Source: Rhodothermales bacterium
Lineage (GTDB): Bacteria > Bacteroidota > Rhodothermia > Rhodothermales > Bin80
Assembly (NCBI GenBank): GCA_958296045.1
Contig: CATQHT010000002.1
Coordinates: 124,001-188,000, forward strand
DNA: 64,000 nucleotides
Direction of reading: 5' to 3'
Within the stretch, counting starts at the first letter, position 1, and each line of letters starts with the position of its first letter. The translations under genes were made by a program, and so were the position numbers. The notes below the pieces were generated by a model. That model saw nothing but the letters and a program-made list of their open reading frames with translations, did no database searches and was not told the DNA's origin. Of this stretch, positions 1 to 64,000 are shown one piece after another.

Positions 1-756
1 GCTTGTCTTCTCTGGAAGGTTCTGCCATTTTGGCAGACGTTGTCTCATGGACTCTCCCTTCAGCGCGATGTGGTGTGCATTGTGAATGAGGCGATCCAGG
101 ATGGCATCTGCGAGTGTTGGGTCTTCCATGCCTTCGTGCCACACATTCACAGGCATCTGGCTGGTAACGACGATGGATCCTTTCTGATACCGATCATCGA
201 TAAGCTCAAGCAGGTCCCGCTGATGCAGCGCACTGATTCGTGACAACCCCCAGTCATCGAGAACCAGTAGGTGGAAGCGCGTCAACTGCTTCAGCAGTTT
301 CAGGAAGCGTCCGTCCCCGTGCGCGAGTTGCAGATCTTCCAGAAGACGATGCAGTCGGTGGTAGCGTACGGTGAACCCCTCCATGCAGGCTTTATGCGCC
401 AGCGCGCACGCCACGAAGCTCTTGCCGACACCGGTGGGTCCGGTAATGATCGCATTGTGATGTTTGCCCACCCAGTCGCAGGTGGAAAGCGAGGCCATCA
501 GGCGCCGATCCAGATTGCGACCGCGACGATAGTCCAGATCGGCCATGGAGGCCTCCTGGCGTAACCGGGCGCGGCGTAGGCGCGACCGCAGGCGATTGTT
601 GTATCGCACGATCTCCTCGTGGTCAACCAATAGGCCCAGGCGGTCCATGAACGGGAGCTGTTCCATTTCCGGTTGGGTAAGCTGATCACGCAGCGCGCGC
701 GCCATGCCATGCAGACGCATCTGCTCGAGCTTGTCAAGGGTAGGGTGTAGGAGCAT
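1..756 (-). CDS. istB: IstB-like ATP-binding transposition helper (partial at 3' end)
   Basis: The gene encodes the AAA+ helper ATPase of an IS21 transposon, which in this family acts with the IstA transposase during target selection. The Walker A motif GPTGVGKS and the Walker B-like LVLDDWG are visible. The start codon overlaps the istA stop codon by one base (TGATG), the usual coupled arrangement. The complete copies elsewhere in the window are 259 residues; here only the last few codons are missing beyond the window edge. No internal stop or frameshift is seen. Confidence 0.95.
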   Translation of the reverse strand, partial: MLLHPTLDKLEQMRLHGMARALRDQLTQPEMEQLPFMDRLGLLVDHEEIVRYNNRLRSRLRRARLRQEASMADLDYRRGRNLDRRLMASLSTCDWVGKHHNAIITGPTGVGKSFVACALAHKACMEGFTVRYHRLHRLLEDLQLAHGDGRFLKLLKQLTRFHLLVLDDWGLSRISALHQRDLLELIDDRYQKGSIVVTSQMPVNVWHEGMEDPTLADAILDRLIHNAHHIALKGESMRQRLPKWQNLPEKTS

Positions 757-2318
757 CAGTCCTTCGAGGTTTGGTGAGGAGAATCCGATTTGGTGTCGTA
801 ATAGCTTGGGCCCCGGATGTTGTCATGGTCTATGGGAGGCGGAGACACCGAGTCCAGCGGATGCTTGTCGAGTCCATTCTTCAGGATGGACGCGATGCTC
901 CTGTACGAGCGGGTGCCGATAGCGATTGCCCGCGTACACGCGTTTTCCATGCGGCTCTTACCGTAGATGCGAGCCAAGCGGAGCAGGCCCATGAGCGTGC
1001 GGTAACGAATCAGCGGGTGCCGCTCAGCATCGATGATCTGCCGCACGATATTGTGTGTGTCCGGCCCGATGCGTTCTGCCTCGGTTACGAAGCGGCTCAT
1101 ATCGTTCATTTGGCGTTGGGCGTCCGGCATGTGTTCATCCTTGGTGGTGACCCCTTTCTGGTGGCTACGCGGGTGCGTCGCCACCCGTTTGTCGTCAAAA
1201 AATACCTCCAGGGTGGTATCTGTAAGGCGAACCTGTACCGAACGACCTACATATCGATAAGGAACGCTATAACGGTGCCAGCGCACCTCGATGTGCGCAT
1301 CTCTGTGCACCTTGGCTTTGCGCCACTCCGCGTGCTCGTACGGCTCCGCCGGCAAGGGCTTCATCGCTGATCGCTCCCACGTGTCAAACCAGCTCTTACG
1401 ACTGCCTTCCAGCTTCTGAAAAGGCCGCTCGTTAAGCTCCTTCAGATGGACACGAATGTGCCGGTTCACGTGCGCTAGACCGATGAAACGCTTATCGCTT
1501 AACGGAGCCAGAATGCGCCTCTCTGCATGCAACACGGCTTGCTCGACCTTGGCCTTGTCCCTGGGCTTCCCGGGACGCGTAGGCACAACCACGGTCTTGT
1601 AGTGCATCGCAAGGTCCTGATACGACGGATTGATCTCCGGATCGTATCGGTGGGCCTTGCGCACGCCACTCTTCAAATTGTCACAGACCACATAGGAAGG
1701 CACCGCCCCGAAATACTCGAACATGCGACGATGCGAGCCCAGCCAGTCCCCAAGACGCTGCGTCCACGTCGCCTCAACGTAGAGATAATTGGAGAATCCC
1801 AGCACACCAACAAAGGTCTCCACCCGACGCCGCTTACGCGTAAGCTGGTCTATCGCCTCCAGGCGCATGCCTGCATAGTCCACGAAGGCCGAATGACCCG
1901 CAGGATGATCCATCGGAACCGTCACCTGGCCAAATTCCTTCTTCCAGGCAGAGTAAAGAGCGCAGAACTTGCTGTAGCCGTAACCATCGCTGTGGTCCCG
2001 CCTGTACCGCTCCCACATCAGGCGCCGCGTGAACCCCTTGACCTGCATCTTACGCTCCACCTCGGACCAGTCCGGCAACGGACGCGTCTCCTTGGTAACC
2101 TCCGGCGGACCATAAAGCAATGCCTTCAACTTGGCCTCCGGCATACCCTCGGGCAAAGGCCAATGCACACCCGCTGCCTTAGCACGACGCAAGTAACCAA
2201 GTACCGTGCTGTGCGATATTCCCAGCGCACGACCGATACCACGTACGCTCAAATCAGACTCCGCAGACAACCGCAGAACGTCCCACAAAACACGCATAAC
2301 AACCCTCTTGTTTGGCAT
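756..2318 (-). CDS. istA: IS21-family transposase IstA
   Basis: This is a 520-residue DDE transposase with an N-terminal helix-turn-helix (about residues 20-50, ending GISHSTVLGYLRRAK) and an rve-type integrase core beginning near PMDHPAGHSAFVDYAG. The start is the ATG of MPNKRVVM. A longer open frame extends upstream into the terminal repeats, but that stretch is non-coding element end. The three copies in the window differ by only a few residues, for example VTKET here against VAKET in the others, which implies recent transposition. Confidence 0.95.
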   Translation of the reverse strand: MPNKRVVMRVLWDVLRLSAESDLSVRGIGRALGISHSTVLGYLRRAKAAGVHWPLPEGMPEAKLKALLYGPPEVTKETRPLPDWSEVERKMQVKGFTRRLMWERYRRDHSDGYGYSKFCALYSAWKKEFGQVTVPMDHPAGHSAFVDYAGMRLEAIDQLTRKRRRVETFVGVLGFSNYLYVEATWTQRLGDWLGSHRRMFEYFGAVPSYVVCDNLKSGVRKAHRYDPEINPSYQDLAMHYKTVVVPTRPGKPRDKAKVEQAVLHAERRILAPLSDKRFIGLAHVNRHIRVHLKELNERPFQKLEGSRKSWFDTWERSAMKPLPAEPYEHAEWRKAKVHRDAHIEVRWHRYSVPYRYVGRSVQVRLTDTTLEVFFDDKRVATHPRSHQKGVTTKDEHMPDAQRQMNDMSRFVTEAERIGPDTHNIVRQIIDAERHPLIRYRTLMGLLRLARIYGKSRMENACTRAIAIGTRSYRSIASILKNGLDKHPLDSVSPPPIDHDNIRGPSYYDTKSDSPHQTSKD

Positions 2319-2689
2319 AAGTACCCCTCTTTTGGTAAGTAAAGAGGGTACGATACCACCTGCGCTTGACCTGCCGCCATCACCCGCGACAGGCAACAAT
2401 AACCCGTTTCTAACTCCGCCAGACTGCCAATTTGGCAGGCCCGTTAACCGACCTCCTACACCCCGCCGCCACCGGGCGGCGCGCGCCAGCTCAGGTGGTC
2501 GATTTCCCGTGGAACCACTGGTCGATTTGCCGTGGAATCGGTGGTCGATTTGCCGTGGAACCACTGGTCGATTTGAAGCGGAATACGCAGCACTCCACAT
2601 AGAACCCGCGAAACGCGTCCAAATCGCCGACCTGGTGCGCAGCCACTGGTGTGTATCATCCGGTCGCACTTGAGCATCAGTCGCAATTT

Positions 2690-3001
2690 CCCGCGGGAGC
2701 TAAGGCTATCGGTGGTGTCAGAGGTGGAGGTGCCGCCTGGGATGGCCCCCATGGAGGACCGTGAAAAGGGCAGCGATGCGAAGGTGGTAATCTTGACTGC
2801 ATCCAGCTATCCCAACCCATTCAACCCGGCATCTGAGATCAGCAATTGGTTTCAGAAGTGGGGTGGGTTAGGCTCAAGGCTTATGATCTGGCCGGGAGGG
2901 CAGTAGCCACGCTTGAGGATCAGCAAGCTGAGGCCGATTTTGTGCAACGACATGTTGCCATGCACGCCGGTGCGACCCGAGGAAGGAGCTGGATGCGTTA
3001 A
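2690..3001 (+). pseudogene. Decayed C-terminal sorting domain of a secreted protein
   Basis: In one frame the sequence reads ...VVILTASSYPNPFNPASEI, and after a frameshift between about 2850 and 2867 it continues VRLKAYDLAGRAVATLEDQQ up to a stop at 3001. Together these are the two hallmark strands of a type IX secretion/Por sorting-type C-terminal domain (YPNPFNP, then YDLxGRxVATL). The rest of the parent protein is gone and the fragment starts about 100 bp from the IS21 end, so it is probably debris from a gene destroyed by transposition. Confidence 0.7.
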
Positions 3002-3160
3002 CTCGCCCGTCTCCCGTCTGGATCTGTGCGGGCGGCCAGCGAAACCCGGGTCCATACCGCGAGGCTGAAGGACCCTGCCAATGCACAGCAAGATGAAATG
3101 CACACGGTGGCGAGCTTGCATCCAGAATCGATGGCGCTCTTGACCAAAACAGGCACGGAA

Positions 3161-3388
3161 TGATTCGGGCGAATGCGCGCGCGTGATGGACTCAAGACCG
3201 TGATTCTTGCCGATAAAAGCTAGATATGGACCAGTACTTCGTGATATCAAGCGTAAGGAACGATAGGGTCCAAGGTGGGCCCGTTGGGCCAATAGGGAGC
3301 AAGACTGGCACATTCAGGTGTATTCTGCCTCTTAGCGACAGCCACACGGTTCGTGACGCAGGGAAGGCCTTGTTTTTTGGCAAGCAAT
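3161..3388 (+). repeat. Probable relic of an ISNCY-type element end
   Basis: This stretch aligns collinearly, with substitutions and roughly the same spacing, to 30773-31011, the upstream end of the ISNCY element. Shared landmarks are TCGGGCGAATG at the start, AAAAGCTA in the middle, and a terminal AGGCCTTGTTTTTTGGCAAGC matching AGGCCCTGTTTTTCGGACAAGC. No transposase remains. The surrounding 3002-3438 shows no convincing gene. The alignment was made by eye, so the call is moderate. Confidence 0.45.
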
Positions 3389-3438
3389 ACCGTATCGAAG
3401 CGGTAAAGCAGGAATTCAAGCTTCAGCCGTGCACCACC

Positions 3439-4872
3439 TTATGGGAATATGCCCAGTTGCGTGTAGCCCGTGGCGATCTTGTCTATGGCACTGACAAATG
3501 CCCCCGTGCGCAGGTCTGTGTCATGTAGCTGGGCGAACTCGTGGATCTCATGGTAGGCGCCAACCATAGTGTCCTCAAGCCCTGAATTAACAAGGTCCTT
3601 CTCGCTGGCACCAAACGCGAGGTCGGTCATGATCTGGCTGGGCATGGCGTCAGGCGTGCCCAAACGCTGATCCACCAGCGATTCGACCACCTGCAGGATG
3701 CGGCGCGCATTATGCGCCTCAAAACGACGGTTCATGCGCCCGTGACGCACATGCGACAGGTTGCGCAACCACTCGAAATAAGAAACCGTTACGCCACCGG
3801 CATTCATATATAAGTCCGGGATGATCATGATGCCCCGCTGGTTCAGGATGCGGTCCGCACTTGCGGTCACTGGCCCGTTGGCGGCTTCAGCCACGATCTT
3901 GGCATGGATGCGGCCGGCATTGTCATCGCGGATCTGCCCTTCCAGTGCCGCGGGAATCAGCACGTCGCACGGCAGTTCAAGCGCGTCAGCGGATCGGGCG
4001 AGATTCTTCGCGCCAGGAAAATCCAGGATCGAGCCGGTGCTGCTGCGGTGCTCCACCACATCCTCCAGATGCAGACCGTCAGGGTTCTGGATGGCGCCCT
4101 CGTACTCGGCCAGCCCTACAATCCGGGCGCCAGCCTCTACCATGAACTTGGCGGCATGGTAGCCCACGTTGCCAAGTCCCTGGATCACTATGGTCTTGCC
4201 TTCCAACCCTTTGGGCAAGCCCAGTGAACGCATATCGCTCTCCACTTCGCAGGCTTCCCGAATGCCAAAAAAGACGCCACGGCCTGTAGCCTCCACCCGG
4301 CCCCGGACCCCGCCGTGACCGACAGGCTTGCCCGTAACACACGCCAGCGCATCCAGTGGGTTGTCTGTTACGGAGGTGTATGTGTCCATAATCCACGTCA
4401 TCTCCTGTGCACCCGTCCCGTAGTCTGGTGCCGGGACATCGACGCCAGGCCCGATAAAGTTCTTGCGTGCCAGCTCAAAGGTGTAGCGGCGAGTGATGCG
4501 CTCCAGCTCCCGCTTGGAATACTGCCGCCGATCAATAGCAATGCCGCCCTTAGCACCGCCAAATGGCACATCCACGATGGCACACTTATACGTCATCAGT
4601 GCCGCTAGCGCCATCACTTCGTCCGCGTCAACCACCGCCGCGTAACGAATGCCTCCCTTGGTGGGCTGCTTATGGTGACTGTGCTCGGCCCGATAGGCAC
4701 GGATAACTTCGATCTCGCCGTTATCACGCACGATAGGGAAACCCATCTGGTAGACGCTGTTGCAGCTCTTGATCTGCTGCAACAGTCCTTCTGGATGTGA
4801 AGTGAATACCGCGGCTCGGTCAAACATGGTGTTGACCTGATCGAAGAATGACGGCTGACCCGTTGTGCTCAT
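3439..4872 (-). CDS. gdhA: Glu/Leu/Phe/Val family dehydrogenase (glutamate dehydrogenase)
   Basis: The 477-residue protein is an amino-acid dehydrogenase that interconverts glutamate with 2-oxoglutarate and ammonia using NAD(P). The substrate-binding segment KGGIRY, the lysine motif FGGAKGGI, the conserved [12 protein letters not shown] and the Rossmann motif IQGLGNVG are all present. The chosen start is ATG at 4872 ([10 protein letters not shown]); the open frame runs 40 codons further upstream but would crowd the divergent antiporter gene and matches nothing expected. GDH is the best specific guess, but leucine or other specificity cannot be excluded from sequence alone. Confidence 0.9.
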
Positions 4873-4980
4873 GGACTCATCCGATAAACGTGAATAGAAA
4901 GACAAAGGTACGAAACCCAGGCACCCGTCGTATATTGCGCGCGCACCCGGCTGGTACCGTAGCAGATAGGTATTGAAGTA

Positions 4981-7320
4981 GTGGAAGAGCAAATCCTTGC
5001 AAATATCGTCTTAGTCATCGTGCTGGGCATTGGAGCCCAGTGGTTGGCGTGGCGCATCAGGATTCCGTCGATCCTGCTGCTTCTGCTCCTAGGGTTTCTT
5101 GCTGGCCCCATCACCGGCATCATCGCGCCGTCGACGCTGCACGGAGAGTGGCTTTTCGCGTTTGTGTCGCTGGCGATTGGCGTGATCCTCTTCGAAGGCG
5201 GCCTTAGCCTTCAGATCAGCGAGCTCAAAGAAGTCGGGCGATCGGTCCGCAACCTGATAACAACAGGAGTGCTGATCACCGGAGCGCTGGCCGGCTTTCT
5301 TGCATGGTGGGTTATTGGCATGTCGCCCGAGGTTGCCATCCTGACCGGAGGCATCCTGACCGTGACCGGGCCCACCGTGGTGATTCCGCTGCTGCGCCAT
5401 GTGCGGCCCAAGGGCCGGGTGAGCACCATCGCCAAATGGGAAGGCATCACCATCGATCCGGTGGGTGCCATTTTGGCGGTCCTGCTTCTGGAGCTGGTGC
5501 TCGCGGTCGGCAGTGCGACCCAGCTGACGGCCCAAGAGACAAACCTGGTGCCAGCATTCATGGCCGCCGCAGAGAGCCTCCTAATCGTGGTGGTGCTCAG
5601 CGTAGGCGTTAGCATCCTTGGTGCGGCACTGCAGGTTATTGTACTTCGAAACCATCTGGTTCCCGACTACCTGCAGGATCCGGCGGCGCTCAGCATTGTG
5701 CTGGCTTCGTTCGCGGCGGCGTACTCGCTAGGGGGCGAAGGGGCAGCACTGCTCACCACCACGCTGATGGGCATCATCCTAGCCAACCAGCCGTGGGTGT
5801 CGGTGCGCCAGATCGTTAAGTTCAAAGAAGATCTGCAGGTGCTGCTTCTGGCCTGCCTATTCATCCTGCTCAGTGCCCGCCTGGAGCTGAGCGTGCTGGA
5901 GTTTGTCGACCAACACGCTTTTATCTACCTAGCTATCCTGATATTGCTGGTGCGTCCGGTAGCGGTGCTGCTCAGCTCCCTGGGGACGGGGCTTAACTGG
6001 CGGGAAAAAGTGTTCATGTCGTGGCTGGCGCCACGCGGCATCGTGGCCGCCGCAGTGGCTGCCCTGTTTGCCGAAAGGCTGGTGGCCGAAGGATATGCGG
6101 GGGCCGCCGGTGACCAGCTTATTGCGATCGTGTACTTGGTTGTAGTGGGGACCGTAGCCGTTTACGGGCTGACGCTTTCTCCGCTGGCGCTCCGCCTGGG
6201 TCTGGCAGACCGGAACCCTCAAGGCATCCTGTTTATGGGGGCTTACCAGTGGGTCCAGGATGTGGCCCTCGCGCTGCGGGAGCTGGGGTTCAGGGTGCTG
6301 CTTATCGATGCCAATGCGCACAACATAGAACAGGCGCGCAGCCGGAAGCTCCCGGCCGTGGTCGCAGACGCTTTGTCGGAGACGGTCACCGACGACCTGG
6401 ACCTAGGCGGCCTCAAGCGTTTTCTGGCGGTCACAGGCAATGACGAAATCAACTCGCTGGCGGCATTGCACTTCACCGAGGTCTTCGAGAAAAAGGAGGT
6501 GTACCAGATCAGGGTAGGCGGCAACGCCGCGGTCACCCAGGTCCGACGCGTGGAACACCTGCGCGGGCGTCCGCTCTTCGGCGATGCCATCACGCAGCTT
6601 TCACTCACGCGCCGTCACCAGGAAGGGGGCGCCGTGTGCACCTTCGGACTGACCGACAAGCAATCATACCAAGCGATCCAAAAGCGCTTCAACGAAAACG
6701 TGGTGCTGCTGTTTGTCGTTCGGGGCGCCAACCTGCTCGTCAATGCGGAGGCCAGTCAGGTAACCCCGCTACCGGGCGACACGGTGGTGGTGATGCTTCC
6801 GCCGGTGACCCGGCTGAAGCTTGCGCCTGGAGCATTGCTTTCTGCCGCTCTGTTGGCACAGGCTGACGTCATAGAGGCAGACGATGCCGCGGCGATGGAC
6901 GACCTTTTGCGCCAGGCGGGCAGGAAGCTGGGTGCGCGCCTCGCTGTAGCGGAAGACACGGTACAGGCGGAGCTCGAGCATCGTGTCCGTAGCGTAGGCG
7001 TGGCCGACGCGGTCGGCAGCGCGCTCGTGCTGCACTTGAGCATTGAAACTGATCGGCCTGCGGCCCTGCTGATGATAAGGAGCCGACGCGGCCTGGCGCT
7101 GACGGCCTCTGGAGCCAAAGAGGTGTTGGTGGTGCACGCCCTCATCGTGGTGGCGACTCCCACGGGACAGGGTCCAGGCGCCAGCCTGCCGCTGAAAGCT
7201 CAGATCGCTGGCATCATCCGGCGGCAGTCCTTTGGCGACGACTGGCTGTCAGCCAAGACGCCGGACGGGCTGCGCAGCGCGCTGGCACCTGACCATGCCA
7301 TAGATGCCAGCGCTACTTAG
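4981..7320 (+). CDS. CPA-type sodium/proton antiporter with C-terminal RCK-like domain
   Basis: The 779-residue membrane protein has about 12 hydrophobic helices in its first 420 residues (from [15 protein letters not shown] onward), the pattern of monovalent cation:proton antiporters. From about residue 420 a soluble nucleotide-binding-like domain follows ([19 protein letters not shown], then LIDANAHN and [15 protein letters not shown]), as in TrkA-N/RCK regulated transporters. The start is a GTG 108 bp from the divergent dehydrogenase start, so the two may share a promoter region. Its stop overlaps the stop of the convergent terC-like gene by 8 bases. The ion specificity is not readable. 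Confidence 0.88.
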
Positions 7321-8107
7321 CGGGAGGAGCCACGCTAGCCTTTTGGAGCCTTCTGGGGAGCCGAGAGTCGCGCAGCTGTATCGGGTTTCGCCGGTGCTGT
7401 TGCATCGTGCGCATCCGCAGGTTGAACATCTCAACCATGATGGAGAAGGCCATAGCGAAATACAGATACCCTTTAGGAATGTGAAAGTCCAGCCCGTCTG
7501 CGATCAGTGCCAGCCCGATCATTAGCAGAAAGCTCAGCGCCAGCACCTTCACAGTGGGCCGATTCTCAATAAATCGGGCGATTGCCCCTGCAGACACCAT
7601 CATGACGCCAATGGCAATGATGATAGCCGTAATCATGACCGGCACTCGATCAGCCATGCCTACGGCGGTGATGACTGAGTCGAGGGAGAATACCACATCG
7701 AGCAGCAGTATCTGAACCATGGCTCGTCCGAAGGTGGCAACAGCCGCTCTTGTTGAGCCGTCTCCAGATTCGGTACCCTCAAGCTTGTCATGGATCTCAT
7801 GCGTGGCTTTGGCCAACAGGAACAGACCACCGGCAACAAGGATGAGGTCTTTTCCAGAGATGCCCATACCAAGGACCGTGAACAGATCGTGGGTAAGGCG
7901 CATGATCCAAGCCAGAGACAGCAAGAGCGCCACGCGCCCCACCATGGCCAGCGCCAGCCCCCAGAACCGGGCCTTTGCTTGCTGATCTTTAGGCAGCTTG
8001 CCAGAGAGAATCGAGATGAAGATGATGTTGTCGATCCCGAGGACGATCTCCAGCAGCGTAAGCGTGAGCAGCGCGGCGAGCGCATCGGGTTCAAGAATCC
8101 ATTCCAC
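7313..8107 (-). CDS. TerC/Alx-family integral membrane protein
   Basis: The 264-residue multi-pass protein contains the TerC signature region LLEIVLGIDNIIFISIL near the N-terminus and a second VVFSLDSVITAVGMA repeat, each with conserved acidic residues within membrane helices. Family members have been linked to manganese export and tellurite or alkaline stress. It converges with and overlaps the antiporter gene by 8 bases. The start is ATG (MEWILEPDAL) with nothing comparable upstream. Confidence 0.9.
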   Translation of the reverse strand: MEWILEPDALAALLTLTLLEIVLGIDNIIFISILSGKLPKDQQAKARFWGLALAMVGRVALLLSLAWIMRLTHDLFTVLGMGISGKDLILVAGGLFLLAKATHEIHDKLEGTESGDGSTRAAVATFGRAMVQILLLDVVFSLDSVITAVGMADRVPVMITAIIIAIGVMMVSAGAIARFIENRPTVKVLALSFLLMIGLALIADGLDFHIPKGYLYFAMAFSIMVEMFNLRMRTMQQHRRNPIQLRDSRLPRRLQKASVAPPAK

Positions 8108-8276
8108 GGTCAGTGCTGGCTTGGCGAATGTTCAGGACAAGGTTCAGTATACGCTGGTCCGCTGCCTTTCCTCTTTGTGTCGGACCCTGTGGTACCCGGC
8201 GGCGCAGCGCCCCAATATGCGGGTTCGTCTGCGATAGTGCTCAGTCTCTACGCGACAAATTCACGACAGCTTCCCC

Positions 8277-9119
8277 ATGGTTGATGCGGCCACTAGGCTG
8301 ACCGGCATCCTGAGTTATCCTGTCGGCCATTCTTTCTCCCCGCTGATACATAACGCTGCATTCAGGGCGCAGGGACTCAACATGTTGTATGTCGGATTAA
8401 GCGTGCCGCCGCCCAGCCTAGCGGCCGCGGTGGCGGGCCTTAAAGCGCTCGGCTTTGTCGGCGCCAACGTGACGCTCCCCCACAAAGAAGCGGTGATCCC
8501 GCATCTGGACCGGCTATCGGCGCAAGCACACGCGGTCGGTGCCGTGAACACCATAGTCATCGATAAGGGTCAGTTGTATGGTGACAACACCGATGTGGCG
8601 GGGTTTGTGCGTCCGTTAGCTTCGTGGCGGCCGCGTCTGCGCGGATGCGAAGCGGTGGTACTGGGCGCGGGCGGTGCAGCCCGAGCAGCGGTGTACGCAT
8701 TACTGACCCGTTGTTTGGTGCGCCATGTCACTATCGCGGCCCGGCGCATCGAAGCGGCTGACAGGCTCTGCAGCGTGATGGATGTGCACGGGTCTGTGGC
8801 AGCGGTCCGCCTCGCACGGGCAGGAGACGTGCTACGGCGCGCACGCTTGGTGGTTAACGCTACGCCGGTGGGCATGCATCCTAAAGCTAATGCTACCCCA
8901 TGGGAAGACGGTTCGGTATTTGGCGACCAGCATCTGATGTACGACCTGATTTATCGGCCTCGCACCACGCAACTGATGCGGATGGCTACCAGGCGGGGTG
9001 CGCGGGTGATAGGAGGGCTGCCCATGTTGCTTTGCCAGGCGGCTGAAGCATACCTGCAGTGGACGGGCAAAGAGATGCCACTGCCTGCTGCCAGGCGCGC
9101 TATAGAGCATATCCGCTGA
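8277..9119 (+). CDS. aroE: Shikimate dehydrogenase
   Basis: The 280-residue enzyme reduces 3-dehydroshikimate to shikimate with NADPH in aromatic amino-acid synthesis. Visible motifs are the substrate-binding SFSPLIHN, the catalytic-lysine NVTLPHKEAV, GDNTDVAGF with the conserved aspartate, and the cofactor motif GAGGAARAA. Length and domain order match the family, with no sign of damage. It stands alone between divergent terC and the TPR gene. Confidence 0.95.
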   Translation: MVDAATRLTGILSYPVGHSFSPLIHNAAFRAQGLNMLYVGLSVPPPSLAAAVAGLKALGFVGANVTLPHKEAVIPHLDRLSAQAHAVGAVNTIVIDKGQLYGDNTDVAGFVRPLASWRPRLRGCEAVVLGAGGAARAAVYALLTRCLVRHVTIAARRIEAADRLCSVMDVHGSVAAVRLARAGDVLRRARLVVNATPVGMHPKANATPWEDGSVFGDQHLMYDLIYRPRTTQLMRMATRRGARVIGGLPMLLCQAAEAYLQWTGKEMPLPAARRAIEHIR

Positions 9120-9214
9120 ATACGCTACATTCTAGGACCGCTTTGCGCCAGTCTTGTCGCAGCATCTGCCGCAGCGCGGCGCACGATGTCCACCGATAAC
9201 TTTGCCACTGTGCC

Positions 9215-10777
9215 ATGAATTACCGACACCTTATTTGCCTGACTTGGACGATGGCGCTCGCCGCGGGTGGCTTCGGCCAGGTTGAAGGGCTGGGCCAGAC
9301 GGAATTCGCGAATTCGGGCAGTGAGAAGGTTCAGGAGCCCTTCTTGCGCGGATTGCTGCAATTGCACAGCTTTGAATATGAGGATGCGCTGGAAGCTTTT
9401 GCCAAGGCGCGTGCTATCGATCCCGCGTTTGCTATGGCGTACTGGGGGGAGGCGATGGCGCACAACCATCCGGTATGGTTCTCGCAGGACACTGACGAGG
9501 CGCGCGCCGTGCTTGAGGCTTTGGGTCCAACGTTAGAGGATCGGCTAGCCAAAGCGCCGACGCCGCGGGAGAAAGACTATCTCCGAGCAGTCGATGCCTT
9601 GTATTTCGGTGATGAGGACAAGAAGAAGCGCGATTTCAATTACATGGCGGCTATGGAGCGGCTGGCCGACGCCTATCCCAACGATCTGGATGCCAAGGCA
9701 TTCTACTCGCTGTCGCTTCTGGGCTGCAGCCATGGCGGGCGAGACTTTAGCCTATACATGAAGGCCGCAGCAGCGGGGGAGGAGGTGTTTGCGCGCAACC
9801 CCAGGCATCCTGGCGCCGCACACTACCTGATTCATTCGTATGACGATCCGATCCATGCGCCGCTGGGGCTTCGTGCTGCGCAGGCCTACGCGGATATCGC
9901 ACCCTCTGCCGCACATGCGTTGCATATGCCGTCGCACATCTTCACGGCCCTCGGCATGTGGGATCGGGTGGTGCAGTCCAACATAGAATCCTATGATGCG
10001 GCCGAAGAGCGGCGGCTGCGTAAGGATCTGGGCCTTGGCGCGCGGTCCTACCATGCGATACACTGGAAAGCGTACGGGCTGCTGCAGCAGAGCAGGTTTG
10101 ACGAAGCCGCCGAAGCTGTCAAGAGTGTGGCGCACGATGTGGAAGCTTCTAACGGCGGAACGGGCCGGATGCGCTCCTCACTGGCGATGATGAGGGCTGC
10201 CTTTCTGGTCGAAAGCGGCCGGTGGGATTCGGAAGTCGCGGGAATGTCGCTTAACGCCGAGCGGCTAGGTCTGGAGTCACGAGCCAACCACCTCTTTGCT
10301 AACGGTCTGATGGCGCTTAAACAGGGCGACACTGACGCCGCCAGTCGCCATGTCAAGCAGCTGATGGACCTGGAAGGTTCCGGCAAGGGCCGGACGGTGG
10401 CCACAATCTTGCAGCATGAGCTCAAGTCGCTGTTGCTTATAGAGGAAGGACATACGGACGAAGCGGTGAAGCTGCTCAAAAAAGCCGCGGCCATGGAGGC
10501 GGATATGCCATTTGATTTCGGGCCCGTTTCACCGGTCAAGCCGGCTTATGAGCTTTTGGGATCGGTGCTGTTGGGCCAGGGCGACTTTGCAGCCGCACAG
10601 GAGGCATTTGCGAAGGCGTTGGGCCGTGCCCCAAAGCGTGCGCTCTCATTGCGCGGGTTGGCTGCTGCGGCCGAGGGAGCCGCGGATATGGACGTTGCCG
10701 AACATGCTTCTCGCACTCTGGAAGAGATCCGCAAGATGGCCAGCAGCAGCGCGGGCGCTGGAGGTGATCCTCAGTAG
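9215..10777 (+). CDS. Secreted tetratricopeptide-repeat protein
   Basis: The 520-residue protein starts with a signal-peptide-like segment (MNYRHLICLTWTMALAAGGFG) and carries TPR-type helical pairs, for example ALEAFAKARAIDPAFAMAYWG near residue 60 and FAAAQEAFAKALGRAPKRAL near the C-terminus. The middle contains ALHMPSHIFTALGMWD, a segment conserved in a family of periplasmic TPR proteins. No enzymatic motif is seen. It precedes the secreted GHL10 gene by 86 bp in the same direction, so co-expression is possible. Function unknown. Confidence 0.85.
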   Translation: MNYRHLICLTWTMALAAGGFGQVEGLGQTEFANSGSEKVQEPFLRGLLQLHSFEYEDALEAFAKARAIDPAFAMAYWGEAMAHNHPVWFSQDTDEARAVLEALGPTLEDRLAKAPTPREKDYLRAVDALYFGDEDKKKRDFNYMAAMERLADAYPNDLDAKAFYSLSLLGCSHGGRDFSLYMKAAAAGEEVFARNPRHPGAAHYLIHSYDDPIHAPLGLRAAQAYADIAPSAAHALHMPSHIFTALGMWDRVVQSNIESYDAAEERRLRKDLGLGARSYHAIHWKAYGLLQQSRFDEAAEAVKSVAHDVEASNGGTGRMRSSLAMMRAAFLVESGRWDSEVAGMSLNAERLGLESRANHLFANGLMALKQGDTDAASRHVKQLMDLEGSGKGRTVATILQHELKSLLLIEEGHTDEAVKLLKKAAAMEADMPFDFGPVSPVKPAYELLGSVLLGQGDFAAAQEAFAKALGRAPKRALSLRGLAAAAEGAADMDVAEHASRTLEEIRKMASSSAGAGGDPQ

Positions 10778-10863
10778 GGGTATACATCCCGCCAGTACCG
10801 CTTCCTGGCGGTTCGGTATGTCCATTTCCATAGCCATTTCTATTTGACGCACGGAGGCAGTAC

Positions 10864-12669
10864 ATGCGGGTGGTACTTGCACTGATGCTGGCGGCTTATT
10901 GGGTGGGGCCATGGTCGGCTCAAGCGCAGCCTAAGTACGAGTTTCGGGGCGCCTGGATCGCGACGGTGGCCAACCTGGATTGGCCATACCGATTTGATGC
11001 GCCAGCCACGCAGCGGGCGAACCTGTTGGCGATGCTGGACAAGCTCAAGGCTGCAGGCATCAACGCGGTGTTTTTTCAGGTGCGCTCGGAGGCCGACGCG
11101 CTGTATGATTCGCCTTTGGAGCCTTGGTCATACTGGCTGACCGGTCGCCAGGGCCAGGCTCCCGACCCGAGCTATGATCCCTTGGCGTTTGCCATCAGGG
11201 AGGCACACCAGCGTGGGATGGAGCTGCATGCCTGGTTCAATCCGTACCGTGTGCGTGGCAGCTATTCCTATGACCGGGATTCGATACATGTGTCCAAGAC
11301 GCGCCCCGAGCTGTTGTATACTGCGGGGCCGCTGACCCTTATGGATCCCGGCAAGGAGGCCGGGCGCGACTATATCACGTCGGTGATTATGGATGTGGCG
11401 CGCCGCTACGATGTGGATGGGATCCACTTTGATGACTATTTCTATCCGTACCCGCCAAACCATATCACGAACCAGGACACGGCCACGTTCAATAGTGAGA
11501 GCCGTGGCTTTACCAGCCTGGGTGACTGGCGGCGCGACAACGTGAATCTCCTGGTGGCCCAGGTGGCCGACAGCCTGCGTGCCTATGATCGGCTAATCAG
11601 GTGGGGTATCAGCCCTTTTGGCATCTACAAGAACAACGTGCCGGAGGGAATCATCGGCCTGGATGCCTACAACGTGATATATGCGGATCCGCTGGCGTGG
11701 CTGCAGGCCGGAACGGTGGACTATATCGTGCCGCAGCTGTATTGGCCCATTGGCGGCGACCAGGACTACCATGCGCTGGCCCGGTGGTGGGTGGAGCAGC
11801 TCAACGGTCAGCATCTGTACATCGGTCACGGACTGTATCGGGCGGACCCAAACACGTTTGCAGGGACGCTGTTTTCGGCAGAGGAGATCCCGAACCAGAT
11901 CTATTTCAACCGCGGCTATCTGGATATCCTGGGCAGCGTGTTTTTTCGCGCCAAGAACGTGACCGAATACTATTCGCAAGGCATCGTTGACCGGCTGCAA
12001 TCGGAATTCTATCGGTATCCGGCTTTGACGCCTCCGATGCCGGGCAAGGATCAGGCTGCACCGGGCGCGCCCCAACATCTGTCGTATTCGTGGACCGCGG
12101 ACACGGAGTTGTCGCTTACATGGTCTCCGCCGGATTCCACCAGTCCGCGCCGTTATGCGGTCTACCGGGTAAGGTCTCCAGTGCAGCCGGACTTGGATCA
12201 GGCCAGTGAGGATCCCACCAACCTTCTGGCGGTGACGGGCGACACCACACTTATCGACTATCCTGGCGAGGCGCCCTATCCCTACTACTATTTTGTACGC
12301 AGCGTAAGTCGCAATTCTGTAGAGAGCGAGGCACCGATGCCGGTGATGGTGTATGGCCGTGCTACCACGGTGCACCACATGGGCCCCAGAAGGGCTGTCC
12401 ACCTACGTAGCTATCCCAACCCGTTCGCCGAGGCTACGCACATCACGTTTGGGCTTGAGGTCAGCACGGAAGTGACGCTAAGCGTTTACAACGCTCTTGG
12501 TGCACGGGTGCGCACATTGATTGACCGACGCATGCTGAATGCTGGCTCCTACCGTTACGTGTGGGATGGCGCCAGCGATCGTGGAGGCCGCCTTGCCAGT
12601 GGGGCGTACTTTGTACTGCTGAGCACAGGCGCAGAGCGCGTGGTACAGCCTGCGGTGCTGGTGCGGTAA
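10864..12669 (+). CDS. Secreted GHL10 (DUF187) glycoside-hydrolase-like protein with C-terminal sorting domain
   Basis: A good ribosome site (GGAGG, about 7 bases before the ATG) supports this start. After a signal peptide (to about AQAQP) comes the GHL10 barrel: GAWIATVANLDWP, then DGIHFDDYFYPYP and GIYKNNVPEG. A fibronectin-type III-like region follows (about residues 400-490), then a type IX-style sorting domain beginning SYPNPFAEATHITF and continuing YNALGARVRTL. The likely role is binding or cleaving a cell-wall or other glycan outside the cell; the substrate is unknown. The stop codon lies inside the 8-bp duplication made by the IS66-ended element inserted next to it. Confidence 0.9.
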   Translation: MRVVLALMLAAYWVGPWSAQAQPKYEFRGAWIATVANLDWPYRFDAPATQRANLLAMLDKLKAAGINAVFFQVRSEADALYDSPLEPWSYWLTGRQGQAPDPSYDPLAFAIREAHQRGMELHAWFNPYRVRGSYSYDRDSIHVSKTRPELLYTAGPLTLMDPGKEAGRDYITSVIMDVARRYDVDGIHFDDYFYPYPPNHITNQDTATFNSESRGFTSLGDWRRDNVNLLVAQVADSLRAYDRLIRWGISPFGIYKNNVPEGIIGLDAYNVIYADPLAWLQAGTVDYIVPQLYWPIGGDQDYHALARWWVEQLNGQHLYIGHGLYRADPNTFAGTLFSAEEIPNQIYFNRGYLDILGSVFFRAKNVTEYYSQGIVDRLQSEFYRYPALTPPMPGKDQAAPGAPQHLSYSWTADTELSLTWSPPDSTSPRRYAVYRVRSPVQPDLDQASEDPTNLLAVTGDTTLIDYPGEAPYPYYYFVRSVSRNSVESEAPMPVMVYGRATTVHHMGPRRAVHLRSYPNPFAEATHITFGLEVSTEVTLSVYNALGARVRTLIDRRMLNAGSYRYVWDGASDRGGRLASGAYFVLLSTGAERVVQPAVLVR

Positions 12670-12673
12670 GGAG
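12666..12673. repeat. Left target-site duplication of IS66-ended element
   Basis: GTAAGGAG occurs here and again at 18410-18417, immediately outside the terminal repeats. Eight bases is the duplication length known for the IS66 family. It contains the TAA stop of the GHL10 gene. Confidence 0.9.
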
Positions 12674-12762
12674 GTATCCGTGCGAAAGTCTGCATCTTGA
12701 CTGGGTGATTTTGTTGCCCGACCTTGTCGGAGTTTCTTTCCACCAATCTGGGAGGTCGTTTT

Positions 12763-13083
12763 ATGGCAACGAGAGTCAGGGGCACCTCGGAAGTGATGTT
12801 TCCGTTGGTCGCCTGCTATTAGCGTGGTAGTAAGGGTCCGGACGCATTTTGCCAGGAGCATGGCCTATCGCGTAATCAGCTGACCTATTGGCGCCGGAAG
12901 TATGCGGCATCTTCGTCTGGGTCGGAGGTCGGCGCGTTTGTGGAGGTACCGTCGCCGCAGGCGCGTGAGCGGGTTTTAATGGAGGTCGAGTTTCCAGGCG
13001 GCACACGTCTACGCCTGTTCACGCCGGTATCGGCGGATTTTCTCGGGTCTGTGCTGCAACGTGTGCGGAGCCCATCATGTTAG
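12763..13083 (+). pseudogene. tnpA: IS66 TnpA (OrfA), interrupted by a stop codon
   Basis: The frame reads MATRVRGTSEV..., hits TAG at 12820-12822, then continues in the same frame through AFCQEHGLSRNQLTYWRRKY, the typical IS66 OrfA helix-turn-helix, to a stop at 13081-13083. The second, inverted copy at 18106-18294 carries the sense version of this region (ARYLRGTQRAGAFCQEHG), confirming that the TAG is a nonsense mutation. The 3' end overlaps tnpB by 7 bases. Confidence 0.8.
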
Positions 13084-13424
13084 CGCTGGGGCCGTCGCAC
13101 CGGTTTCATTATTACCGGGAGCCTACGGACATGCGCAAGGGTTTTGACGGGTTGTGCGGTCTGGTGCGCTCGGGCATGAAGCGTGATCCTCTCTCGGGCG
13201 ATGTGTTCGTTTTCATCAACCGCCGTCGGACCCATGCAAAATTCTTGGTGTGGGATCGGAGCGGTTGGGTCGTGTACTACAAGCGTCTCGAGTCGGGTAC
13301 GTTCGAGCTTCCTTGCAGTGGCACTCCAGATTGGGCGCAGATCGTTTGCCTTCTGGAGGGTGTGGCGCTGAATTCTGTTCGTTATCGTCGGCGTTACTCA
13401 CGGCTGGCAGTGTCGCAGGGATGA
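13077..13424 (+). CDS. tnpB: IS66-family TnpB accessory protein
   Basis: The 115-residue protein shows the IS66 Orf2 signature: YREPTDMRKGFDGLCGLV, then GDVFVFINRRRTHAKFLVWD and a C-terminal YYKRLESGTFELP. The family is required with TnpA and TnpC for IS66 transposition, although its biochemical role is poorly defined. The frame is intact. Confidence 0.9.
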   Translation: MLALGPSHRFHYYREPTDMRKGFDGLCGLVRSGMKRDPLSGDVFVFINRRRTHAKFLVWDRSGWVVYYKRLESGTFELPCSGTPDWAQIVCLLEGVALNSVRYRRRYSRLAVSQG

Positions 13425-13477
13425 AATTTATTTTCGTGTGGTATCTATTATGGGGAATTGTGTGCTTAGAGGGTGGT

Positions 13478-15244
13478 ATGAACCCTATGGCCGCACACAA
13501 GCCTCCTATCGTGCTTTCTTCGGCCCCGGCTGGGGACTCGGCGTCGATCATCGCTTCCCTGGAGGCGAGGGAAATGGAGGAGCGCTGCGGGAGGTTGAAG
13601 GCAGAGGCGAGGGAGATGGAGGAGCGCCGCGGGAGGTTGAAGGCAGAGGCGGAGGTTGGACGGTTGCGTCACGAAAACAGCAGCGTTTGCAAGGAGAGGG
13701 ACGGCTACCGTGACCGTCTGAACTGAGTCAAGGCTGAACGCGATGCCCTTCTGAACTTGGTCCACGGTGCGAAGAATGAGCGCTTTGTGCCCAACGATGG
13801 GGCGGGCCCCGAGGAGAACTCCTTGTTTTCCGATGACGACGAGCCGTCGCCAGAGGTCGAGCCGTCGCCAGATACGGACAAGGCGCGCCCTGAGGCCTCG
13901 AAGCGCAAAGCGGTTTCGCAGAAACCGAAGCGGACACGCCGCCGCCTTCAAGCCGGTTTTCCGCCCCACCTTGAGCGCGACATGGCCGTCCTCGAGCCCG
14001 AGGAAGATGTCTCGGGCATGAAGCGCATAGGCTTTGTAGATAAAGAGACGCTACATGTAGTGCATCTTAAGGTGATCGTCAAAGTGCTCAGGCGGTACAA
14101 GTACGCTCGTAGTGAGACGACGGATGGTAATGGCGAGCGTTCGGACGAGGATGACGGTCCGAGCCCCATCGTCATCGCGCCGTTACCGCCCCGCCTGAGC
14201 GAGAAATGTATGGCTGAGCCAAGCCTGCTCGCTCATGTAACCGCCGCTAAGTACCTGGATCACCTTCCTCTCTACCGCCAGCGAAAACAGTTCTTACGGC
14301 AACAACTCCCGATTTCCAGCTCGACCCTGGGTGACTGGATCGGCCTGGTAGCATTCCACTTGGGGGCCCTCTATGATGCGCTCAAGAAAGAGGCCCTCCA
14401 GAGCGGCTACCTATGCGTGGACGAGACCACCATTGCGGTGCAAGATCGTAGCAAGGTCGGGGCACATCACCGTGGGTATTTCTGGGTGCACCGTGCACCG
14501 GAGCTCGGACTCGTGTGGATGGAGTATCGTAAGGGCCGTGACCAGCAAGGGCTGATCCACTCTTTGCAGACCTTCGGGGGTCACATTCAGTGCGATGGCC
14601 TCGCAGCCTACAACGCTCTTGGCCGCAATCCGAACATCGTTTTACACGGATGCTGGGCCCATGCCCGACGCTATTTCGTCCGGGCGCAGCAGAGCTATTC
14701 GGAGCGGGCCGAGCATGTGCTGACGAGGATTCAGCAGTTGTACATGATTGAGCGCAGGCTGCGCGAGGCGGGTTGCACGCCAGAGGAACGCTACCAGGCG
14801 CGCCAAAAAGAGGCGATCCCCATCCTGAAAGACCTGAAGGCATGGCTTCAAGCGCACTTCGACACGCCACGCAGCGTTTGGGGCAAAGCCGTGGGCTATA
14901 CCCTGAATCAGTGGGACAAGCTGTTTCGATACACCCGCTTCGGGCGCGTTGAGATAGACAACAACCTCGTGGAAAACTCCATCCGGCCGTTGGCTCTGGG
15001 TCGCAAAAACTACATGCACGCCGGATCACACGATGCAGCCCAACGCGCAGCCGTCATCTACTCGTTGCTGGCAACCTGCAACCTGCAAGGCATAGCCGAC
15101 CCCCAAGATTGGCTCGAGGATGTGCTAACGCGCATGCCTACGCACACCGCAGATATTCGTGAGCTGCTACCCCAACAGTGGACCGAGCGTCCAAGCTCCG
15201 CGACCTCACAGGCATTGCTCCCAGCGATGCGGGCCTGCGCATAA
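13478..15244 (+). pseudogene. tnpC: IS66 transposase TnpC with in-frame stop
   Basis: The frame starts at ATG 13478 (MNPMAAHK), runs through a coiled-coil N-terminus with a 42-bp tandem duplication (EAREMEERxGRLKA twice), then meets TGA at 13724-13726 and continues in the same frame to 15244. The downstream part has the IS66 DDE core: YLCVDETTIAVQDRSK, GCWAHARRYF and NNLVENSIRPLALGRKNYMHAGS. An alternative start after the stop (13757) would give 495 residues lacking the N-terminus, so partial activity is possible, but nonsense inactivation is simpler. Confidence 0.8.
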
Positions 15245-15440
15245 GCCCTCTGCGCCACTGCTGAGCGCCACTTCTGCACTGCCGCGCGCAGGCATCCAAG
15301 CGCTTGCGCCTGCCGACCGCTAGCATTCCCGCAGCCCCCGTCGGCCCGCTCCAGCAGCGGCTTGAGCCCAGTAACCCCAGCAAGGGGCGCCGCCAACCAG
15401 ATGCGCCCAGCATGTGCCGACGACGATTCGACTACGGTAC

Positions 15441-15894
15441 GGGATCGAACGCAGGCTACGCGAGGCGGGCTGCACGCCGACCGACCGCTATAAGGCGCGT
15501 CAAAGAGAAGCGGTCCCCATCCCTGGAAGACCTGAAGGCATCGCTTCAAGAACACATCAACGCGCAACTGGCATCTACGCGCTGCTAGAAACCTCCAACA
15601 CTTAGATGCCCAAGACAGGCTCGAAGATGTGGTAGCGCGCGTGCCCACACCTACCACAGCACTACGCGAGCCGCTCCCCCAGCGGCAGACCTACCTTGAA
15701 ACTTCCGCGACCCCACAGACACCGCTCCCACCAGGGCGTGCCTGCGCATAAGACCCGCTGTGCCACTCCCAAGCGCGAGACATGCACCGCACTGCGCAGG
15801 CGCCCAAGCACCCTGCGCATGCCTACCGCTACCATCCCCGCAGCGCCCATCGGTCCGCTCCAGCAGCGGCCCTAGCACAGTAACCCCAGCAAGA
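15441..15894 (+). repeat. Degenerate tandem copy of the tnpC 3' region
   Basis: This stretch repeats 14744-15385 with divergence and internal deletions. ERRLREAGCTP appears in both, followed later by LEDV(L/V)xRxPT and finally by a shared non-coding tail ending CAGTAACCCCAGCAAG (near 15384 and 15893). It lies between the tnpC stop and the right end of the left IS66 copy at 16024 and has no intact reading frame. Confidence 0.7.
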
Positions 15895-16024
15895 TGTGCC
15901 GCTCAAAAGCACGCGCCACCGTGCATTCCATGGCCTGAAGGCAAACACGACGGCGAAACATAGTCCTCGGCACGCTACCAGTCAGCTGAAATATCCCCGA
16001 AAAACCGGATTTTCGGACGGATAC

Positions 16025-16530
16025 TTTCCAACTGCAAACATTGCGCGTCAATCTGCCGACCCGGTCACTCGCTACGTCTCCCTATTCACCCTTCTCCATA
16101 TGGCCTTGACCGCTTCCACCAGGCACCGAGCATCCAGCCCGTGTGCCCAGATCAAGACCCCGGTCACGGATGACTCGATTGGCCTCTGAGCCCCACTTTT
16201 TCCCTGAAAGGGCCTTGCTTAAATGGTAGGAAGTCCCCCCCCCCCGAGTGCTGCGTGGCGCGCTCCATGTTCGGGGTGAGCATCGCATGATATGTATGTT
16301 TAGTGGCAGCAGGGCCGCTTCGTGCGCTCGGAGGGTGCGCTCTACTTGGAAGAGGCTGCGGGGAACTATCCTTCCCATGCTAGGTGTAACCGTTCCGCAC
16401 ACAGCGACTCCAGTGGTACTACGGTCGAGTGGTTTGCGCCCGGGGCTGGTGATTGACTGATAAGTAGTGTTATGAGCCAGGATCCTGATCGAGTCCTGAA
16501 CATCAACCACCTACAGAGTAAAGATTGACT
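16025..16530. other. Non-coding cargo leader with an 11-C run
   Basis: No convincing gene is seen between the inner IS66 end and the cargo gene. A run of 11 C occurs at 16235-16245, about 285 bp before the cargo start. It may be incidental or part of a length-variable leader. Confidence 0.4.
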
Positions 16531-17415
16531 ATGGCTGAACTTGCAACAAGCCCTGCGGGGCAGATAGGTACAAGAGTCGATCCCAGGATATCAGGCGGCG
16601 ATTCCGAGATGGGGCAGATCAGGTTGCAGATCGCGAAGCTGTCAGGGCGGGTGACGGAGGTTAGAGTCGCCATTCTGGCCGAGATTTCGCAGGTTGCGGC
16701 CCAGCAGAATGCTAAGACTAGCAAGTTGGAGTCCAAGGTTGACGCCAGTGTGTCCGAGTTGAAGGGCATGATTGGCGCGTTGGAATCCAAGGTTGACGTC
16801 ATTGTATCCGAGTTGAAGGGCATGATTGGCGCGTTGGAATCCAAGGTTGACGTCATTGTATCCGAGTTGAAGGGCATGATTGGCGCGTTGGAGTCCAAGG
16901 TTGACGCCGGCGCGTCCGAGTTGAAGGGCATGATCGGCCAGTTGGAGTCCAAGGTTGATGCCAGGTTTAGTAAGTTGGACTCCAAGGTTGATGCCAGTGT
17001 GTCCGAGTTGAAGGGCATGATCGGCCAGTTGGACTCCAAGGTTGATGCCAGGTTTAGTAAGTTGGACTCCAAGGTTGATGCCAGTGTGTCCGAGTTGAAG
17101 GGCATGATCGGCCAGTTGGAGTCCAAGGTTGATGCCAGGTTTAGTAAGTTGGACTCCAAGGTTGACGCCAGTGTGTCCGAGTTGAAGGGGATGATTGGTA
17201 GGTCGGACTCCAAGCGTGACGCCAGTGTGTCCGAGTTGAAGGGGATGATTGGTAGGTCGGACTCCAAGCGTGACGCCAGTGTGTCCGAGTTGAAGGGCAT
17301 GATCGGCGCGTTGGAAAAGCAGAACAGATCCATGAAATGGTACATCGGGACCGCTGTCGGCATAGGCATCCTGCTCGTAGCGCTGTCCCAGTATATTGTG
17401 GCGTTAGCGGTGTAG
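16531..17415 (+). CDS. Cargo gene: repetitive coiled-coil protein with C-terminal membrane anchor
   Basis: The 294-residue protein has a short N-terminal region, then about 12 tandem units of 18 residues (VDASVSELKGMIGALESK) or 11 residues (VDARFSKLDSK), and ends with one hydrophobic helix (MKWYIGTAVGIGILLVALSQ). Eleven- and eighteen-residue periods both fit continuous coiled coils. The DNA of the units is nearly identical, so the array has expanded recently. The first ATG after an upstream TTG is taken as start. It is not a transposition protein, so it is the passenger of the IS66 composite. Function unknown; a tail-anchored rod-like protein is all that can be said. Confidence 0.75.
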   Translation: MAELATSPAGQIGTRVDPRISGGDSEMGQIRLQIAKLSGRVTEVRVAILAEISQVAAQQNAKTSKLESKVDASVSELKGMIGALESKVDVIVSELKGMIGALESKVDVIVSELKGMIGALESKVDAGASELKGMIGQLESKVDARFSKLDSKVDASVSELKGMIGQLDSKVDARFSKLDSKVDASVSELKGMIGQLESKVDARFSKLDSKVDASVSELKGMIGRSDSKRDASVSELKGMIGRSDSKRDASVSELKGMIGALEKQNRSMKWYIGTAVGIGILLVALSQYIVALAV

Positions 17416-18105
17416 GCGAACGGCTGCGTCGGCATGGCAATGCCGGTATTGCCATGGTTACAACGGGGCTGTGTGTCGGTCTCCGTGTCGCAGATGAGCC
17501 TCCGCCAAAATGTTATCCTTGTTCCAGCTGCGCGGTATCATCTCGAAGCTTCCCGCCGCACGCCCGACTGAAGCGAAAGATTGTCTTAGGGATCGGCGCG
17601 AAGATGTCCCTGCTAATCGGCCTGATCGGTTCCAAAACGGAGCGCCTGCTGTATGCGATCAACGGTGACGAGTAGGCCCTCTACATCACAATGACGATGG
17701 GCGCCACCGTGGGGGTGCTTGACGTACGAGATCTCCTTGCTGTACAAGGTCGGCCTGGCGAGTCAGGATCAGCAACCTCCCCGGTGCCCCCGGTGGCCAG
17801 CCCATACTTGCGCGAGACGCCGTGGCGTTAAGCAAAGACAGGTGGCTGTTTGCCAGCCACCTCGATGAAGCCGTTCGCGAATCGGCCTGCTCCGATCCAC
17901 ATTGATGAGACTGCCAAGCGCAATCATTGAACAGCAGCGCGGGTACATTCAAGTGGCGTCATGAGATGCACCTCGTCAGAGGTGCCGTCCCGAAGGACGG
18001 TGAAGAAGCCGGCTGAGCATGGCTTTCAGCCACCAACGCCTTGGACCCTGAAAGCCTCGTACGTCACGATGGAGCCATCACACCCATATGGAAACTGCAA
18101 CGCCA
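17416..18105. other. Decayed region between cargo gene and inverted IS66 remnant
   Basis: Only short unrelated frames occur here and none matches a family I recognise. It is probably degraded IS66 sequence belonging to the right-hand, inverted copy, because a tnpA fragment follows directly. Confidence 0.4.
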
Positions 18106-18294
18106 TCAATGCTCCCCGTCCCGCCGAACAGGGGAAGGAACCTCCACAAGCGAGTCACCCACCACCCCAAATGAAGATGCCGCGTACGTGCGGCGCCAGT
18201 AAGGCAGCTGACTACGCGTCATGCCATGCTCCTGGCAAAATGCCCCCGCACGCTGCGTACCACGCAAATAGCGCGCGATCCACGGAACCTTCAC
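18106..18294 (-). pseudogene. tnpA: IS66 TnpA fragment, inverted copy
   Basis: The minus-strand frame gives ARYLRGTQRAGAFCQEHG and SQLPYWRRTYAASS, clearly homologous to the tnpA at 12763-13083, and stops early after VEVPSPVRRDGEH. It reads away from the terminal repeat at 18409, so this end is the tnpA-side end of a second IS66 copy placed in inverse orientation. Confidence 0.75.
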
Positions 18295-18409
18295 TTCTGT
18301 GCCCTAACTTCCGATGCTATCCCTCGACCCCACGGTTTGATCAATAGAACCTCCCAAAAGGTCGGGCAATAATACTACCTGTCCAATATCCAGACTTTCG
18401 GACGGATAC

Positions 18410-18417
18410 GTAAGGAG
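18410..18417. repeat. Right target-site duplication of IS66-ended element
   Basis: GTAAGGAG, identical to 12666-12673. Removing 12674-18417 would rejoin the GHL10 gene with its native downstream sequence. Confidence 0.9.
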
Positions 18418-18750
18418 CAAGGCCTGCTGCCCGGTGATGGGCGGCAGATTGAGTGTGGGTGTTTACGGGCCTTTCCGCGGGGAAGAGACCCGCTTACCCA
18501 AACGTGGAAGGAACACCAACGCGATGCGCAGCAGCTGAAGCAGCGGCGCGACCAAGCTGTCGGCATGGTGTTGGAGCGGACACCGGAGCATCAGTATCTG
18601 GAGGTAACAAGAGAGGCGCACGAGCGCAGCATTGAAAGCGGAATCCTGGATATGGTGAACTACCGCGTGCACCAGGAACGCATGGGTGAGCAAGATCTGG
18701 GGTTGTAGGGCGCGTCTCTCGTATCTTGTACTGGCGTATATTCCTGCGGT
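18418..18750 (+). other. Unrecognised gene fragment
   Basis: From about 18470 a plus-strand frame free of stops ends at 18708 (…SGILDMVNYRVHQERMGEQDLGL). It is rich in charged residues, has no start codon at its beginning and matches no family I know. It may be the 3' end of a lost gene that lay downstream of the GHL10 gene. Confidence 0.25.
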
Positions 18751-19254
18751 ATGCTGCCTTCTGTTTATCTGGAAACCAGCGTGGTCAGCTATCTGGTGGC
18801 ACGTCCTTCCCGCGACTTGGTTGTCGCGGGACGTCGAGAAGTTACGCGTGAATGGTGGCGTATGGCGGCGCAACAGTACACGCTGGTGGCATCGGATTTG
18901 GTAGTGAAGGAAGTTGGATAGGGCAATTTGCATAGAGCACGTGCCCGCATGGCAGTGTTGAATAGTGTTATGTTGCTCGACACCACGGCAGCGGTGATAG
19001 CGTTGGTTGATGAACTGCTGATTCAAGGTGCATTGCCACGCAAGGCAGCCGCCGATGCGGCCCAAACGCCACCGCCGGGGTCAATCGTACGGATTATCTG
19101 GTGACGTGGAACTTCAAGCATATTGCGAATCCGGTGCAACTTCCCAGGATTAATCGCATATGTCGTGCGTTGAACCACGGGCCGGTGGTGATCTGTACAT
19201 CGGCTGCATTAATGGAGGTACCCTATGAACAACCCCCCAGAGGACCCGATTTTG
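18751..19254 (+). pseudogene. PIN-domain (VapC-like) toxin, broken by frameshifts
   Basis: The first frame gives MLPSVYLETSVVSYLVARPS and REWW, the start of a PIN ribonuclease domain with its first acidic residue. It stops after VASDLVVKEVG. A second frame continues ARARMAVLNSVMLLDTTAAV…LPRKAAADA, and a third gives DYLVTWNFKHIANPV followed by VVICTSAALMEVPYE up to a TGA at about 19254. In order these are the conserved blocks of one PIN protein, so at least two frameshifts have killed it. Its end overlaps the small downstream partner gene. Confidence 0.7.
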
Positions 19255-19437
19255 GCTGAGTTGCGTGCAATACGCGAGGCATATGCAGCGAAGCTCAACT
19301 ATGATCCTGTAGCCATCGTTAAGGACATTCAGGCCATGAAGGCTACTTCGGATCGGAAGTACATTACGTTGCCATCAAAGCCGGTTACGCCTCCCAGACA
19401 TTGTTATGCTTGCGGGCGACCCAAGGATGCTACGTGA
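19225..19437 (+). CDS. Small antitoxin-like partner of the PIN protein
   Basis: The 70-residue protein (MNNPPEDPILAELRAIREAY, then AAKLNYDPVAIVKDI) resembles the short proteins commonly encoded directly after PIN toxins of this type. The start overlaps the end of the toxin frame. The frame is intact and a C-terminal CYACG…-type pair of cysteines is present. With the toxin broken, it is probably an orphan antitoxin. Confidence 0.55.
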   Translation: MNNPPEDPILAELRAIREAYAAKLNYDPVAIVKDIQAMKATSDRKYITLPSKPVTPPRHCYACGRPKDAT

Positions 19438-20219
19438 TTAGGCGGCGTCCAGCTGCTCGATGCTACTGCAGCGACGAATATCCCAACCAAGGAGCTAACA
19501 GCGCGATGTGGTCAGGAGATTGGCGGACGCGGTCTTCAGAGTGCCAGATAGTTTCCGATGGAGCCGTGGGGTTGTGCACGCACATATCGGGAGGTAGCGG
19601 TAAGGCCTTGGTGTCCGAGGGTGCTCTGTACGTGCGCTAGGCTAATGTGCACAATAGAGCGGGCGAGAGTCCCGTGTTGTGAGGCTTGAACAGAGCAAGT
19701 ATTTCCGCGAGCCGGAAGGCATCAACAATTATGACACACTTTTTGGAATCGGCGTAAGGTAGCATTACGGGTGGGACTGCGCTTTGGACTGCGATAGGTT
19801 TGCTCCCGATGTCGCGGTTTCCAGGCATTCAGGGTATGCGTTTGGCTTGTTAATCCAGGCGGATTGGGCGGCATTTCGGCCGTGGGTGGTCCGTTGCAAA
19901 GCGTTCGGGTTGATCGTCGTAGGCCTTGTTGAAAACGGTTTGTCGGGCGGTCTGTACGGTCATGGCGAATCCGTAGTGGACCGCAGCGGACTGCATGGAT
20001 GCCAGTCCGATGTTGTAATGTTTGGCATTATACCACTGAAGGAAGCGGTCGGCTCATGCTCGGGCGTATTCGAGTGATCAGATGCATATTCTGACGAATT
20101 CGAGCACCCAATCCGATCCAAGCTGGACACCCGCGCTGGAGGTTGTCCAGCCGCGTTATGGTGGTGACGTAGGCTGCCATGCCCTGTGGTTGCTGGGAGT
20201 TGGTGGTTAGAATGAAGAT
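19438..20219. other. Region with no recognised gene
   Basis: Several short open frames occur but none has a recognisable motif, a good start or a credible partner. It is probably decayed sequence between the PIN relic and the istB relic. Confidence 0.4.
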
Positions 20220-20510
20220 GAGTCTTCCGGGGTTTCCGGCACGTTCACGTTAGCCATTTGCTTTCGGTTCGAGTCGCCGGTGAGCTGGATACGGTGCGCG
20301 TTGTGGACGAGGCGATCCGGGATAGCATCGGCGAGCGTAGGGGTTTCCATGGCCTGATGCCAGCGTTCCACCGGGAGCTGGCCGGTAGCAATGGTGGAGC
20401 TGACCTAGTGTCGGTCATCCAAGATTTCCAGCAGATCATCTTGCTGTACGTTGGTGAGTTGTTTCAGCCCCAATCATCAACAACCGCCAACACCTGCCCA
20501 AGCTCCAAAA
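20220..20510 (-). pseudogene. IstB-like remnant of a different IS21 element
   Basis: The minus strand encodes a damaged match to the C-terminal third of IstB: blocks equivalent to DLLEIxDDR, then ATGQLPVERWHQAMETPTLADA and PDRLVHNAHRIQL appear with an internal stop. It is clearly diverged from the three intact istB genes in the window, so it belongs to an older IS21 relative. From 20511 to 20767 nothing is recognised. Confidence 0.7.
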
Positions 20511-20767
20511 GGCGTTTATGGATGCCAGGACCCGACGACCAAACCCCAAAATCCCCTTCTACCCCCTGCCACGTTTCCACTAATTTTGGCTCACCCCTTT
20601 CCGCGGCACTGCCAGAATGCCAATTGACGTGCGTGACGGGCGCGGCGCCCGAATGGCTGAGCGTGACCTGTTCGTTTCTCCAACACAGATCGGGCAGATA
20701 CAGGCACTGATGCGATGCGACCGCCGAAATCGCAAGGGATGTGTGGCTCGACCTGGGGGCCAGTCAA

Positions 20768-21710
20768 TCAGGGGTCGTGCCGGAACACCGCGCCATTTTT
20801 CATCACGAACATCACTTGGTGCAGCGACGCGAGGTTTTCCATTGGGTTGTCGGGCATAGCAATGATGTCGGCTGCCAGGCCAGGTACAATGGCACCACGC
20901 TCGTGTTGGAGTCCCATCACCGTCGCAGCGTTGATCGTCATCATCTGTAGCGCGTAGGCTGGCGGGATGCCCGCCTTAGCAAAATTGTCGAGATACGTCA
21001 GCGTCAGTGTGCCGCGGTCGTGGCCCTGATAGGAGAACACCACATCGGATCCAAAGGCCATCGGTGTGCCTATGAGGTAAGCGCGGCGCAGGCGATCGAT
21101 AAATTGCGCATGCAGGACTTTGCCCTCGGCAGCAGTGGTACCGAAGAAGGTGATTTCTATGGCCAATTCGGTGAACTCGGTACCCACCAAGGTGACGTCG
21201 TGCTCTTTGGCTAACCGCAGCGCGTCATCGCTCATGTTTGGTCCGTGTTCAATGCTGGCGACGCCGGCTTCGATGGCGTTCAGTGCCCCTTGCTCTGTCC
21301 ACACGTGGGCTGCCACCTTGAGGCCAGCCAACGCGGCTTCCTCTACCACCAGCCGCAAATCCTCTACCGAATAGATGTACGGCTGGTCGTCAACGACTAC
21401 TTTGATAAGCGTTGCACCGTAGTGGATATTTTCGCGAACCGCTTTGCGGAGCTCATCCGGGGTATCTGCAAAGAAGTACTCCGGGTTACCAAGGCTGGGT
21501 TTCTCCGGTTGCAGTGTAAACTGCCCGCCGAAGGGCGCTATAATTCGGCCGGCGTTCTGCATCGTCGGGCCGGGGATGATGCCTTCCTCTATAGCTTGGC
21601 GCAGGGCGGTGTCCCCATACGTGCCAGCGTTGCCGACATCGCGGATTGCTGTAAACCCCGCTTGAAGCATCGCGCGAGCATTTGCCGCTCCCTGGATGGC
21701 CCGGTAGCTG
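20768..21710 (-). pseudogene. Amidohydrolase, 3' part of a transposon-split gene
   Basis: This segment encodes residues from about SYRAIQGAANARAML to the native C-terminus of a metal-dependent amidohydrolase (imidazolonepropionase/prolidase-like group). Metal-ligand regions AAHVW, IEHG and FGSDVVF are intact. The N-terminal part with the HTH metal motif lies at 31012-31313. Joining the two at the 6-bp duplication gives one continuous frame of about 412 codons (…LLHTTS then YRAIQG…), so the gene was intact until the ISNCY insertion. As it stands the protein cannot be made whole. Confidence 0.9.
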
Positions 21711-21957
21711 GTGCTTGTCAGAAAATAGGGCATTTTGGGCGTCTGCCTGGCTGGAGCAAGGTCGGGGGCACGCTGGGGGCCCGATAGGGACGCTGGTCTG
21801 AGCGATGGGAAGGGTAACAGAAGCGCTGCACGGCCATTTCTGACCCTCAACCGGGCTTCGTTAGCTCCTGGCGGCGCAGAGTGGATACAGCTTACCCGTC
21901 GCGGGCTTGTCGGAGACAGAAAAAGAAGGGCTCAGTCGAAGCTGGAGCGGGCGAGCC

Positions 21958-22083
21958 TTAAGTGGCCTTCGCGCGAGCGGTATGCCAGGCTCGTCGTTTC
22001 GCTTCTTTTTTCCTGACCACTTTGCCTAGTCGGTGAATGTTTGCCGACAGCACCGCCAGCCCTACCGACCGATCGAAGCCCTC
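21958..22083 (-). pseudogene. ISNCY transposase, C-terminal part
   Basis: The minus strand reads GFDRSVGLAVLSANIHRLGK and ends ...HTARAKAT. It joins in frame to the N-terminal part at 29482-30768 (…THGKEG then FDRSVG) once the IS5-like insert and one 4-bp duplication are removed, giving a 470-residue transposase. The helix AVLSANIHRLG is the usual C-terminal signature of this group. Confidence 0.85.
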
Positions 22084-22495
22084 GAGCCTCTTGCAAAAGC
22101 CCGAAAAACGGCCAGTACTCCCTCCGCAGGCGCGGGAGAAGAGGTGGCACCTCCGTCGTGGGTATCGTAATAGTATGCGCCCGTTAGGGTATACCTTGTG
22201 GGGGAACGGGCCTGATCGCGAATGTTGGATAGTTTCGGAATCGCGAAGCAACAATGCAACTTGATTGGTGCCGCGCAGTAAAAGACACGCTGCGTCTGGA
22301 GTGCGAAGCATGTATGCGCAAACCGGACGGAGTCGTCCAGCAAAAGCCCGCGAACGTGCGCGAGGGGCTTGGTGTGATCCGAGCAATGTGGCGTTGATCG
22401 AGGTCGTGGTGTTGGGCGAAGACAATCCCTAACATAACGGGACAGCCATGTCCACTGGAGCGGCGAGGCTATGTTCTTGGATAAGTCGCCAAGTG

Positions 22496-23578
22496 ATGCT
22501 CTTCTCCTTTGCGGAGGAACTGCTCGGTTCTCTGACCGCGCCGCAGAAGAAGCTACTGGGCGTGTTGGAGATCGCTCGCGTTGAGCGCTTTATTGACGAT
22601 GATTCGAAGGCCTTGCGCGGGCGTCCGCGGAAGAGTCGTGCGGCGCTTGCGCGGGCGTTTGTTGCTAAGGCGGTTTACAACATCGATACGACACGCGCGC
22701 TGATCGAACGGATTTGCTCGGACCCACAGCTGCGCCGCATGTGTGGGTGGACGCATCAACACGAGGTTCCCAGCGAGTCGACCTTTTCACGCGCTTTCGG
22801 GGAGTTTGCGCAGTCGTGTCTGCCCGATCAGGTGCATCGTGCACTGATCGACGAGTCCTACGAAGGAGAGATCGTCGGACATCTTTCACGTGATTCTACG
22901 GCGATTAAGGCGCGTGAGCGCCCTGCTACGAAGAAGTCCGCGCTGGCCAAAGACACGCACGATCAACCGTGTAAGGGAGAAACACCTCCAAAAAAGCAAC
23001 GACGCCTTGTACGTCAGTTGGACATGAGTCTGCCGGAGATGGAAGAAGATTTGCCCGGGGAGTGCAACCGAGGCGCTAAGCGCAATGCTAAGGGTTACCG
23101 GCAGAGCTGGAACGGCTATAAGCTGCACGCAGATGTGGCCGACGGGGGTGTACCAATCAGCTACCTGGTAACGTCTGCGTCGGTGCATGATAGTCAGGTG
23201 GCCATTCCCTTGGCTACGAAGTCTGCGAAGCGGGTCACGAATTTGTATGATGTGATGGATAGCGCCTATGATGCGAAGGAGATACGCCTTCACAGCGAGA
23301 GTCTTGGGCATGTGCCGATCATTGATGCGAACCCGCGTACACGCGCACGTAAGGCGGCGAAAAAGCGTGAGGCGAAGGCGCAGCGTGCGGCCGGATGGGT
23401 ACCACCAGAGCGCGTACGCTACAACGAGCGTTCGACCGTCGAGCGCGTCTTTGGTCGCCTCAAGGACGAATATGGCGGTCGCCATATTCGCGTACGTGGT
23501 CATGCGAAGGTGCTATGTCATCTTGGGTTCGGCATACTCGCGTTGACGATCGACCAAATGACGCGACTTGTGTGCTAA
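22496..23578 (+). CDS. DDE transposase, IS5/IS4-like with DUF772-type N-terminus
   Basis: The 360-residue protein has an N-terminal domain (ALARAFVAKAVYNIDTTRAL, then SESTFSRAFGEFA), a first catalytic region around HLSRDSTAIKARER, then NGYKLHADVADGG, YDVMDSAYDAKEIR and the glutamate region NERSTVERVFGRLKDE. The start is placed at MLFSFAEELLG; an upstream ATG at 22448 is also in frame. The frame is intact, so the protein may be functional even though its element has been enlarged by insertions. Confidence 0.85.
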   Translation: MLFSFAEELLGSLTAPQKKLLGVLEIARVERFIDDDSKALRGRPRKSRAALARAFVAKAVYNIDTTRALIERICSDPQLRRMCGWTHQHEVPSESTFSRAFGEFAQSCLPDQVHRALIDESYEGEIVGHLSRDSTAIKARERPATKKSALAKDTHDQPCKGETPPKKQRRLVRQLDMSLPEMEEDLPGECNRGAKRNAKGYRQSWNGYKLHADVADGGVPISYLVTSASVHDSQVAIPLATKSAKRVTNLYDVMDSAYDAKEIRLHSESLGHVPIIDANPRTRARKAAKKREAKAQRAAGWVPPERVRYNERSTVERVFGRLKDEYGGRHIRVRGHAKVLCHLGFGILALTIDQMTRLVC

Positions 23579-23977
23579 CTGGCTTCACCGGCGCACAGAA
23601 TTGCGGTTGTAGTGGCACGTGTAGTGGGATAGGTATGCGTAATTGTCATCGCTAAGGCCCGAAATCTGTCTTTTTGAGGTCAACCTCACTGCGTTAGTCA
23701 ACGATTCTGGTGTACGTCTATCCCCACCTTATTCACTAGTTGGAATTCGTGGGCGGCCGTTGAGGGGGAATGCCAGACAGGCAGGGGTATGACCCGTTGA
23801 TGGGGCCTAGTCGTGGAGCGAGAGAGCGATTTCGCGGGTTTGCGGCGCGCTCAGGGTGTCTTTTTGCCGCTCAGCGGGGCGAATTAATGTCGTGCGGGCG
23901 TAGCTTGGCGCTGGGGCTCTGGTTGGTCGCCCTTGGGGAGGTGCGTTAACGTGGTCAGGAAGCCGGGTGGTGGCCTC
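23579..23977. other. Inter-transposase region without a gene
   Basis: No coding sequence is recognised. It should contain the junction between the IS5-like element and the 3' end of the IS1380-family insert, but I could not identify matching terminal repeats. Confidence 0.4.
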
Positions 23978-25810
23978 TTAGCACCGTTTAGGCAGACTCG
24001 GCCAGCACAGGGTCTGCCAGCGCAGCTTCCATGTGTTTTCCCAGAAGGTCTCCCACAGCTTCTTTGCGGACTCGGCGAGATAGAAGTGCAGCCGCCGTGC
24101 ATGTCTGGTCAGGCGTCCCCCTACCTTGAGCACGTTCTCCCTGAATCTGCGCACATGCATGAGCGGCGCGTGTACGGGCTCAGGCTTCATCTGCTTGTCG
24201 TGCTTCTCGGTGTTTGCTTCGGCGGTGCCGTTGCTACTTGGCTCTGCCGGCGGACCAACGTCTGCTGGTGGGGGTTCTGTGGCGGTCGGTAGTCCCAGGG
24301 GCCAGTTTCTGGGAGCCAAGTAGTCGGGGGCGATCATTTGGCAGCGCCCGATGTGGATCAGTTGATAGGCCATCACATTCAGTAGCAAGCGTACCGCATT
24401 CTGAGGGCGCACCGTCTTGGTAGCCTTCTCGTCTTGGGTCTTGTTGTCGCTCTCGTCTTGGGTCTTGTTGTCGCTCTCGTCTTGGGTCTTGTTGTCGCTC
24501 TCGTCTTGGGTCTTGCTATCGCTCTCGTCTTGGGTCTTGCTATCGCTCTCGTCTTGGGTCTTGCTATCGCTCTCGTCTTGGGTCTTGCTATCGCTCTCGT
24601 CTTGGGTCTTGCTATCGCTCTCGTCTTGGGTCTTGCTATCGCTCTCGTCTTGGGTCTTGCTATCGCTCTCGTCTCCGAGTGATTGCTTGACCACTTTCTC
24701 GAACATGTTGGGGCGCGCCGCCGAGGACAGCAGACAGGAAGCGTATTTGATCTCTGCATGGTGTGCTTCCGCTTTGCCTCGCATCCGGTAGAAGTCAGCC
24801 AAGCTCTGGGCATTGCACTCTTTCTTTGACAAGGACGTGAGCAGAAAGTAGTATTCCGGCTCGGACTTGGAGTCCGTCTTGGGCGCCATCACCACGCGCT
24901 GGGCCTCGTTCCAAGACTTCGCTTTATAGGTCAGCTCTATGCAGTGCTTAGGTGATCCGCCGTACTTGGCCACGGTCTTCTTCATCAACGTTTTCAGTTT
25001 CTTGTTCTTTTTCAGGTGCATGACGTAGTCGATGCCATCGTCTTCGAGGCGCTCGTACGTGATGGGGCTGTTGAAGCCCGCGTCGGCACGCACGATAATC
25101 CGTTCGGCGACGTGCTTTTGCGCTGCTTTCGCAATCCGGTGGATGAATTGATGGCTATCTCTTGCGTCATTCATAGCGCCAGGACGCAGTTCTGCTCCCA
25201 GCACATCCCCCGTGGGCCCGCATGTGGCCACCATAGGCAAATATATCCTGTGCCTATAGTGCGCATTATATTCGCTGCCTTCCTGCTTCCCGTACACTTC
25301 TACGGGATAGCTATCCACGTCGATGACCAGCTCCGGCACGCGCTTGCCTCCGTTGCGGGTGTATATCGTCTCCATTCCCAGCCGGGTGACCGTGTCGGAC
25401 AGATGCTGGAGCTTGGGCTCTTCGCTGAGCTGGTCAATAGTGCGTGACAGCGTCGGCTGCGAAGCTAAGCGGTGTTTGGCCTCTAGCACCTTTGCACCTC
25501 GCTGGTTACGGCAGGCCACGCGGAAGGCGGGGTCGTTCTTTAAGGCTTCCGCTGAGCGCAGACGATCCCATCCCTGCATGAACGACAGCAGCACCTGCTG
25601 CAGCAGCTCAGGCAGCGAGTGCCGGACACGGCGCTTGTCGCGGGAGTCCTTCAAGCCCTCCATCAGCATCGCAATCAAGCCCGTCAAGTCCAGCAGGCGA
25701 CGACCAATAAAGGCGCCCGCATCGGACGTCACCTGATCGGGCTTATCAAAACTCACCTTAACCGAGCGGTTGTGCGACGCGAACGTTTTCAACGTGTTGG
25801 ATGCGGACAT
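23978..25810 (-). CDS. IS1380-family transposase with internal octapeptide repeat array
   Basis: The 610-residue protein shows the IS1380 order of motifs: SVKVSFDKPDQVTSDAGA at the N-terminus, IDVDSYPVEVYGKQEGS, VRADAGFNSPITYERLEDDG and MRGKAEAHHAEIK, then LLLNVMAYQLIHIGR. Between the last two blocks, about residues 380-465, lie ten copies of DESDSKTQ or DESDNKTQ. The array keeps the frame open, so the protein could be translated, but whether it still transposes is uncertain. The C-terminal 150 residues are basic and typical. Confidence 0.88.
   Translation of the reverse strand: MSASNTLKTFASHNRSVKVSFDKPDQVTSDAGAFIGRRLLDLTGLIAMLMEGLKDSRDKRRVRHSLPELLQQVLLSFMQGWDRLRSAEALKNDPAFRVACRNQRGAKVLEAKHRLASQPTLSRTIDQLSEEPKLQHLSDTVTRLGMETIYTRNGGKRVPELVIDVDSYPVEVYGKQEGSEYNAHYRHRIYLPMVATCGPTGDVLGAELRPGAMNDARDSHQFIHRIAKAAQKHVAERIIVRADAGFNSPITYERLEDDGIDYVMHLKKNKKLKTLMKKTVAKYGGSPKHCIELTYKAKSWNEAQRVVMAPKTDSKSEPEYYFLLTSLSKKECNAQSLADFYRMRGKAEAHHAEIKYASCLLSSAARPNMFEKVVKQSLGDESDSKTQDESDSKTQDESDSKTQDESDSKTQDESDSKTQDESDSKTQDESDSKTQDESDNKTQDESDNKTQDESDNKTQDEKATKTVRPQNAVRLLLNVMAYQLIHIGRCQMIAPDYLAPRNWPLGLPTATEPPPADVGPPAEPSSNGTAEANTEKHDKQMKPEPVHAPLMHVRRFRENVLKVGGRLTRHARRLHFYLAESAKKLWETFWENTWKLRWQTLCWPSLPKRC
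24428..24673. repeat. 24-bp tandem repeat array (about 10 units) inside the IS1380 transposase
   Basis: The unit GTCTTGGGTCTTGCTATCGC plus four bases (TCTC) is repeated head to tail, with three units carrying TTGTTGTC in place of TTGCTATC. Each unit codes for eight residues on the minus strand. No spacers separate the units, so it is a minisatellite and not a CRISPR. Confidence 0.95.
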
Positions 25811-26145
25811 GGGCTCACTGGATCATGGATGGTACGTGTAGCGGTCCTTCTGGCACCGTGACGCGCTCGTGCTGGTGTGCGCAAGCCCGCCCAGCGGTAA
25901 GGGGACCCCCTGCCTCATGGCTGCTGTACCGTCCTATACGCTGCAACAATGAGGTAGTCCAAAGGTAACAGTTAGTTTTGTCAAAGTCAAGTATGAGAGT
26001 CACATCGTGCGTAATGCCGCTTCGCGTGCCACGGTCCGCAGCCCTTCGGCCATCGTCGCCAGGACCCATAACCCTGGCACGGTGCTCCCGGCTCGCCGCA
26101 AACAGCCCATAACCATCCTGCACCCAGTGCCGTGCATGCGACCGA
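25811..26145. other. 5' flank of the IS1380 transposase up to the IS21 target
   Basis: There is no recognised gene. On the minus strand a stop-free frame crosses from about 26010 and would continue on the far side of IS21 copy 2 (28898 onward), so the target may have been an old reading frame. The 5 bases 26141-26145 (ACCGA) are one copy of the IS21 target duplication. Confidence 0.4.
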
Positions 26146-26279
26146 TGCATATTCCACGGAAAAAAACCACTCGTTCCACGGTATGGCGACCACCGATTCC
26201 ACGGTTAATCGACCACCTGATTCGGCGTGCTGAGTCCGCGCTGGATAGCGCTGCATCGTGACTGTTCTGGGTACCATTT

Positions 26280-27059
26280 TCACGGCTGTCTGGCGTCAGT
26301 TACGCTTGTCTTCTCTGGAAGGTTCTGCCATTTTGGCAGACGCTGTCTCATGGACTCTCCCTTCAGCGCGATGTGGTGTGCATTGTGAATGAGGCGATCC
26401 AGGATAGCATCAGCGAGTGTTGGGTCTTCCATGCCTTCGTGCCACACACTCACAGGCATCTGACTGGTAACGACGATGGATCCCTTCTGATACCGATCAT
26501 CGATTAGCTCAAGCAGATCCCGCTGGTGCAGCGCACTGATTCGTGACAACCCCCAGTCATCGAGAACCAGTAGGTGGAAGCGCGTCAACTGCTTCAGCAG
26601 TTTCAGGAAGCGTCCGTCCCCGTGCGCGAGTTGCAGATCTTCCAGAAGACGATGCAGTCGGTGGTAGCGTACGGTGAACCCCTCCATGCAGGCTTTATGC
26701 GCCAGCGCGCACGCCACGAAGCTCTTACCGACACCGGTGGGTCCGGTAATGATCGCATTGTGATGTTTGCCCACCCAGTCGCAGGTGGAAAGCGAGGCCA
26801 TCAGGCGCCGATCCAGATTGCGACCGCGACGATAGTCCAGATCGGCCATGGAGGCCTCTTGGCGTAACCGGGCGCGGCGTAGGCGCGACCGCAGGCGATT
26901 GTTGTATCGCACGATCTCCTCGTGGTCAACCAATAGGCCCAGGCGGTCCATGAACGGGAGCTGTTCCATTTCCGGTTGGGTAAGCTGATCACGCAGCGCG
27001 CGCGCCATGCCATGCAGACGCATCTGCTCGAGCTTGTCAAGGGTAGGGTGTAGGAGCAT
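26280..27059 (-). CDS. istB: IstB-like ATP-binding transposition helper
   Basis: The full-length 259-residue AAA+ helper has Walker A GPTGVGKS, LVLDDWG as Walker B, and a C-terminal IALKGESMRQRLP. It starts on the last base of the istA stop codon, implying coupled translation. It differs from the other copies by single residues (RYNNRL here, RYNKRL in copy 3). Confidence 0.95.
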   Translation of the reverse strand: MLLHPTLDKLEQMRLHGMARALRDQLTQPEMEQLPFMDRLGLLVDHEEIVRYNNRLRSRLRRARLRQEASMADLDYRRGRNLDRRLMASLSTCDWVGKHHNAIITGPTGVGKSFVACALAHKACMEGFTVRYHRLHRLLEDLQLAHGDGRFLKLLKQLTRFHLLVLDDWGLSRISALHQRDLLELIDDRYQKGSIVVTSQMPVSVWHEGMEDPTLADAILDRLIHNAHHIALKGESMRQRLPKWQNLPEKTSVTDARQP

Positions 27060-28621
27060 CAGGCCTTCGAGGTTTGGTGAGGAGAATCCGATTTGGTGTC
27101 GTAATAGCTTGGGCCCCGGATGTTGTCATGGTCTATGGGAGGCGGAGACTCCGAGTCCAGCGGATGCTTGTCGAGTCCATTCTTCAGGATGGACGCGATG
27201 CTCCTGTACGAGCGGGTGCCGATAGCGATTGCCCGCGTACACGCGTTTTCCATGCGGCTCTTACCGTAGATGCGAGCCAAGCGGAGCAGGCCCATGAGCG
27301 TGCGGTAACGAATCAGCGGGTGCCGCTCAGCATCGATGATCTGCCGCACGATATTGTGTGTGTCCGGCCCGATGCGTTCTGCCTCGGTTACGAAGCGGCT
27401 CATATCGTTCATTTGGCGTTGGGCGTCCGGCATGTGTTCATCCTTGGTGGTGACCCCTTTCTGGTGGCTACGCGGGTGCGTCGCCACCCGTTTGTCGTCA
27501 AACAATACCTCAAGGGTGGTATCTGTAAGGCGAACCTGTACCGAACGCCCTACATATCGATAAGGAACGCTATAACGGTGCCAGCGCACCTCGATGTGCG
27601 CATCTCTGTGCACCTTGGCTTTGCGCCACTCCGCGTGCTCGTACGGCTCCGCCGGCAAGGGCTTCATCGCTGATCGCTCCCACGTGTCAAACCAGCTCTT
27701 ACGACTGCCTTCCAGCTTCTGAAAAGGCCGCTCGTTAAGCTCCTTCAGATGGACACGAATGTGCCGGTTCACGTGCGCTAGACCGATGAAACGCTTATCG
27801 CTTAACGGAGCCAGAATGCGCCTCTCTGCATGCAACACGGCTTGCTCGACCTTGGCCTTGTCCCTGGGCTTCCCGGGACGCGTAGGCACAACCACGGTCT
27901 TGTAGTGCATCGCAAGGTCCTGATACGACGGATTGATCTCTGGATCGTATCGGTGGGCCTTGCGCACGCCACTCTTCAAATTGTCACAGACCACATAGGA
28001 AGGCACCGCCCCGAAAGCCTCGAACATGCGACGATGCGAGCCCAGCCAGTCCCCAAGACGCTGCGTCCACGTCGCCTCAACGTAGAGATAATTGGAGAAT
28101 CCCAGCACACCAACAAAGATCTCCACCCGACGCCGCTTACGCGTAAGCTGGTCTATCGCCTCCAGGCGCATGCCTGCATAGTCCACGAAGGCCGAATGAC
28201 CCGCAGGATGATCCATCGGAACCGTCACCTGGCCAAATTCCTTCTTCCAGGCAGAGTAAAGAGCGCAGAACTTGCTGTAGCCGTAACCATCACTGTGGTC
28301 CCGCCTGTACCGCTCCCACATCAGGCGCCGCGTGAACCCCTTGACCTGCATCTTACGCTCCACCTCGGACCAGTCCGGCAACGGACGCGTCTCCTTGGCA
28401 ACCTCCGGCGGACCATAAAGCAATGCCTTCAACTTGGCCTCCGGCATACCCTCGGGCAAAGGCCAATGCACACCCGCTGCCTTAGCACGACGCAAGTAAC
28501 CAAGTACCGTGCTGTGCGATATTCCCAGCGCACGACCGATACCACGTACGCTCAAATCAGACTCCGCAGACAACCGCAGAACGTCCCACAAAACACGCAT
28601 AACAACCCTCTTGTTTGGCAT
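27059..28621 (-). CDS. istA: IS21-family transposase IstA
   Basis: The 520-residue transposase is intact and nearly identical to copies 1 and 3. One distinguishing change is FEAFGAVPSYVVCDN in the core, where the other copies have FEYFGAVPS. Helix-turn-helix and rve core as in copy 1. The start is MPNKRVVM; the further upstream open frame is element end sequence. Confidence 0.95.
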   Translation of the reverse strand: MPNKRVVMRVLWDVLRLSAESDLSVRGIGRALGISHSTVLGYLRRAKAAGVHWPLPEGMPEAKLKALLYGPPEVAKETRPLPDWSEVERKMQVKGFTRRLMWERYRRDHSDGYGYSKFCALYSAWKKEFGQVTVPMDHPAGHSAFVDYAGMRLEAIDQLTRKRRRVEIFVGVLGFSNYLYVEATWTQRLGDWLGSHRRMFEAFGAVPSYVVCDNLKSGVRKAHRYDPEINPSYQDLAMHYKTVVVPTRPGKPRDKAKVEQAVLHAERRILAPLSDKRFIGLAHVNRHIRVHLKELNERPFQKLEGSRKSWFDTWERSAMKPLPAEPYEHAEWRKAKVHRDAHIEVRWHRYSVPYRYVGRSVQVRLTDTTLEVLFDDKRVATHPRSHQKGVTTKDEHMPDAQRQMNDMSRFVTEAERIGPDTHNIVRQIIDAERHPLIRYRTLMGLLRLARIYGKSRMENACTRAIAIGTRSYRSIASILKNGLDKHPLDSESPPPIDHDNIRGPSYYDTKSDSPHQTSKA

Positions 28622-28897
28622 AAGTACCCCTCTTTTGGTAAGTAAAGAGGGTACGATACCACCTGCGCTTGACCTGCCGCCATCACCCGCGACAGGCAAC
28701 AATAACCCGTTTCTAACTCCGCCAGACTGCCAATTTGGCAGGCCCGTTAACCGACCTCCTACACCCCGCCGCCACCGGTCGGCGCGCGCCAGCTCAGGTG
28801 GTCGATTTGCCGTGGAACCACTGGTCGATTTGCCGTGGAATCGGTGGTCGATTTCCCGTGGAACCACTGGTCGATTTGAAGCGGAATACGCAACCGA

Positions 28898-29257
28898 TGC
28901 AGGCCGCACTCGCAATGCCGAATCGGCCATGACCATGTCCGCCGTCTAGCAGACCGATCCGCCTGCCTCTTGGTGCCCCTCTCAAGCTCGCCCAGGCGCA
29001 GAAATCCCGGGCTCTGCCCGGAAGGTGGATGCCTGCTAGGACGGGCAAAAGGGCCCAAAATGGGCCACGTCTCGTTCACCCACCGGGTGAATCCGTACTA
29101 TCCCTCCAACTGCCCCAAAACACGTATAAACTATGTTTATACTATGGCCTAAATGCAATTAAGTGGGCGAGCAGAAGCACGCCAAACTCTTGTTTTGGGA
29201 CCACCCGCTGCAAATCAATAGGCAAAAGCCTCTTTATTCGCTGAAATGGACCGTATA
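28898..29257. other. Region between IS21 copy 2 and the IS5-like right end
   Basis: No gene is recognised. It contains AT-richer sequence toward 29160 and must include the right boundary of the insert that enlarged the IS5-like element, but no terminal repeat was found by eye. Confidence 0.4.
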
Positions 29258-29372
29258 AACGCCCTTCTAGTTGAAATTTGACGCACTCAGGGTTATATGT
29301 ATTGTAACAAAGTATCCATGCAATGCTTTGCTGCTGTTTTATGCAAATCTCAGACGTGAATTATGCGGGCTA
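29258..29372. repeat. 115-bp dispersed repeat, copy A
   Basis: It is nearly identical to 34139-34252, sharing GTAACAAAGTATCCATGCAA and TTTGCTGCTGTTTTAT in the same order. Copy A lies inside the right part of the IS5-like element, so copy B is probably a relic of a related element or of a small non-autonomous one. Confidence 0.8.
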
Positions 29373-29481
29373 TCGCCTTGGGATCTCTATTGCTCCAATC
29401 CCCGTAATGCACGTGACATTTAGGCGCCGATTGCCGGTGCTGGAGGAGGAGCCAGAAATGCAATTTGCAAGAGGCTCCCTC

Positions 29482-30768
29482 CTTTCCGTGGGTACGTATG
29501 AGCCCCATCCCCCGCTGTTGCAGGTTGTTGATGGCGGACTCGATCGCAGGATGCTGTTGACGCGCCTTGACAAAATCGGGATGAGACTCCCGCTCGCGTT
29601 GTTTCGCATTGCGGTAACCAGGCTTGGGCATGACGTTCAAGTCCAGCAGCTCATCCAAGGCGTCGCGATTCTTCGCAGAGTAGAAGCCCTTATCCATGCT
29701 GCAGGACGTAAGCGACGGATAGCGCTTCTTTGCTTCGTCTATGAAACCCATGATCATGGCCTTATCGCCCCCGTCGTGCTGCACGTGGTGCATCAAGATG
29801 AATTGATGCTGATCCTCCAGCACGCAGACCGGAATGCCGAGCTCAGCTAACACACCGGCCTTTCCTTTCCTGACCCACTGCGTATGCGGCTCGAAAACAG
29901 AAAATATCTTCTCTTTGTGGTCAATCTCTTCCTTTTTCAGCAAGCGACGGTCCACTTGGTCTACCAGTTTTTCGCTGGCTTCCAGGTACCACGCCATCTT
30001 GTCGGTCACTTCCTTCAGCGTCTTCACCGTCCCTAACGCCTTTGTGATGATCTGGCGCGCAACCGCAAGGAACTGACGTACGCGGTCGAGGAAGCCATTC
30101 TTACGGGCCTTACGGCAACGGCGATACGCTTTCGTTAATCTCTTCACCCACCAGCGGGCCTTGCGCCAGCCCTTCATTTCTAGCGACTTGCAGTGTCCGT
30201 ACAACCCGTTAACCAGACTGCGCAATGCATCACAGAGAAGTCGTACGTCCGTGGGCCACTCCACGTTGGTACGCGCCACAGCCGAATCCGCGCGGCAGCG
30301 CAAGGCATCGTTGGCGCCATGCTTACGCTCCTTATGACCCTTTGCTACCACCACTTGGTTGATCTCGTCGAGCGCCTCCTTCGTCAGCAGGGACACATTG
30401 TCGACCAGTGTTTGCACAGAAAACCGCTTCTTACTGACGTCGCTAATCATGAGCATCTGACGCAGCGCCCTATGGTGGTTGGCCAGATCCTCCAGACGAT
30501 CATAGTCACAGTTGAGTGCGTACTTCACTACACCTAACACAAAGATCTGCCAGAAATCCATGCCAGGGCGACCCTTCGTCCGATCTACGTCGGGAAGAAT
30601 CCTGCGCGAAAGGACCTCCAGCACCTGTTCGCGCACATCCTTATCCATATACAGGGACTGCAGGCCGCGCAACACCGCGGGGGTATCGTCCCTTGACTTG
30701 GGGTTCAGCTCAATCTGCTCAATCGGCGTGACCCCCAGATCCGACTGGGACTTAATGACCGCTCTCAT
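29482..30768 (-). pseudogene. ISNCY (ISDol1-group) transposase, N-terminal and central part
   Basis: The frame begins MRAVIKSQSDLGVTPIEQIE and contains GRPGMDFWQIFVLGVVKYAL, NHHRALRQML, SVQTLVDNVSLLT, RCRADSAVARTNVEWPTD and MDKGFYSAKNRDALDEL, the typical order in this transposase group. It is cut after THGKEG by the IS5-like insertion; the open frame runs on to 29350 into insert sequence and gives an unrelated tail. The native C-terminus is at 21958-22083. Confidence 0.9.
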
Positions 30769-31011
30769 GTGTATGACTCGGGCGAATGTAGGCGGGTTCA
30801 GAGCTCAATATCGTGCTTTACGCTGAGAAAAGCTAAATCTGAGCCAACATTCGCGGATTCAAGCTCTTGGCAGGAATGGGTCCACAATGGGTCCAGAGTG
30901 AGTTAGACCGACCATTAGCCCGCAAAAACGCCTATTTCTGGCGTACCTCTCCCCCTGCTGACCCCCATGTAGCCATCTACGCAAGGCAGGCCCTGTTTTT
31001 CGGACAAGCAC

Positions 31012-31313
31012 TAGCTGGTGGTATGCAGCAGGCTGGTGAAGTAGTAATGCCCGGCATCTTTTAAGGGATCCACCGTGAGACACATATGGGTGTGCGCATC
31101 AATGAGGCCGGGCATCACATAGGCGTCGGACAGGTCGATCACCGGGACTTTGGCCAGCGCCGTGTGTCCAGATGTCACAGAGACGATTTTGCCGTCTTCT
31201 ACCAGGATGAGCTGATTAGCGCGCACACTGCCCTTAGCGGGGTCCACCAGATGGCCCGCCGCGATAGCAGCCGACTGCGCCTGCGCGCCGGTGGCGAACA
31301 GGCAAACCCACAC
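31012..31313 (-). pseudogene. Amidohydrolase, 5' part of the transposon-split gene
   Basis: It encodes a short hydrophobic N-terminus (MWVCLFATGAQAQ), the beta-sandwich entry (AGHLVDPAKGSVRANQLILV) and the metal-binding VMPGLIDAHTHM. The frame is cut after LLHTTS by the ISNCY end. The start used is a GTG with a TGA two codons upstream; the signal peptide is unusually short, so the true start may also be damaged. The 3' part is at 20768-21710. Confidence 0.85.
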
Positions 31314-31520
31314 TATTCACCAGGGCATTCGGTGAACCACTGGCACGACTTACGCACAATCACATCTTTCGTCTTCGCACAATCTTCATATACTTCTAAA
31401 ATTGGGGCGGAGCATCGGGTGTATATTGAATCGCTAACTGTGGCGACATGGCTCGGATAGCTTATCCCTTGGATCCTAGGCCAGACGCTTCTTGCTACAT
31501 CCATTGAAACATCAGATCCC

Positions 31521-34094
31521 TTGATTCGACCATTGAAGGTATATGCTTCTGCACCGCTCTCCGTGCTCCTGTCTTTCGGGCGTACTCGACCGTCATCCCG
31601 CCCATCTAGGGGATTCCCAATACGCTATCGTCATATATGGCGCGTAATTGCCACACTAATGGCGCTGGCGGAAGTGGCCCCATCCGCCGCCCAACCGATT
31701 TGGACCACGCCAGTGGCGAGTAGTGCACACTCACTCTCCGTAGCGTTTTCGCCCGATAGTACGCTCCTGGCCTCGGGATTGGGATTCACCTGTCCGACTT
31801 GTCCTTATGATAGGCGTGTTGATGATGGTTCTATCCAGCTGTGGGATGTGGCTACGGGCGATACGGTGCGCCGCTTCGAGGGCCACACGGACTGGGTCCG
31901 ATCCGTAGCGTTTTCGCCCGCTGGGACGCACTTGGCCTCGGCATCGGAGGACTTAACCGTCCGACTGTGGGAGGTGGCTACGGGCGATGAGATCCGCGTG
32001 TTTCAGGGCCACACGGGCAGGGTCTGGTCCGTAGCGTTTTCGCCCGACGGGACGCACCTTGCCTCGGCATCGAGCGACGGAACCGTCCGACTGTGGGAGG
32101 TGGCTACGGGCGATGAGATCCGCGTGTTTCAGGGCCACACGAGCAGGGTCTGGTCCGTAGCGTTTTCGCCCGACGGGATGCACCTGGCCTCGGCATCGGA
32201 GGACTTAACCGTCCGACTGTGGGAGGTGGCTACGGGCGATACGGTGCGCCGCTTCGAGGGCCACACGGGCTGGGTCAATTCCGTCGCGTTTTCGCCCGAC
32301 GGGACGCACCTGGCCTCGGCATCGAGCGACGGAACCGTCCGACTGTGGGAGGTGGCTACGGGCGATGAGATCCGCGTGTTTCAGGGCCACACGAGCTGGG
32401 TCAATTCCGTCGCGTTTTCGCCCGACGGGACGCACCTGGCCTCGGCATCGGAGGACTTAACCGTCCGACTGTGGGAGGTGGCTACGGGCGATGAGATCCG
32501 CGTGTTTCAGGGCCCCACGGAGGAGGTCCGATCCGTCGCGTTTTCGCCCGACGGGACGCACCTTGCCTCGGCATCGTGGGACTTCTTAACCGTCCGACTG
32601 TGGGAGGTGGCTACGGGCGATCAGGTGCGCTGGTTTGACGTAAAACCGGTGGGCCACACGGACTGGGTCAGGTCCGTCGCGTTTTCGCCCGACGGGACGC
32701 ACCTTGCCTCGGCATCGGACGACGCAACCGTCCAACTGTGGGAGGTGGCTACGGGCGATGAAATCCGCGTGTTTCAGGGCCACACGGACCCGGTCCGATC
32801 CGTAGCGTTTTCGCCCGACGGGACGCACCTTGCCTCGGCATCGGAGGACTTCACCGTCCGACTGTGGGAGGTGGCTACGGGCAATGAGATCCGCGTGTTT
32901 CAGGGCCACACGAGCTGGGTCCGATCCGTAGCGTTTTCGCCCGACGGGACGCACCTTGCCTCGGCATCGAGCGACTTAACCGTCCGACTGTGGGAGGTGG
33001 CTACGGGCAATGAGATCCGCGTGTTTCAGGGGGTCCACACGAACTGGGTCGGATCCGTAGCGTTTTCGCCCGACGGGACGCACCTTACCTCGGCAGGGCT
33101 CCAAACCGTCCAACTGTGGGAGGTGGCTACGGGCAATAAGATCCGCGTGTTTCAGGGCCACACGGGCTCGGTCTGGTCCGTAGCGTTTTCGCCCGACGGG
33201 ACGCACCTTGCCTCGGCATCGAGCGACGCAACTGTCCGACTGTGGGAGGTGGCTACGGGCAATGAGGTGCGGGTGTTTCAGAATCACACGCACCCGGTCT
33301 GGTCCGTAGCGTTTTCGCCCGACGGGACGCGCTTGGCCTCTGGATCGGGCGACTTTACCGCTCGACTGTGGAATGTGGCCACAGGCGATCAGATTGACCG
33401 GATTTGGCACGGCCTAGGTAATACTGTATCAGCGGTAGCGTTTTCACCCGACGGGACGCGCCTCGCCACGGCATCGAGCGACGCAACCGTCCGACTGTGG
33501 AAGGCAATGATGACGTTGCCTACGTTGCCTGGCAGGATACCAGCGCAGACGTACACGGGAAACGAAGCGATCACACCCCTGGTGTTTCCCGAGGCGCACG
33601 GCGGCGTCCCGCCCTACAGCTACGCTTTGAGCCCTGATCCTCCTTCCGGGCTTACATTCGACGCTAATACGCGCACAATGAGCGGAACACCGAACATAAC
33701 AACGCCGCAGGCAACGTATACCTATGCGGTAATGGATGCGAATGCGGAGAAAGACACCTTGCAGTTTACTATCGAGGTGTTGTCTGGGTTAGATACTGAA
33801 CGACGGGAGTTGCCCACGGCTTTCACGTTGCGAGGTAACTCTCCGAACCCGTTTCAGCAGGATACGCAGATCGTGTTCGACCTTCCATGGCACGCCAGCG
33901 TGAGCGTCGAGGTGCTGGATATGCTAGGGCGGCGCGTACTCGTCTTGCCAGCACGAGAAATGCCTGCGGGATGGAAGCGAAGCATAGACCTAAGGATCAC
34001 TGACATCCCCTCAGGCACGTACTTGTATCGGTTGCAGCTGAATGGGCCGACAGGGGCTCTGACACGCCCTGGTAGTTTCGTTCGCATTAGGTGA
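31521..34094 (+). CDS. Secreted 14-repeat WD40 protein with Ig-like and C-terminal sorting domains
   Basis: After a hydrophobic N-terminus (VIATLMALAEVAPSAAQ) there are 14 WD40 units of about 42 residues (consensus VRSVAFSPDGTHLASASSD then TVRLWEVATGDEIRVFQGHT), enough for two seven-bladed propellers. A putative Ig-like domain follows (PPYSYALSPDPPSGLTFD, then SGTPNITTPQATYTYAV), and the protein ends with a sorting domain (NSPNPFQQDTQIVFDLP, then LDMLGRRVLVLP). Units 2 to 12 are nearly identical in DNA. No ATG fits the signal peptide; the frame opens with TTG at 31521, so the start is uncertain. Likely an extracellular binding protein. Confidence 0.85.
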   Translation: MIRPLKVYASAPLSVLLSFGRTRPSSRPSRGFPIRYRHIWRVIATLMALAEVAPSAAQPIWTTPVASSAHSLSVAFSPDSTLLASGLGFTCPTCPYDRRVDDGSIQLWDVATGDTVRRFEGHTDWVRSVAFSPAGTHLASASEDLTVRLWEVATGDEIRVFQGHTGRVWSVAFSPDGTHLASASSDGTVRLWEVATGDEIRVFQGHTSRVWSVAFSPDGMHLASASEDLTVRLWEVATGDTVRRFEGHTGWVNSVAFSPDGTHLASASSDGTVRLWEVATGDEIRVFQGHTSWVNSVAFSPDGTHLASASEDLTVRLWEVATGDEIRVFQGPTEEVRSVAFSPDGTHLASASWDFLTVRLWEVATGDQVRWFDVKPVGHTDWVRSVAFSPDGTHLASASDDATVQLWEVATGDEIRVFQGHTDPVRSVAFSPDGTHLASASEDFTVRLWEVATGNEIRVFQGHTSWVRSVAFSPDGTHLASASSDLTVRLWEVATGNEIRVFQGVHTNWVGSVAFSPDGTHLTSAGLQTVQLWEVATGNKIRVFQGHTGSVWSVAFSPDGTHLASASSDATVRLWEVATGNEVRVFQNHTHPVWSVAFSPDGTRLASGSGDFTARLWNVATGDQIDRIWHGLGNTVSAVAFSPDGTRLATASSDATVRLWKAMMTLPTLPGRIPAQTYTGNEAITPLVFPEAHGGVPPYSYALSPDPPSGLTFDANTRTMSGTPNITTPQATYTYAVMDANAEKDTLQFTIEVLSGLDTERRELPTAFTLRGNSPNPFQQDTQIVFDLPWHASVSVEVLDMLGRRVLVLPAREMPAGWKRSIDLRITDIPSGTYLYRLQLNGPTGALTRPGSFVRIR

Positions 34095-34138
34095 AAACTC
34101 AGACCTGATTGCATATGTTGCGCATCGGAGTTAAATTG

Positions 34139-34252
34139 GGGCCCTTCTTAACTGAAAAGCGGCGCACTCAGGAAACATGCATTGTAACAAAGTATCCATG
34201 CAATACTTTGCTGCTGTTTTATACAAATCTCAGACGTGAATTATGCGGGGCA
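34139..34252. repeat. 115-bp dispersed repeat, copy B
   Basis: Copy of 29258-29372, located between the WD40 gene and glpF. No transposase or complete terminal repeat is attached. Confidence 0.8.
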
Positions 34253-34289
34253 AAGCGCAAGGCAGGATGTCAGCAAGCGCATGGTTACT

Positions 34290-34994
34290 CTATAAGAGAA
34301 GGAACAGAGCAGCCGCGCTGAGTCCGCCCGCCGTGGGGCCGACCACAGGAATCCACGAATAAGACCAATCGCTGTCCCGCTTGCCAGCGATCGGCAGTAG
34401 TGCGTGCATGATGCGTGGACTAAGGTCTCTAGCCGGATTGATGGCGTATCCGGTCGTGCCGCCCAGGCAGAGTCCGATCACTACCACGGTCAAGCCTACC
34501 GGAAGCGCATCAAGGGGTCCCAGACCGACATCCGGCTCTACCATATACAGGATGGCGAACACCAGGACGAAGGTAGCGATGGCTTCGCACACTAGGTTGC
34601 GAACGTCATTGCGGATGGCTGGCGCGGTGCAGAAGGTCCCGAGCTTCGCATTACCATCTTCGGTGGTGTCCAGATGATCCTTGTACTGAATCCATACGAG
34701 TAGCGCGCCGAGGGCGCCTCCGATGAATTGTGCCACGAGGTAGTTCGGTACCAGGGTCCATGAGAACTTGCCAGCCAGGGCCAGCCCCAAGGTGACGGCC
34801 GGATTGATGTGAGCGCCGCTGAATGCCGCGACGACGAATACGGCCACAAATACGGCTAGCCCCCAGCCCACGGTTATGGCGATCCACCCGGCGCCCGACC
34901 CCTTAGTATGCTTGAGTACCACGTTGGCGACCACACCGTTACCCAGCAGGATGAGGATCGCTGTGCCGATAAGTTCTCCCAGAAATGCCGACAT
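34290..34994 (-). CDS. glpF: Glycerol uptake facilitator (aquaglyceroporin)
   Basis: The 234-residue MIP channel has six hydrophobic helices and both pore motifs, SGAHINPAVTLGLAL and GYAINPARDLSPR; the aspartate after the second NPAR is typical of glycerol facilitators. The start is MSAFLGELIGT; a longer open frame runs into glpK and is ignored. It follows glpK by 19 bp on the same strand, so the two form an operon for glycerol entry and phosphorylation. Confidence 0.92.
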   Translation of the reverse strand: MSAFLGELIGTAILILLGNGVVANVVLKHTKGSGAGWIAITVGWGLAVFVAVFVVAAFSGAHINPAVTLGLALAGKFSWTLVPNYLVAQFIGGALGALLVWIQYKDHLDTTEDGNAKLGTFCTAPAIRNDVRNLVCEAIATFVLVFAILYMVEPDVGLGPLDALPVGLTVVVIGLCLGGTTGYAINPARDLSPRIMHALLPIAGKRDSDWSYSWIPVVGPTAGGLSAAALFLLL

Positions 34995-35013
34995 ACCAAG
35001 AAAGTCCTTAAGG

Positions 35014-36501
<1,488 letters not shown>

Positions 36502-36641
36502 GAGTCGTTTAGCGTGCTAAGGCCCCAATATACGCCGGGTCACCCGTTGCGGCCGGATGCAACACCATAGTAGCCGTTGCGTACGCTCTGGCACGCGCAC
36601 GCTCATTGACCTTCTTTCTGCCTCCTTCTGCCTAAGACTTG

Positions 36642-38126
36642 ATGGATGCCGTCACCTCAGTGCTTGCCACAGGTCTGCTCCTAGTGGCGATCGGGATATC
36701 CAGTCGTCGATACAACGTGTGGGTCGTGCTTCTCGGACTCGGGTTGGTAGCGCTCGGCTTTGTGATGCGCATACTGGCCGGGGGCGGTCTTTTGACTACT
36801 GGTATCGGGTTGTTTCGTGATGCGGGGCTGGCGCTGATTGTGGCCGCGCTCTGGCTCAAGATCCGCAAGCCCTTGCCAGGGGCTCGGCCTTTTTTCCTTC
36901 TCGGGATCGTTTCCCTTGCGCTTGCGGGGACCCTGTTCCTGGTTCGGAGCTTGGTGCGCCCCATCGATAAGGGTCCGGTGGTATCACTCCTGGTTGAGCT
37001 CGGTCCAGACGACACAGTAGGGGAGATAGTGCCCATCCTCGAGTCTTTTGGCGCAACGGCAGAGCGGGCCTTTCCCACGGTGGGCCTGCTCGAAGACGAA
37101 GATCTGGCCCAGATCCACTTGGTGCATGTGCGTCGGTCGGAGGCGGAAGACCTTATGGATGCGCTTCGGGCGGACCAGGAAAACGTCGACTTTGTCGAGG
37201 AGAATGCCAATGTTGCGCTGCCGCCTTTGGTGCCTGGCACATCGGGGGTCACAGGCGATCGGACCTTATTGGAAAATGATCCGCTAGCGGGCGAGCAATG
37301 GGCGCTGGAGGCTATCAGCGGTCATGAGGTGCACGCGATGTTGCAACAGATGCAGCCTGCGCGGAAGGCGAAGGTGGCCATCCTGGACACCGGGATTGAG
37401 CACGACCACGAGGATCTGGAGGCGATTGTGGTAACACCGGGTTCACTCGACGATCACGGGCATGGCACTCACTGTGCGGGTATTGCCGGTGCGGCGACCA
37501 ACAACGGGCTTGGCGTGGCGTCTTTGAACTGGGAGGGCCGGTTCGTGGAGCTGATGGCTTTCCAGGCGCTTGGGGATGCGGGTCGCGGCACGCTGGAGCA
37601 GATTGCGCAGGCCATCATAGATGCCACGCAGGCTGGGGCCGATGTCATTTCCATGTCTCTGGGAAGTGCTGGCTCCGTCCGGCCTCGGGTGCTTGTGACG
37701 GCGGTCGCTTATGCGCTTCGGCACGACGTGATCGTAGCTGCGTCAGCAGGCAACAGCAACGAAGACGGCGTTAGGCATTTCCCTTCCAACATAGAAGGGG
37801 TCATTGCGGTGGCCGCTGTTGACCGGAACCTGGACAAGGCTCGATTCTCCAACACCGTCGGAGGTCTTTCGCGCCCACTTGCGGCCCCAGGAGTGGACAT
37901 TCTGTCATCGCACCTAAAGGGCACCTACAAGCCACTTAGTGGCACCTCGATGGCTACGCCGCTGGTAGCGGGGTTGGTCGGCATTATGCGTTCGGTCAGT
38001 CCGGGACTTTCCGCAGCCGACGCGTACCAGATTCTGCATGAGACCGGTACGACGGTAGCAGCTACGCCGCAGGTAGGGCGCGTGATTAATGCGGAGGCGG
38101 CGTTGCGCGCGGCCTTGGCGCTCTAG
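36642..38126 (+). CDS. Membrane-anchored S8 (subtilisin-like) serine protease
   Basis: The 494-residue protein starts with four hydrophobic helices (about residues 5-110), then an inhibitor I9-like region, then the subtilase domain with all three catalytic elements: Asp in VAILDTGIEH (about residue 246), His in DDHGHGTHCAGIAG (about 272) and Ser in GTSMATPLVAG (about 435). The multi-helix N-terminus in place of a signal peptide is unusual and suggests a tethered protease; which side of the membrane the domain faces is not clear. The stop overlaps that of the convergent RidA gene. Confidence 0.9.
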   Translation: MDAVTSVLATGLLLVAIGISSRRYNVWVVLLGLGLVALGFVMRILAGGGLLTTGIGLFRDAGLALIVAALWLKIRKPLPGARPFFLLGIVSLALAGTLFLVRSLVRPIDKGPVVSLLVELGPDDTVGEIVPILESFGATAERAFPTVGLLEDEDLAQIHLVHVRRSEAEDLMDALRADQENVDFVEENANVALPPLVPGTSGVTGDRTLLENDPLAGEQWALEAISGHEVHAMLQQMQPARKAKVAILDTGIEHDHEDLEAIVVTPGSLDDHGHGTHCAGIAGAATNNGLGVASLNWEGRFVELMAFQALGDAGRGTLEQIAQAIIDATQAGADVISMSLGSAGSVRPRVLVTAVAYALRHDVIVAASAGNSNEDGVRHFPSNIEGVIAVAAVDRNLDKARFSNTVGGLSRPLAAPGVDILSSHLKGTYKPLSGTSMATPLVAGLVGIMRSVSPGLSAADAYQILHETGTTVAATPQVGRVINAEAALRAALAL

Positions 38127-38644
38127 TTGCGCACCTCTACTACGGCGTCGATTTCTACGGCGATGCCTATTGGCAGCGAAGACATGCCGACCGCCGCGCG
38201 GGCATGTTTGCCGATTTCGGGCCCGAAGACTTCTACAAAGAGATCTGAGCAGCCGTTGATGACGTTGGGTTGTTCGGTGAAGTCGTCTGGTGCGTTCACC
38301 ATGCCGTTAACTTTGACTATGCGGGTTACCAGGTTAAGGTCGCCGATCTCGGCCCGGAGCGACGCCAGGAGTGCCAAACCGGTCAGGCGCGCGGCCTGGT
38401 ATCCTTCTTCTACTGTCATATCGACACCCACCTTGCCAGTGATGTAGGTGCCGTCCGGCTGCATTGGTCCGTGCCCAGCCAGGAACACCAGATTGCCGCT
38501 TCGTACGGCGCGCACATAGTTGGCCACAGGCTCAGGTGGCGATGGCAGCGTGAGGCCCATCTCCAGGAGGCGGGATTCGGCATCCTGGCCAAATGCCGGT
38601 AGGCAGACCAGGAGCAGCAGACCGGACAGGGGCAACGTTCTCAT
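38123..38644 (-). CDS. RidA/YjgF-family protein with signal peptide
   Basis: The 173-residue protein has a signal peptide (MRTLPLSGLLLLVCLPAFG) followed by a RidA fold: LVFLAGHGPMQPDG, ITGKVGVDMTVEEGYQAAR and RIVKVNGMVNAPDDF. RidA proteins usually act in the cytoplasm as enamine/imine deaminases; this sub-branch is exported and its substrate is unknown. The stop codon overlaps by 3 bases that of the protease gene. From 38645 to 38892 no gene is seen. Confidence 0.88.
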   Translation of the reverse strand: MRTLPLSGLLLLVCLPAFGQDAESRLLEMGLTLPSPPEPVANYVRAVRSGNLVFLAGHGPMQPDGTYITGKVGVDMTVEEGYQAARLTGLALLASLRAEIGDLNLVTRIVKVNGMVNAPDDFTEQPNVINGCSDLFVEVFGPEIGKHARAAVGMSSLPIGIAVEIDAVVEVRN

Positions 38645-38892
38645 GGGCGGTAAGCGGGTTTCTAACCAAAGGAGTAAAAGAAGTTAGGTAATTGGACGCG
38701 GACTCCATCTTAGCGCTGCTGGTACGGAGCGGCGGCGCATGTCGCATGCCGCAGACCATTGCCATATGGCGATCCAGCTTCGGAATGCTCTGGAGGTGCG
38801 AAGCCGCTATGCCCGTAGAATTCAGCCGTCTTCGTATACTACTAGGGATGTGCTACTAGCGTACCTCTAGCAAGTCAGACTTACTCACAGCG

Positions 38893-41800
38893 ATGCAATC
38901 GACCGCGGAGCATGATTGGTATGCCTCACATCTGGCTCAGCTGCAGGCCAAGTCAAGGGCATCGGAAACGGACTTGCGTGAGCACCTGATATCTCCGGTC
39001 TTAACAAGAGTGCTTGGTTTCAAAATCGGAGAAGTAGACGCGGAAAAATCGATCCAAGGCGGTGGAACCCGCGGTCGGCCTGACTATATCTGTCGGCACA
39101 AGGGTGCCGGTCGCGCATCTGTTATCGTTGAGGTGAAACAACTGGGCACCGACCTGTATAGGCGGACAGGGAGGCAGTGGCATACCGCTCCAGTCGGGCA
39201 GCTGCAACAGTACTTGGACCTATATCGTGGCGTTTCAACGGGTACGTGGGGAATCCTCACAAATGGCACGGAGTGGATTGTCGTCCAGAGGGAGGGTAGC
39301 CATTTCGATGAATCAGCACTGCCAAGGGCCCCGTTGTCTGCGCTCCGGCTGGATGAAGTAAAGAGGGTCTTGGAGCCGGTAAGGCGGGCGTCCGACCGGC
39401 GCGTGGTACGAAGTGGTCAGCCTACTTTGGGGTGGCTGCTAGATCTAGCGGAGGAATGTGAGTCCCCAGACGGATTCATAGCGGATGCTTTGGACAGATT
39501 GGAACTGGAGCCGCTGCGCACCGGCGGGGCACCGAATGTAGCCTGGGCTGCATTAGGCCAATCTAATGTAGCCGGTCAATTGTTTGAGCAGGACGTCTAT
39601 CTGGCATGCCTGAATCTGGATTTTCCAGATGGGCAAATCGCACCACAGGATATTGCGAAGCGCTTGAAAGTCCAACAGCTAAGCGGACGCATTATCGGTA
39701 TCGCGTACAATACGAGCACTGCGCGCCGTCTCTGCCGATCCTTCTTGCGGGAGGGTGGAAGGCTCTTTGCGACCGCGCTAATCGACCCGCAGCTTCCCGG
39801 TTCGCGTGCTGAACATCAGTTCGAGGAATTAGCACGCCTTTGCACGAAGAACTCGGTGGACGCTGCAATCCAGGCACTGGACGCTGAGCCTTTGAAGAAG
39901 GAGTTCCATGAGGCCGTAAGCAGCTGGTTCAAGCGTATCCACGGTGGCCGCAATGAGCTTCGACACCTCATCCGCATCCTCTTTGTGTGGCTGCTGCAGC
40001 AACGTAGCATTGTTCCAGGTGAATCGTTATGGCAGGTGGGGAGGCAGCCGCCGGAGGACAATCCGCATGCGATTCACGACCATGTAGAATGGCTCTTCAC
40101 GCAGATATTGGCCCAGCCTGTCGCAGACAGAGGCAGCGAAAGGGATGCGTGGCGGAGCGATCTCAGATTGAATGTCCCTTACTTGAATGGATCGCTGTTC
40201 ACGAAGTCTGACCGGTCGGAAGCACCGCAGCGACTTACAAATCAGAAGTATCTTGAATTGTTCTCGATACTGAGGAGATTCGACTGGACCTTGGATGATC
40301 GAACGGGTATCGCCACCGAAGCAGCCATCGATCCCTCCATGCTGGGTGATCTGTTCGAGCGACTGGTGCTTGATGCCGACGGAGTAAGAGTGGAAAGCGA
40401 CGGTCGCAAGAAAATGCCCGGTGGAACGTACTATACTCCGCAAGACATTGTGGATGAGATGGTTGCCGACGCGATTGCTGGCTGGGTATCGCACAATATG
40501 AAAAAATCGGAGGGGGGGGGGGGATTCGGTCAATTGTAAGGGCGTTGGTGCATCCGGCGCCTTTGCCGGAGGTGATTGATAAACTTGAGCCCGATGTTAA
40601 ATCGAAGATTGGGGAGTTACTGCGGAAAGTCACGGTGCTGGACCCCTGCAGTGGGAGCGGCGTCTTCATAGTGAGTGTGCTTCAGGGACTGCGCAGAGCG
40701 GGACAACGGCTGGGCGAGAGACTGGGTTGGCAGGCAATGGAAACGATAATCAAGGAGCAGTTGTGCGCCGTTGACATTCATCCGTTGGCTGTTCTGATCA
40801 CTCGGCTGCGGCTGTTCATTGCGCTGATCGACAAGGGTAGCGGGGACGGACAAGGCATGAGCACGGTGCCTCCTTTACCAAACCTTGAAACCAGTTGCAT
40901 CGCCGCAGATACCCTGTGCGTTGACCTTGCTGGTCAGCAAACCATTCGCAGCGGTGTTCTTGATCGTGGTATCGAGGAGCTCCGCGAGGCTCGGAAGGAA
41001 TGGACTTCCGCGCATGATTCGCAGAGCAAACGCAATGCAATGGAACGCGAACGCCAAGCGCGTACATGGCTGCGAGATAAAGATCCCATTCCGCCGCCAC
41101 CGGGCCGTGACCAATGGTATGACGTTAGCTTGCTGTCATCGTCGGCTGGTCCAGCCAAGCACGATATTCGTGCTCTGTTTCCTGCACCGAAGGGCGGCTG
41201 GGATATAATCATTGGTAATCCTCCCTATCAGAAGCCGGATCCTTCGGAAAAGACGCAAGGCAAAGCGCTCGGCTACCGCGGGGCGACTGCGAATCTCTAC
41301 CTCATGTTTCTGGAATCAGCACTTGAGGTCAGCAAAGCCGGCGGATGCGTGACCTTGATCGTTCCCCACTCCATCATATTCAGACGGGACGGTGCATTCC
41401 GCGAGGTGCGAAGGAGGATTGATGGCGCCGCATCGCGTGTAGACATCCGTACCTTCGATAACGGTCCTCAGCCCGCGTTCCCAAAGCTTCCATGGCTAAA
41501 GGGCAAGGGTACGAATGCCAATCGCCAGCGGGTAACCATTATTCGCATCCTGAAGCGTGCATCGCTCCGCGAAGGTGCGCTACTCGAAGTTTACAGTCGG
41601 GGACTTCACAGGATTAAGGCGGCTCAGCGTACCAGTATCATTCAGACGCGTGGAGACGGGCAACTGCAGCCGCGCCTTGAACAAAGGTGGTCGCAGGCGC
41701 CTACGCGCGAGCTCGCTGAGCTCCTTCGCATCATGCATGCCAAGGTCCCGCGCCGCAAGGAATCGGCGGGGCAAGAGATCACGTATCCCCAGTCCGCAAT

Positions 41801-42260
41801 GTACTTCATCACATGCCTTCCTGCACAGGCGATACGGAATCGCAGTCGCAAGACCACATTTCTCAGGGATGACAAGTACTATTGGCCTTGGATTGGGCTG
41901 TACAATTCGCACTTATTTCATGCCTACTGGCTTATGATTGGCGACGCATATCATGTTACAGGTCAGAATTTACTTTCCGTCAACGCGCCGCCTGGGTGGG
42001 AGGACGAGAATATACGTTCTAGAACAGAAGCGGCTGCTCGCCAGTTTGTTGACCCTGCATTGCTGGATGCCTGTCGGACGGAGTTTCGGCGAGGAGAAAA
42101 GGTCTTTCCGAACTGCGACTTCCATTCCAATGCTGAGGGGGCGAAGACCATTGCAGAGCTGGATCACCTGTTGCTTCGGGCATATGAGCTGCCAGCAAGT
42201 CCGCTGCTTGCACAGATGAGAACGATCCGCACAGGGAGTGCGCACGAAATCGAGAATTGA
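38893..42260 (+). pseudogene. Type IIG-like restriction-modification enzyme, out of frame at a G12 tract (possibly phase-variable)
   Basis: The first frame (38893-40539) has an N-terminal PD-(D/E)XK-like nuclease (GRPDYICRHK and VIVEVKQLG, about residues 65-90), a helical linker and the start of an adenine methyltransferase (DLFERLVLD, then GGTYYTPQDIVDEMV). It shifts out of frame at 40512-40523. A second frame (from 40524 to 42260) continues the same protein with motif I DPCSGSGVFIVSVL, catalytic NPPYQKPD and an Eco57I-like C-terminus (YYWPWIGLYNSHLFHAYWLM). Adding one G or removing two restores about 1122 codons. The type and specificity are inferred from domain order only. Confidence 0.85.
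40512..40523. repeat. Run of 12 G at the frameshift site
   Basis: The homopolymer lies between the TPQDIV block and methylase motif I. In the 12-G state the frame ends at 40539; 13 or 10 G would fuse both parts through a short poly-glycine linker. Confidence 0.95.
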
Positions 42261-42299
42261 TTTGCTGTCCGCAGTCAACGGGCTGCGGATGAGCGCTGT

Positions 42300-42615
42300 G
42301 GCAGATCGCGCGGCCGTGGTCGCGTTCCTTGCGTCACGACTGAATTACTGCCGGAACAAGAAGTGCGCAAAGCACAGCTCGGCTAAGTACTGGCACCGAC
42401 CAGCCGGTGCGATGGCCTGTATGCAGTGCGGCAGCTCGAAAGGTCTCTGCTGGGTCCAGTCCAGAAACCCGATGGCTTATCAGAGCAAGGCGTGCCAGAG
42501 GTACTTCAGCCTCAAGACAGGGACCACCATGGAATGCTCAAGGCTTCCGCTTCGGTGTGGGATTGGGCGATCTACCTCGAACTGATCAGCCTCAAGGGAG
42601 TCGCGGCGATGAATC
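42300..42615 (+). pseudogene. IS1595-like transposase, 5' part, frameshifted and interrupted
   Basis: A zinc-ribbon block (CMQCGSSKG) and YQSKACQRYFSLKTGTTME are followed, after a frame change, by VWDWAIYLELISLKGVAAMN, the usual N-terminal layout of IS1595-family transposases. IS21 copy 3 is inserted after MNL; the remainder is at 45363-45590. Confidence 0.7.
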
Positions 42616-42886
42616 TGCATATTCCGCTTCAAATCGACCAGTGGTTCCACGGGAAATCGACCACCGATTCCACGGCTAATCGACCAGTGGTTCCACGGGA
42701 AATCGACCACCTGAGCTGGCGCGCGCCGACCGGTGGCGGCGGGGTGTAGGAGGTCGGTTAACGGGCCTGCCAAATTGGCAGTCTGGCGGAGTTAGAAACG
42801 GGTTATTGTTGCCTGTCGCGGGTGATGGCGGCAGGTCAAGCGCAGGTGGTATCGTACCCTCTTTACTTACCAAAAGAGGGGTACTT

Positions 42887-44449
42887 ATGCCAAACAAGAG
42901 GGTTGTTATGCGTGTTTTGTGGGACGTTCTGCGGTTGTCTGCGGAGTCTGATTTGAGCGTACGTGGTATCGGTCGTGCGCTGGGAATATCGCACAGCACG
43001 GTACTTGGTTACTTGCGTCGTGCTAAGGCAGCGGGTGTGCATTGGCCTTTGCCCGAGGGTATGCCGGAGGCCAAGTTGAAGGCATTGCTTTATGGTCCGC
43101 CGGAGGTTGCCAAGGAGACGCGTCCGTTGCCGGACTGGTCCGAGGTGGAGCGTAAGATGCAGGTCAAGGGGTTCACGCGGCGCCTGATGTGGGAGCGGTA
43201 CAGGCGGGACCACAGCGATGGTTACGGCTACAGCAAGTTCTGCGCTCTTTACTCTGCCTGGAAGAAGGAATTCGGCCAGGTGACGGTTCCGATGGATCAT
43301 CCTGCGGGTCATTCGGCCTTCGTGGACTATGCAGGCATGCGCCTGGAGGCGATAGACCAGCTTACGCGTAAGCGGCGTCGGGTGGAGATCTTTGTTGGTG
43401 TGCTGGGATTCTCCAATTATCTCTACGTTGAGGCGACGTGGACGCAGCGTCTTGGGGACTGGCTGGGCTCGCATCGTCGCATGTTCGAGTATTTCGGGGC
43501 GGTGCCTTCCTATGTGGTCTGTGACAATTTGAAGAGTGGCGTGCGCAAGGCCCACCGATACGATCCGGAGATCAATCCGTCGTATCAGGACCTTGCGATG
43601 CACTACAAGACCGTGGTTGTGCCTACGCGTCCCGGGAAGCCCAGGGACAAGGCCAAGGTCGAGCAAGCCGTGTTGCATGCAGAGAGGCGCATTCTGGCTC
43701 CGTTAAGCGATAAGCGTTTCATCGGTCTAGCGCACGTGAACCGGCACATTCGTGTCCGTCTGAAGGAGCTTAACGAGCGGCCTTTTCAGAAGCTGGAAGG
43801 CAGTCGTAAGAGCTGGTTTGACACGTGGGAGCGATCAGCGATGAAGCCCTTGCCAGCGGAGCCGTACGAGCACGCGGAGTGGCGCAAAGCCATGGTGCAC
43901 AGAGATGCGCACATCGAGGTGCGCTGGCACCGTTATAGCGTTCCTTATCGATATGTAGGGCGTTCGGTACAGGTTCGCCTTACAGATACCACCCTTGAGG
44001 TATGTTTTGACGACAAACGGGTGGCGACGCACCCGCGTAGCCACCAGAAAGGGGTCACCACCAAGGATGAACACATGCCGGACGCCCAACGCCAAATGAA
44101 CGATATGAGCCGCTTCGTAACCGAGGCAGAACGCATCGGGCCGGACACACACAATATCGTGCGGCAGATCATCGATGCTGAGCGGCACCCGCTGATTCGT
44201 TACCGCACGCTCATGGGCCTGCTCCGCTTGGCTCGCATCTACGGTAAGAGCCGCATGGAAAACGCGTGTACGCGGGCAATCGCTATCGGCACCCGCTCGT
44301 ACAGGAGCATCGCGTCCATCCTGAAGAATGGACTCGACAAGCATCCGCTGGACTCGGTGTCTCCGCCTCCCATAGACCATGACAACATCCGGGGCCCAAG
44401 CTATTACGACATCAAATCGGATTCTCCTCACCAAACCTCGAAGGACTGA
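42887..44449 (+). CDS. istA: IS21-family transposase IstA
   Basis: The intact 520-residue copy has the same domains as copies 1 and 2. The start is MPNKRVVM, 7 bases after an AGAGGGG stretch that could serve as ribosome site. Small differences from the other copies include RVRLKELNE in place of RVHLKELNE. Confidence 0.95.
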   Translation: MPNKRVVMRVLWDVLRLSAESDLSVRGIGRALGISHSTVLGYLRRAKAAGVHWPLPEGMPEAKLKALLYGPPEVAKETRPLPDWSEVERKMQVKGFTRRLMWERYRRDHSDGYGYSKFCALYSAWKKEFGQVTVPMDHPAGHSAFVDYAGMRLEAIDQLTRKRRRVEIFVGVLGFSNYLYVEATWTQRLGDWLGSHRRMFEYFGAVPSYVVCDNLKSGVRKAHRYDPEINPSYQDLAMHYKTVVVPTRPGKPRDKAKVEQAVLHAERRILAPLSDKRFIGLAHVNRHIRVRLKELNERPFQKLEGSRKSWFDTWERSAMKPLPAEPYEHAEWRKAMVHRDAHIEVRWHRYSVPYRYVGRSVQVRLTDTTLEVCFDDKRVATHPRSHQKGVTTKDEHMPDAQRQMNDMSRFVTEAERIGPDTHNIVRQIIDAERHPLIRYRTLMGLLRLARIYGKSRMENACTRAIAIGTRSYRSIASILKNGLDKHPLDSVSPPPIDHDNIRGPSYYDIKSDSPHQTSKD

Positions 44450-45228
44450 TGCTCCTACACCCTACCCTTGACAAGCTCGAGCAGATGCGTCTGCATGGCA
44501 TGGCGCGCGCGCTGCGTGATCAGCTTACCCAACCGGAAATGGAACAGCTCCCGTTCATGGACCGCCTGGGCCTATTGGTTGACCACGAGGAGATCGTGCG
44601 ATACAACAAGCGCCTGCGGTCGCGCCTACGCCGCGCCCGGTTACGCCAGGAGGCCTCCATGGCCGATCTGGACTATCGTCGCGGTCGCAATCTGGATCGG
44701 CGCCTGATGGCCTCGCTTTCCACCTGCGACTGGGTGGGCAAACATCACAATGTGATCATTACCGGACCCACCGGTGTCGGCAAGAGCTTCGTGGCGTGCG
44801 CGCTGGCGCATAAAGCCTGCATGGAGGGGTTCACCGTACGCTACCACCGACTGCATCGTCTTCTGGAAGATCTGCAACTCGCGCACGGGGACGGACGCTT
44901 CCTGAAACTGCTGAAGCAGTTGACGCGCTTCCACCTACTGGTTCTCGATGACTGGGGGTTGTCACGAATCAGTGCGCTGCACCAGCGGGATCTGCTTGAG
45001 CTCATCGATGATCGGTATCAGAAGGGATCCATCGTCGTTACCAGTCAGATGCCTGTGAGTGTGTGGCACGAAGGCATGGAAGACCCAACACTCGCTGATG
45101 CTATCCTGGATCGCCTCATTCACAATGCACACCACATCGCGCTGAAGGGAGAGTCCATGAGACAGCGTCTGCCACAATGGCAGAACCTTCCAGAGAAGAC
45201 AAGCGTAACTGACGCCAGACAGCCGTGA
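44449..45228 (+). CDS. istB: IstB-like ATP-binding transposition helper
   Basis: The intact 259-residue helper has Walker A GPTGVGKS and begins on the final base of the istA TGA (TGATG). It is almost identical to the other two copies, with HHNVIIT where copy 2 has HHNAIIT. Confidence 0.95.
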   Translation: MLLHPTLDKLEQMRLHGMARALRDQLTQPEMEQLPFMDRLGLLVDHEEIVRYNKRLRSRLRRARLRQEASMADLDYRRGRNLDRRLMASLSTCDWVGKHHNVIITGPTGVGKSFVACALAHKACMEGFTVRYHRLHRLLEDLQLAHGDGRFLKLLKQLTRFHLLVLDDWGLSRISALHQRDLLELIDDRYQKGSIVVTSQMPVSVWHEGMEDPTLADAILDRLIHNAHHIALKGESMRQRLPQWQNLPEKTSVTDARQP

Positions 45229-45362
45229 AAATGGTACCCAGAACAGTCACGATGCAGCGCTATCCAGCGCGGACTCAGCACGCCGAATCAGGTGGTCGAT
45301 TAACCGTGGAATCGGTGGTCGCCATACCGTGGAACGAGTGGTTTTTTTCCGTGGAATATGCA

Positions 45363-45590
45363 GAATCTGCACCGGGACTTCAGGATCTGATACTCGTACG
45401 CCTGATTAGAGCTACGTCGGATCCGGGAGGCGTTCGCCGTGGTGCGGACCAGCTTAGAGGGGCCGGTCGGGGAGGTGGGTGTCTTGTTGGCGGCAAGCGG
45501 GCGAACATGAGCAACTCGCAGCGGCAGGGGTGGGCCGGGGTCCGGTAGGGAAGACCGCGGTGGCCGAGGCCAAAATCCTCTGTGTGCCTA
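45363..45590 (+). pseudogene. IS1595-like transposase, 3' part, frameshifted
   Basis: Three frames in turn give LHRDF, REAFAVVRTSLEGPV, VGGKRANMSNSQR and GRGPVGKTAVAEAK, all in the order expected for an IS1595-family transposase core (GGKRxNM is a typical block). The rest is lost. Together with 42300-42615 it is one inactivated gene that was already decaying or decayed after the IS21 insertion. Confidence 0.7.
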
Positions 45591-45692
45591 CAATATGCGC
45601 AACACTTTTTAGCTCAGCGATTGTGCAGCATTGCATGTGGCGCGACGGGTATGCGGCTGGATTTCCTCGTTCACTACATAAATTCAACTACC

Positions 45693-46324
45693 ATGAAAAA
45701 GCCTGATTCAATCGTCCAGAATAACCGCCCTGGCGTGCCGCTCGCTGAGGTTCCCCTGCGTCCGAAGCGGCGGCGCTATACCCCTGGCGTATAAGCGGCG
45801 GATCTTACAGGAGGCGGAATCTTGTACGGAGCCGGGGCAGATCGGTGCTTTGCTGCGACGAGAAGGACTGTACAGCTCCGCATTAACGAGATGGCGGCGT
45901 CAACTGCGGGCCTCGTCAGAGGGGTTCCAACAGGAACGCGGGTCTTGCAAAAGGCATACGGAGGCACTGCGGCAGCACAAAGTGGAAATCAAGCGGCTGA
46001 AGCGACAGTTGGCGAAAGCGGAGACGATCATAGATGTCCAAAAAAACTCTGCACGCTGTTTGGGACCGACGAGACCGGTCCGGGAGAATAGCCCTGATGC
46101 AGTTACTAACCATGAGTACACCGGCGATCACGAAGGCCGAGGCTTGCAGGTGGATGGGGGTATCCCGGTGGTGGTTGTATCGGGCCATGAATCCGAAGTC
46201 GCGGTCAAGTCCCCGCAAGAAGCGCGAAGGGCGCCGTCGTATACCTACGGCGGAGCGCGAACGGATCCGTGCCATACTCAACAGTACGCGGTTCTACGAC
46301 ATGTCGCCACGGCAGCAGAAATGA
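45693..46324 (+). pseudogene. IS3-family transposase (OrfA and start of OrfB), decayed
   Basis: The pieces MKKPDSIVQNN, then YKRRILQEAESCTEPGQIGA, LLRREGLYSSALTRWRRQL and QLAKAETIIDVQKN form an IS3 OrfA with leucine-zipper tail. A shifted frame then gives KAEACRWMGVSRWWLYRA and TAERERIRAILNSTRFYDMS, the start of OrfB. Two frameshifts and a truncated 3' end make it inactive. Confidence 0.75.
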
Positions 46325-46423
46325 GGAGGGAGTCTGGCGTTTGGTTTGCGTTCCGCCTCAAAAGGAGTGCCGTGTACATGTTAAGCTTACCAGACGTAGC
46401 AAATCCTCTCTTTTTAAACACGC

Positions 46424-47374
46424 TTACGTGGGGCGGACGTTGCCGCCGCACAAGACCACGGCCACGCGCTTCTGGCTAAATCGCTCCGGGTAAGACAGCA
46501 GCGCCCCCGCCGCCACCCCAGCGGCACCTTCGACGGTCAGTGCCTCCTCGTCAAAAAGCAGCTTTATGGCACGCGCGATCTGTTCTTCGCTTACCAAGAG
46601 CCATTCGTCGACCAGACTCTGGCAGAGCGGGTAGGTGATCGCACCGGGCTCGATGCCGCCGGCCGTGCCGTCGGAAAGCGTGGGCTGCGTACTTCGCGCA
46701 ATGATCCGTCCCGCATTGATGGACTCGTGCATAACTGGGGACGCGGACGGGGAGCAGCCGACGATTCGTGTCCTGGGGCTCACCGCTTTACAGATGGCCG
46801 CGATCCCGCTGATGAGCCCACCGCCTCCCACAGACACTAGGATCGCGTCCAGGTTGGGCACTTGGCGGATCAGCTCCAGCCCTGTGGTGCCTTGCCCGCC
46901 GATGACGGCAGGGTCGTTGTAGGGAGATACGAAGACATGGCCCTGCGCTGTAGCGGTCTGGCGAGCCTCCGTTTCTGCGGCCACCTCGTCAGCTGGCAAG
47001 AGCCGCAGCTGCACATCGTACTTTCGGAGTGCCGCTATCTTGTATGGGCTTGCCGATGAGGGCATCACCAGAGTACAGGCGCAACCGAGGCTTCTGGAAG
47101 CATGCGCCATGGCTAGTGCATGGTTGCCGGTGGATGCTGCCACCACCGGAGGCCTAGGCTGTGGCAAAGAAAGTAGCTTATTGAAGGCCCCCCGAATCTT
47201 AAATGACCCCGTAACTTGCAGATTTTCCAGTTTGAGCCACGCTTCGCATCCAGAAGAGCGGCTGAGCGCCATTGACTGGCGCACCGGTGTTTCAGGGAGC
47301 AAGGACGTCAGGCGAGGCGCAGCGGCCAGCACCTCTCTCAAAGCATCATTGGGGCTCATTTCATTCATCCTCAA
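46424..47374 (-). CDS. Threonine/serine dehydratase (PLP-dependent)
   Basis: The 316-residue fold-type II PLP enzyme deaminates threonine or serine to 2-oxo acids. The PLP lysine is in TGSFKIRGAFNKL, the phosphate-binding loop in SVGGGGLISGIA, and the ASTGNHALAMAHA block binds substrate. There is no C-terminal regulatory ACT domain, so it resembles short catabolic dehydratases or serine racemase-like enzymes. The start may be this codon or the ATG two codons later. Confidence 0.9.
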   Translation of the reverse strand: MRMNEMSPNDALREVLAAAPRLTSLLPETPVRQSMALSRSSGCEAWLKLENLQVTGSFKIRGAFNKLLSLPQPRPPVVAASTGNHALAMAHASRSLGCACTLVMPSSASPYKIAALRKYDVQLRLLPADEVAAETEARQTATAQGHVFVSPYNDPAVIGGQGTTGLELIRQVPNLDAILVSVGGGGLISGIAAICKAVSPRTRIVGCSPSASPVMHESINAGRIIARSTQPTLSDGTAGGIEPGAITYPLCQSLVDEWLLVSEEQIARAIKLLFDEEALTVEGAAGVAAGALLSYPERFSQKRVAVVLCGGNVRPT

Positions 47375-47970
47375 ATTGGGGCCTGAGCCCAGCTCCTGCG
47401 CTGGTACCCGCGAGGGTATAGGCGCAGCGTCGGTAGAGGTGTGGGTGAGCAGGGTTAATCAGCCCTGAAAAAGCTGATGTTCGGGTGCCGAGGCTTTCTG
47501 AGTGTTCGAAAGCACCATCTTCTACGCCACTGATGTTGAGGCGGGGAAGGGTCCCGCGGTGTCCATGAACCCAGGCACGCATGTACGATCTGCAACGGCA
47601 CCAGGGAGGTCTGTCCATTATCCAATCCTTTGGGGAGGGTCGCCTAAGCGTAGGCTAAGTCTGCCCGCTCCCCACGGAATGAACGCGTCTATCGCAATTA
47701 TGCGTGTGGGCGCAGCTATGGGTCTGGCAATGATGTTCAGTTTACGGCAACGAGTAATCCGGCGCAGCACGCTGGCTGGCTATTGATGGCTCGGCGTCCG
47801 TAAGACTACGACATACGGTTGTTCAATGCGCATTTAGGCGCCCATTTGGGGGGAATCAGCTGCATTCGGTGCCGGTGCTGCACCTTTTTTACGCGCCAAT
47901 GGCTGACCCGTCGCTGCGGGACAGGTACAAGAGAGCAAACTGCTCCCATGGGTATGGTGGTCATCAGGCC
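47375..47970. other. Region without a recognised gene
   Basis: Only short frames without motifs. A stretch near 47845 (CATTTAGGCGCC followed by GGTGCCGGTGCTG) vaguely resembles the IS5-like right end near 29413, which hints at further element debris. Confidence 0.35.
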
Positions 47971-47977
47971 CTACGGG

Positions 47978-48160
47978 CTACGCTTCCTCCATGATCTCGT
48001 ACGTAAAGGCGGCAATAGACCGGCGCTCTAAGTCGCGCCACATGATTTGAAAGCGGGCTGGTCCATCACGGCTGAGATTCTGATAGCCGCCCAATACGGT
48101 CACCAGTAGCGTCGCCACTTGCAGCGTGCGGGGTGCAGGTAGCTTCACCCTACATGCATG
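47978..48160 (-). pseudogene. Possible IS4-like transposase C-terminal remnant
   Basis: The minus strand reads LPAPRTLQVATLLVTVLGGY and then DGPARFQIMWRDLERR, resembling the C-terminal LGGFxGRKxDGxPGxKTxWRGxxRL block of IS4-family transposases. Only this tail is visible. Confidence 0.4.
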
Positions 48161-48229
48161 CGTGGAGAGAAAAAGCAACTCCATCTCGGAGAAAACAACC
48201 AGTTCAGTTCCGACCTCCCTCCCGCTCCC

Positions 48230-48310
48230 GGCCCGGATTGGTGGATGGAGCCTCCGACAAAGTCGCGCGCCAAATTTACCCAGTCAAGATGCAGGCTCTC
48301 GGACGGATAC
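48230..48310 (-). repeat. Solo IS66 end remnant
   Basis: Read on the minus strand from 48310, the sequence begins GTATCCGTCCGAGAGCCTGC and continues ATCTTGACTGGGT and TTTGTCGGAG, matching the first 80 bp of the IS66 element at 12674 (GTATCCGTGCGAAAGTCTGC, ATCTTGACTGGGT, CTTGTCGGAG). No transposition genes are attached. Confidence 0.75.
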
Positions 48311-48403
48311 GAGAAACGGGCGAAAATGACCCCGAAATCAGTTACCTATCGGAATACTGCCAGCCCGAGTGATAAAGATGAGTTCGCAAGTGACTCCTGA
48401 CCA

Positions 48404-50005
48404 TCATCCGCCAATTGCTAGCTGACTCGCAATGGCGTCCAGTTTCTCGATTACCTCAGGATGTATCTCTTCCCTTCGCATTTCGGTCGCAATTCTGTAG
48501 CATTCCGCTTCAGCTATCGGGAGTAGAGTCGCTTCACATACTTCCCGCAACACTCCCTTTCTCTTGAAATAATCGTCCCCAAATGGGTCCTCGTAGACTG
48601 CTGGGGGGAATCGGTTTCTCATGTGCCTATCAGCCCTGCTGACCACCGTCTCGTTGGCGAACGAACTAAGCCACCGTAGAATAGCGTCGGGATAGATCAA
48701 GTAGTTCTCAATCTCATACTGCCGCCACACCAATTGTATCATACCGTCTGGACTCGACCTCTCTGTTGCCGTATCCTGCCGATCGTTCCGGTCTCGAAGC
48801 TCCACTCCCCTCAAATCGGGAACACAGCGCTGCATAGCTTGAAAATGTTGCTTCGCGTTCCATCTCTCCTCAGCCATCGGCTTCCAAAACGGCTCCACCA
48901 AGAATTGGTGTACCGGGTGCTCGAGTACTGCCGCCCAGCCCCGCAAAATATGGAGGTCTGTCTTCCCTTCCACGTACAGAATTCGCTTCAGCTGCCGCGC
49001 CATCACCAGCTCAACGTGGTCCAACCTTAGTATATCAAGCAGCTGCTGCGTCTGTCCGACCTCATACAGCCCATCGGATAAGAGCCGTAGCACGTCGACC
49101 CGCGCTTCCCGTATCACGCGCTCGGAGTGCGTTGCAATGATCAGTTGCCAGCCGTGACGCCGCGCTCGATCCCTCAGGTCGCAATAAAGTCTCTCCTGCA
49201 GAATAATGTGCAGATGAGCGTTTGGTTCATCGATCAGTATCACCGACGCGCCGCGTTGGAAGATAGCCGCGTATATCATCACGACTTGCAAGAAACCACT
49301 TGCCGCACTACTGAAACCTAGGCTTGGCGTCGCTGGGCTTTCTCGGTATTCGGCTAGGATTTCGGCACCCGCACTCGGTACCGTCAACTCGTAGCCAAAT
49401 AGCTCTGCGACGATCGCTTTTAGAATGCCCCACTGTTCAGTGTCCTCGCTGACGCCGAGAAGAAGGTTGCGCAGAACGGTCCCACCCTGTCCTCTTGCAA
49501 GTCGCGCGCGGATCACTTCAGGTGGATAACGCTCCTCTTGCAGGTCCACTCCTGACATCGGTGGGATGTAGACGGGCGTACACGGATTCTCTCTATAGTC
49601 ATCCAGAATCGACTCTTGCACGTCTCGCATTGGGCGCAAATCCGCACTAGAACGATCGTTATAGAGGAGTTCGAATCCAATCGGCTTACCATCGATTTGC
49701 AGCCGAATCGACAGCGGATCGGTTACTACGTTCTTCGATGGCCACAAATGATCCCAATTCGGCAACGGAATCGACGAGACACTGTGCGGACTCAAGTTGG
49801 TGCTCGGGTAGTTGCCCTCGTAGTCGCGAGCAAGATCAGGGTTGCACCGTGCCCAGTACGACGCGATCTCAGACCAAAAGGCAATGGCCTGCAGGAGCGT
49901 CGTCTTGCCGCAGTTGTTGGGGCCAACGATTACTGAATGCTTAGCGAGTCTGCAATCAAGCTCCTTGAATCGCTTCAGGTTCCGAATCACTAGTCGCTCA
50001 ATCAC
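48404..50005 (-). CDS. OLD-like ATPase with TOPRIM domain
   Basis: The 533-residue protein has an SMC/ABC-type ATPase: Walker A GPNNCGKTT (about residue 30), a signature-like FSSAASGFLQVV, Walker B SVILIDEPNAHLH and the switch histidine in IIATHSERV. A TOPRIM-type region follows with ILYVEGKTDLHIL (about residue 325), the composition of OLD-family nucleases, many of which act in phage defence. It is the last gene of the minus-strand operon, 7 bp after the DUF6527-like gene. The C-terminal 130 residues are less conserved and unassigned. Confidence 0.88.
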   Translation of the reverse strand: MIERLVIRNLKRFKELDCRLAKHSVIVGPNNCGKTTLLQAIAFWSEIASYWARCNPDLARDYEGNYPSTNLSPHSVSSIPLPNWDHLWPSKNVVTDPLSIRLQIDGKPIGFELLYNDRSSADLRPMRDVQESILDDYRENPCTPVYIPPMSGVDLQEERYPPEVIRARLARGQGGTVLRNLLLGVSEDTEQWGILKAIVAELFGYELTVPSAGAEILAEYRESPATPSLGFSSAASGFLQVVMIYAAIFQRGASVILIDEPNAHLHIILQERLYCDLRDRARRHGWQLIIATHSERVIREARVDVLRLLSDGLYEVGQTQQLLDILRLDHVELVMARQLKRILYVEGKTDLHILRGWAAVLEHPVHQFLVEPFWKPMAEERWNAKQHFQAMQRCVPDLRGVELRDRNDRQDTATERSSPDGMIQLVWRQYEIENYLIYPDAILRWLSSFANETVVSRADRHMRNRFPPAVYEDPFGDDYFKRKGVLREVCEATLLPIAEAECYRIATEMRREEIHPEVIEKLDAIASQLAIGG

Positions 50006-50012
50006 GCCTATT

Positions 50013-50360
50013 CTACTTTAGCACTCGTAGGGGTGGGGCCCCGACCCACACGACACATCCTCGTCGCAGCCAATAGTGGCAATCGCACGGCAGCCCGGTG
50101 ACACGCACAGATGGCGTGAGTGATATGCGGCCAGTGCTGTGCTCATGGACACGCCACCTGCACCATGCCTCTGGCGAAAGGTCCAGATGGATCACCTCGC
50201 TACAACGACGTCGGGAACAGACTATCGCAGCGTAGAATGGATGCCGACGACCTCCAACAATGTAGATCGTATTCCGCCGTGGCGCAGGCGGCAGATCTTC
50301 GACCCATTCCGTTCGGTAAGGGTGCACTCGAGCCCACGCATTCCATAACAGCCTAATCAT
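50013..50360 (-). CDS. DUF6527-like zinc-binding protein
   Basis: The 115-residue protein (MIRLLWNAWARVHPYRTEWV) has a C-rich block (AIVCSRRRCSEVIHLDLS), SLTPSV and the diagnostic CDCHYWLRRGCVVW. Paired Cys and Cys/His positions suggest metal binding. DUF6527 proteins are, to my knowledge, often encoded beside prokaryotic ubiquitin-like genes. The start ATG overlaps the JAB-E1 stop by 8 bases (ATGATTAG), implying coupled translation. A longer upstream open frame overlaps JAB-E1 and is rejected. Confidence 0.72.
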   Translation of the reverse strand: MIRLLWNAWARVHPYRTEWVEDLPPAPRRNTIYIVGGRRHPFYAAIVCSRRRCSEVIHLDLSPEAWCRWRVHEHSTGRISLTPSVRVTGLPCDCHYWLRRGCVVWVGAPPLRVLK

Positions 50361-51780
50361 GGGCAATGTTGTTTCGCACGAGCAGACTCTGGTCGCCAGC
50401 CCCAATGTACGGCCGCAAGAGACGGTGTGGTTTCTCCCGATCAGCGTCGATCTCGAAGGAGCCATGAACCAGCCGAAAGCGTTGCGTAGTGAATTCCTCG
50501 TTGGCGTCAAGGCGGAACCCAGAGACACGCGCTAAGAAGTCGTTGAAGGCGAGACAGGAGGCCTGCATGTTGATCGACATTACGGCAGGCTGGTCTTCCC
50601 CAACCGCCGCCAAGTAATCCGCCCGGCGCTGTTGCTCATAATACGCTGGATCCGTATGGTGCCACAGTTCCGCAGTTACCTGGTCCATGGTGTAGACGCC
50701 ACGCGAAAGGAGGCTACCGCCCTCAGGATGCACGTAGTGTGCAACGGCGTCGGCCGCATGGATACCTTCATCTCCATCCGCATCAAGGTGCACCCCGACA
50801 TCGAAGTACGGGATCAGGTACGCGCTGGCGATGCAGTCCAAGTGATAGCGACCGAACGCTGTATCCACGCATCCGAAGATCACATCGCAATCAATTAGCG
50901 CCCTGACAATGGCAGCCGAATCGGTGATTCCTTCAAGCGCATGGACGACAGTCCCAAGGCCGATCCTATCGTCGGCCTCCTTTAACGCCAATACCTTAGG
51001 CTTTTGTAGTTCCGCATCGGCGGATGTACTATTGACAATTCGGTTAAGATTAATGGTGTCCAACGTATCGTGATCGACAATGACCAATTCTCGAACGGCG
51101 TTACGAGTCAGCAATTCCACAATGATGCTGCCGGTACCGGAACAACCTACTACTCCGACACGCATCCCCCTGAGCAGCTTGAGCGTCCCTTGTCCAAACG
51201 TCTGCTTAAGCCGGGTTTCGTGTGGCTCTGCCGAACCCGCTGTTGCTTGTCTCCAGCATCTGATCTCGTCACCAATAACAGCGACTGTCTGGATCGCCTC
51301 AAATGCTCTCGCTTCATCGACTGTTCGTGCCCTAATAACCCCGTCAGCTTGCATCACTGCTGCTCCGTGGGGCCTTTCGTCATCGAACCAACCTGAGACG
51401 GATGGCAGTAGCACTTGATCGTTCTTGTCGTTAATAGCTGAAAACCGCGCCTGGCCCGTGGGATGAGAGTGTATCGTAACCAGCGACTGATTTCGTCGAT
51501 CGATATCAGTGATCAGTTCGGGCGACACAATCTCGGCAAAAGGCCACAACACCTCGTCGGATTGCTGGTGGCATGTCTCGTATGGAGGGCAAATGACATC
51601 CGCCACGAGAAGCCGTTGCCCAAGCTTACCAGTTCCTCGGTTGCAAATGAGAATCGCTGATAATGAGCAACCTCCTGCACATTGTGCTTCGTTACCGTCA
51701 GGCTGGTGAAAAGCGTCGTGTAGAAGGTCTGCTTGTAGGTGCCCTGCTTTTGGCGTACGCGCACGGTCTTTTCCACCCAT
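50353..51780 (-). CDS. JAB (JAMM) protease fused to E1-like ThiF enzyme, 5' end uncertain
   Basis: The N-terminal JAB domain begins near LLHDAFHQPDGNEA (putative JAMM glutamate) and carries TIHSHPTGQARFSAIND; the HxHP is intact but the expected final aspartate position is Asn. From about residue 205 follows an E1/ThiF domain with GVVGCSGTGSIIVELL, VIVDHDTLDTINLNR, FGCVDT and a long C-terminal helix region. Such fusions remove or activate ubiquitin-like proteins. The first 20-30 codons overlap a transposase relic in another frame; ATG 51780 is the best available start, but the true one may be lost. First gene of the JAB-E1/DUF6527/OLD operon. Confidence 0.75.
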   Translation of the reverse strand: MGGKDRARTPKAGHLQADLLHDAFHQPDGNEAQCAGGCSLSAILICNRGTGKLGQRLLVADVICPPYETCHQQSDEVLWPFAEIVSPELITDIDRRNQSLVTIHSHPTGQARFSAINDKNDQVLLPSVSGWFDDERPHGAAVMQADGVIRARTVDEARAFEAIQTVAVIGDEIRCWRQATAGSAEPHETRLKQTFGQGTLKLLRGMRVGVVGCSGTGSIIVELLTRNAVRELVIVDHDTLDTINLNRIVNSTSADAELQKPKVLALKEADDRIGLGTVVHALEGITDSAAIVRALIDCDVIFGCVDTAFGRYHLDCIASAYLIPYFDVGVHLDADGDEGIHAADAVAHYVHPEGGSLLSRGVYTMDQVTAELWHHTDPAYYEQQRRADYLAAVGEDQPAVMSINMQASCLAFNDFLARVSGFRLDANEEFTTQRFRLVHGSFEIDADREKPHRLLRPYIGAGDQSLLVRNNIAHD

Positions 51781-52686
51781 GTGCCGTGTACGGCATCGTT
51801 CGTGTTCCGAATCGGCAGATCGGTCATCCAGCGATAGCAGTGCTCTTCGTAGCGACGTGTCTTCTTGTTCTGCACCCGGATCCAACCGGTGCTCTGGATA
51901 TAGCGCTCGTGTAAAAACTTGAATAGCGTGGCGACTTGGGTTTGACCACAAACAGGAAATCGGCGCCCGCATGGAGCACCTGTTGGCAGAAGGGGTGTGT
52001 AGCATATAGGGCATCTCCCAGATATACCGGACGATAGCGAGCCATGCGAGCTCCCCACTTCGTTAACCACCGCTTAGCGGCATTGATCTCGCAATCCTGC
52101 TTGCGACGCCACACCGAGTGCTGATCGCCAGGATCATCCTGTGTGCGGACAAACTCTGGCATCAACGGTACCACCCGGTTGTGCCCCGGCGCCACCACAA
52201 CCGCCGCCACCATGGTATGGAAGAACGAGGGACGCTTGTCTTTGCCCGTGCGACGAGAGGAGCACTGCTGACAATGATTGTCCGAGAGGAATGAAACTCG
52301 ATGCCATCAAGCGCCACGAGGATGCGATCCCTCAGACGTACAAACGGCGGAAAGTCTCCCTTGGAACGAAGCGTATCCAGCAGGTGCAGAAACAGGAGCT
52401 GAAATGAATCTGGCACCAGGCGGTCCAGCAGGTTGCGGATCTGCCCGTCAGAGGGAATGCCTTGCATGCCAAATAGCGTCTGGCAGTTGGAACGGCCCAC
52501 GTCGTCCTGCATCCTCCGCTGAAAAGCAAGAAAGGAGGGCGATTGCAGAAAGAAGCAGGCAAATGCGCTCAACACGGCATCGGCCAGCGTGTAGCGCAGA
52601 TTGGGCCCCTGACGGTTATCCTCAAATGCATCGGCGGCCTATCGGATGCGTTTCAGCACATCGCGCAGCAGCTTGTTTGGTTTCAT
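51690..52686 (-). pseudogene. Decayed DDE transposase next to the JAB-E1 operon
   Basis: The minus-strand frame starts MKPNKLLRDVLKRIR, stops (TAG), then continues GPNLRYTLADAVLSAFACFF, SNCQTLFGMQGIPSDGQIRN and ILVALDGIEFHSS. After a frameshift it gives VVAPGHNRVVPLMPEFV, CEINAAKRWL and YRPVYLGDALYATHPFC. A further frame contains EEHCYRWMTDLPIR and GTYKQTF. These are successive blocks of one transposase family with an LFGMxxIPSD signature. The 3' end is missing where the JAB gene begins. Confidence 0.75.
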
Positions 52687-53296
52687 GGGTGCACCTCAGA
52701 GTGGAAGACAAAAGCACCCTATAGCAGGGCATCGCAGGACCGGTATTGCCAGTCCATACACACATCATATACATAACGTCTGCTGAACAGGCATTCTCGT
52801 AAACCCTACATGCACCCAAATTTAGAATCGCTGTACTCGAAAGAATTCTGGCGCCGGGCCGAGTGATTGTGCGCTATTTTGAACGCGAAGGCCTTGAGGA
52901 AAGTGTCGCCTCTTGCACAATGATGTCCAACAGGCAGCGTGATGCTTGGTCAGAAGGATTCTTCGACCGGCACGAATGCAATCTCACCCGATGGCCCGGA
53001 CTTCCTGCCGCAAAGGTGGGCGAATTGCGAATCTTGCAGGAACACTTGAATAATCTTGAAATTGCCTGGTGTTATCGAGGTCTGGACCCGAGCCCAAGCG
53101 CCTTAGCTTCCTCGAGCGTACCGTTCAGACGATTCGGCACCCCAAGTCAGGCCGTACAACGACCCTCGGCGCGCCACACCGGAACCGAGCGGCCAACAAG
53201 ATGCGTGATTGCACGTGGTCAGACCTATTCGTGGATAAAGCTCGAGGGAAGGTAGGCATAAGGTTGGCCTGCGTGCTCGGGTCCCGCAAAGATATC
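52687..53296. other. Region without a confident gene
   Basis: Two overlapping plus-strand frames (52863-53255 and 53069-53329) contain no recognised domain, and the sequence looks non-conserved. No E2 or ubiquitin-like gene that could complete the neighbouring operon is seen. Confidence 0.35.
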
Positions 53297-54016
53297 CTAT
53301 GGCGTAATGGTACCCTTCAGGTAGGCTAGGCGAAGCTCCGTGGGATGCCGTTCGATGGCATAGCGCAGCATGGTGCGCGGCATCGCCCTGTAGTGTAATC
53401 GCAGAAAGTCGTCCAGAACGTCAAACTCCTTCTTACCGACCTCCCGGAGCATCCAGCCAACGGCTTTATGAATCAGTGGGTGCGGGTCCCTCAGCAAAAT
53501 CTCAGCGATGTGCAACGTGTCGGCGAACTGCTCTGCGCGGATATAGTGCAGCGTAGCAATGATGGCGATGCGGCGCTCCCAGAGGCCACCTTCCGTTGCC
53601 AGCCGATGAAGTAGCTCACGCCCGCTATGCGCAAGGTGCGGGCCGACAATCTTGTGCGCCGAAGTGTCTACCAGGTCCCAACTGTTGATCCAGCGTACAT
53701 GCGCCAAATACGCTCTGAATACGGCCTCCTGGACTGCTCTGTCGCCTCTCTGGTACATGCGCACCATCATGCAGAGTGCGACAAAACGGTCCTCGTGAAA
53801 TCGGGAAGTAAGAAGGCGCAGCACCTCTTCGAGCGGCAAGGCCCTATGTGCGTGCGCCATCCGACGCAGAACCGGTACGCGGATGCCACGAAACATATCT
53901 CCCTCCCCATACTCTCCAGGGCCTGTCTTGAAGAAGCGCTGAGAGTGGGACGCGATGTCGGCGTTGCCCAAGGACCCCAAGGCCTCCTGGACGTCTGCTG
54001 CGCTGGACCGCGGCAT
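53297..54016 (-). CDS. AlkD-like DNA alkylation repair protein
   Basis: The 239-residue all-helical protein is a HEAT-like repeat DNA glycosylase family member: FFKTGPGEYGEGDMFRGIRV near the N-terminus, then HEDRFVALCMM, INSWDLVDTSAHKIVG (with the conserved Trp-Asp) and DPHPLIHKAVGWMLREVGK. Members remove cationic alkylated bases. ATG at 54016 is preferred over the GTG two codons earlier. Confidence 0.9.
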   Translation of the reverse strand: MPRSSAADVQEALGSLGNADIASHSQRFFKTGPGEYGEGDMFRGIRVPVLRRMAHAHRALPLEEVLRLLTSRFHEDRFVALCMMVRMYQRGDRAVQEAVFRAYLAHVRWINSWDLVDTSAHKIVGPHLAHSGRELLHRLATEGGLWERRIAIIATLHYIRAEQFADTLHIAEILLRDPHPLIHKAVGWMLREVGKKEFDVLDDFLRLHYRAMPRTMLRYAIERHPTELRLAYLKGTITP

Positions 54017-54195
54017 AGTCACTTGCAGTGGGCCGCAGCGGTAGGTTCAGACCATGGGAACCCATGAATTCCCGTGCAGAGCGAGGGGCAAGAGCAGAGC
54101 ATATTCAAACACGCGGCACGTTCAGGCGTAACCTGCGCCCGACAGAGCGGTAGGCGCCTGCTGCCGCGCAGCGAGCCACCCATACGGCTTGATTC

Positions 54196-56013
54196 ATGGA
54201 TTCGGAAGCTGAGAAGCATATCCCTCAAGGCTACGACCGGCGGCTGTACAAGATCCGCCATTCTGCGGCGCACGTCATGGCGCAGGCAGTGCTGGAGCGG
54301 TTCCCGGGTGCCAAACCCACCATTGGTCCTCCGATAGAGGATAGATTCTATTACGACTTCGACCTGCCGCGCTCCGTCAAGGAGGAAGATCTCATGTGGA
54401 TCGAGCGGCGCATGAAGGAGATTATCAAGGGGAGGCACAGGTTTGTGGTGCGCACCGTCTCGGCTGACGAAGCACGCGCCCTCTTTCACGATAATCCGTA
54501 CAAACTTGAGCTTATAGAAGAGCTGGCCAGCAGCGACCCAGAAGAGCCTCCTATCAGCATCTACCAGCAGGACACCTTCCTGGATCTCTGCCGCGGTCCC
54601 CATGTCCCGCATACCGGATATATCAAAGCCAATGGCGTAAAGCTGCTGACGACGGCAGGCGCCTATTGGCGCGGTGATGCCTCGCGTCCGCAGCTTACAC
54701 GCATATACGGAACAGCCTGGAAAAACCGTACTCAGCTGGATGCCTACTTGGGACGACTCGAAGAGGCACGCCGGCGCGATCATCGGGTACTGGGAAAGAG
54801 TCTCGGACTATTCACCTTCAGTGATAAGGTGGGACCGGGGCTTCCCCTGTGGCTACCCAAAGGAGCGACGCTGCGGGACACCCTTACGGAAATGCTCAAG
54901 AAGGAGCAGCTCCGCCGCGGCTACAAACCCGTCGTGACGCCCCACATCGGGCGCCTAGAGCTCTATCAGACCAGCGGGCACTATCCCTACTACAAAGACA
55001 GCCAGTTCCCCGCCATGGAGGAGCCGGACGGGGGAGGGTACCTGCTCAAACCCATGAACTGCCCGCACCATATACAGATCTACGCACACCGGCGCCGAAG
55101 CTATCGGGAGCTGCCGCTGCGACTGGCGGAATTTGGGCAGGTGTACCGCTATGAGCAGACCGGAGAGCTGAGTGGCCTTACGCGCGTGCGAGGCTTCACG
55201 GTGGACGATGCGCACATCTTCTGCCAGCACGACCAGGTCAAGGCGGAAATCAAAGACACTATAGACCTGACCCTGACGGTTCTGCGCAGCCTCAGCTTTG
55301 ATGATTTCAGCGTCCAGGTGTCCCTACGCGCAGCTGATGACCACAAGAAGTATACGGGCCCAGCTAAGCTGTGGGACCAAGCGGAAGACGCTATCCGTCA
55401 AGCTGTGCAAGAGATGGACCTGAACTATGTGGAAGCTCCCGGCGAGGCAGCCTTTTACGGACCCAAGGTGGATTTTATGGTTCGCGACGCGCTGGGGCGC
55501 CAGTGGCAGCTCGGAACGGTGCAGCTGGATTACAACCTGCCGGAGCGCTTTGATCTGTCGTACGTCGGTTCCGATGACCGCCGGCATCGCCCCGCGATGA
55601 TCCACCGGGCGCCTTTCGGCTCACTGGAGCGGTTTGTGGGCGTGCTGATTGAGCACTGCGGCGGAGCGTTTCCCCTGTGGCTGGCGCCGGAGCAGGCGCG
55701 CGTGCTGTCCATCTCGCAGCGGTTTGCAGAGAGCGCCGGCGCCGCCTATGAAGCGCTGCTGACCTTCGGGGTGCGGGCCACGCTGGATGTGCGCAGCGAA
55801 AAGGTGGGCTACAAGATTCGCAAAGCCCAGGGCCAGAAGGTACCCTACATGCTCGTGGTTGGTGCAAGGGAGGTGGCGGACAACACGGTGCGCGTGCGCC
55901 ATCGGTCGGGCAAAGATAAAGGGGCGATGTCGGTCAGCGCCTTCGCTGCAATGGTGCGCCAGGAAAGTGTTCGCGCGCTGTCACCAGGCGCAACAGAACC
56001 TGCGGCTGATTAA
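54196..56013 (+). CDS. thrS: Threonyl-tRNA synthetase lacking the TGS domain
   Basis: The 605-residue class II synthetase charges tRNA-Thr. The editing domain begins almost at once (RHSAAHVMAQAVLERFPGAK, then the HGP-type DLCRGPHVPHTG), followed by the catalytic core with the zinc cysteine in LLKPMNCPHHIQIY, GLTRVRGFTVDDAHIFC, and the anticodon-binding C-terminus (SEKVGYKIRKAQGQKVPYML). Typical bacterial ThrRS has an additional N-terminal TGS domain of about 60 residues, absent here. The start is ATG (MDSEAEKHIP). No other loss is visible. Confidence 0.95.
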   Translation: MDSEAEKHIPQGYDRRLYKIRHSAAHVMAQAVLERFPGAKPTIGPPIEDRFYYDFDLPRSVKEEDLMWIERRMKEIIKGRHRFVVRTVSADEARALFHDNPYKLELIEELASSDPEEPPISIYQQDTFLDLCRGPHVPHTGYIKANGVKLLTTAGAYWRGDASRPQLTRIYGTAWKNRTQLDAYLGRLEEARRRDHRVLGKSLGLFTFSDKVGPGLPLWLPKGATLRDTLTEMLKKEQLRRGYKPVVTPHIGRLELYQTSGHYPYYKDSQFPAMEEPDGGGYLLKPMNCPHHIQIYAHRRRSYRELPLRLAEFGQVYRYEQTGELSGLTRVRGFTVDDAHIFCQHDQVKAEIKDTIDLTLTVLRSLSFDDFSVQVSLRAADDHKKYTGPAKLWDQAEDAIRQAVQEMDLNYVEAPGEAAFYGPKVDFMVRDALGRQWQLGTVQLDYNLPERFDLSYVGSDDRRHRPAMIHRAPFGSLERFVGVLIEHCGGAFPLWLAPEQARVLSISQRFAESAGAAYEALLTFGVRATLDVRSEKVGYKIRKAQGQKVPYMLVVGAREVADNTVRVRHRSGKDKGAMSVSAFAAMVRQESVRALSPGATEPAAD

Positions 56014-56083
56014 GCCCGCACGTCCACAGCGTTTAGTGGCCGACGACCGTGCCAGCGCCTAGCTGTGGCAGATAAACGTCTTT

Positions 56084-57868
56084 TTAGCCGTGCGGCTTGC
56101 GCGTAGCCCATGTGGGCAGGCTCTCAAGGGATCGGTCAATTGCTTTGAAGGCTTTTGCAATGGCCTCCGTGGCTACCTCAGTCACGTTCTCGAGCGCAAT
56201 GATGCGCGCTGGGCGCTCCCGCCGACGCCCAAACTCGACCCCGCCTTTCTTAAGCGAGCGCTCCGAGATCGTTATCCGCCATGGCATGCCCCTAAGGTCC
56301 GCATCAGCAAATTTGACACCTGGGCTCACAGCCCGGTCGTCGTAGAGGACCTCTACCCCGGCCTTAAGAAGGGCTTGGTAAAGGCCTTCGGCTTTGGCTT
56401 TGGAGGCGCCCGAGCGGGCCAGTGACACGAGCCCGACATGCCACGGAGCAACAGATACCGGCAGGTCAAGTCCGTGTTTGTCAGAATGCTCTTCTGCTAC
56501 ACATGCTAGCATCCGACCGACGCCGATACCGTAGGAACCCATTATGATGGGGTGCTCGGCGCCCTTTTCGTCGGTAAAGGTGGCGCCCAGCGAGCCGCTG
56601 TACCGCGTCCCGAGCTGAAAAATGTTACCCACCTCCACGCCGCGCGCTAGGGTCATGGGCGCGCCCGCTACTGGGTCTGGAGCGCCGTCGTAGGCGGCCG
56701 CGATAGGGGCTACCAAATCCGCTTCGTAGTCACGTCCGTAGTTGGCGCCGCGCAGGTGATACCCAGCCTCATTGGCACCTACCACCAGGTTGGTGGAGGC
56801 AGCCACCAGGTCGTCGACTACAATCACCGTCTTGGATCGGTCCAGGCCGCGGGGCGAAGCATATCCGGGTACGGCGCCGGCCGCCGCAATCTCATCAGCT
56901 TCGGCTGAGCGCAGCGTGCGCGCGCCTGATTGGTACCGGAGCTGCACTTCGTTGACCTCCATGTCGCCGCGAACCACGCTGACAACCAGCTTTTCGCCAG
57001 TCTCTGGACCAAAGTCCCCGACAAAGAACACCATCTTGCCGGTCTGGCGCATGGAGATTCCCAGAAAGGCGGCCAATGCCTCAATGGTGTGCGTATTGGG
57101 CGTATAGACCTTTTCGAGCCGAGCGGGTGGGCCGTTATCGTCCGGCACTTTGCGGAACTCGGCAATTTCAAGGTTTGAGGCGTAGCCCGTTTCTTCACAT
57201 ATCGCCAGGGCATCTTCCCCTATGGGGCTGACGTACATAAATTCGTGCGCCATCTTGCCGCCCATCATGCCTGGGTCGCTCTGCACCGCTACCAGGGGCA
57301 CGCCGCAGCGTGCGCCGATGCGGTAGTAGGCATCGTAGTGCCGTTCGTACTGGGCCTGTAGTCCGGCATAGTCCCGGTCAAGCGAATACGAATCCTTCAT
57401 CACAAACTCACGAACCCGTATCAGGCCGCCGCGCGCGCGCGGCTCGTCACGGAACTTTGTCTGCATGTGATAGACCATCTGCGGCAGATGCCTGTACGAG
57501 CGGATCTCGGTATGGCAGAGGCTGGCGACGACCTCTTCGTGTGTCATGGCCAGGACCAGGTCGCGTCCCCTGCGGTCCTTGAGGCGGGCCATGGGGTCGC
57601 CGATCTCATACCAGCGCCCGCTCTGTTGCCACAGCTCGGCGGGATGCACGACAGGCATACACATCTCTTGTCCGCCGATCGCGTCCATCTCTTCCCGTAG
57701 AATCTGCTCTATTTTGCGCATTGAGCGCCACGCTGGCGGCAGATAGGAGAACAGTCCCGCCGCTAACTGTCGGATGTAGCCGGCGCGCAACAGCATCGCG
57801 TGCGAGACGGTGTCCGCTTCTGCTGGGACCTCACGCAGTGTCTGACCAAAAAAGGATGATAACCGCAC
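56084..57868 (-). CDS. proS: Prolyl-tRNA synthetase, bacterial type
   Basis: The 594-residue class II enzyme begins RLSSFFGQTLREVP after a GTG start, with motif 2 RGGLIRVREFVMKDSYS, the editing insertion (about residues 220-400) and motif 3 GSYGIGVGRMLACV. The open frame runs 43 codons further upstream but that extension has no family counterpart. It converges with thrS with 70 bp between. Intact. Confidence 0.95.
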   Translation of the reverse strand: MRLSSFFGQTLREVPAEADTVSHAMLLRAGYIRQLAAGLFSYLPPAWRSMRKIEQILREEMDAIGGQEMCMPVVHPAELWQQSGRWYEIGDPMARLKDRRGRDLVLAMTHEEVVASLCHTEIRSYRHLPQMVYHMQTKFRDEPRARGGLIRVREFVMKDSYSLDRDYAGLQAQYERHYDAYYRIGARCGVPLVAVQSDPGMMGGKMAHEFMYVSPIGEDALAICEETGYASNLEIAEFRKVPDDNGPPARLEKVYTPNTHTIEALAAFLGISMRQTGKMVFFVGDFGPETGEKLVVSVVRGDMEVNEVQLRYQSGARTLRSAEADEIAAAGAVPGYASPRGLDRSKTVIVVDDLVAASTNLVVGANEAGYHLRGANYGRDYEADLVAPIAAAYDGAPDPVAGAPMTLARGVEVGNIFQLGTRYSGSLGATFTDEKGAEHPIIMGSYGIGVGRMLACVAEEHSDKHGLDLPVSVAPWHVGLVSLARSGASKAKAEGLYQALLKAGVEVLYDDRAVSPGVKFADADLRGMPWRITISERSLKKGGVEFGRRRERPARIIALENVTEVATEAIAKAFKAIDRSLESLPTWATRKPHG

Positions 57869-58008
57869 AGCATTCCAGACTGGTGAATTCGGACAAAGTA
57901 GGCCGCACCGACGCAGTCTAAGGAGCGTCGGTTCGCAATTCCGCGGCAATTCACAGCAAATGACCCGATCTGCGTCCTGGTATGCGCATACGGCCACCAG
58001 CGGCGTTA

Positions 58009-58025
58009 TTTATATCGATTCTAAA
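58009..58025. promoter_or_regulatory. Possible iron-responsive operator upstream of the feo operon
   Basis: TTTATATCGATTCTAAA is an imperfect palindrome (TTTA at one end, TAAA at the other), 16 bp before the first feoA start in an AT-rich patch. A metal-dependent repressor of the Fur or DtxR type could bind here; this is inference only. Confidence 0.3.
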
Positions 58026-58041
58026 TAGTATTATAGGGACC

Positions 58042-58290
58042 GTGAGCAAGCGTTGTCCATATTGCAATCCAGAGCTTGCCCTGACGGCATGCCGGGCCGG
58101 GGAGTGTTTTCTGGTGGGCGTCGTGCAGGGCGAGGCGGCGGAGCGTCTTCGGGATGTGGGGGTGCGCGAGGGTGCCACGATCGGTATGGTCAAGAATGCG
58201 GGCGACGTAATTGTTCAGGTCGCTGGATGCCGCGTTGGGCTGCGCCAGGAGATGGCCAATAATGTGCTGGGGACGCCCGTGAGTACATGA
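58042..58290 (+). CDS. feoA: FeoA-domain protein (first of two)
   Basis: The 82-residue protein starts at a GTG (SKRCPYCNPELALTAC) and has the SH3-like FeoA fold (GEAAERLRDVGVREGATIGM, then GDVIVQVAGCRVGLRQEMA). It has an extra CPYC motif at the N-terminus. FeoA proteins modulate FeoB. The last four bases overlap the next feoA (ATGA), so the three feo genes are one operon. Confidence 0.8.
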   Translation: MSKRCPYCNPELALTACRAGECFLVGVVQGEAAERLRDVGVREGATIGMVKNAGDVIVQVAGCRVGLRQEMANNVLGTPVST

Positions 58291-58514
58291 CACTCGAAGA
58301 GCTGCGGCCGGGGGAGCGTGGGATGGTAATCGCAATCAGGGACGAAGCCCGGCTGACCCGAGTAATGGAGATGGGGCTGCTTCCTGGGACCACGGTGGAG
58401 GTGTTGCGACTGGCACCGCTTGGTGACCCAATGGATCTGAGGGTGCGCGGCTACCGTCTTTCTATCCGCAAGGCGGAAGCATCCCGTGTCACCATCCGGC
58501 GGCTGACTCCGTAG
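58287..58514 (+). CDS. feoA: FeoA-domain protein (second)
   Basis: The 75-residue protein MTLEELRPGERGMVIAIRDE is a standard FeoA with LxxMGLLPGTTVEVLRLAPLG and the MDLRVRGYRLSIRKAEA block. It overlaps the preceding feoA by 4 bases and ends 6 bp before feoB. Confidence 0.92.
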   Translation: MTLEELRPGERGMVIAIRDEARLTRVMEMGLLPGTTVEVLRLAPLGDPMDLRVRGYRLSIRKAEASRVTIRRLTP

Positions 58515-58520
58515 CCTGAG

Positions 58521-60680
58521 GTGAAATCATCCAAAGGTGCGCCACAGGCTGAGCGTTGCGTGGCACTGGTGGGCAACCCGAATGTGGGGAAGACTACGGT
58601 CTTCAATCTGCTTACGGGACTCAGGCAGCGTGTAGCCAACTTTCCCGGTGTCACCGTCGAGCGCAAGAGCGGCCGCCTTGCCGGGGCGCCGGATGTGGAG
58701 GTGATTGACCTTCCTGGCACGTACAGCCTGGCACCCAAGTCGCTGGATGAGCAGATCACCTACGATGTGCTGGTAGGGCGCTTGGAGCGGCGACCTGATG
58801 TAGTGGTTTGTGTGGCCGATGCGAGCAACCTGGAGCGTAACCTGTTTTTGGTAAGCCAGGTGATGGATCTGGGCTTGCCGGTGGTGGTGGTGCTGAACAT
58901 GGTTGATGCGGCCGACAAGGAAGGAAAGACGGTGGATGCGGAAGCCTTGAGCGCGGCCCTCGGCGTTCCCGTGGTGCCGATGGTAGCCCTCCGAGGCGAG
59001 GGTTTGCACGAACTCAAGGCGCACTTGGTGAACCTGCCAAGTGTTCCTGAGGGGTGGCGCTGGCCCCTGATGCCGGTGGTAGAGGCCCAGCTGCCGGGTC
59101 TGGCAGCGGAGTTGGGTGCGGCTGGGGCTGACATGCCGGAGTCCCAGGGGCGCATGGAGGCGCTGCGGGCGCTTACCGATGAGGCGGCCTTGGAGCCATG
59201 GACCGAGTCTGCGCCTGCCTTCGTGGCAGCCGTGCGTGCCGCGCGCACGCATTTCGAGGAACGCAGCGTGGCATATCGGCATGCCGAGGTGGCGGGGCGA
59301 TATCGGTGGGTTGGCCCGTTGGCACACAGTGTGACGAAAGTGCGGCGGGACAGCGATACTGCCTCGTTTTCTGACCGTGTGGATGCGTTCGTAACGCACC
59401 GAGTGTGGGGCCCGATTGCCTTTGTGGCGTTGCTCGCGCTGGTGTTTCAGGCGGTGTTTTCGTGGGCGGTGCCGGCGATGGACCTGGTAGAAGCGGGTGT
59501 AGGCGGGCTGGGGGGCATAGTGCGCGCCGCGCTACCGACCGGTTGGGTGACGGACCTTCTGGTGGAGGGGGTAATCGCCGGCGTTGGTAACGTGGTCATC
59601 TTTCTGCCGCAGATTCTGCTGTTGTTCTTCTTTCTAGGGTTGATGGAAGACACCGGCTACATGGCGCGCACCGCGTTCATCATGGACAAGCTGATGAAGC
59701 GCGTAGGGCTGAGTGGCGGCTCAGTACTTCCGCTACTGAGCTCATTCGCCTGCGCCATTCCGGGGATCATGGCTGCGCGGACGCTTGATAACGAGCGGGA
59801 CCGGATCATCACGATTATGGTAGCGCCGCTGATGAGCTGCTCGGCGCGCCTGCCGGTATACACGCTGTTTATCGCGGCCTTCATCCCTGCAGGGAAGCTA
59901 TTCGGGTTGGTGGGCTATCAGGGACTTGCGATGTTTTCCATGTACCTGATGGGTACGGTGATGGCTGTGGTGGCGGCCTGGGTGTTGAAGCGCTTCGTAT
60001 TCAAAGGGTCGCGCGGGTACTTCGTTATGGAGCTTCCCCCGTATCGTCGTCCACGACTGCGCCAGGTGCTGCAACGTATGATCAAGCGTTCGCAGATCTT
60101 CGCAGTACGTGCGGGCAAGATAATTTTCGCGTGCAGTGTGGTACTCTGGTTCTTGGCGAGCTATCCGGCAACCACACCAGGCGACGAGGAGCCGGGCTTT
60201 GCGGTGTCGACCGATGTGAGTGGTGCGGATTCGCTGGCTTTGGGCGCATCGATGCAGATTCGCGGCAGCTTTATCGGAATGATGGGGCGTACGTTGGAGC
60301 CGCTGATGGCGCCTTTGGGGTTTGACTGGAAGATGAGCGCCGGGATTGTGACGGCGTTTGCCGCGCGCGAAGTTATCATCAGCACGCTAGGCATCATCTA
60401 CAGCGTGGGCGAAGACGCGGACGAAACCAGTCTTGCGCTCAGGGATCAGCTCAAGACCGACACGTACCCGGATGGCCAGCCGGTATTCACGACGCTGAGT
60501 GCATTGAGCTTGCTCGTCTTCTTTGTGTTTGCGCTTCAATGCATGAGTACGCTGGCCATTGCTCGTCGGGAGACGGGGACTTGGCTCTGGCCCGCGGTGA
60601 TGTGGTGCTACATGACCGGCCTAGCATATCTGGCCTCGCTGGTGGTCTACCAGGGCGGCCGGCTTTTGGGGTTTGCGTAA
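58521..60680 (+). CDS. feoB: Ferrous iron transporter FeoB
   Basis: The 719-residue protein imports Fe(II). The N-terminal G domain has G1 GNPNVGKTTVFN, G3 DLPGTYSLAPKS and G4 NMVD; about eight membrane helices follow, with two Gate domains (LLSSFACAIPGIMAARTL and the later FAAREVIISTLG). It starts with GTG. Length and domain order are normal. Confidence 0.95.
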   Translation: MKSSKGAPQAERCVALVGNPNVGKTTVFNLLTGLRQRVANFPGVTVERKSGRLAGAPDVEVIDLPGTYSLAPKSLDEQITYDVLVGRLERRPDVVVCVADASNLERNLFLVSQVMDLGLPVVVVLNMVDAADKEGKTVDAEALSAALGVPVVPMVALRGEGLHELKAHLVNLPSVPEGWRWPLMPVVEAQLPGLAAELGAAGADMPESQGRMEALRALTDEAALEPWTESAPAFVAAVRAARTHFEERSVAYRHAEVAGRYRWVGPLAHSVTKVRRDSDTASFSDRVDAFVTHRVWGPIAFVALLALVFQAVFSWAVPAMDLVEAGVGGLGGIVRAALPTGWVTDLLVEGVIAGVGNVVIFLPQILLLFFFLGLMEDTGYMARTAFIMDKLMKRVGLSGGSVLPLLSSFACAIPGIMAARTLDNERDRIITIMVAPLMSCSARLPVYTLFIAAFIPAGKLFGLVGYQGLAMFSMYLMGTVMAVVAAWVLKRFVFKGSRGYFVMELPPYRRPRLRQVLQRMIKRSQIFAVRAGKIIFACSVVLWFLASYPATTPGDEEPGFAVSTDVSGADSLALGASMQIRGSFIGMMGRTLEPLMAPLGFDWKMSAGIVTAFAAREVIISTLGIIYSVGEDADETSLALRDQLKTDTYPDGQPVFTTLSALSLLVFFVFALQCMSTLAIARRETGTWLWPAVMWCYMTGLAYLASLVVYQGGRLLGFA

Positions 60681-60764
60681 CAACGCAAGGGCGATGTGCG
60701 GCCCGGGAGCGGGGCGCAGCGTGCAACTATGGCCGCTGGCGTTGGGGACGTTCCAGAGGGGATG

Positions 60765-60838
60765 TGGGCCCAGAGGGACTTGAACCCCCGACCGGCGGAT
60801 TATGAGTCCGCTGCTCTAACCGACTGAGCTATGGGCCC
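60765..60838 (-). tRNA. tRNA with CAU anticodon (tRNA-Met or tRNA-Ile2)
   Basis: On the minus strand a 74-base cloverleaf is visible: acceptor stem GGGCCCA paired with TGGGCCC plus discriminator A, D arm AGCTCAGTCGGTTAGAGC, anticodon arm GCGGACTCATAATCCGC (loop CTCATAA) and T arm with GGTTCAAGTCC. CCA is not encoded. The anticodon stem lacks the three G-C pairs of the initiator, so it is elongator tRNA-Met or lysidine-modified tRNA-Ile. Confidence 0.95.
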
Positions 60839-61094
60839 GGCGCGCACAGGTGAACGCCCGACCGCGCCTGCGGGTCCGAGTGGTTCCGTATATAAGGGAG
60901 ACCTACCCGGGGGGTCCAGTTATTCCAGGTATTAGGGACCAATACGGATTCCTTGGGTTCCTTGGGTGGTGGCCCATTCTTAGTGGATACGCGGTTGTCC
61001 TTCAAGAAGGGAATATCGGGTTTTGGTGGTTGGTCTCTGGCAGCCAGTAGCGCCTTTGGGAGCTTGGGCAAGTGTTCGCGGTTGGGGATCAGAT
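60839..61094. other. Region without a gene between tRNA and IS256 relic
   Basis: No coding sequence is recognised. Confidence 0.35.
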
Positions 61095-61960
61095 TCAGGT
61101 CGGGTTCGCATGCATGAGTGCCAGTGCCACCCAGTGGCGGACCGGTGCCGAGTTTTTCCTATAGCACACCTTGCGCGTCCATTTATCGAGGGTGCTGTTG
61201 AGATGCTCAATGCAGTTCGTGGTGCGCAGGGTTTGGCCGAGTTCTGCGGCTATTCCAAGCCATTGGATCGTGCCCGTGTCCTCCATTCCTTCCTCCAGAC
61301 TCCTAGGCGGCCTTGTGTTGTTTCGCAGTACGGAGGTCGGCCTTGTATCGATAGAAGCTGTGCCCAAGCCTCGCTGTAGTCTGGATTCTGACATGCTTGT
61401 TGCAGGCGCGCCCGATACACGAGCTTCCTGGGTGGGCCACGACGTATTGACGCTTGTTCCGGCAGCAGTGCTGCACCTGCACCAAGCCGCCGAAGACCTC
61501 TTTGCTGCCGGCACTGGCCCTTGGGTGCCATCGATGAACATCCCCACCAGATCGTAGTCGTTCAGCGGACCTGCACAGAAGTCCTCAAGTACCTCCGCGG
61601 CACGCTGCCAGAAGGTGCGACCCACCGATGATGGGCTCAGTACGAACGGATCCGCGTGCGCGGCCGTGACAGACTTAAAGTTGCGCTGACCAATACCGAA
61701 GAACAACGTGCGCATGAGCCCATCTTCTTCGATGCGCTCATTGTGAAACGCGCGATAGCTGAGCAGGGCCTGCGCACACTTCGCCGTGATATCGCGTATC
61801 CGGGGCACTTTGATCCACCACGGCGCCCATTAATGCGGACCGAGCTGGGGTTCCTTCCATGCCGGTGGTAGGGATCGCTGTTGGTGTCCTGCTGGAGCAA
61901 TGGGCGCAAAGTGACTCGCCTCTGCTGCCATAACGGCCATGACCATCTTCAAGTGCAGAC
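61095..61960 (-). pseudogene. IS256-family (mutator) transposase, decayed
   Basis: The minus strand encodes, over several frames, PRIRDITAKCAQALLSYRAF, EEDGLMRTLFFGIGQRNFKS, NDYDLVGMFIDGTQ, then after shifts EGMEDTGTIQWLGIAAELGQ and TLRTTNCIEHLNSTLDKWTR. This is the motif order of an IS256 transposase with deletions in the catalytic core. It lies 256 bp from the tRNA gene. From 61961 to 62229 no gene is seen. Confidence 0.8.
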
Positions 61961-62229
61961 GGGGCCAGTTGTCCACGATTACGTGTGATTTCAGGCACGC
62001 TGAGCAACACGCCGCAAATCCCTGCAAATAAACTCTCGCACCACGGTTAGGCCCCTATGTTAACGGGCCACGCAACCAGATACCCGCGGCCGCTCACGAT
62101 TTCCCGCTAATGAACAAGGTGGGGCTACGAAGTTGCGCTTGTCTCCCCAATCTTGCTCCGAAGAGATTCGGGAACAACTGGTTTCAATTACGGTAGTGAG
62201 TGAAATAACTCACTAGTGTATGTGACTGT

Positions 62230-63510
62230 ATGGACTTGTATTCGCGGCCGCATCTGGCGACGCTGAAAAGCCGCCTAAGCGAAGAACCTCGTTTGCTTAT
62301 TAATATTGCCGGCCCTCGGCAGTGTGGGAAAACCACGCTCGTGCGACAGGCCCTCGATAGCGTAGACCGTCCCGGCGAGTACCTGTCCGCAGACGAACCG
62401 GTTGTGCCATTTTCTGGGCATCCAAGCGGCCGTAGGCCTTCGAGGCTTTCGGCTACTGCCGCCGATGTACGACTCCTATTTGAACCTGATATACTCTGGC
62501 TCGTGCAGGCCTGGGAAAATGCTCGGAAAGAAGCGCAGGGTTCAGACAATGGATTCATTCTCGTGCTGGATGAGATCCAACATGTCCAGGGTAATTGGTC
62601 AAGGACTGTAAAAGGGATGTGGGACAGAGACCGTCAGGAGGACCTCCCGCTGCATGTCGTACTATTGGGTTCCGCGCCGTGGTTGATGCAAAAGGGCCTG
62701 AGCGAGAGTCTGATGGGGCGCTTTGAAACCATACGGCTCCCGCACTGGTCGTTTCCCGAGATGGCAGCAGCGTTCGGGTTTTCGTTAGACGAATATGTCT
62801 ACTTCGGCGGATATCCGGGAGGAGCACCGTTCATCCGCAACGAGGACCGGTGGCGGGATTACATCTTAGACGGACTAGTGATGCCCGTGCTGGAACGAGA
62901 TGTACTCGCGCTGGACCGCGTGAAAAAGCCTGCCCTGCTGAGGCAGCTGTTCGCTTTCGGATGCGAGTACTCCGGTCAAATCTTATCGTACACCAAGATG
63001 GTCGGACAACTGCAGGATGCTGGCAACACGACCACGCTGGCGCACTATTTGGACCTGTTGGCGCAGGTGGGGCTGCTCAGGGGGCTGCAAAAGCATACGG
63101 GAGGCCAGGCCATAGCACAGCGGCGCAGCAGCCCGAAGTTTGTCGTATTGAATACGGCACTCATGTCCGCGCTCTCCGAGTACACTTTTGCCGAAGCCAA
63201 GGCGGACCGGAGCCACTGGGGGCGCCTCGTCGAAAGCGCCGTCGGCGCTCATCTGTGCAATACAGCCTCGTCTGAGATGGAAGTATACTACTGGCGAGAA
63301 AAAACTTCGGAGGTGGATTTCGTCGTGCGCCGAGGGCGGCGCCGGATCGCTGTAGAGGTGAAGAGTGGGTCGCGGCGCCGCTCGGTCAGTGGCCTAGATG
63401 CTTTCGTCGACAAGTTTCCAAAGGTTCGCCCCCTGATAGTCGGCACTGGCGGAATGCCTCTGAAGACGTTTCTATCAACCCCGGCCCGAAATCTCTTTCA
63501 AGCAATATGA
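62230..63510 (+). CDS. AAA ATPase with DUF4143-type nuclease-like C-terminus
   Basis: The 426-residue protein has Walker A INIAGPRQCGKTTLV (about residue 28) and Walker B GFILVLDEIQHVQG, then a DUF4143 domain with ALLRQLFAFGCEYSGQILSY and a PD-(D/E)XK-like end (SEVDFVVRRGRRRIAVEVKSG). Such proteins are common in prokaryotes and their role is mostly unknown. The ATG of the next gene overlaps this stop (ATGA), so the two are co-translated. Confidence 0.88.
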   Translation: MDLYSRPHLATLKSRLSEEPRLLINIAGPRQCGKTTLVRQALDSVDRPGEYLSADEPVVPFSGHPSGRRPSRLSATAADVRLLFEPDILWLVQAWENARKEAQGSDNGFILVLDEIQHVQGNWSRTVKGMWDRDRQEDLPLHVVLLGSAPWLMQKGLSESLMGRFETIRLPHWSFPEMAAAFGFSLDEYVYFGGYPGGAPFIRNEDRWRDYILDGLVMPVLERDVLALDRVKKPALLRQLFAFGCEYSGQILSYTKMVGQLQDAGNTTTLAHYLDLLAQVGLLRGLQKHTGGQAIAQRRSSPKFVVLNTALMSALSEYTFAEAKADRSHWGRLVESAVGAHLCNTASSEMEVYYWREKTSEVDFVVRRGRRRIAVEVKSGSRRRSVSGLDAFVDKFPKVRPLIVGTGGMPLKTFLSTPARNLFQAI

Positions 63511-64000
63511 CCCACATCGTAGCACGAACATGCGTAGAAATCACGGAGGCATCGCCAGTTCCGTACCGGAGCGGCTCCCAACCGATTGCGGAATTCAGGA
63601 ATTCGGAGGCGTACGTGCTGCTCGGGGATCCCGGGATGGGCAAAACAACAGTGTTTAGAGAGGAAGCCCGCCTTGCGGGTGGGCATTACGTTACGGCACG
63701 CAAATTCTTGAGACCTGAAGTGTCGTCTGAAGAGAAGGCAGCCAGGACGCTGTATATCGACGAGCTGGATGAGATTAGGTTGTGCTCGAAAGACAAGTTC
63801 GGAGTCCTAAAAGAAGTCTGTGCCAAGCTGCGCGAACTTGGGCAGCCACAGGTCAGAATCGCGTGCAGGCCTACCTTCTGGTATGGCGCTTTAGATCGGC
63901 AATTCCTGGAGGAAGACTGTCAAGACAGCAAGGTTCGGGTACTGCTCCTTAACCCGCTGTCGGAGGCTGATTTTCGGGAGATGCTAGCGCAGAACCATGA
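63507..64000 (+). CDS. STAND/NACHT-like NTPase, partial (runs off the window)
   Basis: The first 164 residues are visible. After a short N-terminus comes Walker A YVLLGDPGMGKTTVFREEA (about residue 40) and Walker B TLYIDELDEIRL, then IACRPTFWYGAL and PLSEADFREML, the sensor and helical-domain hallmarks of NACHT-like NTPases. The C-terminal sensing repeats would lie outside. With the upstream DUF4143 ATPase it forms a two-gene operon; a defence role is a guess from the NTPase type. Confidence 0.75.
   Translation, partial: MTHIVARTCVEITEASPVPYRSGSQPIAEFRNSEAYVLLGDPGMGKTTVFREEARLAGGHYVTARKFLRPEVSSEEKAARTLYIDELDEIRLCSKDKFGVLKEVCAKLRELGQPQVRIACRPTFWYGALDRQFLEEDCQDSKVRVLLLNPLSEADFREMLAQNH

Follow-up and report, generated by a model that had tools for sequence, protein, structure and literature searches.

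A probable IS66-type composite transposon carrying a coiled-coil gene in a Rhodothermales bacterium

IS66-family members such as ISPpa5a and ISPpa7 have 8-bp repeats, according to PMC3281130. Elements of this family that carry passenger genes have already been described under the name tIS66. A 2026 paper (PMC12888890) counts passengers in 7 of the 25 Pseudomonas IS66 members in ISfinder, which runs against the initial annotation's view that such passengers are uncommon. The same paper lists the fosZ resistance gene as carried by IS66-family elements, for example in ISPa75-fosZ, and notes that ISPa75 has a far end similar to the left ends found on other members of the family.

The locus described here lies in a 64,000-nucleotide stretch of Rhodothermales DNA (the window), bases 124001-188000 of contig 2 in a genome of 4.78 Mb and four contigs, and comprises a 5736-bp unit at positions 12674-18409. 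The unit has inverted IS66 left-type ends; immediately beyond each of them is the 8-bp sequence GTAAGGAG, an exact duplication. Judged from its sequence, it is very probably a composite transposon of IS66 type, in which 5.7 kb were carried by the outermost left-type ends with transposase supplied by IS66.

Structure of the unit and its full-length IS66 copy

The features of the unit and its borders are as follows.

12666-12673, no strand: left copy of the target duplication GTAAGGAG; the upstream gene (10864-12669) has its stop codon within it and is undisrupted
12674-16024, plus strand: full-length IS66, 3351 bp, with TTTCCAAC as its right flank; other copies in the genome match it at ~99% identity
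12763-13083, plus strand: tnpA, with an in-frame TAG at 12820-12822 that is absent from six other copies
13077-13424, plus strand: tnpB, intact, 115 aa
13478-15244, plus strand: tnpC (DDE transposase), with an in-frame TGA at 13724-13726 that is absent from six other copies
15405-15902, plus strand: degenerate second copy of the 3' part of tnpC, belonging to this IS; every full-length copy has it, placed after tnpC and before the right end
16025-16245, no strand: right-end fragment of an IS110-family element (221 of 2474 bp, 98%)
16246-18090, plus strand: putatively captured chromosomal segment of ~1.85 kb with the coiled-coil gene, with copies on contigs 1 and 3
16531-17415, plus strand: gene for a membrane-anchored coiled-coil rod protein of 294 aa, with 18- and 11-residue repeats and a C-terminal hydrophobic helix
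18090-18409, minus strand: inverted remnant of the left end of an IS66 from another subfamily, with 74% identity to the full-length IS66 of the unit and 79-84% to other copies, outer end intact
18410-18417, no strand: right copy of the target duplication GTAAGGAG

The initial annotation had proposed that inverted IS66 ends and an 8-bp duplication bracket 5.7 kb that include one inverted IS66 remnant. Its coordinates are exact, with GTAAGGAG on both flanks, and the remnant is the left-end piece at 18090-18409. The unit begins at 12674 with GTATCCGTGCGAAAGTC and ends at 18409 with TTTCGGACGGATAC; the ninth base of its left end carries a C-to-G change. Complementarity between the two inverted arms, at 12674-12956 and 18131-18409, is 71-78%. 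Within the unit, the full IS66 has GTAAGGAG on its left and TTTCCAAC on its right, and thus is not itself flanked by a target duplication. A duplication around the whole 5736 bp and none around the inner IS66, together with outer ends that both derive from IS elements and are inverted relative to each other, make up the arrangement of a composite transposon.

Six other copies (~99% identical) align with 12674-16024 and stop at the same base, and the inner right end at 16024 looks intact. The initial annotation had called this IS66 nearly complete. In length it is complete, but two nonsense codons disable it. Among the seven copies these codons in tnpA and tnpC are peculiar to the one in the window, which hence lacks an intact gene set, a feature that bears on activity and not on kinship. 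The open tnpC frame left after the TGA encodes 495 aa and starts with the TTG at 13757. Pfam matches to PF03050 and PF05717 assign TnpB and TnpC to the IS66 family, as do NCBIfam scores of 347.5 bits for TnpC (NF033517, cut-off 180) and 94.1 bits for TnpB (NF033819, cut-off 50).

All three genes are open in four of the six other copies (L071, L072, L073 and L076), the exceptions being one copy with an altered tnpB frame and one that carries inserts. Four of the six are flanked by identical 8-mers at the same two ends, as IS66 ends with a target duplication should be. The elements at L071 3194-6522 and L075 3629-6937 are of intact length, with 8-bp flanks that do not match; they may have been rearranged at one end, indicating that ends can lose the duplication by other routes. 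The window copy and five of the six others, the sixth being excluded from the alignment because of its inserts, show pairwise identities of 98.8-99.1% in a star-like pattern, which suggests a recent IS66 burst.

Other observations concern the surroundings of the unit. An isolated remnant of an IS66 left end, 79 bp long, lies at 48232-48310 and shares 82% identity with the IS66 copy at 12674-16024. To the right of the unit, the translation of 18753-19000 suggests a candidate PIN-domain toxin that follows a small antitoxin-like gene. A known structured RNA was rejected as a candidate, since positions 12000-19000 gave no Rfam match at gathering score.

Proposed origin of the composite

The 2474-bp parent of the IS110-family fragment was seen twice on contig 3, and its gene encodes an IS110-family transposase. 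The initial annotation's account of the unit's content was incomplete in that it overlooked this end at 16025-16245. Right-end fragments of the same element also occur at L121 2943-3341 and L008 6389-6753, where they measure 365-400 bp (221 bp in the window), and the last 30-50 bp of this right end match five relatives as well.

The copy on contig 1 is 94.7% identical over 16025-18410 and contains the IS110 piece, the segment and the inverted IS66 remnant, without a full IS66. Its IS110 fragment is 365 bp long and runs uninterrupted across the TTTCCAAC site. This copy looks like the state before IS66 arrival. As it shows, the IS110-family fragment, the coiled-coil gene segment and the inverted IS66 remnant already adjoined one another in the lineage. 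A recently multiplying IS66 would have entered the IS110 fragment at TTTCCAAC, and its transposase would have used the outermost left-type ends (12674 and 18409), bypassing the inner right end at 16024. The 5.7 kb would have been delivered to the site after the gene at 10864-12669, generating the GTAAGGAG duplication. Transposase may have come from the window copy before it acquired its nonsense codons or from other intact copies. Outer-pair transposition after IS66 entry is the simplest reading. The initial annotation's proposal of a composite unit with IS66 ends that moved as one piece gains support from the purely outer duplication and from the control of 832 end pairs described below.

A search for a donor locus in which the IS110 fragment contains a full IS66 found none, and we therefore infer the order of events. 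The C-to-G change in the left end and the two full-length copies without matching flanks also count against this reading. The best matches of the upstream gene in named genomes are in Rhodothermales MAGs, at 72% and 69% identity (L170 and L171). As for an empty site, neither of these two closest relatives with the upstream gene shares the right flank, and none of 80 loci with that gene matched it.

Contig 3 contains a second IS66 composite of 15,234 bp (C3:1263119-1278352; L077 2120-17353) with CGTGCAAC on both sides. It has the same architecture as the window unit, being formed by two inverted IS66 copies with outward left-type ends and identical 4435-bp arms, and its interior holds a piece of an ISL3 transposase and an 828-aa protein without a Pfam match. 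This layout shows that, in this genome, a duplication can lie outside two paired left-type ends. Separately, one element with a 453-aa transposase occupies an identical position at the 3' end of tnpB in L074 (~4390-6100) and in both arms of L077. Its recurrence there in two different IS66 subfamilies suggests that the element has a preferred target site inside IS66.

An alternative history begins with the earlier landing of an older composite that had an IS66 remnant at each end. Later, a younger IS66 would have inserted into the inner IS110 fragment, and recombination between it and the old left end would have removed the sequence in between, so that the present 5.7 kb never moved as such. 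The final structure would be the same, including TTTCCAAC on one side only, and the outer ends do come from different IS66 subfamilies. This history nevertheless appears unlikely: it requires an extra recombination step, and over 287 bp the left end of the window unit is 98-99% like the other young copies, without any apparent change to the older subfamily.

The chromosomal segment and its coiled-coil gene

On the preferred reading, in which IS66 moved the unit by its outer ends, the segment at 16246-18090 is cargo. The copy of this segment on contig 3 is 74% identical and lies between genes for cysteine synthase and Lon protease (lon), neighbours named by reading their translations, with no IS66 end. 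We interpret the coiled-coil gene as captured resident DNA and not a dedicated IS66 passenger, because the contig-1 copy lacks a full IS66 and the contig-3 copy lacks an IS66 end. The segment occurs in none of the 58 relatives searched, a set that includes no other genome of the host's genus. Phages gave no match for 16246-18090, and plasmids gave five records with short IS66 gene matches only.

The 294-aa protein begins with 65 N-terminal residues, continues with the 18- and 11-residue repeats and ends in a hydrophobic C-terminus (Kyte-Doolittle 2.34 over 19 residues), in agreement with the repetitive rod and single C-terminal membrane helix described in the initial annotation. It has a periodicity of 3.62 residues per turn, a phase that units of 18 and of 11 residues alike preserve. 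The three paralogues have these unit lengths in common and differ in the order and number of units. Across 16729-17300 of the window and the paralogues in L008 and L009, repeat units look as if they had been gained, lost and swapped with the helical phase kept.

Several Pfam coiled-coil families score above their cut-offs for the window protein, the CCDC90-like family included. For the latter (PF07798), the protein reaches 44.4 bits against a gathering score of 33.5, with other coiled-coil families also scoring, and the contig-3 paralogue falls below at 30.8 bits. The AlphaFold model is a single long helix over residues 24-259 (mean pLDDT 72.1, pTM 0.28); in this low-pTM model, residues 1-23 lack confident structure, and the model says nothing about function. 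Matches to the protein in the genomes of 13 of the 58 relatives are at most 40% identical and have the appearance of generic coiled coil, and a scan of named genomes for the gene returned 45 pattern matches, none of them confirmed. Presumably the protein is a tail-anchored helical rod that belongs to the host and does not contribute to transposition, and the biology of the passenger itself looks ordinary.

Over 121 codons, dN/dS is 0.42 between the window and contig 1 (12 changes) and 0.55 and 0.60 for the other pairs. In the last 29 codons it is 0.87 against contig 3, and the window and contig 1 are without change there. Selection on the gene thus seems weakly purifying at best.

It is very unlikely that the gene is a dedicated passenger that aids the element or the host, as in tIS66. 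In favour of it, an IS66 end adjoins two of the gene's three copies, and the dN/dS values of 0.42-0.60, drawn from few changes, are below 1. These points are outweighed by the contig-3 copy without an IS66 end, the absence of the gene from all six other full-length IS66 copies, the ~675 bp of the block without a recognised gene, and the absence of the segment from every one of the 58 relatives. A constant IS66 passenger is accordingly rejected on the first two of these points, which also leave the initial annotation's assignment of the gene to IS66 without support, the contig-3 paralogue being 64% identical. The initial annotation had named as a refutation the same gene at a fixed chromosomal place without IS66 ends in relatives. 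The contig-3 paralogue comes close to this case, but it belongs to the same genome and not to a relative.

End-pair control and comparison with known systems

A 17-base pattern with up to two mismatches found 58 IS66-type ends in the genome, ends with more than two mismatches being uncounted. All left and right combinations of these ends were compared (32 x 26 = 832 pairs). Identical 8-bp flanks occurred in 6 of the 832, each of them a pair of neighbouring ends. Four of these pairs bound single IS66 copies, one of which carries inserts; the other two belong to the window unit and to the 15,234-bp unit on contig 3. None of the non-neighbouring pairs among the 832 had an exact 8-mer match; for example, GCCTCGCG, the flank of one end in the control, equals none of the left-end flanks listed. 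IS66 pieces are very abundant in this genome (71 TnpC matches and the 58 ends), yet a coincidental 8-mer match between neighbouring IS66 insertions or deletions that arose independently, with no joint movement, is largely refuted by this control and by a random expectation of ~1 in 65,000 at exact positions, and has almost no probability left.

The composite transposon itself is of an ordinary kind; the order of steps is unusually readable here. The locus offers a step-by-step view of how IS66 may mobilise adjacent host DNA with a stray related end, its own right end being skipped. Such a route of gene uptake has practical relevance, as the family is known to carry fosZ (PMC12888890). It is possible, though on balance doubtful, that the window unit represents a tIS66 precursor, in which a host gene was gained through the left end of a second IS66 as the new far end, with the old right end still inside. 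If so, once the inner end and the IS110 scrap were lost, the result would be a passenger-carrying IS66 like ISPa75, and the 15.2-kb composite on contig 3 would represent a parallel example.

CCDC90-like proteins, for which PF07798 also bears the name DUF1640, have a globular head domain before the stalk. The window protein may resemble them in its coiled-coil stalk and C-terminal membrane helix, and it scores above the gathering cut-off. In contrast, its match spans the stalk only, the contig-3 paralogue stays below the cut-off, and the score may reflect coil composition.

The IS66 copy in the window shares with its family the tnpA-tnpB-tnpC order, the TnpB and TnpC matches, related terminal repeats and an 8-bp duplication, and differs in its tnpA and tnpC nonsense codons and the degenerate duplicate of the tnpC tail. 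Like the tIS66 element ISPa75-fosZ (PMC12888890), the unit has, downstream of tnpC, a chromosomal gene that was putatively captured, and its far end resembles another IS66's left end, as is reported for ISPa75. Unlike in ISPa75-fosZ, the right end of the window IS66 is retained inside the unit at 16024, and the element is separated from the gene by an IS110 fragment. A tIS66 has a single left and a single right end around the tnp genes and the passenger, without an additional end inside; because the inner end is kept here, the unit is not classed as a tIS66. The unit resembles the composite transposon Tn6097 (PMC3281130) in having host DNA between IS-derived outer ends and a duplication outside them. 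It differs from Tn6097 in that its IS belongs to the IS66 family and one side is merely a 320-bp remnant of another subfamily.

Follow-up and report, generated by a model that had tools for sequence, protein, structure and literature searches.

The closest described relatives of the locus considered here are the group 6e polyUbl operons, which encode a polyUbl, an inactive E2/RWD-like protein, a fusion of JAB and E1 domains and a metal-binding protein (Iyer 2006, PMC1779556), and the Bub operons, of which 544 have been identified, many with CapW, CapH and CapP, or CapK and CapS regulators (PMC13373217). The same source states that Bub has yet to be shown to protect against phages. As their gene contents match, we infer that group 6e and Bub describe one type of operon. 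TOPRIM-ATPase proteins, in turn, occur in many defense systems, and some are proven nucleases (PMC12409363). In the literature searched, with the gene lists of Ye 2026 and Gong 2025 outside the comparison, we found neither an ATPase-TOPRIM gene appended to a Bub operon nor a described effector of Bub operons. An earlier note on this DNA knew of no described system that combines JAB-E1, DUF6527 and an OLD ATPase and lacks E2 and ubiquitin-like genes; the operon family itself is already described as group 6e/Bub, and what stands of that claim is the appended ATPase, undescribed in the literature searched.

The window, by which we mean the whole 64,000-nucleotide stretch that was analyzed (contig CATQHT010000002.1 of a Rhodothermales bacterium, positions 124,001 to 188,000), carries three minus-strand ORFs at this locus. 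We take the name BubE to apply to the DUF6527 gene that follows BubCD. The features are:

48404–50005, minus strand: ATPase fused to a TOPRIM-like domain (OLD / PARIS AriAB / PtuA-like), 533 aa, GTG start, ORF intact
50013–50360, minus strand: BubE (DUF6527, PF20137), 115 aa, intact; PF20137 match with E = 1.8e-12
50353–51657, minus strand: BubCD (JAB-E1 fusion), 5'-truncated, 3' end at 50353, assigned from PDB 9ea4, an alignment of 29 relatives and boundary mapping; JAB lacks its first ~32 residues and the JAMM Glu and has the JAMM Asp changed to Asn, whereas the E1 (ThiF) domain is whole
51658–51664, minus strand: junction of IS piece and JAB; an exact 30-mer of the IS ends at 51665 and JAB-like codons run from 51657
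51665–52833, minus strand: 5' 1,169 bp of an insertion sequence (IS) of 1,716 bp; transposase frame-broken, 3' 547 bp missing
52817–52833, minus strand: left terminal inverted repeat of the IS, CAGCGATTCTAAATTTG

These three genes are very probably what is left of the 3' part of a variant Bub operon with the order BubA-BubB-BubCD-BubE-ATPase-TOPRIM, the front of which was lost by an IS-associated deletion. Their tight packing was described correctly in the earlier note: JAB-E1 and DUF6527 overlap by 8 nt (50353–50360), and 7 nt (50006–50012) separate DUF6527 from the ATPase. It placed the start of JAB-E1 at 51780, but no gene begins there: the ATG lies inside the IS, and homology to the closest JAB-E1 relative (locus L002, 79% identity) begins only at 51657. 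Because 51665–52833 is a piece of the IS, the first ~40 codons of that ORF are IS DNA, in a frame that differs from that of the transposase.

About 20 near-full copies of the IS, with 91–97% identity, are found in the window's genome, and a complete, 1,716-bp copy in locus L066 has a 9-bp target duplication and ends in inverted repeats of 17 bp. In the window, the IS runs directly into JAB at codon ~33. The 3' end of the IS, BubA, BubB and the N-terminus of JAB are all gone at this point, and we therefore conclude, from this one junction, that an IS-associated deletion probably removed them. The JAB sequence at the junction (51645–51659) matches the terminal repeat of the IS (52819–52833) in 13 of 15 bases, and possibly served as a pseudo-end in the deletion. 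Of the two guesses originally offered for this locus, a minimal or a truncated system, the second is thus borne out by the IS junction and by the lost BubA, BubB and JAB N-terminus. The window copy is a case of ordinary decay, and illustrates how such an operon dies by an IS plus a deletion, with the front half lost first. The region is rich in IS elements: an IS21-type pair, consisting of a transposase (rve, Mu-transpos_C_2) and an IstB helper, lies at 42806–45228 on the plus strand. The search for RNA families returned a single match, part of a group II intron (Rfam RF02005, 55.9 bits) at 47361–47571, also on the plus strand and ~0.8 kb past the 3' end of the operon remnant.

In a phmmer search of the PDB, the window JAB-E1 matched the Citrobacter BubCD structure 9ea4 (E = 3.9e-60), as did its relative from L004 (E = 4.2e-74), and the reading of JAB plus E1 as ubiquitin-like conjugation and removal was right. 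Pfam identified a ThiF domain (E = 1.1e-18), which is single and fused to JAB, and a partial Prok-JAB domain (E = 1.9e-4) that falls under the Pfam cut-off. JAB/JAMM proteases require a glutamate together with their metal ligands. From the JAMM motif (Glu, HxH, Ser, Asp), the window copy keeps HxH and Ser; the glutamate, which is present in 28 of 28 aligned relatives, is lost, and the aspartate, present in 29 of 29, has become asparagine. The E38A mutant of the Cap3 JAB protease is a loss-of-function mutant (PMC10449767), and E38 is taken to be the counterpart of the glutamate missing here. Judging from these residues, the window JAB protease should be dead.

The other missing parts are BubA and BubB. 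Neither a multi-ubiquitin protein (BubA) nor a Prok-E2_E protein (BubB) was found in the window or in its genome, while both are present in intact relatives. A Ubl or E2 located elsewhere in the genome was considered and rejected, since the searches were negative and the positive controls worked, both families being detected in four related genomes; as the assembly is 96.7% complete, a distant Ubl or E2 gene could be missing from it. We file the window copy as a remnant rather than a functional Bub member because BubA and BubB are absent, and without them, Ubl conjugation by this copy would presumably not be possible.

A scan of genomes for JAB-E1 relatives yielded 30 loci, 22 of which are close (L002–L023, 48–79% identity). 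Ubl and E2 genes lie directly upstream in all 22 close loci, either separate or fused. The genes upstream of BubCD in the relatives match BubB (PDB 9eae, 4.2e-20) and multi-ubiquitin (PDB 9cd2), with Pfam matches to Prok-E2_E (1.4e-28) and Multi_ubiq (1.3e-11). In intact loci, the C-terminus of BubA reads ...QAQQG, followed by a tail or a fused BubB, and the alignment of BubB contains an invariant WQRWSRH motif and no conserved Cys. Bub E1 and E2 may use serine oxyesters; the Cys-less E2 alignment is only consistent with that.

The other guess of the earlier note, a minimal system, would have the truncated JAB-E1, DUF6527 and the ATPase-nuclease act without Ubl or E2; E1 could, for example, adenylate a partner at its C-terminus, as happens in type II CBASS. 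E1s of the ThiF type adenylate the C-termini of Ubls, and here E1 has an open frame that keeps its adenylation motifs; the overlap and short gap also still couple the three genes, and dN/dS between the window and L002 is low (see below). However, this reading fails the test that the earlier note itself set for it, as all 22 close relatives carry Ubl and E2 upstream; moreover, the IS junction, which cuts into JAB, has deprived the gene of its native start, and neither the Glu nor the Asp of JAMM is left. We consider such a minimal system highly improbable.

DUF6527 is the regular gene after BubCD and follows JAB-E1 directly in the window; within the phylum, a BubCD-like gene likewise precedes most of the strong matches to DUF6527. 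The window BubE is 83% identical to that of L002, with C48, C92 and H95 invariant among relatives and C53 nearly so. Its sequence comparison gave no meaningful match, and its AlphaFold model (pLDDT 87) found no fold match in the PDB. From its position and the conserved Cys and His residues, it is presumably the metal-binding protein of group 6e, and it looks like the zinc-binding companion that was originally proposed.

An ATPase-TOPRIM gene is found downstream in 15 of the 22 close loci, from six phyla (Chloroflexota, Latescibacterota, Nitrospirota, a Dadabacteria MAG, Rhodothermales/Bacteroidota and Pseudomonadota), always on the same strand and directly behind BubE (BubCD in L014), in most cases with an overlap or close to one. 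Among these 15, the ATPase runs off the contig in L002 and is frame-broken in L003, L010 and L013. The gene is absent from the other seven (L011, L017–L022), from eight plasmid Bub loci (0/8, within the stretches read) and from five less closely related Bub loci in the host order (G004, G011, G051, G052 and G058; 0/5, within the stretches read). One could argue that Bub and the ATPase are unrelated neighbors in a defense-rich region, adjacent without a functional link, as the 7 of 22 close and 13 of 13 more distant loci without the ATPase and the existence of solo ATPase homologs would suggest. This is doubtful, however, given the conserved placement in 15 loci and six phyla and the distribution of the gene: in the host order, all three genomes with a close BubCD carry the ATPase, versus 22 of 395 genomes of the phylum with any homolog at E ≤ 1e-20. 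G029, of the same order as the window genome, and G010, of the same family, have the sequences of L008 and L014. The search for an OLD ATPase recurring beside JAB-E1, proposed in the earlier note, returned an association that is probably not accidental. The ATPase-TOPRIM gene recurs as an addition to the Bub operon, but one that can be dispensed with.

Several other observations were made on these relatives. A divergently oriented pair of HTH and M78/IrrE peptidase genes, CapH/CapP-like, lies beside the Bub operon in L004 (5517–6721, minus strand), with similar pairs in L003, L005, L012, L024 and L029. Another Bub sub-lineage (L021, L017 and L018), without the ATPase-TOPRIM gene, has as neighbors an AAA_15 ATPase pair, a ResIII helicase or both, and other large genes (in L021, at 5415–7251 and 9716–12526). 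Decay is common in these operons: BubE is missing in L014 and a stop codon interrupts JAB in L015, in addition to the frame-broken ATPases. The MAG titles of several relatives suggest sponge and marine sources.

The ATPase matched the Pfam families AAA_15 (1.3e-15) and AAA_21 (7.5e-15). Its best PADLOC match was AriAB over residues 254–452 (2.2e-21), although this is weak at 74 bits and many other ATPase families scored nearly equally. The AlphaFold model (pLDDT 88.4) was closest by Foldseek to the OLD nuclease 6p74 (E = 8.9e-13), followed by PtuA and GajA, with query-length TM-scores of only 0.30–0.42 and 12–18% identity. Walker A, the DE motif and TOPRIM-type E346, D350, D405, E431 and E433 are kept, and E346, D350 and D405 are invariant in 21 relatives. 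D262N, a change adjoining Walker B, is private to the window protein (D in 21 of 21 others); across 91 sites that do not otherwise vary, this protein has eight such changes, and L007, L068 and L069 carry similar loads. Motifs and models suggest an ABC ATPase with a TOPRIM effector, as in PARIS, and a C-terminal TOPRIM acidic motif, as in OLD. The earlier reading of this gene as an OLD-type TOPRIM protein therefore holds at the level of architecture, from the ABC-type ATPase motifs and TOPRIM-type acidic residues, with nuclease action as a prediction.

Three homologs of this family (L068, L069 and L070; 41–48% identity) are intact and have no Bub remnants nearby. A tree of the ATPases requires four switches between Bub-linked and solo genes; a single clade of Bub-linked ATPases is unsupported, since the solo genes nest inside it. 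The ATPase gene can thus stand alone. A second, diverged solo homolog (33% identity) is found in the window's genome at G000:C1:686029-687432 (L071:6027-7760), without Bub genes. Carriage by viruses was considered and rejected: viral contigs gave distant homologs only (≤31% identity over most of the length), and there were none in phage records.

It could well be, at somewhat short of an even chance, that only the ATPase-TOPRIM is still under selection, as a mobile single-gene OLD/PARIS-like defense gene that travels with Bub and outlasts it, with BubE and E1 as passengers. The solo homologs nested among Bub-linked genes fit this explanation, as do the intact window ORF and its retained catalytic residues; the eight private changes, including D262N, speak against it, though similar loads occur elsewhere, as does the broken frame of the ATPase in three other Bub loci. 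Between the window and L002, dN/dS is 0.21 for JAB, 0.13 for E1, 0.13 for BubE and 0.19 for the first 226 codons of the ATPase. E1, BubE and the ATPase retain open frames, and their low ratios (0.13–0.19) show purifying selection since the split from L002, a signal that mostly reflects the time before the deletion. As these averages mix selection before and after the deletion, there is room for residual function. Private changes at invariant sites of JAB are mildly raised (3/37). Relaxed selection after the deletion was considered, and neither dN/dS nor the counts of private changes were decisive on it.

Returning to the remnant of a variant Bub operon, its intact counterpart would be switched on by DNA-damage-responsive CapH/CapP-like regulators. 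JAB would free the C-terminus of BubA from its tail or from a fused BubB, probably cutting at ...QAQQG, because BubA ends there before that extension. E1 would then adenylate BubA, and the E2, which has no conserved Cys and carries an invariant WQRWSRH, would pass it to targets. BubE would have a companion role, and the ATPase-TOPRIM would supply an OLD/PARIS-type nuclease arm. In the window copy, function could remain only in BubE and in the predicted ATPase-nuclease, which might act alone as a defense gene. An unlikely extension is that the intact relatives carry a five-gene defense system. Conjugation by Bub, together with BubE, would then control the ATPase-TOPRIM nuclease, for example by modifying or releasing it, and a ubiquitin-like tag would be the switch of an OLD/PARIS-type toxin. 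The linked ATPase-TOPRIM gene, with 15 loci in six phyla, is a candidate Bub effector or partner, for which intact operons are available for testing. The five-gene variant of Bub with an OLD/PARIS-like nuclease is a modest novelty, and the sole point of interest here.

The locus can thus be placed among known systems. With Bil (BilABCD) and the Cap2/Cap3 proteins of type II CBASS, Bub-type operons share Ubl-type conjugation with JAB deconjugation, but in those systems JAB is separate and E1 and E2 are Cys-based, whereas here JAB is fused to E1 and the E2 has no conserved Cys. Bil has a separate JAB, BilC, and its E1, BilD, contains both inactive and active adenylation domains, in contrast to the single ThiF domain fused to JAB here; type II CBASS has a CD-NTase, which was not seen among the neighbors examined, and a fusion of E1 with E2 rather than with JAB. 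OLD, GajA and PtuA (Septu, retron) are the best fold matches of the window ATPase and share its ATPase core, but genes for GajB, PtuB or a reverse transcriptase were not recognized beside the ATPase in the loci read. As in PARIS, which is triggered by Ocr and consists of an AriA ATPase and an AriB TOPRIM tRNase, or a fused AriAB, the window protein has an ATPase followed by a TOPRIM-like domain, here in one chain; it differs in its weak AriAB match and frequent linkage to Bub. The nearest system is Bub, with which the window shares BubCD directly before DUF6527, and the intact relatives share multi-ubiquitin and a Cys-less Prok-E2_E upstream, often with the HTH and M78 peptidase pair. The window differs in lacking BubA, BubB and the JAB N-terminus and, unlike the eight plasmid Bub loci, the window and 15 of its 22 close relatives add the ATPase-TOPRIM gene.
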